Virus record (IMG/VR): IMGVR_UViG_3300025767_000033
Location: 1-50,038 of that record
Strand: one strand, 5' to 3'
From: a virus
Length of the DNA stretch: 50,038 nucleotides
The notes below the pieces were generated by a model. The model made no database searches and was not told the origin of the DNA. It worked only from the letters and a program-made list of their open reading frames with translations. The position numbers and the translations under genes were made by a program. Below, one piece after another: positions 1-50,038 of the stretch (positions within the stretch are counted from its first letter, which is position 1; the number at the start of each line of letters is the position of its first letter).

Positions 1-2097
1 ACCTAAATCAGCAGGTTGAATTGCTGATGCTGCCAAAGTACCTTGTGCTGATGTTGCGTAAGCAGTAGAAGCCGTAGTTGCAGCAGTACCTAGTCCTAAA
101 GTAGTTCTAGCGGCGGCGGCACTTAAGTCATCTACTAATGTCAAGCCAAACGCGCTAACAGCAGAAGCATTTAACTTGGTAGCAATGCTATTAGTAACAG
201 TAGTTGAGAAACTTGCGTCATCGCCTAATGCTGCAGCTAACTCATTAAGAGTATCTAGAGCACCAGGAGCAGCGTCTACTAATGCAGAAACTTTAGTATC
301 TGTATAAGCTTTGGCTGCGTCAGCTTTAGTGGTTGCGTCCGTGGCTGCGGCGGCAATAGCTGCAGCTTGAGCAGCATTAGCTTTAGTCGTCGCATCGGTA
401 GCGGCTGCAGCGATTGCTTGGGCTTTAGCAGAGTTAGCTTTAGTCGTTGCGTCTGCTGCAGCAGTAGTGATTGCATCAGCTTCAGCAGCATCTGCTTTAG
501 TGGTCGCATCTAATGCAGCAGCAGCAATTGCTTGGGATTTAGCAGTCGCAACATCTGTTGTTTCTGCCATATTAGCAATAGCTGCCGGTTGTACTGCCGT
601 ATCTGCCAAAGCACCCTGAGCTGCGGTTGCAAACGTACCAGAAGATAGAGTTGCTGCAGTACCAAGACCGAGGTTAGCTCGTGCCAAACTTGCACTAGTA
701 AGATCGCTCAAGTTGGCAGATTTAATTAATCTGTCTCCAATAGCAGTAGCAGTAGAAACAGCAAAATCTGCGTCATTACCTAATGCAGCAGAAAGCTCGG
801 CTAAAGTATCCAAAGCACCTGGAGCACCTGCTACTAATGCAGAAACTTTAGTATCTGTATAAGTCTTGGCGGTATTTAATGCAGTAGTTGCTTTAGTACT
901 AGCATCTGTTGCTGCAGCGGTAATAGCGGCAGCCTCAGCGGCATCGGCCTTAGTTGTTGCATCAGCTGCGGCTGCAGATATTGCTTGCGCTTTAGCGTCT
1001 GCTACGTTAGTAACTGTTGCCATACTTGCGATGGCTGCTGGTTGTACAGCAGTATCTGCTTTAGCACCTTGAGCCGCAGTTGCATAGTTAGCCAAAGTTG
1101 CTGGCTGTACCGCGGTATCTGCTTTAGCACCCTGAGCTGCTGTCGCACCGCCGATATTTGCAAGAGCGGTAGGAGCATCAGCAACATCAGACAAGTTTGA
1201 AGCTATACTTAGTTTAGTACCTACAGAAGTAGCAATAGTCGTAGCAAAGTTTGCATCATCTCCCAATGCTGCTGCCAACTCGTTAAGAGTATTTAGCGTT
1301 CCTGGGGCAGAGTCAACCAATCCTGCAACTTTAGTATCAGCATAAGACTTAGCGTTAGTTTCAGCGGCATTAGCTTTAGTTGTTGCATCTGCAGCAGCGG
1401 CAGAGATAGCTTCTGCTTTAGCTGTAGCGACATTAGTAGTTGTTGCCATACCAACAATAGCGGCTGGCTGTACGGCAGTATCTGCTTTAGCACCCTGAGC
1501 TGCAGTAGCATAAGCGTCAGCATCAGTTGCTGCGGCTGTACCCAAATCTCCCGGTTGTGTTGCGGTATCGGCTTTAGCACCTTGTGCCGCTGTAGCATAA
1601 GCTTCGACATTAGTTGCAGCTGCAGTACCCAAATCTCCTGGTTGTACCGCGGTATTTGCTTTAGCACCTTGCGCTGCAGTAGCATAAGATGTAGCAGCAG
1701 TAGTTGCCGCTGTACCAAGACCTAGGTTGGCTCGAGCAATTGACGGAGAAGCCAAATCACTTAAGTTGTTTGCTTTTGCTAATTTTTCAGCTAAACCTGT
1801 TGCAACACTAACAGAGAAGTTAGCGTCATCACCCAATGCTGCGGCCAATTCATCCAGAGTATTCAATACTTCTGGTGCACCGGCTGCCAATGCCGTAACG
1901 GCATTTTGTACAGTCTGGTCAATTGCGTTTTGGTCTAGACCATTAGCAAAAGTTGCATCAATCATTGCCTGTACAGCAGTCTGATATGATGCCTGGTTTA
2001 ATACGCCGGATCCGTCAACGATCTGTATACCGTTAACTAATACTTCACCAGCAACATCTAAACCATTCTGTATTCGAAATTTCTTTTCAGAACTCAT
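1..2097 (-). CDS. Tail fibre protein, partial (C-terminus beyond window)
   Basis: An open frame of 699 codons starts at an ATG at 2097 and is still open at base 1, so the C-terminus is missing. The start has a good ribosome site (AAGGAAAA). The N-terminus reads MSSEKKFRIQNGLDVAGEVL. The rest is Ala/Thr/Asp-rich and contains phrases common in phage fibres: AAQGAKADTAVQP many times, and NLSD..ARANLGLGTAAT. Four copies of a larger module, each opening with a PGALDTLNELAAALGDDA-like segment, lie near 1860, 1290, 810 and 255. Ala-rich stretches such as AAAADATTKADAAEA should form trimeric coiled coil. Role inferred: distal or side tail fibre. It is the last gene seen of the left fibre cluster. Confidence 0.85.
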   Translation of the reverse strand, partial: MSSEKKFRIQNGLDVAGEVLVNGIQIVDGSGVLNQASYQTAVQAMIDATFANGLDQNAIDQTVQNAVTALAAGAPEVLNTLDELAAALGDDANFSVSVATGLAEKLAKANNLSDLASPSIARANLGLGTAATTAATSYATAAQGAKANTAVQPGDLGTAAATNVEAYATAAQGAKADTATQPGDLGTAAATDADAYATAAQGAKADTAVQPAAIVGMATTTNVATAKAEAISAAAADATTKANAAETNAKSYADTKVAGLVDSAPGTLNTLNELAAALGDDANFATTIATSVGTKLSIASNLSDVADAPTALANIGGATAAQGAKADTAVQPATLANYATAAQGAKADTAVQPAAIASMATVTNVADAKAQAISAAAADATTKADAAEAAAITAAATDASTKATTALNTAKTYTDTKVSALVAGAPGALDTLAELSAALGNDADFAVSTATAIGDRLIKSANLSDLTSASLARANLGLGTAATLSSGTFATAAQGALADTAVQPAAIANMAETTDVATAKSQAIAAAALDATTKADAAEADAITTAAADATTKANSAKAQAIAAAATDATTKANAAQAAAIAAAATDATTKADAAKAYTDTKVSALVDAAPGALDTLNELAAALGDDASFSTTVTNSIATKLNASAVSAFGLTLVDDLSAAAARTTLGLGTAATTASTAYATSAQGTLAASAIQPADLG

Positions 2098-2125
2098 TAT
2101 GTTTTCCTTTAGTTTTATGCAAAGT

Positions 2126-2152
2126 CAGGAGGGGCAGAATTGCACCCCCCTG
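2126..2152 (-). other. GC-rich hairpin between two fibre genes
   Basis: An inverted repeat of about 10 bp (CAGGAGGGGC against GCACCCCCCTG, one bulged base) lies in the 91-bp gap between the two fibre genes. Read as minus-strand RNA the central mismatch becomes a G-U pair, which favours that strand. No U-tract follows on the minus strand, so it may be an attenuator, a processing site or a weak terminator rather than a classic terminator. A T-rich stretch follows on the plus strand, but no plus-strand gene is near. Confidence 0.5.
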
Positions 2153-2188
2153 AATTTAATTTTTATGCATAATCAATGAATTACTTTA

Positions 2189-5100
2189 TTACGCGTCAAC
2201 GTAGGTAGAAGTAATAGTTACTTTCGTACCAGAAGCATTCGCAGTATAAGTTAATTCAATTGCACCAGTTCCGCTGTTTACACGTACATCAGTATCACCC
2301 AAAGTACCTGAACCAGTAAAGATTACACCGTACTCAGTGATGAATGCATTTGTACCGTTATGTACAACCAAACATTCACGAGTTTCAAACTCTAGACCGT
2401 CTGGTGATTCAATAGAGACAATGTACTTCGCTGAACGGTAAAGTTCTTTAGGGAAAGAAGAAACCGCAACTTCAACAGTACCAACTGTCTGCTGAGTACC
2501 CTGAACATATGCTTTAACGTTACCAGCAAGAGATTCATGAGTAACAGAACCAGCAGCAATAACTTGCATTGCGCCGACAGCGTGAGAGATGATTACCGCT
2601 TGTGAGCCAGCAGGAATTGCTTCGGTAAATACGATCTCTTGATTTACGTTATCGAAGGTATAGTGAGTGTTTGGATCCTGAATAACACCACCAACGAATA
2701 CCATTGCATCATCGATATTAGCATAGAAAGTAATAGCGAACTGAGTCTGTACGCCATCACCGTCGATTACTTGACGATTTGGTTGTACGAATGATAACTG
2801 GTCTGGGTGAATAAATTCAAATCCAGATTCGTCAGCTTTAACCTGCATAACATAGCTAGCTTTACCTGCGTAGCTTGTTTCAGAAACGTCAACTAGTTCT
2901 AGAACAGATTTTCTAGTATCTACACTTACAACACCAGCTGCGTAGGATACTTTACCTTCGCCACCAACGTCATTAGTAGAGATTGCCGCTTGAGCAAGAG
3001 CATCGCTAAAGTACTTCTTGACACCTTCAGCAAGATTGTCTGTAGTAAACTGGCTGATATGTTGAGCAGCAAGACCTGTATCCAACTGACCTTTGTTAAC
3101 TGCATCAGCAGCAACAACACCATTTGCAAGAGCAGATATTTTGTTGGAGCCCATGTTAAGGATGCCAGACATAGTATCGCCAGCTTTAGCAACTTTACCG
3201 TCAATATTTGACTGGAGAGTAGTATCAGCAGCAGCACGTGCAGCGGCTTCAGCACTAACAGCAGCAACACGATCAGTTACTTCGGTAGCAATTGCAGTTG
3301 CGTTAGTAGCAATAGCAGTTTGGTTAGACTGTACAAGACCAGTAATAGTACCATCAGCAGATTGGAAAGCAGCAACGATTTCGGTCAATGAATCTAGAGC
3401 AGCAGAATCGGTATTAGCGATAATGTTGTTAATCAAACCTTCAAGTCTAGTTTCTTCACCTTGAGCGCGTGTAGATTCTGCAGTGATTGCAGTTGCGTTG
3501 GCAGTAACGTTAGTAGTTAGTACACCTTCAGCAGCAGTTGCACGAGTTACTTCAGCAGTAATTTGACCCTGCAAACCTGCGTCACCAGCAATACGAGCAG
3601 CAACTTCAGTAGCGAGGTTCGTAGTAAGAGTATTATCCGCTGCGATACGAGCAGTTTCTTCTGCCTTAAGAGCAACGTCTAACTTAGTTGCTTCGGAACG
3701 TACGCTTGTTGATCCGTTGAGGTAGTTTGTACCAGTACGTGCAACATATGTACCATCAGTATTAACACCAATAGCTGCTTGAGTAGCAGTCATTTCGGTC
3801 TCTACAGTTGTTACGCGTGTATCCAATGCGTTATCGGCAGAGGCACGAGCAGTAGCTTCAGTAGTGATTTGACCTTCTAGTACATCATCAGCAGCTTCAC
3901 GTAGAGCAGCTTCAGCAGTAACCAAGCCATCAGCATAAGTCTTAGCATTAGCTTCAGCAGTGTTTGCTTTAGTAGTTGCGTCAGTTTTTGCCGCGTTTAG
4001 TGTAACAGCATCGGCAGCTGCGAAATCGCTACGGATTGAAGTATCAGCAGCAGTGAAATCAGCACGAATTGAAGTTTCTTCTGCAGTCGCACGTGAGGCC
4101 TCTTGAGTAATAGCAGATGCATTCGCAACAATAGCAGATTCGGCAGTACTTACACGGCCGGCAACAGCATTAGTATCGGTATGCAACTCGTTTACAGCGG
4201 CAGACAAATTCTGCGCAATCGTATCAAGTATTGAAGCACCTACTTTAGTTTCTAGTGCACCAATGTCGCTTTCAGCAGTAGTCACACGACCAGCCAAAGT
4301 AACAGCTGCAGCTTCAACTGCATTCATTTCGGTTTCTAGAGTTAATGCACGTCCTTCAACGGCATTCATTTCAGTTTCTAAAGTACTAATTTTACCTTCG
4401 TTAGTAGTTAAACGTGAAGAGTTATTAGTAATAACAACTTGAATATCGCTATCTGCATCTTCGAAAGCAGTTACGATTTCTAGCAATGTGTCTAGGCTTG
4501 CAGAAGAACCGTTGAGCATTGCATCAACACGGCTTTCAACAAGATCTAGATCTGTTTGGATCAAGGCGTCAGCAGCAACACGAGCTGCAGTTTCGTCGCT
4601 AATAGCAGTACCAAGTGTAATATCTGCTGCAGCACGTGCGGCAGCTTCAGAGGTAATTGCACCAGCATTAATTGAAATAGCACCGGTGTTTGTATTAACG
4701 TCAGTACGTAGACCAGCTTCAACAGCAGTTGCACGAGCAATTTCTTGTGCTAGACCAACACCGGCAGCAGAATCACCAGCAATACGAGCAACTTGTTCTG
4801 CAAGAAGATCAGCAGTTAGTTGGGTATCGGCAGCAGCACGTAAAGTAGCTTCGGCAGTAATATTACCCTGAAGAGTAGTATCAGCCGCGGCACGAGCAGT
4901 TTGCTCTGTTGCGATATTTGCAGTATTTGCATCGATATCGAACTCAGCAGTATCCATACGTCCTTCAAGTGAAGTAGCACGTAAAGACAATGCAGCATCA
5001 CCAGAAACACGCAATGCAGCTTCAGCAGCATCACCGGCAGCACGAGCAGTAGCTTCAACAGCAACGGCATCAGCAATACGGTCAGTTACTGTATTACCTG

Positions 5101-6778
5101 AAGTACCATCTACAGAAGCATCACCAATTAACAATGCATCCTGTACGCCAGCAAAGGCTTTAGCAGCAGTTTCAGCTGCAGTTGCTTTAGTCGACGCGTC
5201 AACAGCAGCGGCCGCAGCAACAGCAAGATCAGCTGCAGTACGGTCGGCAACTTCTTGAGCCAAACCAGAAGTCAAGGTTGCATCAGCAGCAGCACGGGTA
5301 GAAGCTTCGGCTGTAATATTTGACTGAAGAGTAGTATCAGCAGATGCGCGAACACCAGCTTCAGCGCTAATTGCAACAGTGTTTGAAGAAATCAAAGCAC
5401 TCATGTTTGTATCAGCAGCTTGGAAAGCAGCAACGATTTCAGTCAATGAGTCAAGCGCTGCTGAATCAGTGTTAGAAATAATGTTGCTAATTTGACTTTG
5501 CAATCCAGCTTCTGCTGTAGTAGCACGGGTAACTTCATTAGAAACAGAAGTTTGAAGTGCAGTGATGTCACCATCATTAGAAGTGATCTGTGCTTGTAAA
5601 GCAGCATCGCCAGAAACACGTAAAGTAGCTTCAGCAGCAACTTTAGCAGTTGCGTCGGCTTTAGCTGCAGTCAAAGTAGCAGCATCGCCAGAACCAATGC
5701 GATCAGTAATAGTATTGCCGGAAGTACCATCTACGGTAGCATCACCGATCATTAGAACGTCTTGAGCTTCAGCATGAGCTTCAGCAGCAGTTTGTGCAGC
5801 AACAATATCTGCACCTAGTTCTGAACGAACTGCGGTATCCGCAACAGCACGTGCTGTAATTTCGGCAGCAAGGTTAGATGCGTTTGCAGCTTCTGCCGCT
5901 TGTGCACGAGTAGTTTCGGCAGCAACAGAATTTTGCAATGCTAGAACTTCACCGTCGGTTGCAGCAATTTCAGCAGCAAGACCGGTCTGTAATGTACCAA
6001 TGTCACCTTCGTTAGTAGTAACGCGAGCTGCTAAAGTTACGTCTGCGGCAGTACGAGCTGCTGCTTCAGTAGTAATAGCTGATTGCAATGTAGCATCGGC
6101 GCCTTGACGTGCTGTAGTTTCAGCAGAAATTGCACTAGCGTTAGCAGTCTCAGCAGCAACGGCGCGTGTAACTTCATTAGAAATTGCCGTTGAGTTTGCA
6201 ATAACAGAAGCAGACAATGCGTTATCGGCGTCCTGGAAAGCAGCAACGATTTCAGTCAATGAGTCAAGTGCAGCAGAATCTACGTTACTAAGAACGTTAT
6301 CGATACGAGCCGTGATAGCAAGATCAGCAGCTAAGAAAGCAGCTTCAATTGAATTTTCACGGTTAGTTGCACGAGTTACTTCTGTGCTAAGTGATGATTG
6401 CAACGCAGTATCAGCGGCAGCGCGAGCAGCAGCTTCAGCAGAAATTGCACTAGCATTAGCAACTTCTGCGGCGCTAGCGCGAGCAGTTTCAGTTGCAACA
6501 GCAGCTGCAATATCACCAGCAACAGCAGTACGTGCCTTTAGATCGGTAAAGTATAAAGCTGATGCGTCTTCCGCTAGATCAGCAGTAGTCCAGCTGCCTA
6601 CTAAACCTTGCGAAGAGACTTTCTTAAGTTGTTGAGTATCGTTATCGAATACTAGGAAATAGTCAAGTTGTGCTACACTGGCTAGCGCTACCTGACCGTC
6701 AATTGCTGATGTAGAAAGTTTGGTGCTAATAACTGCCTGATTAGCTAAAGCACCGGATTTAATTTGCCTAAATGCCAT
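2189..6778 (-). CDS. Giant coiled-coil tail fibre protein (1529 aa)
   Basis: A long fibre. Residues 1-1280 or so are built of Ala-rich repeats of 17-18 residues of the form RAAADTTLQSNITAEAST, predicted to be a parallel coiled-coil shaft. Inserted in the shaft are four copies of a segment with DSAALDSLTEIVAAFQ (third copy divergent) and two copies of a segment with IGDATVDGTSGNT.TDRI. The C-terminal 250 residues are non-repetitive: a beta-rich domain (VIDGDGVQTQFAITF ... FVGGVIQDPNTHYTF) and a terminal domain (LVVHNGTNAFITEYGVIF) that resembles the end of the 780-aa fibre at 7240-9582. Role inferred: structural tail fibre, with the C-terminal domains as tip or attachment parts. It follows the 113-aa gene after 49 bp. 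Confidence 0.88.
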   Translation of the reverse strand: MAFRQIKSGALANQAVISTKLSTSAIDGQVALASVAQLDYFLVFDNDTQQLKKVSSQGLVGSWTTADLAEDASALYFTDLKARTAVAGDIAAAVATETARASAAEVANASAISAEAAARAAADTALQSSLSTEVTRATNRENSIEAAFLAADLAITARIDNVLSNVDSAALDSLTEIVAAFQDADNALSASVIANSTAISNEVTRAVAAETANASAISAETTARQGADATLQSAITTEAAARTAADVTLAARVTTNEGDIGTLQTGLAAEIAATDGEVLALQNSVAAETTRAQAAEAANASNLAAEITARAVADTAVRSELGADIVAAQTAAEAHAEAQDVLMIGDATVDGTSGNTITDRIGSGDAATLTAAKADATAKVAAEATLRVSGDAALQAQITSNDGDITALQTSVSNEVTRATTAEAGLQSQISNIISNTDSAALDSLTEIVAAFQAADTNMSALISSNTVAISAEAGVRASADTTLQSNITAEASTRAAADATLTSGLAQEVADRTAADLAVAAAAAVDASTKATAAETAAKAFAGVQDALLIGDASVDGTSGNTVTDRIADAVAVEATARAAGDAAEAALRVSGDAALSLRATSLEGRMDTAEFDIDANTANIATEQTARAAADTTLQGNITAEATLRAAADTQLTADLLAEQVARIAGDSAAGVGLAQEIARATAVEAGLRTDVNTNTGAISINAGAITSEAAARAAADITLGTAISDETAARVAADALIQTDLDLVESRVDAMLNGSSASLDTLLEIVTAFEDADSDIQVVITNNSSRLTTNEGKISTLETEMNAVEGRALTLETEMNAVEAAAVTLAGRVTTAESDIGALETKVGASILDTIAQNLSAAVNELHTDTNAVAGRVSTAESAIVANASAITQEASRATAEETSIRADFTAADTSIRSDFAAADAVTLNAAKTDATTKANTAEANAKTYADGLVTAEAALREAADDVLEGQITTEATARASADNALDTRVTTVETEMTATQAAIGVNTDGTYVARTGTNYLNGSTSVRSEATKLDVALKAEETARIAADNTLTTNLATEVAARIAGDAGLQGQITAEVTRATAAEGVLTTNVTANATAITAESTRAQGEETRLEGLINNIIANTDSAALDSLTEIVAAFQSADGTITGLVQSNQTAIATNATAIATEVTDRVAAVSAEAAARAAADTTLQSNIDGKVAKAGDTMSGILNMGSNKISALANGVVAADAVNKGQLDTGLAAQHISQFTTDNLAEGVKKYFSDALAQAAISTNDVGGEGKVSYAAGVVSVDTRKSVLELVDVSETSYAGKASYVMQVKADESGFEFIHPDQLSFVQPNRQVIDGDGVQTQFAITFYANIDDAMVFVGGVIQDPNTHYTFDNVNQEIVFTEAIPAGSQAVIISHAVGAMQVIAAGSVTHESLAGNVKAYVQGTQQTVGTVEVAVSSFPKELYRSAKYIVSIESPDGLEFETRECLVVHNGTNAFITEYGVIFTGSGTLGDTDVRVNSGTGAIELTYTANASGTKVTITSTYVDA

Positions 6779-6827
6779 TAGGATATTTCTCCATGGAGGT
6801 TTTAAAATGCCAAACTATGAATATAGT

Positions 6828-7169
6828 CTAGCGGAATTTAATATAGATGTCCATCCCTAGAGATGGAGTTTCAGTAAAAATTAAAGTATCACCTTGAACA
6901 TCGTATACTTCGCCTGGACGCTGTAACACGTTTTCGACAAATACATCAATTAAGTCAGATCTTGCTGGGGTACCATTTAAAGTAAATTCAACAGTAATAC
7001 CATCACCAATAAAAGTTTGAGCTTCCGGAGTTGTGATATCCGCAGTATCAAAGGTAACAGAAAACATATCTGCTTCCTGGTTAGTATCACCTAATTGGGT
7101 GGCGTTATTATTTGCTAAGTTGAATAAACTTTCAGCAATGACTCGGTTAAAAGATTTGTTATTGATCAT
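6828..7169 (-). CDS. Small fibre-associated protein with a shared beta domain (113 aa)
   Basis: The C-terminal half (FIGDGITVEFTLNG ... VFVENVLQRPGEVYDVQGDTLIFTETPSLGMDIYIKF) has the same pattern as a domain near the C-terminus of the 1529-aa fibre that follows it: T.F, then D...VFV..V.Q.....Y....D.I.F.E....G. The N-terminal half is Asn-rich and probably helical. It may be a small fibre adaptor or tip protein; function is not established. It is the first gene after the late promoter at 7228-7235, and its leader carries a perfect 20-bp palindrome. Confidence 0.75.
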   Translation of the reverse strand: MINNKSFNRVIAESLFNLANNNATQLGDTNQEADMFSVTFDTADITTPEAQTFIGDGITVEFTLNGTPARSDLIDVFVENVLQRPGEVYDVQGDTLIFTETPSLGMDIYIKFR

Positions 7170-7185
7170 GGCAAAAACTCATATG

Positions 7186-7205
7186 GTTTTAAATCGATTT
7201 AAAAC
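7186..7205. repeat. Perfect 20-bp palindrome in a late leader
   Basis: GTTTTAAATCGATTTAAAAC reads the same on both strands. It lies between the late promoter at 7228-7235 and the start codon at 7169. In RNA it could fold into a hairpin; as DNA it could be an operator. No U-tract follows it on the minus strand, so a terminator is unlikely. Confidence 0.7.
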
Positions 7206-7227
7206 AATACAGAATATTGTCTACCAC

Positions 7228-7235
7228 TATTTATA
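7228..7235 (-). promoter_or_regulatory. T4-type late promoter
   Basis: Exact TATAAATA on the minus strand, extended as TATAAATAGTGGTA. It lies 59 bp before the ATG of the 113-aa gene, in the gap after the 780-aa fibre gene's start region and that small gene. It would drive the 113-aa, 1529-aa and left-edge fibre genes. Confidence 0.8.
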
Positions 7236-7239
7236 CATT

Positions 7240-9582
7240 TTAAATAGTTATAGAATGCCGAACTGATGTAAATTCATAAGAATTTGTCGAGGTAGGTGTA
7301 ATTGATAAAACAACATCAGTACCAACGATGGCAGCACTAATTGTTCCTTCTGATGTTAGTCCAGTAAAAAGTTCACCAAAATTCGTAGTATATACTGAAA
7401 GATTATCATGGACTAGTAATACTTCATTTGTCTGGAACCGCTGACTTGAAATATTTGACATTTGTATAGTAAATCTTGATGATCTAAAGTCAGAAATTGG
7501 AATTATGTCAACCACGACTGGGCTTAATGAACCTGACGTTAATACTCTGTTTGTTTTAACGTGATAATCTTGTATTTCTATTTCTTTATGGAATATTGTT
7601 TTATCTTGCGCAAATGTAACAATATCTGAGTCATGATGTTGTACTACAATATCGCCAATACCAAATTGGTTGATATTAGTATTGTTACCATCATGAGATA
7701 TAATAGTATCATAACCAGTACCAAACATCAGGCGTACATTATCTTGTAAACCTATATCATTAGCAACAGTTGTTGTTCCAGCAATATATGCAGCAAATTG
7801 CACAGTATATCCAGCAAGCAACGGAATACTAAATGTTACACTAGTTCCATCAGTAGCTGTATAGTCAATGCCGTTTGTAAGCAAAATACCGTTAAGAAAT
7901 ATTAATAATTTCATATCGGTATCGTATGCCAAAGTATTACCGAATATATCTAGACCGCTAAAAACGGTTTGTCCTTCAGTAACTAAAAACTCAAACGTAT
8001 CAAACGTTCCGCCGGCACCGCCAAATCCACCGCCAAGTTCAATAATTGATTCTATGCCAGCAAAATCCTTTTTAAGGAACATTTTGCCGTCTGCGGTATT
8101 GATTGCTACTTCGCCTAACGTTAATTCTTGCTCAGTAGGAACGTCACCTGAGGTGTTATACGTTTTAAATGTTAGTGCGACATTGTTACCGTTAATGGCC
8201 GAAACTGTCACATGACCAGAATTTACATTAAACTGATCAGAATCAAATGACGCAACACCAGTATTTGATGTCGATGCTAACTCGGCAGATATGGTATATC
8301 CATTACCAGAATCATTATATGATACATCTAAACCGTCGCCAGCAATAAGCAAACTAGCAACTTTATCATCAATTACTTCAGCAATTGATTCGCCATTAAT
8401 AGTAAACGGACCGGCGACATTTAAACCAGTATTTGTTGTTAGCCTGTCAGTATTTGCATCATAAGTGATAGATGCATTCGCACCATCGATAATAATACCG
8501 GCGCCATCGGCTGCAGCAGCATCAACTGCTCCACTTGCCAATGTTAAGGTAAGATCATTAACTGAAACTGAAGTAGAATTAATAGTAGTTTGCGTGCCTT
8601 GTACTACAAGGTTACCACGTACTATTACTGTACCACCATCATCTTCGGTAGGCGCAGGATCAAGAATTAATGTATTAGACGAATCAATCGTTTTAATAGT
8701 ATTGCCGTCGATAACAATATTATCAACTGCTAAACTTTCTAAACCAATAACATTCTTGCTTAAAGCATAATCAACAGTATTTGTATCTGTATCAAATGTA
8801 GCAACTATATTATCCGATCCAGCAAATGTTAGATCAGAGTCTAGTAAAGAAATACTTTTACCGTTAACTTGTATCTCGGTCGAGATATTTGATGTTGTTA
8901 CATCAGTAATACGACCAAAAGAGTCAACAGTAATATTAGGAATTTGTGACTGTGTGCCATATGTACCAGCAACAACACCAGATGATGTTAGGCCATATGT
9001 AACAGTATTGGTTGATGAATCTAATTGGGCTGATAAACCGCTGTCAGCGGCAAACGTGAGAGGTATTTCGGCCGGAGTAAAGGTCTTAGATTCAGAACCA
9101 GCGGCAACCGTAAATACAGCATTTGCTGCGATGCCATCGGCATATTCTTTTGTTACCGCATCCTTGGCATCAATCGGAGTGCCAAGATTAGTGATTCTAC
9201 TATCGGATACATTAATATTGCCAGCTGCGGCTAATACTATGTCACCAATAGCAGTAGAGAGTGTATTTTCGTTAAACTGAAATGTACCGACATTAAATCG
9301 ATTAATCCAGCCATTCGAATCGACTATAAGAGCCGTATTAGCGGTTAACGTACCAAATGGTGCGTATTCGCCACCTAATAGATCGGTATAATACTTACCG
9401 CCGATAACCGTATGGTTAACTGCATTGCCGCCAACTTCGCTGCCGGTACCGATATAGAGTTTATTACCACCAGCACCAGAATAATATGAATACGCTAATT
9501 CACCGTTTGCCAGTATACTTGGGTTACCGGAAGTACTAGATCGTTTTATTCTGAATAGTGGAAGATTTGGATTAACAGCCAT
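7240..9582 (-). CDS. Tail fibre or baseplate-attached fibre protein (780 aa)
   Basis: The N-terminus has a pattern common in marine phage fibres: LFRIKRSSTSGNPSILANGELAYSYYS, then NKLYIGTGSE. The middle is Ser/Thr/Asn/Asp-rich beta sequence with fibre phrases (DAVTKEYADGIAANAVF; VQGTQTTINSTSVSVNDLTL). Near residue 545-600 is a domain (TVFSGLDIFGN ... FLNGILLTNGIDYTATDGTSVTFSIP) like that in the two genes downstream. The last 90 residues (VLLVHDNLSVYTTNFGELFTG) resemble the end of the 1529-aa fibre. The start overlaps the stop of the 91-aa gene at one base, suggesting coupled translation. Confidence 0.85.
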   Translation of the reverse strand: MAVNPNLPLFRIKRSSTSGNPSILANGELAYSYYSGAGGNKLYIGTGSEVGGNAVNHTVIGGKYYTDLLGGEYAPFGTLTANTALIVDSNGWINRFNVGTFQFNENTLSTAIGDIVLAAAGNINVSDSRITNLGTPIDAKDAVTKEYADGIAANAVFTVAAGSESKTFTPAEIPLTFAADSGLSAQLDSSTNTVTYGLTSSGVVAGTYGTQSQIPNITVDSFGRITDVTTSNISTEIQVNGKSISLLDSDLTFAGSDNIVATFDTDTNTVDYALSKNVIGLESLAVDNIVIDGNTIKTIDSSNTLILDPAPTEDDGGTVIVRGNLVVQGTQTTINSTSVSVNDLTLTLASGAVDAAAADGAGIIIDGANASITYDANTDRLTTNTGLNVAGPFTINGESIAEVIDDKVASLLIAGDGLDVSYNDSGNGYTISAELASTSNTGVASFDSDQFNVNSGHVTVSAINGNNVALTFKTYNTSGDVPTEQELTLGEVAINTADGKMFLKKDFAGIESIIELGGGFGGAGGTFDTFEFLVTEGQTVFSGLDIFGNTLAYDTDMKLLIFLNGILLTNGIDYTATDGTSVTFSIPLLAGYTVQFAAYIAGTTTVANDIGLQDNVRLMFGTGYDTIISHDGNNTNINQFGIGDIVVQHHDSDIVTFAQDKTIFHKEIEIQDYHVKTNRVLTSGSLSPVVVDIIPISDFRSSRFTIQMSNISSQRFQTNEVLLVHDNLSVYTTNFGELFTGLTSEGTISAAIVGTDVVLSITPTSTNSYEFTSVRHSITI

Positions 9583-9857
9583 TAGTAAAACCCACCATCA
9601 AATTCTTGTTGGTTAAGTAATAACACTGGCTCCCATTTGGAAGTAGCGGTATTATATACTAATACTGAACCATTTTCAATACCTACCAAAGTAACATCGC
9701 TGAGTTGTGCCATTGAACTAGCACCACCAGCTCCATTTGCATTTACCGCGTGTACTGGTCGGCCTAACGTTACTTTTTTAACGATAGTATTTTGACTGGT
9801 CGTTACCTTAGCAATGACCCGTTTTGTAGTACCCCTTGAAGCAACGCGAAAAGCCAC
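9582..9857 (-). CDS. Small fibre-accessory protein (91 aa)
   Basis: A short basic N-terminus (FRVASRGTTKRVIAKVTT) is followed by MAQLSDVTLVGIENGSVLVYNTATSKWEP, a phrase met in many phage fibre proteins (LSDV...GSVLVYN). It ends with LNQQEFDGGFY. It sits between the 118-aa and 780-aa genes with almost no gap, so it is probably made with and used by the fibre. It could be an adaptor or a separated fibre N-terminal segment. No enzyme motif is visible. Confidence 0.75.
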   Translation of the reverse strand: MAFRVASRGTTKRVIAKVTTSQNTIVKKVTLGRPVHAVNANGAGGASSMAQLSDVTLVGIENGSVLVYNTATSKWEPVLLLNQQEFDGGFY

Positions 9858-9860
9858 AGA

Positions 9861-10217
9861 TTACCTCGTTACTGATGGATTAACAGTAATTTTACCTTCT
9901 AAAATACGTTCAATCATTGTAACGCCGGCGCTGTCCTGATACGACAATTCAACGTCATATACGTAACGACCACGGCTGGAAAGACTATCTGTCTGTGTAT
10001 TGGATAAAGAAATAACTACAATACCGCTAGTAGGCGGTGCTGCAATTATTGAAGTGAAATCTAACGTGTCGGCACTGTCGCTACTATAGTTGCGTTTTAA
10101 TTTAGCCGCAACTGAATGTCCTGTTAGATTTTTTACTGAACCATCGACATTAACTAGCTCTATTTCTAAAGCAATATCAGCGCCTTGGTCAATCTTAAAA
10201 TCTTCATATGTTGCCAT
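9861..10217 (-). CDS. Beta-sandwich structural accessory protein (118 aa)
   Basis: The sequence begins ATYEDFKIDQGADIALEIELVNVDGSVKNLTG and ends RYVYDVELSYQDSAGVTMIERILEGKITVNPSVT. This two-part pattern is common in small proteins of cyanophage and other marine myophage fibre clusters and looks like one Ig-like or BppU-N-like beta-sandwich. The molecular role is unknown; a fibre-baseplate adaptor is a reasonable inference. It is the first gene after the late promoter at 10260-10267 and heads the 118-91-780 aa set. Confidence 0.75.
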   Translation of the reverse strand: MATYEDFKIDQGADIALEIELVNVDGSVKNLTGHSVAAKLKRNYSSDSADTLDFTSIIAAPPTSGIVVISLSNTQTDSLSSRGRYVYDVELSYQDSAGVTMIERILEGKITVNPSVTR

Positions 10218-10259
10218 ATTACCGTTTTCCCAATCTTATGTATCAAAAACTCTTAATAC

Positions 10260-10267
10260 TATTTATA
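10260..10267 (-). promoter_or_regulatory. T4-type late promoter
   Basis: Exact TATAAATA on the minus strand, extended as TATAAATAGTATTA, 43 bp before the ATG of the 118-aa gene. It lies in the 88-bp gap after the oxygenase gene. Confidence 0.82.
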
Positions 10268-10305
10268 TGAAAATGAAACTAAGAAAACGGTAATATCTCT
10301 ATTAC

Positions 10306-11013
10306 TTATTCTGCAGAGGAAATATCCGCAATTACCATCTCACGAAATTCTTCTGAAGCCTGCGCAGTACTAAATGTATATGATACAGTGCATCTCCAGT
10401 TATCAGTTTCTGCTGCATGATATAACAATTTGTCTTGTTCGCCATAATGGCCAAAATAAGCTGCTTTACATGTCCATGCGCCGGCAGCATCTTCACATAT
10501 AATTTCTTCTTTAGTAACCGGGTGAATGTATTTGAAACAACCTTCACCAAATTCAGACCACGTGAAAATCAAATTAAAAGCTGCAGCATTAGCATTGTTA
10601 TGCCAAGAAATAAAACCGCCTGGAGGATAAATTGCACATAAAGCATTATTTCGAACCGATAAAAAATTCATCATTTTATCGTTAAGAGTCGCCAGATGCA
10701 TAGTGAAATCACGCTTGAACACAGGATCAGCATCTGGTTCAAATATCTGGTGATGTCTTTCGCCGAGCTTCAAGTTATAACCTACTAACTGCTCTGGGAA
10801 ACCATCGTGTTTAGTTCCCATCAAAAGAATTTCTTCTTTATGTTTATCACCGGCAAAGTACTTACGCTGTCTAGCGTGTTCTTTGGCGCTACAGTGGACA
10901 TTCTCAGCAAATCCTTGCCACGTATGCAATTTGGCATACTCGTTAAGAATCTCTAATAATTCTGGATTATTAATAGGAACGTGTTTTAAATATTCGTCGT
11001 TAAGCTGTGTCAT
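10306..11013 (-). CDS. 2-oxoglutarate/Fe(II)-dependent oxygenase-like protein
   Basis: 235 aa. The C-terminal half fits the double-stranded beta-helix oxygenases found in many marine phages: AIYPPGGFISWHNNANAAAFNLIFTWSE, then GCFKYIHPVTKEE, then LLYHAAETDNWRCTVSYTF. Likely iron ligands are His138 and His199, and Arg207 would bind 2-oxoglutarate. The expected carboxylate in HxD/E is Asn140 in the simple reading (His-Asn-Asn), so catalysis is uncertain. The substrate is unknown; fibre protein or glycan modification is possible given the neighbours. It overlaps the glycosyltransferase gene by 4 bp (ATGA), which points to translational coupling. Confidence 0.75.
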   Translation of the reverse strand: MTQLNDEYLKHVPINNPELLEILNEYAKLHTWQGFAENVHCSAKEHARQRKYFAGDKHKEEILLMGTKHDGFPEQLVGYNLKLGERHHQIFEPDADPVFKRDFTMHLATLNDKMMNFLSVRNNALCAIYPPGGFISWHNNANAAAFNLIFTWSEFGEGCFKYIHPVTKEEIICEDAAGAWTCKAAYFGHYGEQDKLLYHAAETDNWRCTVSYTFSTAQASEEFREMVIADISSAE

Positions 11014-11735
11014 ACGATTGGTTTATCCTTATTTAGGCCAGCAGAGAAGTGTCTAATGATAACTTCACCTTCTGGTCGGGTTCTCGCCCAATTTAGTGCG
11101 TTATAGTAATTCCATCTTAGATCGTCATCAAAAATTCCGATCTTAAGATCTTTATACTTAGGTTCTTTTTCGGTTAACCACCATAATGAGAATTGGTCCC
11201 ACGACTTAAGGCTATCGGCATAACCTTTTGGCCACCATTCACCGTCCATTTGACGTCTGGTTAAATCCCACCAATCAGCCATAAATTCACGGATAATTGG
11301 TTTTCGCATATCATATAAACAAACTGCCCCACACAATCTAAACTTGGCAGGACCTTCTGGGGTGCTAAAATCTCGTTCGGCGTAAATATAACTACGCTCA
11401 TCGGTTAATTCAGACCATACCATATCATGATCTTTAAGTTCATCCCAGACCTTTCTAATATCTTCGTGCTCAACTTCCATATCAGCATCGATATACATTG
11501 CGATGTCATAAGGTACTTTTGCCATACCAAAAAGTTTTGCGCGATAATGATCATCACAAAAAATAACATCATCAGCAATCTCTTCGCGACCGTCTAGAAA
11601 CCTTTCTTCAGTTACCAAACAAATCTTGGCATCTTCATAGTAATCTCTAATAGATTCGCATAGATTAATTGCATACAAATAAAAATTATGATTTTTGGAG
11701 GCAACAACCACAAAACCTTTAGTAGGCTCACTCAT
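11010..11735 (-). CDS. Glycosyltransferase-like protein (GT-A fold)
   Basis: 241 aa. The N-terminus (GFVVVASKNHNFYLYAINLCESIRDYY) and the motif IAMYIDADMEV, with Asp83-Ala-Asp85, fit a GT-A nucleotide-sugar transferase with a metal-binding DxD. Downstream come the conserved-looking WWPKGYADSLKSWDQFSLWWL and a late His (IIRHFSAGLNKDKPIV) of the kind that closes the active site in GT8-like enzymes. Donor and acceptor are unknown; the acceptor may be a virion fibre. It overlaps the 158-aa gene by 8 bp and the oxygenase by 4 bp, so the three form one unit. Confidence 0.75.
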   Translation of the reverse strand: MSEPTKGFVVVASKNHNFYLYAINLCESIRDYYEDAKICLVTEERFLDGREEIADDVIFCDDHYRAKLFGMAKVPYDIAMYIDADMEVEHEDIRKVWDELKDHDMVWSELTDERSYIYAERDFSTPEGPAKFRLCGAVCLYDMRKPIIREFMADWWDLTRRQMDGEWWPKGYADSLKSWDQFSLWWLTEKEPKYKDLKIGIFDDDLRWNYYNALNWARTRPEGEVIIRHFSAGLNKDKPIV

Positions 11736-12204
11736 CAGTAGATTCTACCTTTTCAGCTTCAGCAACAGCCATAGCATCTTGTAAAATCATGATAGACCAC
11801 ATATCAACTTCGATTCTGGACTTAGCACGACGCAATTTTGCTTTAAGAGCACGATTTTTAGAATTTTTAATTTCATCAACTTCAAAAGCTTCAAGCTTGT
11901 AGTTGAAAAGTTTTTCTAATTTTCGTGCTTTTTGATGCTCCAAATCACGTTGAGCTTCTTCTTCCTTTTGCGCTGCTTTACGTACAACTCGATCTGTTGT
12001 TTCTTTATCGATAGTTTCTTCGCCAAGCGCATTAACTACTTCTTCAAAGTCCGGATTCGGTTTACCTTCTTTATCATGGCGTTTAAGTAACATTACCTGT
12101 CTGGTAGTTCTACCTACGTCATCTTCAATTTCCAAGATACAATTTAATTGATCTTTGGCTTCAGTTTCCCAAAACGCATTATTCATCCATCGCTTATAAC
12201 TCAT
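11728..12204 (-). CDS. Conserved hypothetical, charged helical protein (158 aa)
   Basis: The N-terminal 60 residues (YKRWMNNAFWETEAKDQLNCILEIEDDVGRT...QVMLLKRHDKEGKPNPDF) look like a small beta domain. Residues 70-150 are strongly charged and helical (EEEAQRDLEHQKARKLEKLFNYKLEAFEVDEIKNS). Similar small proteins occur next to fibre genes in marine T4-like phages, but no function is known to me. It has a clear ribosome site (GGAG) and is the first gene after the terminator at 12272-12291. No exact late box lies before it, so its promoter is unclear. Confidence 0.7.
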   Translation of the reverse strand: MSYKRWMNNAFWETEAKDQLNCILEIEDDVGRTTRQVMLLKRHDKEGKPNPDFEEVVNALGEETIDKETTDRVVRKAAQKEEEAQRDLEHQKARKLEKLFNYKLEAFEVDEIKNSKNRALKAKLRRAKSRIEVDMWSIMILQDAMAVAEAEKVESTDE

Positions 12205-12271
12205 TTACATCTTCTCCAAAGGGGGTTTCAATCAATTCAAGGTTTTATAATGTATATATTATTTTAATAAA

Positions 12272-12291
12272 GTGGCTCCCGGAAGAGCCAC
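12272..12291 (-). terminator. Rho-independent terminator after the 1510-aa repeat gene
   Basis: A perfect 7-bp stem, GTGGCTC/GAGCCAC, with a 6-base loop. On the minus strand it is followed by TTTATTAAAAT. It begins 14 bp past the stop codon of the 1510-aa gene and would isolate that gene from the 158-aa gene below. Confidence 0.8.
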
Positions 12292-12304
12292 GATATTATT
12301 TTCT

Positions 12305-15300
12305 TTATGCCAATCGCACATATAACGTATAAGTTTCAACAGGCGTTGATGATGATTGAATAGTAAGACCAGTATAGTTACCGATAAAACTACGTGAGTA
12401 GTCACCGATAAAGGTCCTAGAATAATCACCAGCAAAGTCTCTACTATAATTACCGGCAAAATCGCCAGCAAAAGTAATAGAACTATTTCTTGTTGATACT
12501 GAAGTATATGAACTAGTTCTTACTCGAGTATAACTTGACTGTCGTGTTCTAGTGAAAACATTTGTAGAATTTCTAGTATACGTACCAGCAAAGCCTCTAG
12601 TATATACGCCGGTATAAACTGCGCTGTAAGTAGAAGTTCTTGTTCTAGCATACGTACCAGCAAAATCCCGTGAATAGTTACCAATAAAGTCACGTGAATA
12701 GTTGCCTATATAGTTACCAGTATAAGTTGATACTCTTTCACGTACATAGTTACCTTCGAATGCACGAGTGTAGTTACCTATATATGTGTTGTTAAACGTG
12801 GTAGTATACGCACCAGCATATTCACCAGCAAAGTTACGAGTATAGTTACCGATAAAGGTAGTAGCAAAGTCTCTGGCATAGTTACCTATAAAGTCACGGG
12901 TATAGTTACCAGTGAAAGTAGTATTATACGTACCAGTGTATTCACCGGCAAAGTTACGAGTATACGTACCAGTGTATTCACCAGCAAAATCACGTGCATA
13001 GTTACCTGCGTATTCACCAGCAAAAGTACGGGAATAGTTACCTATATAGTTACCTGTAAAGCTGCGAGCATAGTTACCAACATATTCACCAGCAAAGCTG
13101 CGAGCATAGTTACCAACATATTCACCAGCAAAGTTACGTGCATAGTTGCCTGCGTATTCACCAGCGAAAGCGCGAGTATACGTACCCGCATATTCACCGA
13201 TAAAGTCACGAGTATAGTTGCCTACGTAGTTACCAATAAAGGTATTAGCATAGTCGCCAACATAGTTACCAGTAAAGTTGCGAGCATATTCACCAGCAAA
13301 GTTACGGCTATAGTTACCGATAAAGTCACCAGCAAAGTTAGTTAACTGATCTCTTGCATAAGCACTAGTACGGGTACGGGCATATGTTGAATAACGGACT
13401 CTAGAATAAGCAGAGGCACGAGTTCTAGTACTAGTACGTGTATATAAACCAGTATAGTTACCTACGTAATCGCCAGCAAAACCTCTTGCATAGTCACCTA
13501 TGAAGTTACCAGCATAATCACGGGCATAGTTGCCTACGAAGTTACCTGCATAGTCAGTAATACGAGTACGAGCATAGTTGCCTACGAAGTCACCAACGTA
13601 ATCACCAACGTAGTTGCCTACGAAGTTGCCGACGTAATCAGTAATACGAGTACGAGCATATTGACCAATAAAGTTACGGGCATAAAATCCAGCGTATTCG
13701 CCTACAAAATCACCAATGTAATCAGTAACACGAGTACGACCATAATTACCTACGAAGTCACCGACATAGTTGCCTACATAGTTGCCTACGAAATCACCGA
13801 CATAGTTGGTAACTCGAGTTCTAGCATAGTAACCAACGTATTCACCGACATACGCCGTATTTCCAGCATAAGCAGATGCGCGGGTATAGTCAGTAATACG
13901 AGTTCTAGCATAAGCACCAGCAAAATTACCAGTAAAGGTTAGGTTGCGTGCATAATAGAATGTAGAACCACGCGTACGCGTATAGTTAGTTGTTAGAGCA
14001 AAAGCAGTTACACGATCTCTTGTGTAATCTAATGTGGCAGCTACGGCTCTAGTATAATAGAGCGTGCCAGCTACGGCTCTAGTATAATCAACTAATAGCG
14101 GACGGGCTCTAGTGTAATATACAGTGGTACCCTGATATACAGTACGGGTATAATCAGAAACTGTAGTAGATACGCGGCTATAGTTACCTAGGAACGGAGT
14201 TGGTTCACCGCCAATAACTCTAGAATATAACTTAGAGAACGTCAGGGTTGTTGCGGCAGATCTGGTATAGTTACCAACATATGGCCCGCCGATTTCTATT
14301 CTAGAATAGTCACCGGTATAATAGATTGTATTTGTATAGTTACCGGTATATGTTACTGCGGCAGCATAATCACCAGTATATGTTACTGCGGTGGTATAGT
14401 TACCTACGAAGTTACCAGCATAATACAAAGTTCTAGTATAATCACCGACATAGTTAACAGCAGTAGCATAAGCAGAAGTACGGGTAGAATCAGTTACTCT
14501 TGTTCTGCCGTAGTTACCTACGTAGTCGCCGGTATAAGTTAAGTTGCGAGCATAATAGAATGTAGAGTTACGAGTTCTAGAATATGTACCAGCATAGTTA
14601 CCTACGAAGTCACCAGTATAAGTCGTAATACGAGTACGGGTGTAATCAGCTGCATAGTCGGTTACGCGAGTTCGTGCATAAGTACCAGCATAGTTACCAG
14701 TATAGGTTGCTATGATGGTGCGAGAATAAACACCAGTATAAGCACTAGAGCGGGTACGTGTATATGTACCACCATAGTTACCGGTAAAGGTTTGTAGACG
14801 GTCTCTGGTATAATCAGCGGCATAGTTGGTAATACGAGTACGAGCATACGTACCACCATAGTTGCCGGTATATGTTACTACGTTATCGCGAGTATACGTA
14901 TTGGCAAAGTTGGTGACACGATCTCTTACATATGCAGAGTATCTAGTTCTAGTAGAAGTTGTTATTGTCGTACGAGCATAGTTACCTACGAAATCACCAG
15001 CAAAAGTACGGGCATAATCACCAGTAAATGCGCGGGCATAATCGCCAACGAAGTTACGGGAATAGTTGCCAATAAAGTTACCGGTAAAATCAGTTACTCT
15101 ATTACGAGCATATGCAGAAACTCGAGTTCTAGCAAAGAATCCGGTGTAATCAGTTATACGAGTACGAGCAAATGTAGATGGTCTTGTTCTGGTATAATCT
15201 GCAGCATAAGCACTAGTGCGGGTACGTGAATATGTACCGGCATAAGAAGAAACTCTAGATCTAGAATATGTACCAGCATAAGCACTAGAACGGGCACGTG

Positions 15301-16837
15301 AATATGTACCGGCATAAGAAGAAACTCTAGATCTAGAATATGTACCAGCATATGAAGAAGCTCTAGTCCTACTATAAGCTGCAGCATAAGCACTGGAACG
15401 GTTACGCGCATAGTTACCAGCGTAGGCAGAATTACGAGTTCTAGAATATACACCGGCATAAGCACTAGTGCGGGTACGTGCATATGTACCAACATAAGAA
15501 GAAACTCTACCGCGAGTATAATCAACTACTGTTGTACGAGAGAATGTACCGGTAAATGTAGAAGCACGGTTAACCGTGTATACTGATGCTCTAGCTCTAG
15601 AATAGTAGCCAGTAAAGTTGCCAATATAAGCTGCAGCGATTGTGCGCGTATATGTTTCAGTACGAGTGATTACATATTCGCCAGTAAATGATCTAGAGTA
15701 CACGCCGGTATAATCAGCAGAATATGCAGATGGTCTTGTTCTGCTAAACTGATTAGTATAAGCACCAGTATATTCGCCAGCAAAGTCGCGAGTATAATTG
15801 CCAGTAAACGGTGTTGTATATGTACTTGTTCTTACACGTGAGTATTCACCTACGAAATCACCAGTATAGTTACCAGCAAAGTCACGTGAATAGTTACCAG
15901 CAAAGTCTCTTGTGTAATTACCAGTATAGTCACCAGCAAAGTTTACAGTAGAGATGCGAGTTGATACACGTGTATAAGTTGAAGCTCGTGTACGAGTGAA
16001 TACAGAAACCCTAGGATTGATATAAGCCGACGCTCTAGTTCGGGTATATGCAATTAGGCTTGTATCTTTTTTAGTATTTAACGCAGTACCGACAGCTTTC
16101 CAAGTACCTGCAGCGGTCGGTGCACCTTGAGCGGATGAACGTAATTGATATGAACCAAGTTCGCCAGCTGAGGCACGCAACGATTTTACACGTTGACCAA
16201 GTGTATATTGAATTTCGGCATCCGTCATTTCGGCTAGACTGGCAGAAGCACCAGTTTTTCTAGTCATTGGACGCGTTGCAGCAGGAGCTGTAGACATGGA
16301 GGTTCGGAGATACACATGATATGGAACGGCCGTACCATCACCTTGTGTATCGGAGAATATGCTGTTAATGAATACGCTGTAATCAACGCCAGGACTTGTC
16401 GCAGCAAGTTTGAAAGTACCCGGGTAGTCTAAGTCGACTAGGACGTTAATGACACGTTTAGCTAAAGCATCTAGGTCTGCATCTACCATTTCGTAGAAGC
16501 CAGGGTTCAATGAATCGCTATAATATCCGATAGGACGCTTAAAGTTCGCTCCGGACTCATCGGCAGAACCAGCAGTTTGATAAACTGTAGTTGTCGTTGA
16601 ACCTGAAGTGATCTGACTGGCAGGATGCGTACCGGTCGTTTGGTTGAAGAATGTATCAACAAACGAACCGACAGCAGTGTTGCCAGTAGAGGTTAATGTA
16701 AGCGACCCCACGTCAGATGCTAGTACACCTGATAAATGTTGACCTACGCTCCATGCCAAGTAATTTTCTTCACTTGGCTGAAACTCATGTAGATCTCCAC
16801 CGGATAGGAGTTTTAGTGGAATACTCGATTTTGACAC
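12305..16837 (-). CDS. Giant Tyr/Arg/Gly tetrapeptide-repeat virion protein (1510 aa)
   Basis: Residues 1-260 form an ordinary globular domain (SEENYLAWSVGQHLSG ... GTHPASQITSG ... GYYSDSLNPGFYEMVDADLDALAKRV) that closely matches the 986-aa neighbour. Residues 265-1485 or so are a continuous run of tetrads with an aromatic residue at every fourth position, such as FAGN-YSRD-FAGN-YTGD, mixed with 8-residue blocks such as YTRTRASA. Lys, His, Cys and Trp are nearly absent. The exception is a short cassette near residue 870. The protein closes with YTGLTIQSS and ETYTLYVRLA. No characterised family is recognised. A long fibre or adhesin is inferred from context. The late promoter at 16874-16881 precedes it. 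Confidence 0.88.
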   Translation of the reverse strand: MSKSSIPLKLLSGGDLHEFQPSEENYLAWSVGQHLSGVLASDVGSLTLTSTGNTAVGSFVDTFFNQTTGTHPASQITSGSTTTTVYQTAGSADESGANFKRPIGYYSDSLNPGFYEMVDADLDALAKRVINVLVDLDYPGTFKLAATSPGVDYSVFINSIFSDTQGDGTAVPYHVYLRTSMSTAPAATRPMTRKTGASASLAEMTDAEIQYTLGQRVKSLRASAGELGSYQLRSSAQGAPTAAGTWKAVGTALNTKKDTSLIAYTRTRASAYINPRVSVFTRTRASTYTRVSTRISTVNFAGDYTGNYTRDFAGNYSRDFAGNYTGDFVGEYSRVRTSTYTTPFTGNYTRDFAGEYTGAYTNQFSRTRPSAYSADYTGVYSRSFTGEYVITRTETYTRTIAAAYIGNFTGYYSRARASVYTVNRASTFTGTFSRTTVVDYTRGRVSSYVGTYARTRTSAYAGVYSRTRNSAYAGNYARNRSSAYAAAYSRTRASSYAGTYSRSRVSSYAGTYSRARSSAYAGTYSRSRVSSYAGTYSRTRTSAYAADYTRTRPSTFARTRITDYTGFFARTRVSAYARNRVTDFTGNFIGNYSRNFVGDYARAFTGDYARTFAGDFVGNYARTTITTSTRTRYSAYVRDRVTNFANTYTRDNVVTYTGNYGGTYARTRITNYAADYTRDRLQTFTGNYGGTYTRTRSSAYTGVYSRTIIATYTGNYAGTYARTRVTDYAADYTRTRITTYTGDFVGNYAGTYSRTRNSTFYYARNLTYTGDYVGNYGRTRVTDSTRTSAYATAVNYVGDYTRTLYYAGNFVGNYTTAVTYTGDYAAAVTYTGNYTNTIYYTGDYSRIEIGGPYVGNYTRSAATTLTFSKLYSRVIGGEPTPFLGNYSRVSTTVSDYTRTVYQGTTVYYTRARPLLVDYTRAVAGTLYYTRAVAATLDYTRDRVTAFALTTNYTRTRGSTFYYARNLTFTGNFAGAYARTRITDYTRASAYAGNTAYVGEYVGYYARTRVTNYVGDFVGNYVGNYVGDFVGNYGRTRVTDYIGDFVGEYAGFYARNFIGQYARTRITDYVGNFVGNYVGDYVGDFVGNYARTRITDYAGNFVGNYARDYAGNFIGDYARGFAGDYVGNYTGLYTRTSTRTRASAYSRVRYSTYARTRTSAYARDQLTNFAGDFIGNYSRNFAGEYARNFTGNYVGDYANTFIGNYVGNYTRDFIGEYAGTYTRAFAGEYAGNYARNFAGEYVGNYARSFAGEYVGNYARSFTGNYIGNYSRTFAGEYAGNYARDFAGEYTGTYTRNFAGEYTGTYNTTFTGNYTRDFIGNYARDFATTFIGNYTRNFAGEYAGAYTTTFNNTYIGNYTRAFEGNYVRERVSTYTGNYIGNYSRDFIGNYSRDFAGTYARTRTSTYSAVYTGVYTRGFAGTYTRNSTNVFTRTRQSSYTRVRTSSYTSVSTRNSSITFAGDFAGNYSRDFAGDYSRTFIGDYSRSFIGNYTGLTIQSSSTPVETYTLYVRLA
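14175..14245 (-). repeat. 71-bp cassette, copy 1 (identical to 17949-18019)
   Basis: These 71 bases match 17949-18019 exactly, although the two host genes differ around them. The encoded peptide (core YSRVIGGEPTPFLGNYSR) breaks the tetrapeptide rule and holds the only Lys-Leu and Glu-Pro-Thr-Pro run in the repeat region. Protein identity extends a few residues past the DNA identity. Confidence 0.9.
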
Positions 16838-16873
16838 TGTTAATCTCGCTCTTAGTAGTTAATCGTGTACTAC

Positions 16874-16881
16874 TATTTATA
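16874..16881 (-). promoter_or_regulatory. T4-type late promoter
   Basis: Exact TATAAATA on the minus strand, extended as TATAAATAGTAGTA, 37 bp before the start of the 1510-aa gene. It overlaps the last codons of the 986-aa gene, so the 1510-aa gene has its own promoter. Confidence 0.82.
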
Positions 16882-19837
16882 CAAGTTTAACATACAACGT
16901 ATATGTTTCCACTGCCTCATTTGAAGATTGAATTGTTAGACCTGTATAGTTACCTATAAAGCCTCTAGAATAGTCACCAATAAAGCCTCGAGTATAATTA
17001 CCTACGAAGTCACCAGCATAGGTAGATACTCTATTTAGTATGCTGTTACGAGTATATACTGAAGATCTTGTTCTGCTATATGTGCTTTCTCTGCCTCGAG
17101 AATACGTAGATATTCTAGTTCTAGAATAGTCACCGGCAAATGCTCGACTATAATTACCTATGAAATCGCCAGCAAAATCAATCACGTTATCGCGGGCAAA
17201 TGTAGATACTCTATTTCTAGTGTATTCTTCGACCCGGGTAGTTGCGTAAGCACTATTTCTTACTCTAGTATATACGCCAGTATATTCACCTACGAAATCA
17301 CCAGTATAATTTGTAATACGTGTACGAGTAAATTCTCCAACATAATCAGTTATACGAGTTCGAGCATATGCACTAATTCTAGTTCTTTCAGAAGTTCTGG
17401 TACTTACGCGTACATAGTTACCAACATAATCACCAATATAACTACTGGTTCTTATTCGAGCATATGCACTAACTCTAGTTCTAGTGTATTCACCGGCAAA
17501 GTCACGAGTATAGTTACCAACATAATCACCAATATAACTACTAATCCGTGTTCGAAGAAATGTAGACGGTCTTGTTCTAGCGTAGTTGCCGATAAAGTCA
17601 CGAGTATAATCACCAGCAAAAGTACGAGCATATGATGAATTTCGTGTACGAGCATATGCTGATATGCGATTTCTTACAAAGTTTCTGGCGTACTCACCAA
17701 TAAAGGTTCTAGTAAAGTTACCAGTAAATAGTCGAGCATAAAAGCTAACATATGTTGATGAGCGGTCTCTAGTATATGTTGATACTCTACTAGAAGTTCG
17801 AACATATGATGAAACTCTGGTAAAGTTGCCAGTGAATGTTAAATTACGTGTATAGTTACCAGCATAATTAATAGTCCTAGTATAAAATCCTGCAAAGGTT
17901 AATGTACTAGGAACTAGTCTAGTATAATCATCAACGATGATCGATACACGGCTATAGTTACCTAGGAACGGAGTTGGTTCACCGCCAATAACTCTAGAAT
18001 ATAACTTAGAGAACGTCAGAGTACTTGGTCTGTTTCTAGTAAAGCTAGTAAGGAAAGATGAGACTCTGGTGTAATTTCCTTCATACCCAATAGTTGAAGC
18101 GCGGACACGAGTATATGTAGAGGCGCGAGTAAAGCCCGTAGTAAAGTCAAGTACTCGAGTATAATTACCGGTAAAAAATAAAGTTCGGGAATAGTTACCA
18201 GTAAATAGTCGAGTAAAATTCGGGCTGACATATGTACTACTTCGATCTGTAGCATATGTTGAGGCACGATTTCTTACAAAGTTTCTGGCGTACTCACCAA
18301 CAAAGGTTCTAGTAAAGTCACCGGCAAATGCTCTAGAATACGTTGATTCTCTAAGGCGAGAATATGACGATGCCCGTGTACGGGTATACAGGCCACCAAA
18401 TGTTCTTGCATAATAACCGTCAAAAGCTGTAGTATAATCAGTTATACGAGTTCTGGCATATGACGAATTACGAATGCGACTATAGTTACCGGCGAAGTTA
18501 CGCGTGTAGTTACCGGTAAAATCTCTAGTATAATCAGTTATACGGGTACGAGTATATTCTCCCACAAAGTTACCGGCAAAGTTGCCAGCAAAACCACGAG
18601 AATAATTGCCTACATAGTTACCAGTAAAGTTACGGCTATAGTTACCTACATAGTCACCGGTAAAAACTATTTGAGTATTTCTAGAATAAACTCCAGAATA
18701 ATTTCCAGTAAAGTCCCTAGTAAAATTACCAGTATACTGTCTAGTATAATTGCCGGCGTAAGTTCTAGCATATTCGCCGATAAAGTTACCAGCAAAGTTG
18801 GTTATTCTATTTCTTGAATATGTTGAGTTTCTTAGACGATTATAGGTGCCAAAAAATCCACGGGTATATTCACCGCCAAAAGTTCTGGTATATTCACCGG
18901 CAAAGTCACGAGTATAGTTACCAATATAATCGCCGACAAAAGTACGAGCAAAGTCAATTACTACGTTTCGGGCATAAGTAGAAGCTCTATTTCGGGTATA
19001 CGTAGATATTCTATTTCGTGTATAGTCTTGATCTGCTACTTGTTTCCGTGTATTAATTGCGCTACCCACGGCTTTCCAAGTACCTCCGACCGGAGCACCT
19101 TGAGCAGATGAACGTATTACATATGAGCCAGGAGAACCGGCAATTGCCCGTCGAGTCTTAGCTCTTTGTGCTAAAGAATGTACCAATTGCGCATTAGTAA
19201 ATTCTTGCACTCCTTTGTATATACTGGCATCTCTACGGATTTTCATCAACGTAGATGCTGCTAGATTGCTATCAAGTATTCCTGTAGGGGCAACTGACGT
19301 AGTCTTTCGATATATGTTATATACGGTCTGTACGCCAGATGTTGTAGTATCATTAAATGCGCCGGCAATATATACTGACCAGTTTGCACTAGGCGCAGTT
19401 GAACCTAAATAGAAAGCACCGCCATAATCATTATCGGCAAGTTTACTATTAACGCGATCCATCATAGTATTAAATGATGCATCAGACATTTCATAAATGC
19501 CTTCAGTAGGATCGTTATCTTTATAACCTACAGGCTTGTGGAAAAGAGGACTAGATTCATCAGCAATACCAGCAACTTGGTATAAAGTAGTAGTAGTTTC
19601 ACTAGAAGTGATAGATGTCGCCGGATGAGTTCCTACTGGTTGATTATAAAAGAAATCAACGAATGAACCGATTGGGGTATTTCCGCTAGAAGATAGAGTA
19701 ATATTACCAATATCATTATTTGCAGATACTGCTAATTCCTCGCCAACTAAGTAAGCAAGGAAAGTTTCTTCTGCAGAGTTTAAGCGCTTTAGGTCACCGT
19801 CGTCGGTGAATCTTTTTAGTGCCTTATCAAGTGACAT
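16877..19837 (-). CDS. Giant Tyr/Arg/Gly tetrapeptide-repeat virion protein (986 aa)
   Basis: Paralogue of the 1510-aa gene downstream. Residues 1-270 are the same globular head domain (SAEETFLAYLVGEELAV ... VGTHPATSITSS ... IYEMSDASFNTMMDRV). Residues 275-965 or so are tetrads such as FAGE-YTRT-FGGE-YTRG and 8-residue blocks such as YTRNRIST. It closes with GNYTGLTIQSSNEAVETYTL, nearly as its paralogue does. It carries the same non-repeat cassette. The head domain presumably docks on the virion and the repeats form an extended body; this is inference. It starts 21 bp after the 473-aa fibre gene. Confidence 0.88.
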   Translation of the reverse strand: MSLDKALKRFTDDGDLKRLNSAEETFLAYLVGEELAVSANNDIGNITLSSSGNTPIGSFVDFFYNQPVGTHPATSITSSETTTTLYQVAGIADESSPLFHKPVGYKDNDPTEGIYEMSDASFNTMMDRVNSKLADNDYGGAFYLGSTAPSANWSVYIAGAFNDTTTSGVQTVYNIYRKTTSVAPTGILDSNLAASTLMKIRRDASIYKGVQEFTNAQLVHSLAQRAKTRRAIAGSPGSYVIRSSAQGAPVGGTWKAVGSAINTRKQVADQDYTRNRISTYTRNRASTYARNVVIDFARTFVGDYIGNYTRDFAGEYTRTFGGEYTRGFFGTYNRLRNSTYSRNRITNFAGNFIGEYARTYAGNYTRQYTGNFTRDFTGNYSGVYSRNTQIVFTGDYVGNYSRNFTGNYVGNYSRGFAGNFAGNFVGEYTRTRITDYTRDFTGNYTRNFAGNYSRIRNSSYARTRITDYTTAFDGYYARTFGGLYTRTRASSYSRLRESTYSRAFAGDFTRTFVGEYARNFVRNRASTYATDRSSTYVSPNFTRLFTGNYSRTLFFTGNYTRVLDFTTGFTRASTYTRVRASTIGYEGNYTRVSSFLTSFTRNRPSTLTFSKLYSRVIGGEPTPFLGNYSRVSIIVDDYTRLVPSTLTFAGFYTRTINYAGNYTRNLTFTGNFTRVSSYVRTSSRVSTYTRDRSSTYVSFYARLFTGNFTRTFIGEYARNFVRNRISAYARTRNSSYARTFAGDYTRDFIGNYARTRPSTFLRTRISSYIGDYVGNYTRDFAGEYTRTRVSAYARIRTSSYIGDYVGNYVRVSTRTSERTRISAYARTRITDYVGEFTRTRITNYTGDFVGEYTGVYTRVRNSAYATTRVEEYTRNRVSTFARDNVIDFAGDFIGNYSRAFAGDYSRTRISTYSRGRESTYSRTRSSVYTRNSILNRVSTYAGDFVGNYTRGFIGDYSRGFIGNYTGLTIQSSNEAVETYTLYVKLV
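17949..18019 (-). repeat. 71-bp cassette, copy 2 (identical to 14175-14245)
   Basis: Exact 71-base match with copy 1, in the same direction and frame. The two copies are about 3.8 kb apart and could pair by homologous recombination, which would delete or fuse parts of the two genes. Confidence 0.9.
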
Positions 19838-19858
19838 TGGCTGTCCTAATAATTTAGA

Positions 19859-21280
19859 TTAATTTAACAGTACACCATTTTCATCATATACCCGAATCCA
19901 TTTTCCGGCTAAATGATTCAATGCAGCAATAATACTATTAGTTGCTCCGGCACTATCAAAATAAGCTGACAGATCAGATCTATGTCCAATGATATTATCT
20001 TTAATATTTATAAGATCACTTGAGGCTGAATCTAATTGTGTATGAAGTTCATTAATAGCAGGTACAACAGTAGTTGCAGTAGTACCCATGTTGCCAGCAG
20101 TAACATTGCCAAGATCTGTCATTAACTCATTGAGAGCGTCCATGACAGTTACTGAACCAAAATTAGCGTGGAATGCTTGCGTTGGTTCTACCCGAGTATT
20201 CAGGGTATCAACTTCATTTTCAACTTCATTAATTGCTGCAACGACATTAGTTGCAGTAGTACCCATGTTGGCAGCAGTAACATCACCTAGGTCAGTTCTT
20301 AATTCTCTGATTGCAGCTGAAATATTAGTAGCAGCTAGACCAGTAAACGTCATGTTACCGATATCAGTCTCATGCTCGTTAATAGCACCTACTACATATT
20401 TCGCCGTAGTATTAAGAGAAGTTAGAGAACCGGCAGTAACAAGATCGGCATTTAGTGCATTCACAGCAGTAGTAAGAGTTGTTCCTAAACCACTAGCTAG
20501 AACCATAGTACCAATATCAGTCTCATGTTCATTGAGAGAACCAATAATTGTTTGCGCAGTAGTATTCAGCGTATGCCAAACACCGCTGTCTGATCCAATC
20601 TTTTCATTAGTTAATACTAAACGTATTTTAGTAATTTCTAACTCAGAAGAAGCCGAATCTAATTCAGCATGAACTTCGTTAATTGCGCCTACTGCTATTT
20701 TAGATGTTGTATCTAAAGTGGTAACTTGACCTAGTTCGTCAACAATCTCTTCGATTGCACCTTTAAAATGTTTAGAAGTTAAACCATCAAACGAACCAGT
20801 AGTAGAAGTATATAAATCGGTTTCGTGCTCATTGACTGCAGCAATCAAATTACCTGCGCCAGTAGTTAGCGTGTAATTAGTTAAATTGCCACGTACTGCC
20901 GACTCTAATTCATTAATAGCAGCAACTGCGCTAGTTGTATTAGTTGTTCCTAATGCAGTATGATCGCCTAATTCAGTTCTAAGTTCTTCTATACCATCAT
21001 AAAAGTTAATAGCACTTAAGCCAGTAAAGCTAATACCCGAATCATATAATTCGGTATGAAATTCATTAACCGCATCTCTAAGATTATCTGCAGTTGTCCA
21101 AAGGTCGTAATTGGTCGCACTTCCACGAACAGCGGTTTCTAATTCATTCACTGCCGAAACAATATCAACTTTAACCGTAGTATCTAATACCGATGGGTCA
21201 CCTACGTTAGTTGAAATTTCATTGATTTTATCTTTTAAAATCTTGAATGAATCTGTTATTTCTACAATTGGCTTTGCCAT
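19859..21280 (-). CDS. Fibre-like repeat protein (473 aa)
   Basis: Built of about ten imperfect repeats of 40-45 residues with the pattern ...LGTT.T...AINE.E...G.., for example TNTTSAVAAINELESAVRG, KYVVGAINEHETDIG and TNVVAAINEVENEVD. This Ala-Ile-Asn-Glu repeat is common in tail fibre and baseplate-associated proteins of marine T4-like phages. The C-terminus (IIAALNHLAGKWIRVYDENGVLLN) is a short capping segment. The first residues (PIVEITDSFKILKDKINEIST) probably attach it. Function inferred: fibre or whisker-like structural protein. It starts one base after the small 79-aa gene. Confidence 0.8.
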   Translation of the reverse strand: MAKPIVEITDSFKILKDKINEISTNVGDPSVLDTTVKVDIVSAVNELETAVRGSATNYDLWTTADNLRDAVNEFHTELYDSGISFTGLSAINFYDGIEELRTELGDHTALGTTNTTSAVAAINELESAVRGNLTNYTLTTGAGNLIAAVNEHETDLYTSTTGSFDGLTSKHFKGAIEEIVDELGQVTTLDTTSKIAVGAINEVHAELDSASSELEITKIRLVLTNEKIGSDSGVWHTLNTTAQTIIGSLNEHETDIGTMVLASGLGTTLTTAVNALNADLVTAGSLTSLNTTAKYVVGAINEHETDIGNMTFTGLAATNISAAIRELRTDLGDVTAANMGTTATNVVAAINEVENEVDTLNTRVEPTQAFHANFGSVTVMDALNELMTDLGNVTAGNMGTTATTVVPAINELHTQLDSASSDLINIKDNIIGHRSDLSAYFDSAGATNSIIAALNHLAGKWIRVYDENGVLLN

Positions 21281-21520
21281 TTATAATCTCTCTACGATTT
21301 TCGAAAGCATTAACTTCATTTCTGCCATATCTGACTGCAAACTAGCCACACTATCTTTTAAATTCTGTTGTTCCAGTTTACGCTTCTGAATCAGTTCTTT
21401 TCTTGCTTTAGCTTCTTGAACTTCAGTTTTACTTATATTTATAATGGCACCCGAAGCATCTCTTACTAGATTCGGGTGCCCTTCTACGTTAATCAAAATT
21501 ATACTGCCATCGCAATACAA
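21281..21520 (-). CDS. Small coiled-coil protein (79 aa)
   Basis: The first 30 residues (CDGSIILINVEGHPNLVRDASGAIINIS) form a short beta segment. Residues 32-79 are helical with heptad hydrophobics (LIQKRKLEQQNLKDSVASLQSDMAEMKLMLSKIVERL). Small proteins of this layout (VRD..GAIIN then a coil) sit next to the DUF4815 gene in related phages. The start overlaps the end of the 2007-aa gene by 22 bp, suggesting coupled translation. Role unknown; a baseplate or fibre connector is possible. Confidence 0.75.
   Translation of the reverse strand: MYCDGSIILINVEGHPNLVRDASGAIINISKTEVQEAKARKELIQKRKLEQQNLKDSVASLQSDMAEMKLMLSKIVERL
21436..21443 (-). promoter_or_regulatory. Possible internal late promoter
   Basis: Exact TATAAATA on the minus strand inside the 79-aa gene, 156 bp before the 473-aa fibre gene. 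The following bases are TAAGTA, so it only partly fits the extended form seen elsewhere. It could give separate late expression of the fibre block. Confidence 0.5.
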
Positions 21521-24500
21521 CGTAAGTCTCTAAGTACTGCTACTTGCGTTGAGTTAGTTGAAGTAAATACTATTTTTAATTGGAAAGTAGTAAATGGTTC
21601 CATCTCTCCATTAGGTCCACCAATCAAATATCTGTATTCACGGAAAACATTTTTGTCAATATCTGACGGCAATGTATTTTCTGGATTAATATATTCCCAT
21701 GGAGTAGATCTAATCACGTCGGAGTTATTTGTTGCTCTCCAGTATACGTGGAACTCGGCTTCAGGCGGCTTGTTTGCTGCTAACAAAACTTTAAGACCAA
21801 CCGCTTCTTGAAGCAAATTAATTGGAATTGTAATATGTTTGGCCGCAGAACTACCTAAAGAAGGATGAGTTTCTGGAACATAATTAATTGCTTCGTTAAA
21901 TGAACCTAAGTTACCAATTAGTTGGTTGTCTACCCAGTTAGAAATACATGCTAATTGAGCTGCTTGCATATCAATAGCCGGCGACACTCTAGAGTCTGTA
22001 GTAACCATGTTAACTTTAATTGTAGCAGATCTTTCGCCGCTTGTTAACTGAGTTGCTTCTTCATACTGATTGATAATCATCATTGGTTCAGTAAACGGAG
22101 CATTGTTTGTTTTATTTTTCAACAGTCTATACGAATTATCTCGCGTAAATCGATTTACAACATCAGAAGGCGGACTTGCAAACGAAGTTGTCTGAACAAA
22201 TTTACCTGACATAGAATAGTTAGTAGAGCTAGGATGTTCCATGTTAAACATTGGTCGAATAGTTTCAAATACAATATTCTGCAGACCTCGTAATGTACCA
22301 CCGGTTTTACCAGTCTTATTGGCAACAGCAGCAGCATTAAATGTATAACCAAAAGCATCAACTTTAGTAACAACTCTTTGACCAGATATATTAGAACCGA
22401 GAATACCGTTGTACAAGGTGCCAGCAGTCAAGCCAAATAGCTGACAGCTATCGCCAACACGGAGACCATGACCTTTATGACGAACTACAATTTCAGCTGA
22501 ACCTGCAGTAGTATACAATGGATCATATAACAAATCAGTTGGCGGAACTTGTCTATTTTCAATAATAGCAGTACCCTGAGATTTAAAGTTTGCTCTATGA
22601 AGAATAAACGCAACATCTTGTCTTTGATCTGGTTCCCACAATTGTGAGTTTTGCGACTTATACAAAGAACCTAATGTAGGTTGTTTAGTAATTCTCAATT
22701 CAGTAGAACCAAGAATAAAGTCTTCCACTTCAGAAATAAACACTCGGTATTTCATTGAGGTAGATCTAATCACGAAGGCATATTCTGCACCGCCTTCTAA
22801 GTATATTGGCTCTGGGAATGTAAATGATGTTCCATTAGCACGCATTGAAGCAATTGTATTAGAAGGAACAACGTTGACTTGGTTAGGGTGCAATGAAACA
22901 AACGCAGAGTCAATCATTCGAATACTATCCGGAGCTCCATTAACCATAGGTCTGATTTCAACAGAAACATGCTCATTGCCATCATCTTTGCTGGCAAAGT
23001 ATAAAGTTAATCGCGTAACAAAAATACCATTTGGATCTTCAACTGCAAATGATTGTGCTGTAGGATCGACATATCTAAATGCGTTTTCTACAGTTTTCAA
23101 CGTACCAGACTGTATATATCTTTGTACGCCGCTGGCCGCCGGAACTGTAGCTACAAGAGTATCAACCGGAACTTGTGGTGCAGGGAACGCCAGTGGATCA
23201 GTATAGTATTGCTCAGCCGGATTATACGGCGGCAACGGCGCCGGAGTAACAATTGCAGTCTCTTGAGTCCAATCAGTATAATACGGTACATCAACAGTAC
23301 TTTGTGGCTGATCAGCACTAGCAACTCCTTCAGTAGAACCGCTTACAACTTCAGTTCTGGTATACTCATCTGAAGCCTCTACTGTCGCAACATTATCAGT
23401 AGATAGATCTGCATTAACATTAACGTTAGTTCCTACAGTTGACGAACCTACAGTCGTTGATTGTGAGCCAACAATCTGCAAAACTCTAACATTAGAAACT
23501 ACGTCTTGTGATACTTCACCTACTACGTTATAAATCGCCCGTGCAGATGATTTGTTATTGTTTTTATTGTATGATGAAATATCGAGTAGCTCAAATACTA
23601 ATTGACCTGATCTAAATTTATTTTGATCATTACACGGTATTTCAAATTCACCTTCTAGGCGACCTGAAGCATCAGTAATTAGTGGGCCAGATCCTTCGCT
23701 ATGTTCTAGTGCCGGAACATTGCTATAATCATAGTCAATTTCCCTATCAGACATTAGTACAAAAGGTTTTGCCTTACAGAATGCAGATACACCAACAGTA
23801 TCAAAGAAAGGCCAGTACCTAGTATTGGCGCGTAAACCGGTTGCTATGAAACTTACAGTTCTAGATCGTACCCATGGAATTAACGCAACATCAACAACAC
23901 GTGTACCAAGTATTTCTCGAATTGTCGATTCACCTGCAACACGGTTAACGGTAACAGTGGTTGTAGTATTGGTAGTTTGACCAGCACCACCGGTGGTACC
24001 AGTAGTAGTAGTTTCTGCATCGAAAACATCGACAGTGCCAGAAGTAATTGGATTACTCTGTACATCTACGCCGCCAGAAATTACCAAAGTAATTGGATTA
24101 GTTGTTCCACCTGACAAAATAGTACATTCATAGCCGGTTACATTAGTGTCAACAACGATCAACAATGTATCAACATCATCAAGTACGGCAGTACAGTTAG
24201 TGGATTTAATTATGGTCCAATTTAAAGTTTCTGGTATAGTAACATCAATTGTATCGCCAGGACCGGCTTCTTGATATACTGTTTTGTAACCAGTCTTAAG
24301 ACTAGGTAAACCAACAAACTTGTTTATAGTTTTAGGAACATACGTGCCATCATTGCTTGCTGCTAATATTGCAGGATCTATTCCTGAACCGATATTAACA
24401 TAACCTAAACTTCCGATACCTTCTAGATTAATAGAAACGCCGATATCGCCGTAGTACGTATAGTATCCGGCATTTTGAGTAACACTATTGCCACTGACTA

Positions 24501-27500
24501 TTTCAGTCTGAGCATTTTGAGTAGTACTGGTAGTAATACTAGTCTGAGACTGACTTGCGCCTACCTGTAGATCATTAATGTCTACACCATTCCAGTTCCA
24601 TTCCCAGTTGTTCCACAATAGTGCTTGAGTAGTATCTAATCTAGTACCACCATCAACCACAGCAGGAGCATCGATCTCTGAGTTCTTCCAGTTGTCACCA
24701 CTAGGAGACAATCGTAAGTTACCATCGAAATATTCAACCATAAATGGGTTGACATTGACAGATTTAGAAGCAACGGTCTGAGAAGTATGTGCTACTTCAG
24801 TAAAATCTAGTAATACTTTATCGCCTTTTTTAACAGTATTTGTTGATTCAGCCTGATCAAACCATACGTCTACTGCTCTTTCTGTAAATGATGGCCGCGC
24901 ATACAAATGCTGTGGATCTAATGACGCTCTATGTTCAATACTCTTAGTATCAGTATAGCGATGATCTTTAAAGTTATCTACAAAGAAACCTGCCTTAATG
25001 CGATCGTTACCGTCTGAGTCAACTATTCTAGTTTGTGCAGTATACAACTCAAGCAATGACATAGTAGTCACTTCTTCGAGCTTTTCTATTTTCTTATCAA
25101 GTCTACCAATATCTGCCATAGTATAACCTTTAAGAGGCAATACTTTAGACTTAAGATCTTGCGTATGCAATGTATTTGCATTTAACTCGTACTTGTAAAG
25201 ATCAATACAACCCAATGGAGTTGTAGGGTATTTTGGAGTTAGCGATGAACTACCAACAATATATCGCATTTCACCATTTTCTGACAAACATAGTTTATCA
25301 AATCGTGGCATATAATATTCAGTGTCGGCTCTTACTAAACTAGTAGGCTGTGGTAATTCGCTTACTCTAGATTCTGTAAATACGCCGGAACCATTAGTAG
25401 ATGGTCTGAAATCCATAGCATCGCGCAATGATATTACTGTACCATTCTGCAATCTATGTGATGGAATTTCGCTATATTCTAACTGACCAGTATAAGAATT
25501 GACAGCAAAGAAGTCACCAGCACCGTGGGTAAAATATTTAAATCTTACAAATACTGGAGCTGCAGCCGAATCTAAACCAGATCCGCTATATATTAGTCTA
25601 CCATCACCATAATAGCCATCGCGCTGACCATTGTCTAATGTGAAAGAATTTAACAAACTATCGCCATCTGAATCGGTAGCAGTAACTCTTACAAGATTGT
25701 AAATGTCAGACTTAGATAGCGGAATATATCTCTGATTGCTAATTGGGTCAGTTACTAAAGTTGCTGTTGTAGTAACTTCAGTTAATGTTTTCTGTCTTAT
25801 AGAACCGACGCCTTTTGACACGTAAGCCAAAATACTAACACTAGTAGAAGCCGGAAGATTAGAAATGGTTGCTGACTGAGAACCACTTAAAGCAATATTA
25901 CGAGTAATATTAATTGTATTTGTTGGATCTGATACAATCCAATCATTAATATTGGTAAAATCTTCGTCTCCGGACAATGAGATTGTTACTTCGCCAGAAC
26001 CGTCTGTAATTAATGGCGCAAACAATCTAGATACTGTCAAAGATACATCAGATAAAGACTTAGGTCTAGAGATAGGCAACGGGAATAATAGAGCATTACT
26101 ATTCGGCTCTTTAATTACAGTATAACCAGAAGCATCTTTAGAAGTAGTGATCCATGGATTTGAATCGGTATTAGCACCTTCAACAGAAGAAATCGTATCG
26201 ATATCTCTTATGGTAAGAGAACCATTGGTAGTTGTTTTCTTAATATCAAATACATGTAGGTTATACTTACCATTGCTTCCTTCATGTATTGCACGGACAC
26301 GTGCTTCACCATAAGTAGCATTAGTTGCGTCTTTAAGATAAACTTTTTGACAAGTACCGATATTAAATAAGTTTCCGCCAGATGAAGCAGCATCGGCAGT
26401 AAACTCAAAATAGTTGCCGTAATTAACCGAGAGACCATCGTTATTTTGTAACATAGTTTCTTGTGGCTTAGGTACGATGATTTGACTGGAGTCGATCTTC
26501 TCGATCCTATAGCCATTGATATACGCAATACCTGGAGTAATTTTTAACTTTAAAGAACTAATATCGTTAGGAATAAAATGCGATTTAAACTGCTTTTTAA
26601 TGTAGTTACCAGATTCTTCAAATGTTCTAAGAGCAAGTTCTTTGCGAATAGAATTAAAACCAGAAGTAGTAGTCACTTGACTTACAATCTTACCGGCTTG
26701 AATATTGCTTAAATGTACAAATGTTTCATCAGATGCTATATTGATTTGATCAATAAGTTGTAATCTAATACGGTATCGATCGGCACCAGGAGATGCCAAA
26801 TTAGGAGTAACACCTTGGTTATCGTATAATGCAATATTATCATCTGACGTGACAATATCTTGTATGACTTTAAAGCCAACATTAGCAAAAGCATTATTTG
26901 TGTATTTGCTTAAAATAATCGATTGGGCAGGACAAAATACAAAATGACCTTGTACGAAGAAACTACCTTCACTAATTTCGCACAATGAGCCTTTGCCCAA
27001 AGCAGGATTAATAGAACTGTTAGTAGTTTGTACTACAACATCTACGACGTTACCATTAACGATACCGGTAAGTGTTTCGCCAGGAATAACTCTTCTAGAA
27101 ACAGTTTCGCCAACTCCAATTTGAGCAGGTGCATCTAAGTATGTTACATACAAAGTTTCCGGATCAGCGTCTACTGCTGATACTGCTTGGTTAACGCGTA
27201 CTTTAATACCAGAATCTAAACCTTCGAATATACTATTTTCCATTAGCGCCAAATTGCTAGGAAGTACACTAGGTGGGGCTAATTTAATAAACTCATAGTT
27301 GTTAGTAACTTTTAGGCCTGCGGTTTGAATTGCAGCGCCTTCAACAAATAAATTACTACCAAGTCTAGAAATTTCTTTCTGGATTATAGTTTGTAGTTGA
27401 GTAAGTTCTCTTGCTTGTAGAGCACGGCCACTATTAAACAGGATTCTATGATAGTTATCACTATCTTTAAAATCGTCTTTATAGGTGGTTCGGAAAACCT

Positions 27501-27522
27501 GTTCAGTAAAATCTTTTGCCAT
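21499..27522 (-). CDS. Very large DUF4815-type baseplate/virion protein (2007 aa)
   Basis: The N-terminus (YKDDFKDSDNYHRILFNSGRALQARELTQLQTIIQKEI) is the hallmark of DUF4815 proteins, large structural proteins of marine T4-like phages. After it come about 1,100 residues of mixed beta domains, then a Thr/Val-rich central region (near residues 1080-1450). A C-terminal part resembles fibre-attachment proteins (YVDPTAQSFAVEDPNGIFVTRLTLYFASKDD ... VSVEIRPMVNG). Role inferred: a baseplate periphery scaffold that carries fibres. It lies directly after gp8 (11 bp), as wedge and fibre-holding genes do in this group. No enzymatic motif was recognised. Confidence 0.85.
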   Translation of the reverse strand: MAKDFTEQVFRTTYKDDFKDSDNYHRILFNSGRALQARELTQLQTIIQKEISRLGSNLFVEGAAIQTAGLKVTNNYEFIKLAPPSVLPSNLALMENSIFEGLDSGIKVRVNQAVSAVDADPETLYVTYLDAPAQIGVGETVSRRVIPGETLTGIVNGNVVDVVVQTTNSSINPALGKGSLCEISEGSFFVQGHFVFCPAQSIILSKYTNNAFANVGFKVIQDIVTSDDNIALYDNQGVTPNLASPGADRYRIRLQLIDQINIASDETFVHLSNIQAGKIVSQVTTTSGFNSIRKELALRTFEESGNYIKKQFKSHFIPNDISSLKLKITPGIAYINGYRIEKIDSSQIIVPKPQETMLQNNDGLSVNYGNYFEFTADAASSGGNLFNIGTCQKVYLKDATNATYGEARVRAIHEGSNGKYNLHVFDIKKTTTNGSLTIRDIDTISSVEGANTDSNPWITTSKDASGYTVIKEPNSNALLFPLPISRPKSLSDVSLTVSRLFAPLITDGSGEVTISLSGDEDFTNINDWIVSDPTNTINITRNIALSGSQSATISNLPASTSVSILAYVSKGVGSIRQKTLTEVTTTATLVTDPISNQRYIPLSKSDIYNLVRVTATDSDGDSLLNSFTLDNGQRDGYYGDGRLIYSGSGLDSAAAPVFVRFKYFTHGAGDFFAVNSYTGQLEYSEIPSHRLQNGTVISLRDAMDFRPSTNGSGVFTESRVSELPQPTSLVRADTEYYMPRFDKLCLSENGEMRYIVGSSSLTPKYPTTPLGCIDLYKYELNANTLHTQDLKSKVLPLKGYTMADIGRLDKKIEKLEEVTTMSLLELYTAQTRIVDSDGNDRIKAGFFVDNFKDHRYTDTKSIEHRASLDPQHLYARPSFTERAVDVWFDQAESTNTVKKGDKVLLDFTEVAHTSQTVASKSVNVNPFMVEYFDGNLRLSPSGDNWKNSEIDAPAVVDGGTRLDTTQALLWNNWEWNWNGVDINDLQVGASQSQTSITTSTTQNAQTEIVSGNSVTQNAGYYTYYGDIGVSINLEGIGSLGYVNIGSGIDPAILAASNDGTYVPKTINKFVGLPSLKTGYKTVYQEAGPGDTIDVTIPETLNWTIIKSTNCTAVLDDVDTLLIVVDTNVTGYECTILSGGTTNPITLVISGGVDVQSNPITSGTVDVFDAETTTTGTTGGAGQTTNTTTTVTVNRVAGESTIREILGTRVVDVALIPWVRSRTVSFIATGLRANTRYWPFFDTVGVSAFCKAKPFVLMSDREIDYDYSNVPALEHSEGSGPLITDASGRLEGEFEIPCNDQNKFRSGQLVFELLDISSYNKNNNKSSARAIYNVVGEVSQDVVSNVRVLQIVGSQSTTVGSSTVGTNVNVNADLSTDNVATVEASDEYTRTEVVSGSTEGVASADQPQSTVDVPYYTDWTQETAIVTPAPLPPYNPAEQYYTDPLAFPAPQVPVDTLVATVPAASGVQRYIQSGTLKTVENAFRYVDPTAQSFAVEDPNGIFVTRLTLYFASKDDGNEHVSVEIRPMVNGAPDSIRMIDSAFVSLHPNQVNVVPSNTIASMRANGTSFTFPEPIYLEGGAEYAFVIRSTSMKYRVFISEVEDFILGSTELRITKQPTLGSLYKSQNSQLWEPDQRQDVAFILHRANFKSQGTAIIENRQVPPTDLLYDPLYTTAGSAEIVVRHKGHGLRVGDSCQLFGLTAGTLYNGILGSNISGQRVVTKVDAFGYTFNAAAVANKTGKTGGTLRGLQNIVFETIRPMFNMEHPSSTNYSMSGKFVQTTSFASPPSDVVNRFTRDNSYRLLKNKTNNAPFTEPMMIINQYEEATQLTSGERSATIKVNMVTTDSRVSPAIDMQAAQLACISNWVDNQLIGNLGSFNEAINYVPETHPSLGSSAAKHITIPINLLQEAVGLKVLLAANKPPEAEFHVYWRATNNSDVIRSTPWEYINPENTLPSDIDKNVFREYRYLIGGPNGEMEPFTTFQLKIVFTSTNSTQVAVLRDLRCIAMAV

Positions 27523-27533
27523 TGTCTAAAACC

Positions 27534-28916
27534 TTAGAGTTGAATAACGATCTTAATATCTTCTGCTTGATCTGTTGAACGAATTACTGCTGCTCGATTA
27601 TCGATATAGAGTAACTCGCCTGTTAAAGGATCTACTTTGCCCTTTAAGATACTATTTATTATAGCTGTTGTAGCGCCGCCGTTAACAATTTCAATGGTTT
27701 CGGACGCCTGAAATGCTTTATATCCTGTTTCTTCTGACTGGTGGTACCATATGTTTGCACTATCAAAATCATCGATATATGCACGTGCCATCGATGTTTG
27801 ACCTTCAATCAATACGTCACGCGTGAAAGGACCACTGTTAATAGAACCTATTGCCAACTTATTTAACGTTCTGCCAACTGATTCAGTAAACAATCCACCA
27901 GGAACAGCACTATCTGTTTGCAATAAATTCTTAAGTAGAGTTACTTGTCTAAAATCTTGACCTACGATGAAAGCGCCATTTTCTTTTCCATCAGGTTTAG
28001 TGTTAAACATTACAGCGCTAGATTTAAAATCATCACGTGGATCTGCACCAAAGCCGGCTTTAGGAGCAAAGATTGGGCGAGCTTTTGCGCCGCTGCCAGT
28101 TCCGCCTATAAATTCGATACTAGCATACTCATAGTCATGGCCGTAGTAAGAATTATTTGCGTAATCGCCGGCGATATTACCGGAGGAATCTTCTTTAACA
28201 TCTACTCGGACAACCTGATTACCAATCACTACCGCAACTGCTTTAGCGTTAGAACCATTACCATTAACTTTTACTTGTGGGGCAACAGTGTAGTTTAGGC
28301 CCTGATCGATCATGGCATAACCAACAATTTGTCCAGGAATAGCAGCATCCTGGATTGCTTTTTGTTCAATAATTTCTGCCGGAGAATCAGAGTCAGTTGA
28401 TACTACCAACTGGACTGGCATATATGCTGATGATAAAAACTTAGTTGCTCTTAAAGCACCGATAGAATATACAAACTTCCATACATAACCATCCGGAGTT
28501 TTAAATGGCTGTCCAGTAGTATTACCCGATGGCTGATCGGTAGAAGCATTATTAATGTTACCAGAACCCTGTCTCAAACAAAGATATACTTGTTGGTTTG
28601 AATTCATTACATAGTATGAATTTGATGGATAACCAACAACATTATCATCGAATGCAGAATAAATTGCGCCTGTTGTCCAATTGTGTCTAGGAATACAAAA
28701 TGACATGTCAGTGATATTTTTTACTGACTGTATGGCCAAACGGGTATTTCTGACATCTCGCGCTGAGTTTTGTGGAATTAACGGAACATCCGAGTCATTC
28801 CAGTCTTCGGATCGGCCAATACCAGCAAAATAGTGGTTAGCCGAATCGACGAAATCTGCCAAAACGTCTTCTAATAGTTGTTTTTTAAAGGCATCTGTTA
28901 ATATTGCTGCTGACAT
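27534..28916 (-). CDS. 8: Baseplate wedge protein gp8-like
   Basis: 460 aa, compared with 334 in T4. It carries family features: an N-terminal helix (LTDAFKKQLLEDVLADFVDSANHYFAGIGRSEDW), a region RNTRLAIQSVKNITDMSFCIPRHNW, and the conserved QVYLCLRQG ... PFKTPDGYVWKFVYSIG. gp8 forms part of the baseplate wedge with gp6, gp7 and gp10 in T4. The extra length comes mainly from beta-rich Gly/Asn segments after residue 200 (TVAPQVKVNGNGSNAKAVAVV). It follows the gp10-like gene by 20 bp and precedes the 2007-aa gene. Confidence 0.85.
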   Translation of the reverse strand: MSAAILTDAFKKQLLEDVLADFVDSANHYFAGIGRSEDWNDSDVPLIPQNSARDVRNTRLAIQSVKNITDMSFCIPRHNWTTGAIYSAFDDNVVGYPSNSYYVMNSNQQVYLCLRQGSGNINNASTDQPSGNTTGQPFKTPDGYVWKFVYSIGALRATKFLSSAYMPVQLVVSTDSDSPAEIIEQKAIQDAAIPGQIVGYAMIDQGLNYTVAPQVKVNGNGSNAKAVAVVIGNQVVRVDVKEDSSGNIAGDYANNSYYGHDYEYASIEFIGGTGSGAKARPIFAPKAGFGADPRDDFKSSAVMFNTKPDGKENGAFIVGQDFRQVTLLKNLLQTDSAVPGGLFTESVGRTLNKLAIGSINSGPFTRDVLIEGQTSMARAYIDDFDSANIWYHQSEETGYKAFQASETIEIVNGGATTAIINSILKGKVDPLTGELLYIDNRAAVIRSTDQAEDIKIVIQL

Positions 28917-28936
28917 TTATAAAATTTCCTTTGCGA

Positions 28937-29920
28937 TTACGCTAGAAGCGCGCCTTCGTTATTAGTTACCATCCACTGAGTACCAGTCCAAATAAGAGTT
29001 ACGGCATCATTGTTAGACATTGTGATTGTAGAATAATTTTTTAAATTAGTAGGAGTAACATTTACTTCACCACTATTAATATTCATTAGTTTCTTTTCTT
29101 CACCTGTTGCTGTACCGTTGCCCATAGTAACAGACATACTAATAGCAGAGTTAAAGAAAGTAAGTGGCACATTTAAATCAACCGCGCCGGCCGCAGTCAC
29201 ATTCTGAGAACCTAACGCAACTTTATTTTTAAAACTAATTGCTCCAGTACCTTTTGTTGCAATATCCAAACCGATATTAGTATCAGTGCCATCAACCGAA
29301 AGTTTAGGAGGGTATAATTGAATACTATTATCCACAGAAAGAAAGTTAACAGCAGAACTAACTGGAGTAAACTCTATTAAAGTACTTCCGGTGTTATCTG
29401 CGATTAAATCATTAATACGTGGAGAAGTGATTACTGGAGCAGTTAATGTTTTATTCACTAGTGTCTGCGTGAAATTATTAAACGTAAAAGTATCATCCGT
29501 CAATAAAGCAGGCAATGTCACATTAACGCTAGCAGATAACGTAGAAGGTAGTATGACATACTCATATGGATTGCCGTCTTTAATACGAGGCATAATGAGC
29601 AACACTTCATCCATTGTTTTATCGTTTAACGTTTGAGCAGAATTAGTTAAAACGAAATCACCATCTGCATCAGGAAGAGTCAATACTCGATCTGCGGTAG
29701 CGACTGATGCAACTAAGCTTGTAGTATATAATGATAATCCAGGCTGAGTAAATAAAATACCATCGCTGTCAAATGACATTTTCTGAGATAGATTAAATCC
29801 ATCGCCAAACTTAGTATAAAGATCGGCGAAGTTCTGTTCTATCTTAAGGGATGCCTGACGGAGAGTATCACCTGTTCCATCGTTAGCAATTGTTCCCAAG
29901 TTAAGTTGCTGTCTGCTCAT
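28937..29920 (-). CDS. Structural protein with gp10-like N-terminal domain
   Basis: 327 aa. The first 40 residues (QQLNLGTIANDGTGDTLRQASLKIEQNFADLYTKFGDG) match the N-terminus of T4 gp10 (INIGNVVDDGTGDYLRKGGIKINENFDELY), the part that joins the wedge. The rest is Thr/Ser/Asn-rich beta sequence with fibre-like phrases (LTLPDADGDFVLTNSAQTLNDKT, TLVNKTLTAPVITSPRIND). It ends in a compact segment (NDAVTLIWTGTQWMVTNNEGALL). Role inferred: a short fibre or wedge-attached protein occupying the gp10 place. It has its own late promoter at 29950-29957. Confidence 0.8.
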   Translation of the reverse strand: MSRQQLNLGTIANDGTGDTLRQASLKIEQNFADLYTKFGDGFNLSQKMSFDSDGILFTQPGLSLYTTSLVASVATADRVLTLPDADGDFVLTNSAQTLNDKTMDEVLLIMPRIKDGNPYEYVILPSTLSASVNVTLPALLTDDTFTFNNFTQTLVNKTLTAPVITSPRINDLIADNTGSTLIEFTPVSSAVNFLSVDNSIQLYPPKLSVDGTDTNIGLDIATKGTGAISFKNKVALGSQNVTAAGAVDLNVPLTFFNSAISMSVTMGNGTATGEEKKLMNINSGEVNVTPTNLKNYSTITMSNNDAVTLIWTGTQWMVTNNEGALLA

Positions 29921-29949
29921 GTTTTTTTATACCTAAAAAATCTTATTAC

Positions 29950-29957
29950 TATTTATA
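29950..29957 (-). promoter_or_regulatory. T4-type late promoter
   Basis: Exact TATAAATA on the minus strand, extended as TATAAATAGTAATA, 30 bp before the gp10-like gene. It overlaps the last codons of the gene at 29953-30981. Confidence 0.82.
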
Positions 29958-30981
29958 ACAATTCTATGAGCGACTTTTCGCTATCTGAATCGTTAGGTTC
30001 AATCCAAGTAAATCTTTCTTGGTTAATAGGTTCTGTACTGCTTATCTTCATACCGTTGATGTTTCCTACGTCGTCATCATCATCTAGTGTAGGTGAATCT
30101 GGGGTTAAGTATTCACCGATGCTTGAGTAGTTGTCATCTAGTTCTTTTAGTGTTCTATTTTGTAGATCAATCAAATCATTACCGCCAAATGCAGGATATG
30201 TTATTTCAGAACCCATATTTGTTCTGAATAATGTAATAGGTTCGCTGATGCCCGCAATATTAAACATTGCTGTATGTTGAGAATGCGCTGTCATATCCAA
30301 AGCAGCTTGACCGGATACTTCATATGGCGGAAGATCCAAAACGCCAGGATTAGGCTGATCTTCAATTGCCAAATCTACAAAACCAACGATCTGGACTTCT
30401 GCTCCTAAATACATTCCGGCCGGGTGTACGAACGTCTTGTATATTGATCGCCAATTTTCAGACGGCAATTCTGATTTAATTTGTAAAGCAAACGTTTGGT
30501 ATAACTTGTCATCAGTAATATATTTTTGTGATTCAGCGCCAATAAATGATTCGCCGACATTAAAAATATATTTTTTAGTGTATATAATATCCGGGTCAAT
30601 AGAAAAAAACATTCTAAAGAATTGCTGGATAGAATACTTAGTACCTTTTGATCGATATAATAAGTTAGAATACTTGGCAGCATCTCGTTTATTTGAAAAT
30701 CCACCAAAGTATGATTGACCTAATAGTAACTCGTCTTCGATATATGCTAATAGATCTAAGTCGGTTTGACTAATATCGCGAGTAGTAAATAATTCATCAA
30801 TTAATCTAGATGGTGAAAACTCTTCATTTTCGATATGATAATATTCACTAAGTAGTTTCACCAACTTAGGATACGTTTCAATGATATAACCAGGAAGAAC
30901 TTCTTCAACTTTATACTGTCGAAGATTTAGATTCCTTCTACCTATATCAAATAAAGTCCGATCAAATGTTTCGATGCTCAT
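29953..30981 (-). CDS. Baseplate wedge-associated protein (gp7 position)
   Basis: 342 aa. It has the conserved block found after gp6 in marine T4-like phages: YPKLVKLLSEYYHIENEEF, RDISQTDLDLLAYIEDELLLG, LLYRSKGTKYSIQQFFRMFF, YIFNVGESFIGAESQKYITDDKLYQTFALQIKS and NWRSIYKTFVHPAGMYLGAEV. The position between gp6 and the gp10/gp8 genes is that of gp7 in T4, but this protein is much shorter than T4 gp7 (about 1030 aa). So it may be a trimmed gp7 equivalent or a distinct wedge part. The acidic C-terminal 60 residues (SPTLDDDDDVGNING) look flexible. Confidence 0.72.
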   Translation of the reverse strand: MSIETFDRTLFDIGRRNLNLRQYKVEEVLPGYIIETYPKLVKLLSEYYHIENEEFSPSRLIDELFTTRDISQTDLDLLAYIEDELLLGQSYFGGFSNKRDAAKYSNLLYRSKGTKYSIQQFFRMFFSIDPDIIYTKKYIFNVGESFIGAESQKYITDDKLYQTFALQIKSELPSENWRSIYKTFVHPAGMYLGAEVQIVGFVDLAIEDQPNPGVLDLPPYEVSGQAALDMTAHSQHTAMFNIAGISEPITLFRTNMGSEITYPAFGGNDLIDLQNRTLKELDDNYSSIGEYLTPDSPTLDDDDDVGNINGMKISSTEPINQERFTWIEPNDSDSEKSLIELL

Positions 30982-30982
30982 A

Positions 30983-32812
30983 TTAGTTAGTTGCCGTAAC
31001 TATAACTGCTTTAGCGGAAGAGGCTGTTGAATCGTGTAATAATATGTCATTGCGTACAGGCGCTATCGCACTTTGGTTAGCTGGAACTACTGACAATTTA
31101 ACATCAGCAATGCCACTAGGCAATGAATCAACTATTAGCCCTACAAGATTAACGCTACCTCTGAGTGGATCATAATTTCCAACATTGTCTACTAGAATAA
31201 CATTATCGTTAATGTTTACAACTTGCAACTTATTTGAAGTTAGTTTATTTCTAACTTGGCAGCTAAATCCGCGGTAAGTAAATGTACTAGATCTAATAGT
31301 AAAGTTAATATCGTCCGGAGTTGCTATTGGCGCTGGGAATAAAAAACTATAGTTTTGTTCTATCGTAGGAGCTGGCGTAAATCTCTGTTGCATTTTAATA
31401 TCGGCTCTAGAAGATAAAATGGCAGGACTTAAATCGTCAACCAGTGATAACATATTAGATCTTCTAAATGCTCTATCAAATCTACCTGTATTCTGAACAA
31501 AATAGTTGTTTATAACTTCACGCACGTTAGCCTGAACTGTATTCAGCGTTAATGTGGTAAGTCTAGGGTTAAACTGAAAAAACACTTCTGACTCTATGTA
31601 TGTTTGTACTGGGTCAGTAAACTTTAAACCAAAAGAAGCAACTGCTAATTGAGCAGTAAGATCCAATATGGAATTTTTTGTTGTTGTTTTAACATTTTCA
31701 GCAACATTATCAGCAAAAAGTATCGACATGAATACTGTGCCAAATTCAGGTTCTAATGCTTCTTCGCCGCCCCAAGATTTTATATCTTTAATTCTAGAAG
31801 AATAATTCCTTAATACTAATGCAGAATAATCTGATGCAGTAACCATTCTATTTTGTGTGGCATACTGGAAAGGAGCATTCTTTCTAATTGATTCGATACT
31901 TTCTTTATCGGATCCCGCATTAGATTTTGCAACTGTAGTTACCGTCGGAGTTCTAGAAGTACTTTCATTAACAAATACTTTATCTTTAGGTTCGAATTTA
32001 TTGATATTGTCTGCACTTGAACCAGCAACACTCAAATAGTCAACAGTAATTTTTGCACCAGCCGCCGGCGCCTGTCCCAAAGTAATGCCATTACCAAACG
32101 ACAATTCATAAAAACCATTAGGGAGTTCTTTTAAAACAAACAGTGTCGAATCGCTTGATATCGATATTGCTTTCAGGATATTAGTATATGTTGAATAGCT
32201 AGTAGACGTTGCCGATTCATATACACGAACAACTGCGCCGTCAATGTTCATATTAGCATCTGGAATAATATATGAAGTATTTTCTGAAGCATCTCCAGCA
32301 ATAAATGTTTTTCGACGAGCAATACCTTCGTATATAGAAATCACTGGCAATTCATCATATGTTGTAAACTGATAAAAGCCATTGCCATCGTCTTCGGCTT
32401 TAAGTGCTTCTAATGTTTGGAATGTATATGCCTTATCATCACCAGCGCCATTGAATTTAAAGCCAGAAGGAATGCCTAATGTAGATGGTCTGTTTGCTAC
32501 ACCAGAAAGGTTAAGAGCCATACGGATCTGAGACATCGACGGTGACTTACTATCTGGAATGTATCCCAAACCTTCAGATAAAGATATTAATGAACTACGT
32601 AACTGAGCAGTACTTAAAAAGCTTTCGTTCAATGCAAAGTTAGCAGTTAATGCGTTAATATGTGTATTGTACGCAAGTACGTCTAAAATAGAAGATAGTC
32701 CGGATGCTTCGAAGTTATAATCTTTAAATTCTGCAGTTTTCTCCAAATAACTTTTCAGATTATTTTTAATATTCTGAAAGTCTAGAGCCGTAGATTTAAT
32801 CGTAGTTGTCAT
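30983..32812 (-). CDS. 6: Baseplate wedge protein gp6
   Basis: 609 aa, close to T4 gp6 (660). The N-terminal region is diagnostic: FQNIKNNLKSYLEKTAEFKDYNFEASGLSSILDVLAYNTHINALTANFALNESFLSTAQLRSSLISLSEGLGYIP in phage wedge (gp6/J-like) proteins. A middle beta region and the segment RMVTASDYSALVLRNYSSRIKDIKSWGGE follow, as in the gpJ-like core. gp6 dimers form the inner ring that joins the six wedges in T4. It starts one base before the end of the gp25 gene (no gap), and the next gene starts 1 bp after it. Confidence 0.92.
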   Translation of the reverse strand: MTTTIKSTALDFQNIKNNLKSYLEKTAEFKDYNFEASGLSSILDVLAYNTHINALTANFALNESFLSTAQLRSSLISLSEGLGYIPDSKSPSMSQIRMALNLSGVANRPSTLGIPSGFKFNGAGDDKAYTFQTLEALKAEDDGNGFYQFTTYDELPVISIYEGIARRKTFIAGDASENTSYIIPDANMNIDGAVVRVYESATSTSYSTYTNILKAISISSDSTLFVLKELPNGFYELSFGNGITLGQAPAAGAKITVDYLSVAGSSADNINKFEPKDKVFVNESTSRTPTVTTVAKSNAGSDKESIESIRKNAPFQYATQNRMVTASDYSALVLRNYSSRIKDIKSWGGEEALEPEFGTVFMSILFADNVAENVKTTTKNSILDLTAQLAVASFGLKFTDPVQTYIESEVFFQFNPRLTTLTLNTVQANVREVINNYFVQNTGRFDRAFRRSNMLSLVDDLSPAILSSRADIKMQQRFTPAPTIEQNYSFLFPAPIATPDDINFTIRSSTFTYRGFSCQVRNKLTSNKLQVVNINDNVILVDNVGNYDPLRGSVNLVGLIVDSLPSGIADVKLSVVPANQSAIAPVRNDILLHDSTASSAKAVIVTATN

Positions 32813-33268
32813 TTATCTTAGCCTGCTAACGTTTGTTGTAAACTCAAGCGTTTGAGTCGTATTAATTATTTTGAAAATAACGGTTATTTCAAGAGAGTTT
32901 AAATCAGGAGCAGATATTGCTTTAACAATTAAGCTTTTTTGATCTACTCTAGGTTCGTATGTTTTTATAGCATTTATTATACTAAACTCTACTTCTCTTT
33001 CGGTATAATTATCGGCGAGCTCAAATAAGTAAGTTTGAATGTTGCCACCGAAATAAGGCGAAAATGGTTTCTCACCACGATTAGTCATTAATAGAATTTT
33101 TAATGCTTGTTTGACGGCCGCAGCGCCTTTGACTTTATATATGTCGCCTGCTACTGGAGTAATATCTAAGGACAGATCAACATCAATATAATCAATATTG
33201 CGTGTAGCCGCAATAGATGATTGCTGAATATTACCATCCTCTATCGAAAGTGCTCTTTTAGCTGCCAT
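32813..33268 (-). CDS. 25: Baseplate wedge protein gp25
   Basis: 151 aa, similar to T4 gp25 (132 aa) and the gpW/gp25 family used in all contractile systems. Typical parts are YKVKGAAAVKQALKILLMTNRGEKPFSPYFGG, YLFELADNYTEREVEFSIINAIKTYEPRV (the family's Glu-Pro-Arg motif) and the last strand LEITVIFKIINT. In T4, gp25 binds gp6, gp53 and the sheath start. It is the first gene of the 25-6-wedge unit under the late promoter at 33304-33311. Confidence 0.93.
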   Translation of the reverse strand: MAAKRALSIEDGNIQQSSIAATRNIDYIDVDLSLDITPVAGDIYKVKGAAAVKQALKILLMTNRGEKPFSPYFGGNIQTYLFELADNYTEREVEFSIINAIKTYEPRVDQKSLIVKAISAPDLNSLEITVIFKIINTTQTLEFTTNVSRLR

Positions 33269-33292
33269 GTTTAAATACTACTATATTTGAAA

Positions 33293-33304
33293 AGTTGTAC
33301 AACT
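33293..33304. repeat. 12-bp palindrome AGTTGTACAACT next to late promoter
   Basis: A perfect inverted repeat that abuts the late box and covers its expected start point. Similar TTGTACAA palindromes lie at 41695-41704 and 47723-47734, also just downstream of late boxes. Confidence 0.6.
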
Positions 33305-33311
33305 ATTTATA
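33304..33311 (-). promoter_or_regulatory. T4-type late promoter
   Basis: Exact TATAAATA on the minus strand, extended as TATAAATAGTTGTA, 35 bp before gp25. It ends at the stop codon of the upstream 198-aa gene (33312). Confidence 0.85.
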
Positions 33312-33908
33312 TCATTTTTCAAGGACTTCTATTAATTCATTGACACTTAATAACCTTCCGTTATACACGGTATCAATAAACATCTTAAAATTAACATCAT
33401 ATGATTCGCCTATGGTAGGCATCTCAACTACTATTTGACTAGTAAGAGAACCGTCTGGATTTAGTGTGTCATAGTCTAATGTTAATTTTTCAAAGAAGTT
33501 ATAGTCTTTCCAATATTCGGCCACTTCGTATGTGCGTTCATGGTTAACTTTACCGTCGCGGTCAATAACTTGATAAACAACAGTTCTGCCATCGGCCTTC
33601 TTAATATTATCTCCGCCTAAAATTTCTGTCGGACCTGCTCGATATATTCCTTCTGATACAATTAAACGAACATCATTAAACATATCTGTATTGCCATTAA
33701 TACTACGATATAATTCGGCATGCAAATACAGTTGTCTAGCGATAGAAAGTCTGGCACTAGCTGAAGTAATGTGATTAAAGGAAGTACGATTCCCGTAAGA
33801 TCCTAAAAACTTTGCTATGCTTATTCCTGGGCCAAGTTTAGTTGACGCATTAATTTCACTAGGATTTAAAAAGTTTGGGTTGTAGACCGGATCAACTAAA
33901 AATATCAT
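33312..33908 (-). CDS. Conserved baseplate-cluster protein of unknown function (198 aa)
   Basis: Notable segments are NASTKLGPGISIAKFLGSYGNRTSFNHITSASARLSIARQLYLHAELYRSI and VSEGIYRAGPTEILGGDNIKKADGRTVVYQVIDRDG. I believe proteins with this LGP.ISIA.FLG ... HIT.AS.RLS.A.QLY.HAE block occur between gp5 and gp25 in other marine T4-like phages, but I know no function. No signal peptide or membrane segment is visible. It overlaps the beta-helix gene by 4 bp and is the last gene of the unit that begins at gp48, so it probably serves in hub or spike assembly. Confidence 0.72.
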   Translation of the reverse strand: MIFLVDPVYNPNFLNPSEINASTKLGPGISIAKFLGSYGNRTSFNHITSASARLSIARQLYLHAELYRSINGNTDMFNDVRLIVSEGIYRAGPTEILGGDNIKKADGRTVVYQVIDRDGKVNHERTYEVAEYWKDYNFFEKLTLDYDTLNPDGSLTSQIVVEMPTIGESYDVNFKMFIDTVYNGRLLSVNELIEVLEK

Positions 33909-35329
33909 GGTGTAAATCTCTTTCCTCTGTTAGCAATACCGTTTCCTAGTGGAGTGTAACCAAATTTAGATGAAGGATTTCTATTAGATACCCTACCGGT
34001 TTTACTTGGTTGTTGCTCATATGATTTATTGCTAATACGACCTTCAGCAATCATTTTACTTTGTAGTTTGCTTCTATTTGCTTTATCTCTAAATGCTGAT
34101 CGCAATTCTTGTGTGGTAGGAACCTTTTCAAATATACCAGCATAGTCATCTGCTAATATTAATGAATCCCGATACTTGTTATCATCATCAACTTTAATAG
34201 TACGTACCGCATATGAACCAAGCGTGAGGTGTCCGGTAACAATAGGAGCATTTGGAGGTGGACCGTTTGGTGCCAATGCTTGTTGTTTAGGAGGTAATTT
34301 TACTGGCACACCTGGAGTTACAGCAGATTTCGAAGTGGCCTTAGAGGCTCCAACTGCATATTTTGCCCAGTCGGCAGTTAATGAATGTCCGGACAATTGA
34401 GCTTCGGTTGCCTGACCATAAAATGAACCAAAGAAAGCGGCACCAGAAGTAAATGGTACTGGACCTGCAGGTCCCTGATAAATTTTACCTGTAAAATCCA
34501 TTGCGTCACCACCAATAGATCCTTTGACGCCTAATATCGACATATTGATCGATGAAATGCTGGCGGTTTTAGATACAGAAACCCATTCGGTACTAGCAGA
34601 TTGCAATAGCTGTCCGCCAGAAATAAACTCCATATTTTCGGCAGTTTTAATTTTAGTAGTTGTTTTAGAAGTAATATCTAAACTATCTAAGTTTTGCATT
34701 ACTCTAGGTCCTAGGGTATTTTCAGTTCTAGAGCCTTTAACTAATTGTTTATTATTCTTACCAATCTCTAAAGTATTATTCTGACTAATACTTTCATTTT
34801 TAGAACCAGCGACATTAATATTATAGTTACCAGCAACATCAACGTTATAGTCACCGGCAACAGTTAAGTTTAAAGTGCCTTTATAGACCATGTTACCATT
34901 ACCTTCAATGATAACAGTTTGATCTCCTCCAGTAACTTCTATCTTATTATTGACAGCAGATATAACAAGAGAACCGTCGGCACGCATTTCTACACCGGCG
35001 CCGGATCTATGTTTAATGAGTACTCGCTCACCACCTGGAGTATCGTCGTATTCTACAACATGTCCACTGGCGGTTTCTTTTACTTGATTAAACGGATATT
35101 GAGATGGCTGTTGATCTTCGATATTAAGCGGTACGCCGATGTCTCCACCCCCGACGTACAACTCATTAATTTTAGTACCGCGTGCTGCCTTATTAATAGA
35201 ATTATCGTAATGATATTCTCGTTTAGGGTACTCGCCAGTTGGATCTTGGAAACCATCCAAAGGTACGCCATCAGTCGTCTCTTTTGCGATGTTTCTGCCT
35301 AATGATGCTTTATCTTTTGATATTGTCAC
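33905..35329 (-). CDS. Central-spike beta-helix protein (gp5 C-terminal needle equivalent)
   Basis: 474 aa. Residues 85-185 are a gp5C/VgrG-type needle: SGHVVEYDDTPGGERVLIKHRSG, MRADGSLVISAVNNKIEV, then 8-residue VxGxxxxx-style turns (LTVAGDYNVDVAGNYNINVAGSKNES). The helix seems to continue to about residue 280. The C-terminal half is Pro/Gly/Ala-rich and then basic (KANRSKLQSKMIAEGRISN...), unlike T4 gp5. Trimerisation and a membrane-puncturing role are inferred from the family. The OB and enzyme domains that T4 carries in the same polypeptide are in the two upstream genes. It overlaps both neighbours by 4 bp. Confidence 0.85.
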   Translation of the reverse strand: MTISKDKASLGRNIAKETTDGVPLDGFQDPTGEYPKREYHYDNSINKAARGTKINELYVGGGDIGVPLNIEDQQPSQYPFNQVKETASGHVVEYDDTPGGERVLIKHRSGAGVEMRADGSLVISAVNNKIEVTGGDQTVIIEGNGNMVYKGTLNLTVAGDYNVDVAGNYNINVAGSKNESISQNNTLEIGKNNKQLVKGSRTENTLGPRVMQNLDSLDITSKTTTKIKTAENMEFISGGQLLQSASTEWVSVSKTASISSINMSILGVKGSIGGDAMDFTGKIYQGPAGPVPFTSGAAFFGSFYGQATEAQLSGHSLTADWAKYAVGASKATSKSAVTPGVPVKLPPKQQALAPNGPPPNAPIVTGHLTLGSYAVRTIKVDDDNKYRDSLILADDYAGIFEKVPTTQELRSAFRDKANRSKLQSKMIAEGRISNKSYEQQPSKTGRVSNRNPSSKFGYTPLGNGIANRGKRFTP

Positions 35330-37338
35330 TTTGGAGATCTCTTATTTAATTCAGCTGGGGTCAATACTTGATCGACTAACAAATCATTGTAAACTGATTT
35401 TTTACGGAAAACTTTAGCTGCATATTCGATAACATCAAAATAAGGATCGGCTGCCGTATCTTCCAAATCGTTATGTCCAAATACTTGACCTCCTGGGAAA
35501 CGTCTATAAAAAGCTTCAAGTAAAGCTTCTAACGTTCTCATCTGTGCCATTGTATATGATTGCGCTGACCTATAAGATAATGGGTTTTCAGTCTCGGTAG
35601 GGCAGTTTAATCCACCTACTAGTACTACGTCAATACATCTTAGATCATGACCTCTGATAGCGCTAGCCTCAGCTTTACGGGCTAAAGGCAATCCTCTTTG
35701 AAGTCTACCGTCACGTCTAATTACATAGTGGTATTGTATTCCCTGTAAACCACGCTCGTTGTGGTCTATATGTATCTCTTCAGCGCCTAAGTTTTGATTC
35801 GTATATGTTTCTGAAGCATGAACAATTAATTCGACTACAGGTCGTTTTATAGATCGTATTTCTGCGCCAAGTTCTTCCTTTGAATCAACATACGTAAATG
35901 CATTAAATTGTGTTTGACTTCCTGCATAACGTTCAGCATTTTCTGCTAGTCTAGTATCTGTCACAGCATAACTCAATGCCGACTTTACTAATGAACCCGA
36001 TATTGTCGTATCGATATTACTAAAGCTTTCATCAATATCAGTAATGCGCTGAGCGGTTGCATCAATTTCTTCTTTAGGTATACCAGCCGCAGTAGCTTTC
36101 GCCTTCATTTTGTTAATATAGTCTTGAGTATTAGTCGGATCAATATCTTTCAATACTTTTTTCATCTCCGGACCAGTAGAACCGGCATCAGCAGTTACTT
36201 TCTTAATTGCCTCTGCTACTTTCTTTTCATCTCCACTTTGCACATCTTGTATAATATTACTAATATCATCATCGGTTAATTCGACGCCTGGAGCAAGTTT
36301 GGCAATGATCTGTGTTGCAGTTCTAGAAAGACTTTCAGCAATATCTTGCAATAATCCTTGACCGGTTTTTATTGTAGTGTTTATTGTATTACTGATAAAC
36401 TCATCAGCAGCTTTTTCAAAGTCATTAGCAATTGCTGCAACGTCAGTTAACGCTGCAGATATATCATTAATTCCTTTAGTAATAGCATTTTTTGCTTGTT
36501 TAAACTGACTGCTTAAATTAGAATTACCTGTTGCATCTGATACTGCATCAGTAATTTCAGCCTCAGGATTTAATGTATTAATGGCAGATAGTTTTTCTAC
36601 TAATTCTTTCGAATCCGGTGCTTTAAGCTCGGTTATTTGACCAGACAATTGGCCAGTATCACCTAAAGTATCGCCTGCTCCAGTTATTGCACCAGATATA
36701 CCAGCAACTGCTTCATTTGCGCTAGCAACTATATCATTTGCCTTAGCATTAACTTCACTGACTAATTTATCAGTTGAACTTTTAATTGCATCTAAAGCCG
36801 AACCACCTTCGGCAACATCAGGTAATAAATTACCTCCGGTACCGAGCCCAGTTAATATCGAGATAATGCTATTCAGTGTGCTATCTAAGCTTCCGCCGAT
36901 TGAACTAATACTACTAAAAATAAAATCACCCGCAGAATCTACAGCACCTGCGATTGCTGGATCCATTTCGGTATTAACATCATACGTTGGGTTGCCGTCA
37001 CTATCAACACCTGATTCCGTAATAGTAACTTGTAAGCCGGCGCCGTTATACACGTCCGGCGTAGATTTACTTAAAATTATATTTTCTGGATCATTGATGC
37101 CAGTAATACCGATAGCATCAGTAATACCTACGTATGAGGTCTGTTCCGCATTTTCTTTTGTGCCATATGATATTACACCGGACACAACTTCGCCGACCAC
37201 AGCACCAGCCAGAGTTGACTTAACGCCGCTAGTAACGTCTTGCATGGTAATAGTTTCTTTTTCAACATTAGAACCAACCGCTAGGTTGTTTAATCTAGTT
37301 TCTAAAGAACTATTAAGGTATGTGTTAGTAATGCTCAT
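35326..37338 (-). CDS. Tail-associated N-acetylmuramoyl-L-alanine amidase (670 aa)
   Basis: Residues 500-645 match T7-lysozyme/amidase_2 enzymes, which cut the MurNAc-L-Ala bond of peptidoglycan: VELIVHASET, GIQYHYVIRRDGRLQRG, IDVVLVGGLN, YTMAQMRTLEALLEAF, VFGHNDLEDTAADPYFD. Likely zinc ligands are His507, His622 and Asp631 (Asp as in AmpD; T7 has Cys). Residues 100-470 are Ala/Asp/Ile-rich and helical with no enzyme motif (GISGAITGAGDTLGD, NLSSQFKQAKNAITKGINDIS). It lies between the OB and needle genes, so it likely replaces the lysozyme domain of T4 gp5 as the hub's wall-opening enzyme. Confidence 0.87.
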   Translation of the reverse strand: MSITNTYLNSSLETRLNNLAVGSNVEKETITMQDVTSGVKSTLAGAVVGEVVSGVISYGTKENAEQTSYVGITDAIGITGINDPENIILSKSTPDVYNGAGLQVTITESGVDSDGNPTYDVNTEMDPAIAGAVDSAGDFIFSSISSIGGSLDSTLNSIISILTGLGTGGNLLPDVAEGGSALDAIKSSTDKLVSEVNAKANDIVASANEAVAGISGAITGAGDTLGDTGQLSGQITELKAPDSKELVEKLSAINTLNPEAEITDAVSDATGNSNLSSQFKQAKNAITKGINDISAALTDVAAIANDFEKAADEFISNTINTTIKTGQGLLQDIAESLSRTATQIIAKLAPGVELTDDDISNIIQDVQSGDEKKVAEAIKKVTADAGSTGPEMKKVLKDIDPTNTQDYINKMKAKATAAGIPKEEIDATAQRITDIDESFSNIDTTISGSLVKSALSYAVTDTRLAENAERYAGSQTQFNAFTYVDSKEELGAEIRSIKRPVVELIVHASETYTNQNLGAEEIHIDHNERGLQGIQYHYVIRRDGRLQRGLPLARKAEASAIRGHDLRCIDVVLVGGLNCPTETENPLSYRSAQSYTMAQMRTLEALLEAFYRRFPGGQVFGHNDLEDTAADPYFDVIEYAAKVFRKKSVYNDLLVDQVLTPAELNKRSPK

Positions 37339-37340
37339 AG

Positions 37341-38222
37341 TTATACCAATGCATAATATAAGTTACGCGTTGCAGTATTAATAGAAGTAATAAGATTCTG
37401 GTCTTTAATCTTCATATAATATTTAGCGAACGTTAACTGGCAATTATTTGGGTTATTTTCATCTAATGTATCAGTTTGCAGCAACTTAATATTAGCCGCA
37501 CGTTGAGTGTTATTTAACTCATATAGTATAAACGCTAATTGTACGGTAAACCGTTTCCAATCATTTGAAAATGTTTGTAGTTCTGATAAACGTATATCTG
37601 ACCATCCGGCAAGTCCAATAGTATTGTCGGCTTTTCTTACGCCAGATACCATTTTAGAAATAACTGATATCGTAGCAACAATAGCAATTACCTGTTTTAG
37701 TTTATATCCGGCATTTAAAAAGAACTTGACCGCTTCTGCTTTTCTAAACTCTGTAGTGTTTCTGTTAATTTCGCCGTAATTATCATCAGCAATTACTGGC
37801 AAATTTAAAACCAAATCATCTATAGTTGACTGATAGAATACTTCCGTAGGGGTTTTACGTTCAGCAATGGTTTCGTATTCTAATCTTTTTTGGATACGCG
37901 AAGGAGTTTCTGTTCTAGGCAATGATCCGATTACTATAGGAGTCTGTGATCCTTTCCCGTCCATAAACATGCCGAATACCATTGCTCCGGTTTCTAGTCG
38001 CGGCGTCGAACCTAAACCAGATATGCCACCCTCAGTAGTAGGAATAACTAATTGGGCCCATGGAAGATCTGCTTGCCTAATATCAGCGGTCGAAGGTGAA
38101 TGCAAACCGTGTATTCGTATGCGCACACGACCTTCTAATCCATACGGCGGAGTATTATCAATAACATCAGCAATAAACCAACGCGTACTATCGCCATAGT
38201 ATTCATATTCTATCGCTTTCAT
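37341..38222 (-). CDS. 5: gp5 OB-fold baseplate hub protein without lysozyme
   Basis: 293 aa. Residues 15-102 are the gp5/VgrG OB domain: GLEGRVRIRIHGLHSPSTADIRQADLPWAQLVIPTTEGGISGLGSTPRLETGAMVFGMFMDG then TPIVIGSLP, matching T4 gp5 residues before its lysozyme. The remaining 190 residues are helical and unrelated to lysozyme or to a needle (FLNAGYKLKQVIAIVATISVISKMV). In T4 this domain sits on the gp27 ring. It overlaps the gp27-like gene by 4 bp (ATGA) and ends 2 bp before the amidase gene. Confidence 0.87.
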   Translation of the reverse strand: MKAIEYEYYGDSTRWFIADVIDNTPPYGLEGRVRIRIHGLHSPSTADIRQADLPWAQLVIPTTEGGISGLGSTPRLETGAMVFGMFMDGKGSQTPIVIGSLPRTETPSRIQKRLEYETIAERKTPTEVFYQSTIDDLVLNLPVIADDNYGEINRNTTEFRKAEAVKFFLNAGYKLKQVIAIVATISVISKMVSGVRKADNTIGLAGWSDIRLSELQTFSNDWKRFTVQLAFILYELNNTQRAANIKLLQTDTLDENNPNNCQLTFAKYYMKIKDQNLITSINTATRNLYYALV

Positions 38223-39601
38223 TTATCTAGATCCTTTACGATTTTACATACTGTCATAACAACGTCATGCCGCGTTTCTTTAAATTGGTGTCTAGTATTG
38301 TATATTAGAAAGTCTCCAGACTTCATTGCATCTAATTTTTTACTATCTTTCTGATCTAATAAACTATTATCAGATATAACATTTAATCTTACTATATCGC
38401 CTACCGAAGCACCGGCCATAATAAATCCAACGCCGGGGATACTTACTTCAAACATGTTTTTATAAAGCATATTTCGTATCGCCAAAGACTCGATCTTTTT
38501 CATGAACATATCAACCGTAACTTCATCATGATAACTTTTAAAATTACCATATGTTCCTGTTGACGTGACGGTATGAAATACACGGGCATTTAATTTATGC
38601 AACTGCGTATTATCAATAGTAAAATATTCATCGTATATATTTTGAACGGTGGACTTTTTAATAACACCGCTATCAATTAGTTTGTTAATCGTTTTTGTAA
38701 TATCATAATGGCCAGATGAAATTTGGCCTGTGCTTAGGTTAGTATTGTTGTATAAAGATCCTATACCGCCAGCCATTAACTGCGTCATTGTATTTTGCAT
38801 CTTTACTACTTTCATAGACTGAATTTGGAATGATTTAGCCAGCATTCCTTGTGTTTCTACTTTAGAACCATTTGCCGGGAAATATGTGTAAGGTCTTTTG
38901 CTATTAAATGCTTTTTGTTCAAGCATAATATCTAAATTGCCTAAACGAATATTGTTATCGTGTATAGACGCATATAAAAAGAAAGGTGAACCATTCTCAG
39001 TTGTCGCTCTATCCCTAAGCCACTCTGCCGCTTCTAGTGGATTCAAGTATGGGATAATACCTTTAAAATTAGATTGCGCCGCTGGACCAGAATACGAAAG
39101 ATCAACATCTTTCTTGAGATCTTTAGCGCAAAGTTTAGTAATTTCTTCGACCAGATCATTTTGTACGGTCCTACTAATTTTAATTGCTTTATTCAATATA
39201 GCATGTTCTTCTATTAAAGTAATCAAATAGGTCGAAGAAGAACCAGTGGCTGAGGTTATGTCCTTTACTGTTTTTTCAATACTAGACATAATAAAGGAAC
39301 GACCAGTACTCGCAGTGACATTATCCGGATTTAATCCTTTATTTTTTAAAGTTGAACCACTATCAGGATACTCGCTAGTAATATCGATAAAGAGTCTTTC
39401 GGTACCACTAAAACCCATAGTATCAAATATAGCAGCATCGTCAACTACAACAATCTGTCCTGTAATATATGGTTTTTCTAAACTTTCATATAAAACAACT
39501 TCAACAATATTGTTCTGTATATAGATCTTACGGCCGGCAAATCTATCGGCGGTGATATACGCGGAATGTAGTTTATATTGTTGTTGAATTGCTTTTGACA
39601 T
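38219..39601 (-). CDS. 27: Baseplate central hub protein, gp27-like
   Basis: 460 aa, compared with 391 in T4 gp27. It has a hub-type beta layout: IYIQNNIVEVVLYESLEKPYITGQIVVVDD at the start, then FSGTERLFIDITSE and SSTYLITLIEEHAILNKAIKISRTVQ. It closes with a domain like those of gp27/gpD hubs (FEVSIPGVGFIMAGASVGDIVRLNVI ... DFLIYNTRHQFKETRHDVVMTVCKI). Sequence similarity to T4 gp27 is weak, and the call rests on this layout plus its place directly before the gp5 OB gene. The start overlaps gp53's stop by one base. Confidence 0.75.
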   Translation of the reverse strand: MSKAIQQQYKLHSAYITADRFAGRKIYIQNNIVEVVLYESLEKPYITGQIVVVDDAAIFDTMGFSGTERLFIDITSEYPDSGSTLKNKGLNPDNVTASTGRSFIMSSIEKTVKDITSATGSSSTYLITLIEEHAILNKAIKISRTVQNDLVEEITKLCAKDLKKDVDLSYSGPAAQSNFKGIIPYLNPLEAAEWLRDRATTENGSPFFLYASIHDNNIRLGNLDIMLEQKAFNSKRPYTYFPANGSKVETQGMLAKSFQIQSMKVVKMQNTMTQLMAGGIGSLYNNTNLSTGQISSGHYDITKTINKLIDSGVIKKSTVQNIYDEYFTIDNTQLHKLNARVFHTVTSTGTYGNFKSYHDEVTVDMFMKKIESLAIRNMLYKNMFEVSIPGVGFIMAGASVGDIVRLNVISDNSLLDQKDSKKLDAMKSGDFLIYNTRHQFKETRHDVVMTVCKIVKDLDK

Positions 39602-40608
39602 TATTGACTCATCAATGTATTAAATTCTTGTGCCACCGTTCCGACGACATCTTTTTTAAACACTTTAATTGTTTTTAATTGGTCATTTGTTATTTGTACT
39701 ACATCTAAATTAGTAACATTTGTAAGCCCAACCGGGTTTTCCACTTGAGTAAATGGATCTATGTCAACCCAATTTCCATCGGCATCTTCCCAATGATCAG
39801 TTGCTAAGTACTGAGCGCGCTCATATAATACAGTTCCTGCTACGTTGTGCCCAGTACTAGAATCAAAATAATAAAATCCTTCTCCATCAGTAAATGTGCC
39901 GTCCGTAGCATTACTTACTTTAACTTGAGCAGTAACCGTATATACTGAGTTTTCGTTAAAAGGCAAACTACTAATAACTGCTTTAGTATCTAGAGACGCT
40001 AGCGTTATAAAATAATTTGATACTAATTCTCCGTCTTGAAATATTAACCACTTATGCGTGTCAGCAAATAGTTTATTAGATTCGGTTAATGATATTTCAG
40101 CGCTACCGGTTTCTCCTACAGTCAAAGGAAAATCCTCGGTAACGGTATAAGTGGCGCCAATAGTATTAACAACCAGCTGTCCCAAAGAAAGATTTCTTTT
40201 GATAATAGTGCCGATTGTACCGGTCTCAGAACCGATAATTAATGCCCCAACTTTAAAGTCATACGGTTTTGTTGCCAAATTACTCCGACTAGTAATTACT
40301 CGATGTGGATATGAATGCTCTGCATGAGGCAAAACGTCTTCATTATCTAACGGCCAACCAGATTCTCTTAAATGATCGTTAAGTAAAAAGAAAGTCCAAT
40401 AGTAGTCGGTAGTGCCATATAATCTAAATGACAAAGTGTCCGGCCGTTCTCCGGACGGAATAATATAATCTTGGTAAAATGCACCGTTAGCTTTTACCTG
40501 ATCGATTAAGTCAACGTATTGACTAAGGTCTTGCATAATAGCAGACGAAGTCTCATCGCCAAACTTATACCGTATTTTCTTGAAATTGCTAAAGTATGTA
40601 GTACTCAT
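39601..40608 (-). CDS. 53: Baseplate wedge protein gp53 with a central insertion
   Basis: 335 aa; T4 gp53 is 196. The N-terminal 90 residues fit gp53/LysM-like wedge proteins (YFSNFKKIRYKFGD ... YQDYIIPSGERPDTLSFRLYGTTDYYWTFFLLNDHLRESGWPL). The C-terminus is also typical (VVQITNDQLKTIKVFKKDVVGTVAQEFNTLM). Between them are about 140 residues of beta sequence absent from T4 (IGSETGTIGTIIKRNLSLGQLVV ... VTEDFPLTVGETG). gp53 locks wedges to the hub. One-base overlaps with gp48 and the gp27-like gene suggest coupled translation. Confidence 0.88.
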   Translation of the reverse strand: MSTTYFSNFKKIRYKFGDETSSAIMQDLSQYVDLIDQVKANGAFYQDYIIPSGERPDTLSFRLYGTTDYYWTFFLLNDHLRESGWPLDNEDVLPHAEHSYPHRVITSRSNLATKPYDFKVGALIIGSETGTIGTIIKRNLSLGQLVVNTIGATYTVTEDFPLTVGETGSAEISLTESNKLFADTHKWLIFQDGELVSNYFITLASLDTKAVISSLPFNENSVYTVTAQVKVSNATDGTFTDGEGFYYFDSSTGHNVAGTVLYERAQYLATDHWEDADGNWVDIDPFTQVENPVGLTNVTNLDVVQITNDQLKTIKVFKKDVVGTVAQEFNTLMSQ

Positions 40609-41672
40609 TAGAAACCACCTTCCACAATATCTTTCTTATTAAGTGTTTCTGCTTCTTGGAATGTCAAAGTAAGGTCAACTTCCATAAATTCTGGTGTGTT
40701 GCTTTCCTCGTCATAATGAAAACCCATTTGACTTGCATTGTATGTTACAGAAACATCTCTTAAGTTACATGGCTTTATTTTATTTGCCATAGGCGTGCCG
40801 TTATATTCTAACTGTATATCAAACTTATTAGGAAATTCATATCCTAAAGAGATAGAAGCACCGCCAATATTTAATGGTATATCGTTCGGGTATAGTTCTG
40901 ATCTAAATAACTTAATAATATCTTTGACGTGTTTGGCTTCTTCTTTGGATCTAGCAACCATTTTAAATGCAAACGAAAACTCACGCAACGTTACACTCTT
41001 AAAGAGAGATCTCATATTTGGGTTTGTTACTAAACCAGAGGCAGCAGTAATACCGCCAGCAATACCTTCAGCGCCACTAAATGATGCGGCACCTTTCATA
41101 AGGGCAGTTTTACCGGTTAATGATGCTACGCGGCTATCCATTGCAGCACCTTTCATTGCATTGACAAAAGAACTTACGCCGCCTTTCAATGCTCCGCCAA
41201 CACCAGCGCCACCTGCCACAGCAGCTCCTAACATACCCAATTCCATGTTATCATAAGTAACAGCATCTCTAAATTGAATGCCAGGTGGCATATACAGGAC
41301 AACCTGGTCGCCTCTTATAATAGTACTATCAGCAGATTTTGATTCATTACGGCTTCCATTATGTTCAGCATTATCTGCGGCTGTTGCTGCTTCTTGGTCA
41401 GCAACAGATGGAGTCGCGTCAGAAGCCTGTGCCTCTTGCTCGTCTGCAGGCGCGATAATGTTTTGTGCGCCTGTAACAACATCTTCTAGCAAAGCATTAC
41501 TGACTCTGAGATATTCTTCTTTGAGTACAGTAAATTTAATTCTAGCCAAATACTCGTCTTCTTTAACTAACGGATACTGGTATCGTTGTTGCACCGAGGT
41601 CTCAACTACAGCAGTTTCTTTTTCTGGTTCTTCTGCTTCGTTTTGTTTGGTTTGGATTTCTTCTTCGGCCAT
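40608..41672 (-). CDS. 48: Baseplate-tail tube junction protein gp48-like
   Basis: 354 aa, close to T4 gp48 (364). Conserved-looking parts are QYPLVKEDEYLARIKFTVLKEE, IRGDQVVLYMPPGIQFRDAVTYDNMELGMLG, a Gly/Ala-rich helix stretch, and a C-terminal half with tail-tube-type strands (TLREFSFAFKMVARSKEEAKHVKDIIKLFRSELYPN ... FDIQLEYNGTPMANKIKPCNLRDVSVTYNASQM). gp48 crowns the hub and starts the tube with gp54 in T4. It is the first gene of the minus-strand unit, behind the late box at 41715-41722. Confidence 0.85.
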   Translation of the reverse strand: MAEEEIQTKQNEAEEPEKETAVVETSVQQRYQYPLVKEDEYLARIKFTVLKEEYLRVSNALLEDVVTGAQNIIAPADEQEAQASDATPSVADQEAATAADNAEHNGSRNESKSADSTIIRGDQVVLYMPPGIQFRDAVTYDNMELGMLGAAVAGGAGVGGALKGGVSSFVNAMKGAAMDSRVASLTGKTALMKGAASFSGAEGIAGGITAASGLVTNPNMRSLFKSVTLREFSFAFKMVARSKEEAKHVKDIIKLFRSELYPNDIPLNIGGASISLGYEFPNKFDIQLEYNGTPMANKIKPCNLRDVSVTYNASQMGFHYDEESNTPEFMEVDLTLTFQEAETLNKKDIVEGGF

Positions 41673-41684
41673 GGGTTAAAAACC

Positions 41685-41694
41685 TAATAAATAG
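41685..41694 (+). promoter_or_regulatory. Possible plus-strand late promoter before gp4
   Basis: TAATAAATAG, a 7-of-8 match to TATAAATA, lies 33 bp before the gp4 start. It is the best candidate for the plus-strand gp4 unit. It lies back to back with the exact minus-strand box for gp48. Confidence 0.4.
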
Positions 41695-41714
41695 TTTGTA
41701 CAAATTCTAATTAG

Positions 41715-41722
41715 TATTTATA
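41715..41722 (-). promoter_or_regulatory. T4-type late promoter for gp48
   Basis: Exact TATAAATA on the minus strand, extended as TATAAATACTAATT, 43 bp before gp48 and 5 bp from the gp4 start on the other strand. A TTTGTACAAA palindrome lies just downstream at 41695-41704. Confidence 0.82.
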
Positions 41723-41726
41723 CGAG

Positions 41727-42242
41727 ATGTCAAGAACATATAAAGGAAGATACAAACCGATCAATCCCAGCAAATATGCTGGAGATCCAGAAACTGTAAC
41801 ATATCGTTCTATGTGGGAACGTCACTGCATGAAATGGTTCGACACAAATTCAAATGTTGAACAGTGGGTAAGTGAAGAATTAGTTATACCATATATTTGT
41901 CAAACTGATAAGAAGGCTCATAGATATTTTACTGACTTTCTCATAAAGTATAATGATGGTAGAATAGTTATTATTGAAGTGAAACCATATAAAGAGACTC
42001 TTCCACCGAAAAGCGGTGTCGGTAAAACCAGACAAAGGTTATTATCAGAAGGTTTGACATATGTAAAAAATCAATCAAAGTGGAATGCAGCAAGTTCGTA
42101 TGCAGCAGATCGTGGCTGGCATTTTGAAGTATGGACCGAAAAAGAATTGGAAGCAATGGGAATATTGCCAAAATCAACAAGAAAGTTAAGAACTAAAAAA
42201 CCAATCAAGCCTTTAGCTCCGTTTAAAAAGAAAAAGAAATGA
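41727..42242 (+). CDS. 4: Head completion nuclease gp4 (gp50/gp4 family)
   Basis: 171 aa; T4 gp4 is 150. Family blocks run in order: RTYKGRYKPINPSKYAGDPETVTYRSMWERHCMKWFD, VEQWVSEELVIPYICQTDKKAHRYFTDFLIKYNDGRIVIIEVKP. It has a TnsA/restriction-like nuclease fold with likely catalytic Asp70, Glu84 and Lys86 (D...E-x-K). In T4, gp4 acts after packaging to make heads able to take tails. The C-terminus is very basic (RKLRTKKPIKPLAPFKKKKK), fit for DNA binding. It overlaps the sulfotransferase gene by 4 bp (ATGA). Confidence 0.92.
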   Translation: MSRTYKGRYKPINPSKYAGDPETVTYRSMWERHCMKWFDTNSNVEQWVSEELVIPYICQTDKKAHRYFTDFLIKYNDGRIVIIEVKPYKETLPPKSGVGKTRQRLLSEGLTYVKNQSKWNAASSYAADRGWHFEVWTEKELEAMGILPKSTRKLRTKKPIKPLAPFKKKKK

Positions 42243-42823
42243 CGCTACCTAGAATATTTTTTATTGGAATGAATCGTACAGCAACTAAGGCATTATCGTC
42301 ATTAGTATCTGATAGCGGATATATTGCGTACCACTTTAGTGGTCGTAACGGAGAGAATATTGCCAAAACTATAAAGAAAAATGTTTTAGCCGGTAATCCA
42401 CCATTAGATACTATAGATGGCGCATGCTCGTATGCTGATATGGCATACCACGAATATGATGATTATATAGAAGGCAATTTGTATTTCAGAGAATTGTACC
42501 AAGCATATCCGGATTCATATTTTATTTTAAATACTCGGACTGAAGCCAATTGGCTTCGTTCTAGAATAAACCACAAAGATGGTGATTACTTAAAACGTTG
42601 TCGAGAAATACTAGGTGCAGGTGCTGCTATTGAAAACAATGAAGTATACATGCATTGGATGAATTACCGGAGAATCCACCATTCCGCAGCAATATCGTAT
42701 TTAACGTCAAAGACTGACCGATTTATGATCTTTGATACTGAGTACGATAATATTTCTAAAGTAGCAGAAAAACTTAAGGCGCATTATAACATTAATACCG
42801 CTCATTGGAAACACGTCGATTAA
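42239..42823 (+). CDS. Sulfotransferase-like P-loop protein (194 aa)
   Basis: The N-terminus RIFFIGMNRTATKALSSLV fits the 5'-phosphosulfate-binding loop of PAPS-dependent sulfotransferases (Arg13-Thr-Ala-Thr-Lys-Ala-Leu). The segment DSYFILNTRTEANWLRSRINH fits the 3'-phosphate-binding region (FIL..R....W..S). The family moves sulfate from PAPS to hydroxyl or amino groups of sugars, lipids or proteins. The acceptor here is unknown. Its place between gp4 and virion genes, coupled to gp4 by a 4-bp overlap, suggests late expression and virion or host-surface modification. Such genes occur in some marine phages. Confidence 0.78.
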   Translation: MTLPRIFFIGMNRTATKALSSLVSDSGYIAYHFSGRNGENIAKTIKKNVLAGNPPLDTIDGACSYADMAYHEYDDYIEGNLYFRELYQAYPDSYFILNTRTEANWLRSRINHKDGDYLKRCREILGAGAAIENNEVYMHWMNYRRIHHSAAISYLTSKTDRFMIFDTEYDNISKVAEKLKAHYNINTAHWKHVD

Positions 42824-42828
42824 AACCG

Positions 42829-42836
42829 TATAAATA
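42829..42836 (+). promoter_or_regulatory. T4-type late promoter, plus strand
   Basis: Exact TATAAATA on the plus strand, extended as TATAAATACTAGTA, 29 bp before the GTG start of the 195-aa gene and 6 bp past the sulfotransferase stop. Confidence 0.82.
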
Positions 42837-42864
42837 CTAGTATAAGTTTTTAAAGGAACAGTCA

Positions 42865-43452
42865 GTGTCCAATATTTTTAATAGATTAGAGCTGCAGGCA
42901 TTTAAAGCCGGTATTACTCCCCGGACGGCCGAGTCACGCAAGTGGTTTCAACAAAAAGCCAAGAATCTTCGTAGCATCAATCGCACTGAGTTGATGAAAG
43001 AAGAACCTATTAAAAGAAAGAGTAATGAAGTAGTCGGTAACATGTATATGTTTATATATGATCCGAAACACAAAGACACTCTTCCTTATTACGATGCCTT
43101 TCCTTTAGTCGTGGTCATAGGACCAGCAGAAGGTGGTTTTATGGGATTGAATCTGCATTACTTACCTCCTATGCTACGCGCTAAAATGCTAGATGGTCTG
43201 ATGGGTATAACAACTAATACAGCTTTCAATGATTCAACGCGATTCAAAGCATCTTATAATTTATTACAACGTGCAGCTAAGCTTAAATACTATAAACCAT
43301 GTATAAAACATTATTTAAGTAATCATGTTAAGTCACAATTTGCTTTGGTCCCTGCTACTGAGTGGGAAATAGCCACCTTTTTGCCGACAGCTGACTTTAG
43401 AAAGGCAAATAATTTTAAAGTATATTCTGACTCTAAGAGGATGATCGGATAA
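42865..43452 (+). CDS. Conserved T4-like phage protein, function unknown (195 aa)
   Basis: The start is GTG at 42865 with a good ribosome site (AAAGGAA). The central block is distinctive: MYMFIYDPKHKDTLPYYDAFPLVVVIGPAEGGFMGLNLHYLPPMLRAKMLDGL. I recall this Y.FIYDPK...TLPYYD.FPL ... GLN.HYLP pattern in many marine T4-like phages next to gp4, gp53 or hub genes, without a firm function. The N-terminus is basic and helical (AESRKWFQQKAKNLRSINRTELMKEE). It overlaps the next gene at one base pair group (TAATG), so the two are likely co-translated. A virion or assembly role is inferred. Confidence 0.75.
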   Translation: MSNIFNRLELQAFKAGITPRTAESRKWFQQKAKNLRSINRTELMKEEPIKRKSNEVVGNMYMFIYDPKHKDTLPYYDAFPLVVVIGPAEGGFMGLNLHYLPPMLRAKMLDGLMGITTNTAFNDSTRFKASYNLLQRAAKLKYYKPCIKHYLSNHVKSQFALVPATEWEIATFLPTADFRKANNFKVYSDSKRMIG

Positions 43453-44186
43453 TGCCGTTTTCAATAGACGAATTTAAAAGTGCGGTATCAAAAGGATCCG
43501 GTCTAGCAAAACCGAATCTATTTAATATTTACTTGCCACCTTTAGATCCTAGTGTTAGCACTAAAGAATTAAATCTACTTTGTAGAGCTGCTGCCTTACC
43601 TGGGAAACAGATGATTTCTCAAGATGTACAAATGGGATTAAATACTCGTAAAATTGCAAATGGGTTTGCAGTTACTGATATAACATTGACTTTTTATGTA
43701 TTAAATGATTTCCACGTAAAGAAATACTTTGAAATGTGGCAAGATATGGTTGTAAAGCGCCGCGGCGAAGCATATGAAATTGGTTACTACAATGACTATG
43801 TAAAACCAGTTCGAATTGAATCAGTGCAAAAAAAGATGTCTATTCCGGTATTTAAGAAGAAACTTTTTAATAGTACTGGGGTTGCTGATACTGTTTTAAA
43901 ACGAATTGCACGTGACGTCGGCCCGATAGGACCATTTGACCTTAGTCAGGGAGAAATTGATCTTAGTTTCGGGGGTGAGAATAATACCGTATATAAAGTT
44001 GAATTGATAGAAGCATATCCAACTTCAATAAGCGAGCTAGTATTAACTAACGACGCTGATGGACTTATGGAATTAACTGTACAGTTATCATATAAAGATT
44101 TTACTAGTTCGTTCAGTAAGATAGATGATAGCCTTGGAGATATTATAGCTGGAGCGCTAATAAATAAGTTTAAATCGTTATTTTGA
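43452..44186 (+). CDS. 54: Tail-tube initiator-like protein (gp54/gp19 family)
   Basis: 244 aa; T4 gp54 is 320 and gp19 is 163. The start SIDEFKSAVSKGSGLAKPNLFNIYLPPL recalls gp54 (SLEEFNN... then NMF). The rest follows tube-protein order: LLCRAAALPGKQ, then ITLTFYVLNDFHVKKYFEMWQDMVV, then KVELIEAYPTSISELVLTNDADGLMELTVQLSYKDF. The family caps the baseplate and starts the tube. Neighbouring gp48 is on the opposite strand, unlike T4, where 48 and 54 adjoin. It could instead be another tube-like hub ring protein; the gp54 name is provisional. Confidence 0.65.
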   Translation: MPFSIDEFKSAVSKGSGLAKPNLFNIYLPPLDPSVSTKELNLLCRAAALPGKQMISQDVQMGLNTRKIANGFAVTDITLTFYVLNDFHVKKYFEMWQDMVVKRRGEAYEIGYYNDYVKPVRIESVQKKMSIPVFKKKLFNSTGVADTVLKRIARDVGPIGPFDLSQGEIDLSFGGENNTVYKVELIEAYPTSISELVLTNDADGLMELTVQLSYKDFTSSFSKIDDSLGDIIAGALINKFKSLF

Positions 44187-44215
44187 ATTATAATATTAAT
44201 TAGGAGTTTTATATA

Positions 44216-44929
44216 ATGGCTTTGCCAAAACTGAATGATTCACCTTCATATGAATTGATTGTTCCATCGACAGGTAAAACTGTAAACTACAGACCGTACT
44301 TAGTAAAAGAAGAAAAAGTTTTAATGATTGCTTTTGAATCAGGAGATACAAAGCACTCAATGCGAGAAATTGGTAATACTCTCAATGCCTGTCTTCATAG
44401 TGCTGGTATTAATGTATTCGATCTAACTACATTTGATGTTGAGTATATGTTTACTCAAATCAGATCTAAAGCAGTTGGAGAAGTGGCGAATGTATTAGTT
44501 GCATGTAAATCGTGCGGACATAAAAATGAATATGAATTAGATGTTACTGATATTAAAGTGAGTAAACCTTTAGTTGAAGAAAATGTTATTCAGTTGACTA
44601 CCGATGTTGTAGTAGAGCTTGAGTATCCTACATATGGTGCAGTATGTGCATTAGAATCGCTTGGAGACAAGGATACAGTAAGTCAAGGTTTTGAGATGGC
44701 AAAGTTATCACTCAAAACTATTAAGACTGAAGAAGACCGATTTAATGTCAAGGATTATTCTAAGAAAGAAATTACTGAGTTCGTAGAGTCTATGACTACT
44801 GATCAGTTCCAAAAGATTTCTAATTTTCTAACTGGAATACCTGCAGTAACATATGAAGACATTTTCGAATGTTCTTCGTGTAAAGAAGTGAATGAAATTA
44901 AACTGAAAGGAATGAAAGATTTTTTATAG
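44216..44929 (+). CDS. 26: Baseplate hub/assembly protein gp26-like (zero-frame product)
   Basis: 237 aa. The N-terminus ALPKLNDSPSYELIVPSTGKTVNYRPYLVKEEKVLMIAFESGD is typical of the protein annotated as gp26 hub subunit in marine T4-like phages. Two Cys pairs, Cys97/Cys100 (ACKSCGHKNEYEL) and Cys219/Cys222 (ECSSCKEVNEIKL), suggest a zinc ribbon. Ribosome site TAGGAG. It ends exactly at a slippery T TTT TTA TAG, after which a -1 frame continues for 63 codons. The place before the tape-measure candidate, with this frameshift site, suggests a tail assembly chaperone role like lambda G. Confidence 0.82.
   Translation: MALPKLNDSPSYELIVPSTGKTVNYRPYLVKEEKVLMIAFESGDTKHSMREIGNTLNACLHSAGINVFDLTTFDVEYMFTQIRSKAVGEVANVLVACKSCGHKNEYELDVTDIKVSKPLVEENVIQLTTDVVVELEYPTYGAVCALESLGDKDTVSQGFEMAKLSLKTIKTEEDRFNVKDYSKKEITEFVESMTTDQFQKISNFLTGIPAVTYEDIFECSSCKEVNEIKLKGMKDFL
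44920..44926 (+). other. Candidate -1 frameshift heptamer T TTT TTA
   Basis: In the gp26 frame the codons are GAT TTT TTA TAG, so the heptamer is in the right phase for -1 slippage. A Shine-Dalgarno-like AAAGGAA ends 7 bases upstream, as in dnaX-type sites. A weak stem (TTGGTT 44950-44955 with AACCAA 44967-44972, extendable past one mismatch) lies 23 bases downstream. The stop codon is directly after the heptamer. Confidence 0.75.
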
Positions 44930-45117
44930 TATGCCTCTCTCATGACAATTTGGTTAACCACTTCAAAACCAATTTCGCGATGATGCAGCACCACGGATAC
45001 AGCCTTTCGGAATTAGAGACTATGATACCATGGGAACGAGATGTTTATGTTTCTATGTTGATTGATTATATTAGAGAAGAGAATGATAAGTTAAAAACTA
45101 TTAACAATAATCGATAG
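44926..45117 (+). CDS. -1-frame extension of gp26-like gene (gp26-X fusion, about 300 aa total)
   Basis: Read from 44926 in the -1 frame the product is IVCLSHDNLVNHFKTNFAMM then QHHGYSLSELETMIPWERDV, ending ...REENDKLKTINNNR before TAG at 45115. It is compact, helical and clearly protein-like. No ATG, GTG or TTG precedes DNLVNHF in this frame after the stop at 44899, only ATA. The first ATG (44980) would remove the first 18 residues. This makes a frameshift from gp26 the best route, giving 237 + 63 residues. It could correspond to the T-part of lambda GT; identity with T4 gp51 is not established (T4 gp51 is much longer). Confidence 0.75.
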   Translation: MVCLSHDNLVNHFKTNFAMMQHHGYSLSELETMIPWERDVYVSMLIDYIREENDKLKTINNNR

Positions 45118-45125
45118 AGATAATA

Positions 45126-46667
45126 ATGAGCACCTTAAAAGACGTCATTGATAGATTAAAAGAAGAAGGTCAGCTGACAAGAAACAGCGGAACCAACTCA
45201 ATAAAATCAATGAAAGAATTGTTAACACAAAATATCGAGGCTTCACTCGAGATTAGTTCACAACTAAAAGAAATGGGTGCCGTTGTTCCTCAATTAGCTC
45301 AAAGCCAAGGTGTCACTGGTGAAGGTGATGCGGTCGAAGCCAAAATAGATGCTGATCAACAAAACAAAAGTATTTTATCGGCTCTTAAAGATATCGGTTC
45401 AGCTTTGTTTGGAATATCCGATGAACAAAAGAAAAAATCAGAAAGCGGCGGTATAGCAGGTTTCTTTAAAAACCTTCTTTTTGGTGGTGCTATAGCTGGA
45501 GCAATCCAACTGGTTGTAGAAAACTGGGACTATATTACTGAAGTATTTCAAACTAAGATTTTACCTACACTTAAGGAATTAGGAAGTAAGGTTGTTGAAA
45601 TAGGTAAAATTGTTATTCCTTTTATTATCGATAACTTTGATACTATAGCAAAAACAATGTTAGGTATGTGGGTTTTCGGTAAAATATTTACGGCAATAAA
45701 AGCTATCCAAGCCGGTCTTGCACTATTAAATTTTAACCTACTTAAATCTGCTGCTGCAATGGCTCTAGCTAGTGGCAAAGCTCTTGTTAGTTCGGTAGCT
45801 GGATTTGCTATGAGAATGGGAGTCATGGCGGTACAAATTGGTGCGGTTGGTGTTTCAATGCTTGCTGGAATGGCACCATTGGCTATTGCTGCTGCCCCAT
45901 TTGTCGCTGCTGCTGCAGGGGTCGCGCTGGTGCTTTATTCACTTACAAAAGCAATAGATGATGCGAAGGCAATATTTGCAGATACTGGATCAATCGGTTT
46001 GGCACTGACTGAAGGACTTTCTACGTTAGTAGCTACTATTGCCGGATTTGTACCAGATCTTCTTAAAGACGCAGTATCGTGGATAGCTCGTAAGTTAGGA
46101 TTTGACGAAGCAGCCGACGCAATGGACGATTTTAGCATCACCGATTGGTTGCAAGATGGCGTTGCCGGTATATTCGACTCTCTTCGTATAACTTTCATGA
46201 AGGCAATTAATGGCGTTATTGATTATGTCAATGGTGCTTTAGACTGGATACCAGGTTTTGGTCCGGAGACTATTGCCAAACCTTTTGATATAGCATCAGA
46301 AGAAAAGCTTATTGAAACAAAAAATGAAGGTAAGTTACAGCGCAGGGAAGAAGAAGCAAGAAAAGAAGAAGAAAAATTGACCGTGGTTGAAAAACCGCCG
46401 GTTCCTGCACAACAGGCTGAAGCCGTAACGACGACGCCGATTGAAAGAGGCGAGTCTCCTAATCAAGGCGCTTTAGTTGTGGAGCAACAAGCTTTACAAC
46501 AACAACAAGCACAGGCAGCCGTAGCTCAGGCAGCGATGGCATCAGCACCACCGATGATTAATGCTCCAACATCAAATAATACTAATGTCAGTAATGTGTC
46601 TAACGCAATTATGGATATTAACATTCCGTCTATCGATTTCTTTGATAGAACTTATTCTCCAATATAA
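45126..46667 (+). CDS. 29: Tail tape-measure candidate (gp29 position, 513 aa)
   Basis: The N-terminal 110 residues are helical and charged (LKDVIDRLKEEGQLTRN ... QNIEASLEISSQLKEMG). Residues 105-290 have several strongly hydrophobic helices (GIAGFFKNLLFGGAIAGAIQLVV; MLAGMAPLAIAAAPFVAAAAGVALVLYSL), as in many tape-measure proteins. A Gln/Ala-rich tail follows, ending NIPSIDFFDRTYSPI. T4 gp29 is 590 aa. It lies 8 bp after the gp26 extension, the lambda G-GT-H order. If it sets tail length at about 0.15 nm per residue, the tail would be near 77 nm; this is arithmetic from a general rule. A hub role is possible too. Confidence 0.65.
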   Translation: MSTLKDVIDRLKEEGQLTRNSGTNSIKSMKELLTQNIEASLEISSQLKEMGAVVPQLAQSQGVTGEGDAVEAKIDADQQNKSILSALKDIGSALFGISDEQKKKSESGGIAGFFKNLLFGGAIAGAIQLVVENWDYITEVFQTKILPTLKELGSKVVEIGKIVIPFIIDNFDTIAKTMLGMWVFGKIFTAIKAIQAGLALLNFNLLKSAAAMALASGKALVSSVAGFAMRMGVMAVQIGAVGVSMLAGMAPLAIAAAPFVAAAAGVALVLYSLTKAIDDAKAIFADTGSIGLALTEGLSTLVATIAGFVPDLLKDAVSWIARKLGFDEAADAMDDFSITDWLQDGVAGIFDSLRITFMKAINGVIDYVNGALDWIPGFGPETIAKPFDIASEEKLIETKNEGKLQRREEEARKEEEKLTVVEKPPVPAQQAEAVTTTPIERGESPNQGALVVEQQALQQQQAQAAVAQAAMASAPPMINAPTSNNTNVSNVSNAIMDINIPSIDFFDRTYSPI

Positions 46668-46671
46668 AAAA

Positions 46672-46691
46672 AGGGTCCCTTTCGGGACCCT
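46672..46691 (-). terminator. Rho-independent terminator between tape-measure gene and gp32
   Basis: Stem AGGGTCCC/GGGACCCT with a TTTC loop. On the minus strand it is followed by seven T residues, the classic form, and ends the gp32 transcript. It also lies 4 bp past the stop of the plus-strand tape-measure gene and may stop transcription from that side less well. Confidence 0.9.
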
Positions 46692-46720
46692 CTAGTCTAA
46701 CGCACTTGACTGGGTTCGGT

Positions 46721-47650
46721 TTAATCTTCCGCTGCCATTTTAGCAAAGTATGACAAGGTGTCATCTTCGTCTGCTTCAGAAGCAACAGGAGGAGCATAGG
46801 TAGTCTGGGCTGCTACAATAGTAGGCTCAGATGCTGAACGAAGCGGTGCATGTTCAGCGGTCATAGTCAATGATTCATTTTTAATAGTTGAACCGACACC
46901 GGTAGCAACGCCTAGAACCATCTCTAACTTCTGCTTAAGCTCGTCATAAGATTTAAATGTGCTTGGATCTGCATACTCGCCTACAGGATGCATAGAGTTA
47001 TATACTGATTCCAACTTAGACTCTTCTGCAGAGAATAGTGGAGTCGGAGCTTTAAACTCAGATTTATCATAGTTACGGTAACCAGCAACATTACGAATCT
47101 TCAGCTGGAAATCTGCACCACGCCAAAAATCGAAAGGATTAACCGGTTCTTCACCTGGAAACTCAGGTTGCATAAGATCCATAATTTTATCAAAGATCTT
47201 TTTGCCGAAAGTGTACATAAACACTTTGCCGTTGTTTGCTGGATTAGCCGGATCACTTAGTACTAAGACGTTAGAAACATAATGCAAACGACGCTTTTGA
47301 CGACGTGCAGTTTCTTTATCTTCTTCGATGCCGCTATTCCACAAACGTGAATTTAGTTCACCTACTGGATCGTTCTGTCCAATAGTTGTAAGTGATTTTT
47401 CGATATACCACTTACCAGTTGGGCCTTTAAACCCATGATCCCAATAACGTACCCATGGCAAGTCTTGACCTTCACATGCTGGCAAGAAACGAATAACGGC
47501 ATAACCATTACCTGATTCGTCAACAGTCGGTTTCCAGACTCGGGCATCGTCGTATGAATTGGTTTTTTGTTGGGTACCAGAAGCTTCTTGAGCTGCATTG
47601 ACCAACTTAGAAATGTCTAGAGATTTAGACTTTAGATTTGCAAATGACAT
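46721..47650 (-). CDS. 32: Single-stranded DNA-binding protein gp32
   Basis: 309 aa, near T4 gp32 (301). It has the basic N-terminal interaction region (SKSLDISKLVNAAQE), the core SGNGYAVIRFLPACEGQDLPWVRYWDHGFKGPTGKWYIEKS, VSNVLVLSDPANPANNGKVFMYTFGKKIFDKIMDLMQPEF, DFQLKIRNVAGYRNYDKSEF, and an acidic C-terminal tail (ASEADEDDTLSYFAKMAAED) that binds partners. The T4 zinc ligands Cys77, Cys87 and Cys90 are replaced by Ser86, Val96 and Leu99; only His72 remains. It acts in replication, recombination and repair. It has an early-type promoter and a late box upstream. Confidence 0.95.
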   Translation of the reverse strand: MSFANLKSKSLDISKLVNAAQEASGTQQKTNSYDDARVWKPTVDESGNGYAVIRFLPACEGQDLPWVRYWDHGFKGPTGKWYIEKSLTTIGQNDPVGELNSRLWNSGIEEDKETARRQKRRLHYVSNVLVLSDPANPANNGKVFMYTFGKKIFDKIMDLMQPEFPGEEPVNPFDFWRGADFQLKIRNVAGYRNYDKSEFKAPTPLFSAEESKLESVYNSMHPVGEYADPSTFKSYDELKQKLEMVLGVATGVGSTIKNESLTMTAEHAPLRSASEPTIVAAQTTYAPPVASEADEDDTLSYFAKMAAED

Positions 47651-47688
47651 AAATTAATTCCTTCGTATTAACAATATATAGTTTAAGT

Positions 47689-47717
47689 ATTATAACACTT
47701 TGTATGATATTTGTACA
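47689..47717 (-). promoter_or_regulatory. Sigma70-like promoter of gp32 (TGTACA-17-TATAAT)
   Basis: On the minus strand, TGTACA (47717-47712), 17 bp, TATAAT (47694-47689). The transcript would start near 47682, about 32 bases before gp32. It is one of four copies with the same boxes and spacing. Confidence 0.75.
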
Positions 47718-47722
47718 TTAAT

Positions 47723-47734
47723 ATTTGTACAAAT
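47723..47734. repeat. 12-bp palindrome ATTTGTACAAAT next to late promoter
   Basis: Perfect inverted repeat immediately downstream of the late box 47736-47743, and upstream of the TGTACA box of the gp32 promoter. It may be an operator or just a second -35-like element. Confidence 0.5.
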
Positions 47735-47735
47735 G

Positions 47736-47743
47736 TATTTATA
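47736..47743 (-). promoter_or_regulatory. T4-type late promoter before gp32
   Basis: Exact TATAAATA on the minus strand, extended as TATAAATACATTTG, 86 bp before gp32 and overlapping the end of gp33. It would allow gp32 to be made both early and late. Confidence 0.7.
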
Positions 47744-47990
47744 CGTCCAAAGTGTTTAGTTTCGGCAAAAAGTTTAATGACCTAGCTTCGGCTTCTAAAT
47801 GATCCAATATAGACGGAGTCAAATAGCGTTTAACATCTTCTAATTCAATATTATTCTTTTCGCATATATGAACTATAGCGTCCATATAACTCAATTCAGT
47901 AGTAAAAACAGTAGTCTCGATGAGACGAGAAAACGTTTTCTTATTCATGAATCGAGTAGTTTCATCTTCCATTGACAGATCAATATCCAT
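47739..47990 (-). CDS. 33: Late-transcription co-activator gp33-like
   Basis: 83 aa; T4 gp33 is 112. The central and C-terminal parts follow T4 gp33: IETTVFTTELSYMDAIVHICEKNNIELEDVKRYLTPSILDHLEAEARSLNFLP against T4's IEKMVEEFGMSYLEATTAFLEENSIPETQ..KFIPSGIIEKIQSEAIDENLL. Both end with an NTLD motif (here LNTLDV), the clamp-binding tail in T4. gp33 links RNA polymerase and the sliding clamp at late promoters. It lies directly before gp32, as genes 33, 59 and 32 cluster in T4. It fits the many TATAAATA boxes in this window. Confidence 0.8.
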   Translation of the reverse strand: MDIDLSMEDETTRFMNKKTFSRLIETTVFTTELSYMDAIVHICEKNNIELEDVKRYLTPSILDHLEAEARSLNFLPKLNTLDV

Positions 47991-47992
47991 AA

Positions 47993-48253
47993 TTAGACGA
48001 CCGGCGAAAAATTAAGTACCGAGTCTAAACGGAAAGCTCTCCAACCTTTGGCGTTAAGGTCATAACACCGTACTACTGCTTCATTAACTTTAATAGTAGT
48101 ACTTGCAGTTTGTTCTCCTTCAAGTCCCATGAGATCTGCATTTAATGTACAAAGCATATCACGAAATTCTCCGTTGACTTTAGTGAAGTGTACATTGCAT
48201 GGACCTTCAGATAAAGATTTAACTATTTCTGCATAGTTGTATATAGATTCCAT
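47993..48253 (-). CDS. Small SH3-like (DUF2693-type) protein (86 aa)
   Basis: The pattern GPCNVHFTKVNGEFRDMLCTLNADLMG ... TIKVNEAVVRCYDLNAKGWRAFRLDSVLNFSPV fits a family of small phage SH3-like barrels: V.F.K..G..R.M.CTL, then V.D....GWR.FR.DSV. Function is unknown; small nucleic-acid- or protein-binding roles are possible. A clear ribosome site (TTAGGAGA) precedes the ATG. It starts 2 bp upstream of the gp33 gene and is probably co-transcribed with it. Confidence 0.75.
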   Translation of the reverse strand: MESIYNYAEIVKSLSEGPCNVHFTKVNGEFRDMLCTLNADLMGLEGEQTASTTIKVNEAVVRCYDLNAKGWRAFRLDSVLNFSPVV

Positions 48254-48268
48254 AATATAATCTCCTAA

Positions 48269-48556
48269 TTAAAATCGGTCGTATTCAGCATCTTCTTCAG
48301 CAGTATCTTTGTTACCATCAGGTTCACCAGTAACATACTTCAGAAACTCATCATTACCGTCAAGCATAATGATTACTTTTTCAATTGACATTAATAAGTC
48401 GCCGATGTTTTTAACAGTAGTATCTTCGGCACCAGATTTTTCTACTTCTTTTGCATAGTCCTGACATGCGTCGATGTAAACTACGCGAAGAAATTCGCGG
48501 GCAATTAGTTCTACATCGTGCTGCGGGTATTTGCGCAAATCAATTAGATTTTCCAT
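48269..48556 (-). CDS. Small acidic helical protein, unknown (95 aa)
   Basis: Predicted helices are LIDLRKYPQHDVELIAREFLRVVYIDACQDYAKEVEK and TTVKNIGDLLMSIEKVIIMLDGNDEFLKYV, followed by an acidic disordered tail (GEPDGNKDTAEEDAEYDRF). No known family was recognised. It abuts the gene at 48557 with no gap and precedes the DUF2693-like gene by 15 bp. The acidic tail and the company of gp32 and gp33 hint at DNA metabolism or polymerase binding, but this is only context. Confidence 0.7.
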   Translation of the reverse strand: MENLIDLRKYPQHDVELIAREFLRVVYIDACQDYAKEVEKSGAEDTTVKNIGDLLMSIEKVIIMLDGNDEFLKYVTGEPDGNKDTAEEDAEYDRF

Positions 48557-48799
48557 TTAATTCCATTCCTCGTAACAAGTGGCTTTATAAACATCACTGT
48601 AATTAGCAACCGCATATGCTTCTGCATCATTCCAGGATATTTCCTTTTTGTGATCTTGACTTTCAATACGCTCGGCAGATTTGATTAGCTTGTACACCTG
48701 TCGGCGTTGCGCCGCGGCTTTTTGTACTTTTACTGCTGCTTTTCTAATCATAGCGTACCGTAATTCCTTATTGAAAGAAGCGTCATTTTGTTTCATCAT
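48557..48799 (-). CDS. Small basic protein, unknown (80 aa or 64 aa)
   Basis: The N-terminal half is very basic and helical (RYAMIRKAAVKVQKAAAQRRQVYKLIKSAERIES), possibly nucleic-acid binding. The C-terminal half is acidic and aromatic (ISWNDAEAYAVANYSDVYKATCYEEWN). The ATG at 48799 is only about 2 bases past the predicted transcription start of the promoter at 48808-48836, so it would be leaderless. An internal ATG at 48751 (residue 17) has a proper AAGGAA ribosome site and may be the true start, giving 64 aa. Function unknown. Confidence 0.65.
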   Translation of the reverse strand: MMKQNDASFNKELRYAMIRKAAVKVQKAAAQRRQVYKLIKSAERIESQDHKKEISWNDAEAYAVANYSDVYKATCYEEWN

Positions 48800-48807
48800 A
48801 ATAGTAT

Positions 48808-48836
48808 ATTATACCTCATTTGTACTGAATTGTACA
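48808..48836 (-). promoter_or_regulatory. Sigma70-like promoter (TGTACA-17-TATAAT)
   Basis: On the minus strand, TGTACA (48836-48831), 17 bp, TATAAT (48813-48808). It would start near 48801 and drive the small genes down to gp33 and perhaps gp32. Confidence 0.75.
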
Positions 48837-48928
48837 TCTTTTTTTTCATTATTTAAAATAAATCTTAAATCACGCTCCATAGCAATAGTTAGCAATTTAG
48901 CGTTGCATGATCTAAGATTTACAAGCAT
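48809..48928 (-). CDS. Possible very small protein (39 aa)
   Basis: An open frame starting MLVNLRSCNAKLLTIAMERD and ending FSTNEV, 3 bp after the stop of the gene at 48932-49261. There is no clear ribosome site, and its 3' end contains the promoter at 48808-48836. It may be non-coding. The stretch 48800-48931 otherwise holds only that promoter. Confidence 0.25.
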   Translation of the reverse strand: MLVNLRSCNAKLLTIAMERDLRFILNNEKKDVQFSTNEV

Positions 48929-48931
48929 TAG

Positions 48932-49261
48932 TTAAGCAAATGACTTGGCGCATTCCCACTGGCCAGCTGGAGTCCACCAATAAACATAGTCAACATCACC
49001 TAATGTATTTGCTAGAAACTCTTTCAATGTGCCGAATGTTTCTGCTGCATCATTATTAACGGATTTTTCTTTGCTTTCACTGTAAGTTTCTTCTAGAGAA
49101 GAAAGATAACCACCAGAAGCTACTTCAAGAGCAGCGGCATTATTGTTATAGAAACCAGACAAAGTCTTTCCTACACCAGATGTGTAGCCATCATAGTGGC
49201 AGTAGCTAGCAGTAACAGTACCATCAGTATTAACGTAAGCAATCATTGAACTAGTAGACAT
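48932..49261 (-). CDS. Small conserved phage protein with CHYDGY motif (109 aa)
   Basis: The N-terminal segment SMIAYVNTDGTVTASYCHYDGYTSGVGKTLSGFYNNNAAALEVASGGYLSSLEE follows a widespread phage family: A.....DG.V...YCHWDGYP.GVG.TL..YY......L...G..SSLG. Its function is not known to me. The C-terminal part (FGTLKEFLANTLGDVDYVYWWTPAGQWECAKSF) probably completes a small alpha-beta fold. It is the first gene after the promoter at 49300-49328, and probably early. Confidence 0.75.
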   Translation of the reverse strand: MSTSSMIAYVNTDGTVTASYCHYDGYTSGVGKTLSGFYNNNAAALEVASGGYLSSLEETYSESKEKSVNNDAAETFGTLKEFLANTLGDVDYVYWWTPAGQWECAKSFA

Positions 49262-49299
49262 AATATATTTCCTCAGTGGTAAATCATCATTATGTAGCT

Positions 49300-49328
49300 A
49301 TTATATGCTATGAAACAGACTTTGTACA
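49300..49328 (-). promoter_or_regulatory. Sigma70-like promoter (TGTACA-17-TATAAT)
   Basis: On the minus strand, TGTACA (49328-49323), 17 bp, TATAAT (49305-49300). The expected start is near 49293, 32 bases before the 109-aa gene. Confidence 0.78.
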
Positions 49329-49351
49329 CAACTATTTTCAATTATTTTCAA

Positions 49352-49474
49352 TTAAATGTTATGATCGTCATCGTCCGGGTCAAAATGCTCGCCAGGATAG
49401 GTGAGACATATGTGAAGAAGTTTAAGCACACATAATGATATAACTCCGATGATTAGATAGTTAATGTATATCAT
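49352..49474 (-). CDS. Possible small membrane protein (40 aa)
   Basis: It begins MIYINYLIIGVISLCVLKLL, one hydrophobic helix long enough to span a membrane, and ends in an acidic tail (EHFDPDDDDHNI). It overlaps the end of the 55-aa gene by 14 bp, which suggests coupled translation, but the ribosome site is weak. If real it would be an inner-membrane peptide; function unknown. Confidence 0.45.
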   Translation of the reverse strand: MIYINYLIIGVISLCVLKLLHICLTYPGEHFDPDDDDHNI

Positions 49475-49628
49475 TATAGACACCAGTTTTTTTAAGTTCT
49501 TTCTTTTTGTCAATATGAGTAGATGGACGATGGACCTTCGGAAGGTTCTTTGCTACCGGATTATTAAACCCGATGTCAGAATTCAACCCGCTATGGCCGT
49601 CTCTCCTCTTTCTACTAGATTTGGACAT
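49461..49628 (-). CDS. Small basic protein (55 aa)
   Basis: It begins with ATG at 49628 behind a good ribosome site (AGGAAA, 6 bases upstream) and reads SKSSRKRRDGHSGLNSDIG, then FNNPVAKNLPKVHRPSTHID, then KKKELKKTGVYNDIH. It is strongly basic and probably unstructured; no family is recognised. It lies 23 bp after the 101-aa gene and likely shares its early promoter. Confidence 0.6.
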   Translation of the reverse strand: MSKSSRKRRDGHSGLNSDIGFNNPVAKNLPKVHRPSTHIDKKKELKKTGVYNDIH

Positions 49629-49651
49629 TTCTAATTTCCTATATTTTTGCC

Positions 49652-49957
49652 TTACCGACGCATGTTAGCATGGTCTATGGCATCTTGTTGACTTATGATT
49701 GGTACTGCATTACTTTTATGAAGAGTGCTGATACCCTTCACTAAGGTACCGGTATATACCGGCCTGTCGGCTTTGCCGCAATTATAAATAGTACTAGTAT
49801 CCGATACTGATTTGATATGTGAAGTATCGGCTCCGGGCCGAAGCGGCAGTGTCGTTTCTACTACGAGTTCGACAAAAGCAGGTTTGATTGACTTTTTGGT
49901 CGACCAAGCATTATATTTCTTTTTGCGACCATTTGCGTAAAAATTACCATATTGCAT
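49652..49957 (-). CDS. Small conserved phage protein with HKSN...MRR tail (101 aa)
   Basis: The N-terminus is basic and aromatic (QYGNFYANGRKKKYNAWSTKKS). The C-terminus (RPVYTGTLVKGISTLHKSNAVPIISQQDAIDHANMRR) is a pattern met in small proteins of many T4-like and other myophages: YTG..V.GI..MHKSN.VP....+.A.D...MRR. The function is not known to me. It is the rightmost gene seen, 35 bp after the -10 box of the promoter at 49992-50020. Confidence 0.75.
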   Translation of the reverse strand: MQYGNFYANGRKKKYNAWSTKKSIKPAFVELVVETTLPLRPGADTSHIKSVSDTSTIYNCGKADRPVYTGTLVKGISTLHKSNAVPIISQQDAIDHANMRR

Positions 49958-49991
49958 AGTATAATAGTATCCCCGGCTGAATAACTATATT

Positions 49992-50020
49992 ATTATACCA
50001 TAATAAACAGCTATTGTACA
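49992..50020 (-). promoter_or_regulatory. Sigma70-like promoter (TGTACA-17-TATAAT)
   Basis: On the minus strand, TGTACA (50020-50015), 17 bp, TATAAT (49997-49992). The expected start is near 49985, 28 bases before the 101-aa gene. Confidence 0.78.
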
Positions 50021-50038
50021 TATTTATTTTCACAAAAA

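Follow-up and report, generated by a model that had tools for sequence, protein, structure and literature searches.

A conserved T_TTT_TTN heptamer and a predicted -1 frameshift joining gp26 and gp51 in T4-like phages

Programmed -1 ribosomal frameshifting very probably produces two tail-assembly chaperones from a single gp26-like gene in many relatives of phage T4, as judged from comparative sequence analysis centred on a 50,038-nucleotide virus record (IMG/VR IMGVR_UViG_3300025767_000033, positions 1 to 50,038; referred to here as the window). This reading follows from the invariance of a slippery heptamer and its phase, the coding pattern of the -1 frame, missing start codons, Shine-Dalgarno (SD) and structure signals, and the existence of a pre-made fusion in T4. 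Slippage within the cell, its rate and the roles of the two products are what we infer from these features.

The gp26-like gene of the window (positions 44216 to 44929, plus strand, as for all features below) encodes a putative short tail/hub assembly chaperone of 237 aa in the 0 frame. The deduced protein, which has cysteine pairs, was matched in a profile search to PF12322 (T4_baseplate, 1.3e-51) and also to phrog_150 (baseplate hub, 8.9e-54), and the record, possibly a fragment at 50 kb, has no second locus of this kind. The gene ends in ...AAA GGA ATG AAA GAT TTT TTA TAG; as a sequence-only reading of the window had noted, its final two sense codons, TTT TTA, complete a T_TTT_TTA heptamer (44920 to 44926), the presumed -1 slip site, in a phase that fits tandem -1 slippage, and the 0-frame stop codon TAG (44927 to 44929), which ends the short form, follows directly. 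The -1 frame has no stop between 44902 and a TAG at 45115 to 45117 and holds 63 codons after the slip (44926 to 45114). These codons and their stop constitute the gp51 domain (44926 to 45117), the C-terminal part of a predicted long form computed at 300 aa, in agreement with the lengths proposed earlier.

The extension matched phrog_634 ('baseplate hub assembly catalyst', 4.9e-26) as well as columns 235-276 at the C-terminal end of phrog_150, and some members of this family are thus already fused to it. The earlier reading had left the extension anonymous; it is the cyanophage 'gp51' of Sullivan et al. 2010. Matches to gp26 were obtained in 671 phage records and matches to the extension in 636.

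The frequency of TTTTTTA in the AT-rich window is ordinary (23 observed versus 26 expected), and the case against a chance heptamer therefore rests on conservation; chance was dismissed on finding the heptamer at the same place and in the same phase in 58 lineages. Among 80 IMG/VR relatives and cultured phages, the heptamer was located at the gp26 end in the same phase, and the extension in the -1 frame wherever the contig was long enough to hold it. The 58 lineages, each represented by one locus per group with gp26 sequences less than 80% identical and all with the slip site, comprise Kyanoviridae and pelagiphages, with phages of Synechococcus, Methylophilales, Vibrio, Rhizobium, Sinorhizobium, Stenotrophomonas and Desulfovibrio. 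All 58 carry T_TTT_TTN with gp51 in the -1 frame, N being C in 25, A in 16, T in 13 and G in 4, and virtual gp26-gp51 fusions made by a -1 slip were obtained for 91 loci. The expectation that homologues of the extension would follow gp26-like genes in -1 phase, with the heptamer conserved, was thus borne out, Ackermannviridae and Vibrio phage D533, which are without the T6 run, being set apart.

The codon preceding TTT TTN is GAT, AGT, AAT, TCT or GCT (D, S, N, A), and its third base is T in every one of the 58 lineages. Under gp26 codon usage this invariant T has a probability of 10^-13.6, and the exclusive use of TTT for Phe at the site, compared with 64% gene-wide, one of 10^-11.2; both values overstate the case, as the lineages are taken to be independent and the set was assembled from loci with the T6 heptamer. 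The sounder statement is that exceptions are nearly absent from the Kyanoviridae-like group, and the fair count of exceptions is that among all gp26 relatives found, where true absence of the heptamer was confined to Ackermannviridae and Vibrio phage D533. An apparent loss in locus L157 was rejected, since its DNA contains a T8 run and the gene end had been misplaced.

Start codons offer few other entries into the -1 frame. In the window, the first canonical start in this frame is TTG at 44950, which lies beyond the conserved LSHD at eight residues into the extension and confirms the earlier observation that the extension begins before any in-frame ATG, GTG or TTG; no SD sequence was detected upstream of this TTG or of the ATG codons at 44980 and 44983. 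Thirty-nine of the 58 lineages have no ATG, GTG or TTG before the conserved LSHxxL with which the extension starts, and Desulfovibrio phage 7757 has no canonical start in the entire extension, while a canonical start lies within 18 nt of the heptamer in the other 19. A separate gp51 start with an SD sequence, which the sequence-only reading had named as evidence against frameshifting, was searched for across the 58 lineages and found to be lacking in most of them; among the early starts, only that of Ps15 and, weakly, that of L120 have a placed SD. In some phages, the heptamer is accompanied by an ATG or GTG that overlaps the stop codon of gp26 (Vibrio nt-1, Rhizobium I34, Stenotrophomonas Ps15 and Sinorhizobium phiM12), and in these both routes may be in use, with reinitiation supplying a separate gp51.

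In 11 of the 58 lineages, a stop codon closes the -1 frame no more than one codon upstream of the heptamer, so that ribosomes must enter this frame at the heptamer or later. The -1 frame appears to evolve as protein upstream of any start codon: from the heptamer up to where the first start usually lies, the differences at the three codon positions of this frame amount to 0.45, 0.32 and 0.58, highest at the third, which, along with the phrog_634 match, upholds the description of the extension as protein-like. An AlphaFold model of the extension (pLDDT 72) consists of three helices, of which one begins at residue 2, and an internal Met start would, according to this model, therefore cut that helix.

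SD-like and structural signals flank the heptamer. The SD-like AAAGGAA reported by the earlier reading was confirmed at positions 44906 to 44912, 7 nt before the heptamer (8 nt for its AGGA core), and most of the 58 lineages have such an element, usually 8-10 nt upstream. Pairing with the anti-SD was stronger than in synonymous shuffles across the 58 lineages (mean z of -1.04; 86% below expectation). Just 3' of the heptamer, RNA structure was enriched for the lineages as a class (mean z of -1.84, with 48% below -2, compared with -0.8 to +0.3 in other stretches), and clear hairpins follow the heptamer in S-PM2 and S-WAM1.

The window itself contains a stem-loop candidate, TTGGTT/AACCAA (44950 to 44985; arms 44950-44955 and 44967-44972), 23 nt after the heptamer, which is joined by a weaker outer helix in relatives. 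The weak downstream stem described earlier thus exists, but it is not significant on its own (z of -0.3), and it was rejected as a strong stimulator in this sequence; its role in frameshifting is uncertain. Compensatory wobble changes were seen in the stem among 16 close relatives of the window, a covariation that is at most suggestive, as the two arms are part of coding sequence that is itself conserved.

Under the proposed mechanism, most ribosomes would halt at the TAG at 44927 and release the 237-aa gp26-like short form. In a minority, the tRNAs on TTT TTA would shift back together by one base, upon which translation would continue in the -1 frame and yield the 300-aa gp26-gp51 fusion. The rate of slippage is probably raised by the SD-like element, at a distance of about 8 nt, and in many relatives also by the hairpin that follows the heptamer. 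By analogy with G and GT of phage lambda, the short form would likely coat the tape measure protein, and the three-helix C-terminal domain of the rarer long form would connect the tape measure complex to tube or hub proteins.

Translation of gp51 as a separate small protein, through termination and reinitiation at or near the gp26 stop from a canonical or rare (ATA/ATT) start in the -1 frame, is an improbable alternative. It would suit the TAATG/TGATG overlaps of Mylasviruses, rhizobial and Stenotrophomonas phages, the annotation of gp51 as an ORF of its own in GenBank (S-PM2, C48C1, Melnitz and others) and the 19 lineages with an early start; however, the 39 lineages without such a start, the one with none at all and the general lack of a placed SD argue against it. 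Reinitiation also leaves unexplained the invariant heptamer, the wobble T before it and the loss of the heptamer in T4-type phages, and the form encoded by T4 is the fused one.

Even less probable is transcriptional slippage, by which RNA polymerase would add a U within the T run so that some mRNAs are read into gp51. Long homopolymers can cause polymerase slippage, and runs of T7 or T8 occur in 13 of the 58 lineages; yet the window and 44 other lineages have T6 only, which is short for such slippage, the run usually stops exactly at the Z position of a ribosomal heptamer, and the ribosome rather than the polymerase is indicated by the SD-like element and the structure further downstream. That one ORF was split by an indel, through sequencing error or gene decay, or that the extension is non-functional, has a vanishingly small probability, even though errors are common in homopolymers and T4 encodes its gp51 fusion in a single frame: the same arrangement was observed in the cultured phages S-PM2, Syn19, HTVC008M and Melnitz and in all 58 lineages, and three independent, near-identical contigs agree with the window. 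These IMG/VR contigs (L006, L007 and L008) have an identical T6, and L008 represents a distinct strain with a next gene that is 82% identical, which rules out the sequencing error in the T run that the sequence-only reading had considered. In L008, gp26 is 99% identical to that of the window and the downstream tape-measure candidate only 82%, which suggests faster change or recombination just downstream of gp26.

T4-type phages provide a natural control for programmed frameshifting. Gene 51 of T4 is a separate gene of 249 aa on the strand opposite to gene 26, and its product combines a PF12322 domain (residues 1-201) and a phrog_634 region (1.2e-23) in an in-frame fusion, to which a profile of the virtual slip products aligns across the junction. 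That T4 gp51 is an in-frame union of a gp26-like domain and the extension backs the earlier suggestion of a T4-like counterpart of G/GT. The heptamer is absent from all eight T4-type phages with a separate gp51: the gp26 gene ends in GAR TTC TTT in T4, X20, Merlin and VR25, in GAA TTT GTT in DLP2 and in AGT TTC CTT in Skers, that of AS-gz has no T run at all, and that of L186 ends in GAG TTT TTT, without the leading T and with an immediate stop in the -1 frame. The protein motif GLKEFF is retained in five of the eight despite loss of the heptamer. These sequences indicate that phages whose long form comes from a second gene do not keep the slip site. On balance, we favour frameshifting as the ancestral state of the T4 superfamily (Kyanoviridae, pelagiphages and several other groups), with the T4 lineage, so often named as the exception, as the derived one, in which a duplicated, pre-fused gene 51 was swapped in and the slip site was lost.

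Other arrangements were encountered among more distant relatives. A homologous -1 extension is present, without a T6 heptamer, in Ackermannviridae and Vibrio phage D533. In Ackermannviridae (L094:3700-3800, also L167-L181 and L195), no canonical start precedes the conserved part of the extension, ATT occupies the place of the stop-overlapping ATG of other phages, and ATTTTCATTTAATTT is invariant in Kuttervirus-like members; these phages may use another recoding signal or a rare start. In Bacillus phage SP-15 (L196:2150-2420), the gp26-like gene has TTT TTT eight codons ahead of its stop and is followed by a gp51-like tail in the +1 frame, which perhaps reflects a +1 or -2 shift. In Aeromonas phage PX29 (Angelvirus; L188:1990-2174), T_TTT_TTC is accompanied by a short ORF resembling gp51, whose TTG start overlaps the stop codon of gp26. 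Aeh1, which is related in type to PX29, has been said to lack gp51 (PMC3037559) and may share this arrangement.

The extension is directly followed by an ORF of 513 aa (45126 to 46667), as the sequence-only reading had stated, while its designation there as a tape-measure candidate received weak support (phrog_167, tape measure, 0.0013). This ORF resembles a phiM12 gene (L091) whose annotation notes a similarity to tape measure proteins, and a tblastn search of phages for the tape measure gave no match. A sulfotransferase-like gene (42239-42823; PF17784, 3e-10) was observed among the tail and head-completion genes of the window, between an ORF with a TnsA-like fold (PF08722) and a gp2-like DNA end protector gene. 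For the AlphaFold model of gp26 (pLDDT 84), the PDB entry shown with the highest probability was 2ob9, the tail assembly chaperone of HK97 (0.44, with an E of 1.5), a likeness that is suggestive only, and a sequence search for a relative of solved structure returned none. A comparison of the extension with the Pfam tail assembly chaperone (TAC) families was likewise negative, its sole match being a weak and probably spurious one to Stealth_CR2.

Frameshifting would account for the truncated appearance of cyanophage gp51 and for its missing or misplaced start codons, and gene calls in hundreds of marine phage genomes would be corrected. The group also represents a natural experiment, in which the chaperone pair is obtained via slippage or via a second gene and the slip site is lost where the second gene is present. 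The tail assembly chaperone frameshift of lambda G/GT (Xu, Hendrix and Duda 2004) was reviewed in 2016 as a strategy widely conserved 'except T4' (PMC5009743), a remark that becomes testable here.

Cyanophage gp51 was reported to be only ~20% as long as T4 gp51 and was treated as a short separate gene without ~200 N-terminal residues (Sullivan et al. 2010, PMC3037559), and text searches of that article gave no mention of frameshifting. The gene is the same as the extension, and the missing part is supplied here by gp26 in the 0 frame. Tail assembly chaperones of T4-like phages were identified by Vladimirov, Gautam and Davidson 2022 (Virology 566:9-15), whose title stresses a mechanism other than frameshifting; as cited in PMC10885494, some T4-like phages have a short gene and a fused long gene, and PMC12846349 credits the same study with poly-T -1 signals in T4-like TAC-N genes. 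The earlier impression that the case had not been described holds insofar as no explicit statement of a cyanophage gp26/gp51 frameshift was found in the literature searched, Vladimirov et al. 2022 being represented there by citing papers; it does not hold for T4-like tail chaperones in general, which are already in the literature. The mechanism is hence of a known kind, and an account of the exact gp26/gp51 case may already exist. The present analysis contributes the wide range of lineages, evidence at the level of codons, the SD and structure signals, and the comparison with T4 as a control.

As judged from its sequence organization, the gp26/gp26-51 pair corresponds to lambda G/GT, which is likewise an overlapping ORF pair joined by an in-phase slip site, represented here by T_TTT_TTN with gp51 in the -1 frame. 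In contrast to lambda G/GT, the phage extension has no sequence match to a TAC family and gp26 is a T4_baseplate protein. Tail chaperones of Vandenendeviridae and Andersonviridae also have a poly-T -1 frameshift, with the motif GTTTTT instead of T_TTT_TTN (PMC12846349). The domains of the window are shared with T4, where gp26 represents the short form and gp51 the long form; T4, however, encodes these in two genes on opposite strands, with a pre-made fusion and no heptamer, whereas the window has its gp51 domain in the -1 frame.
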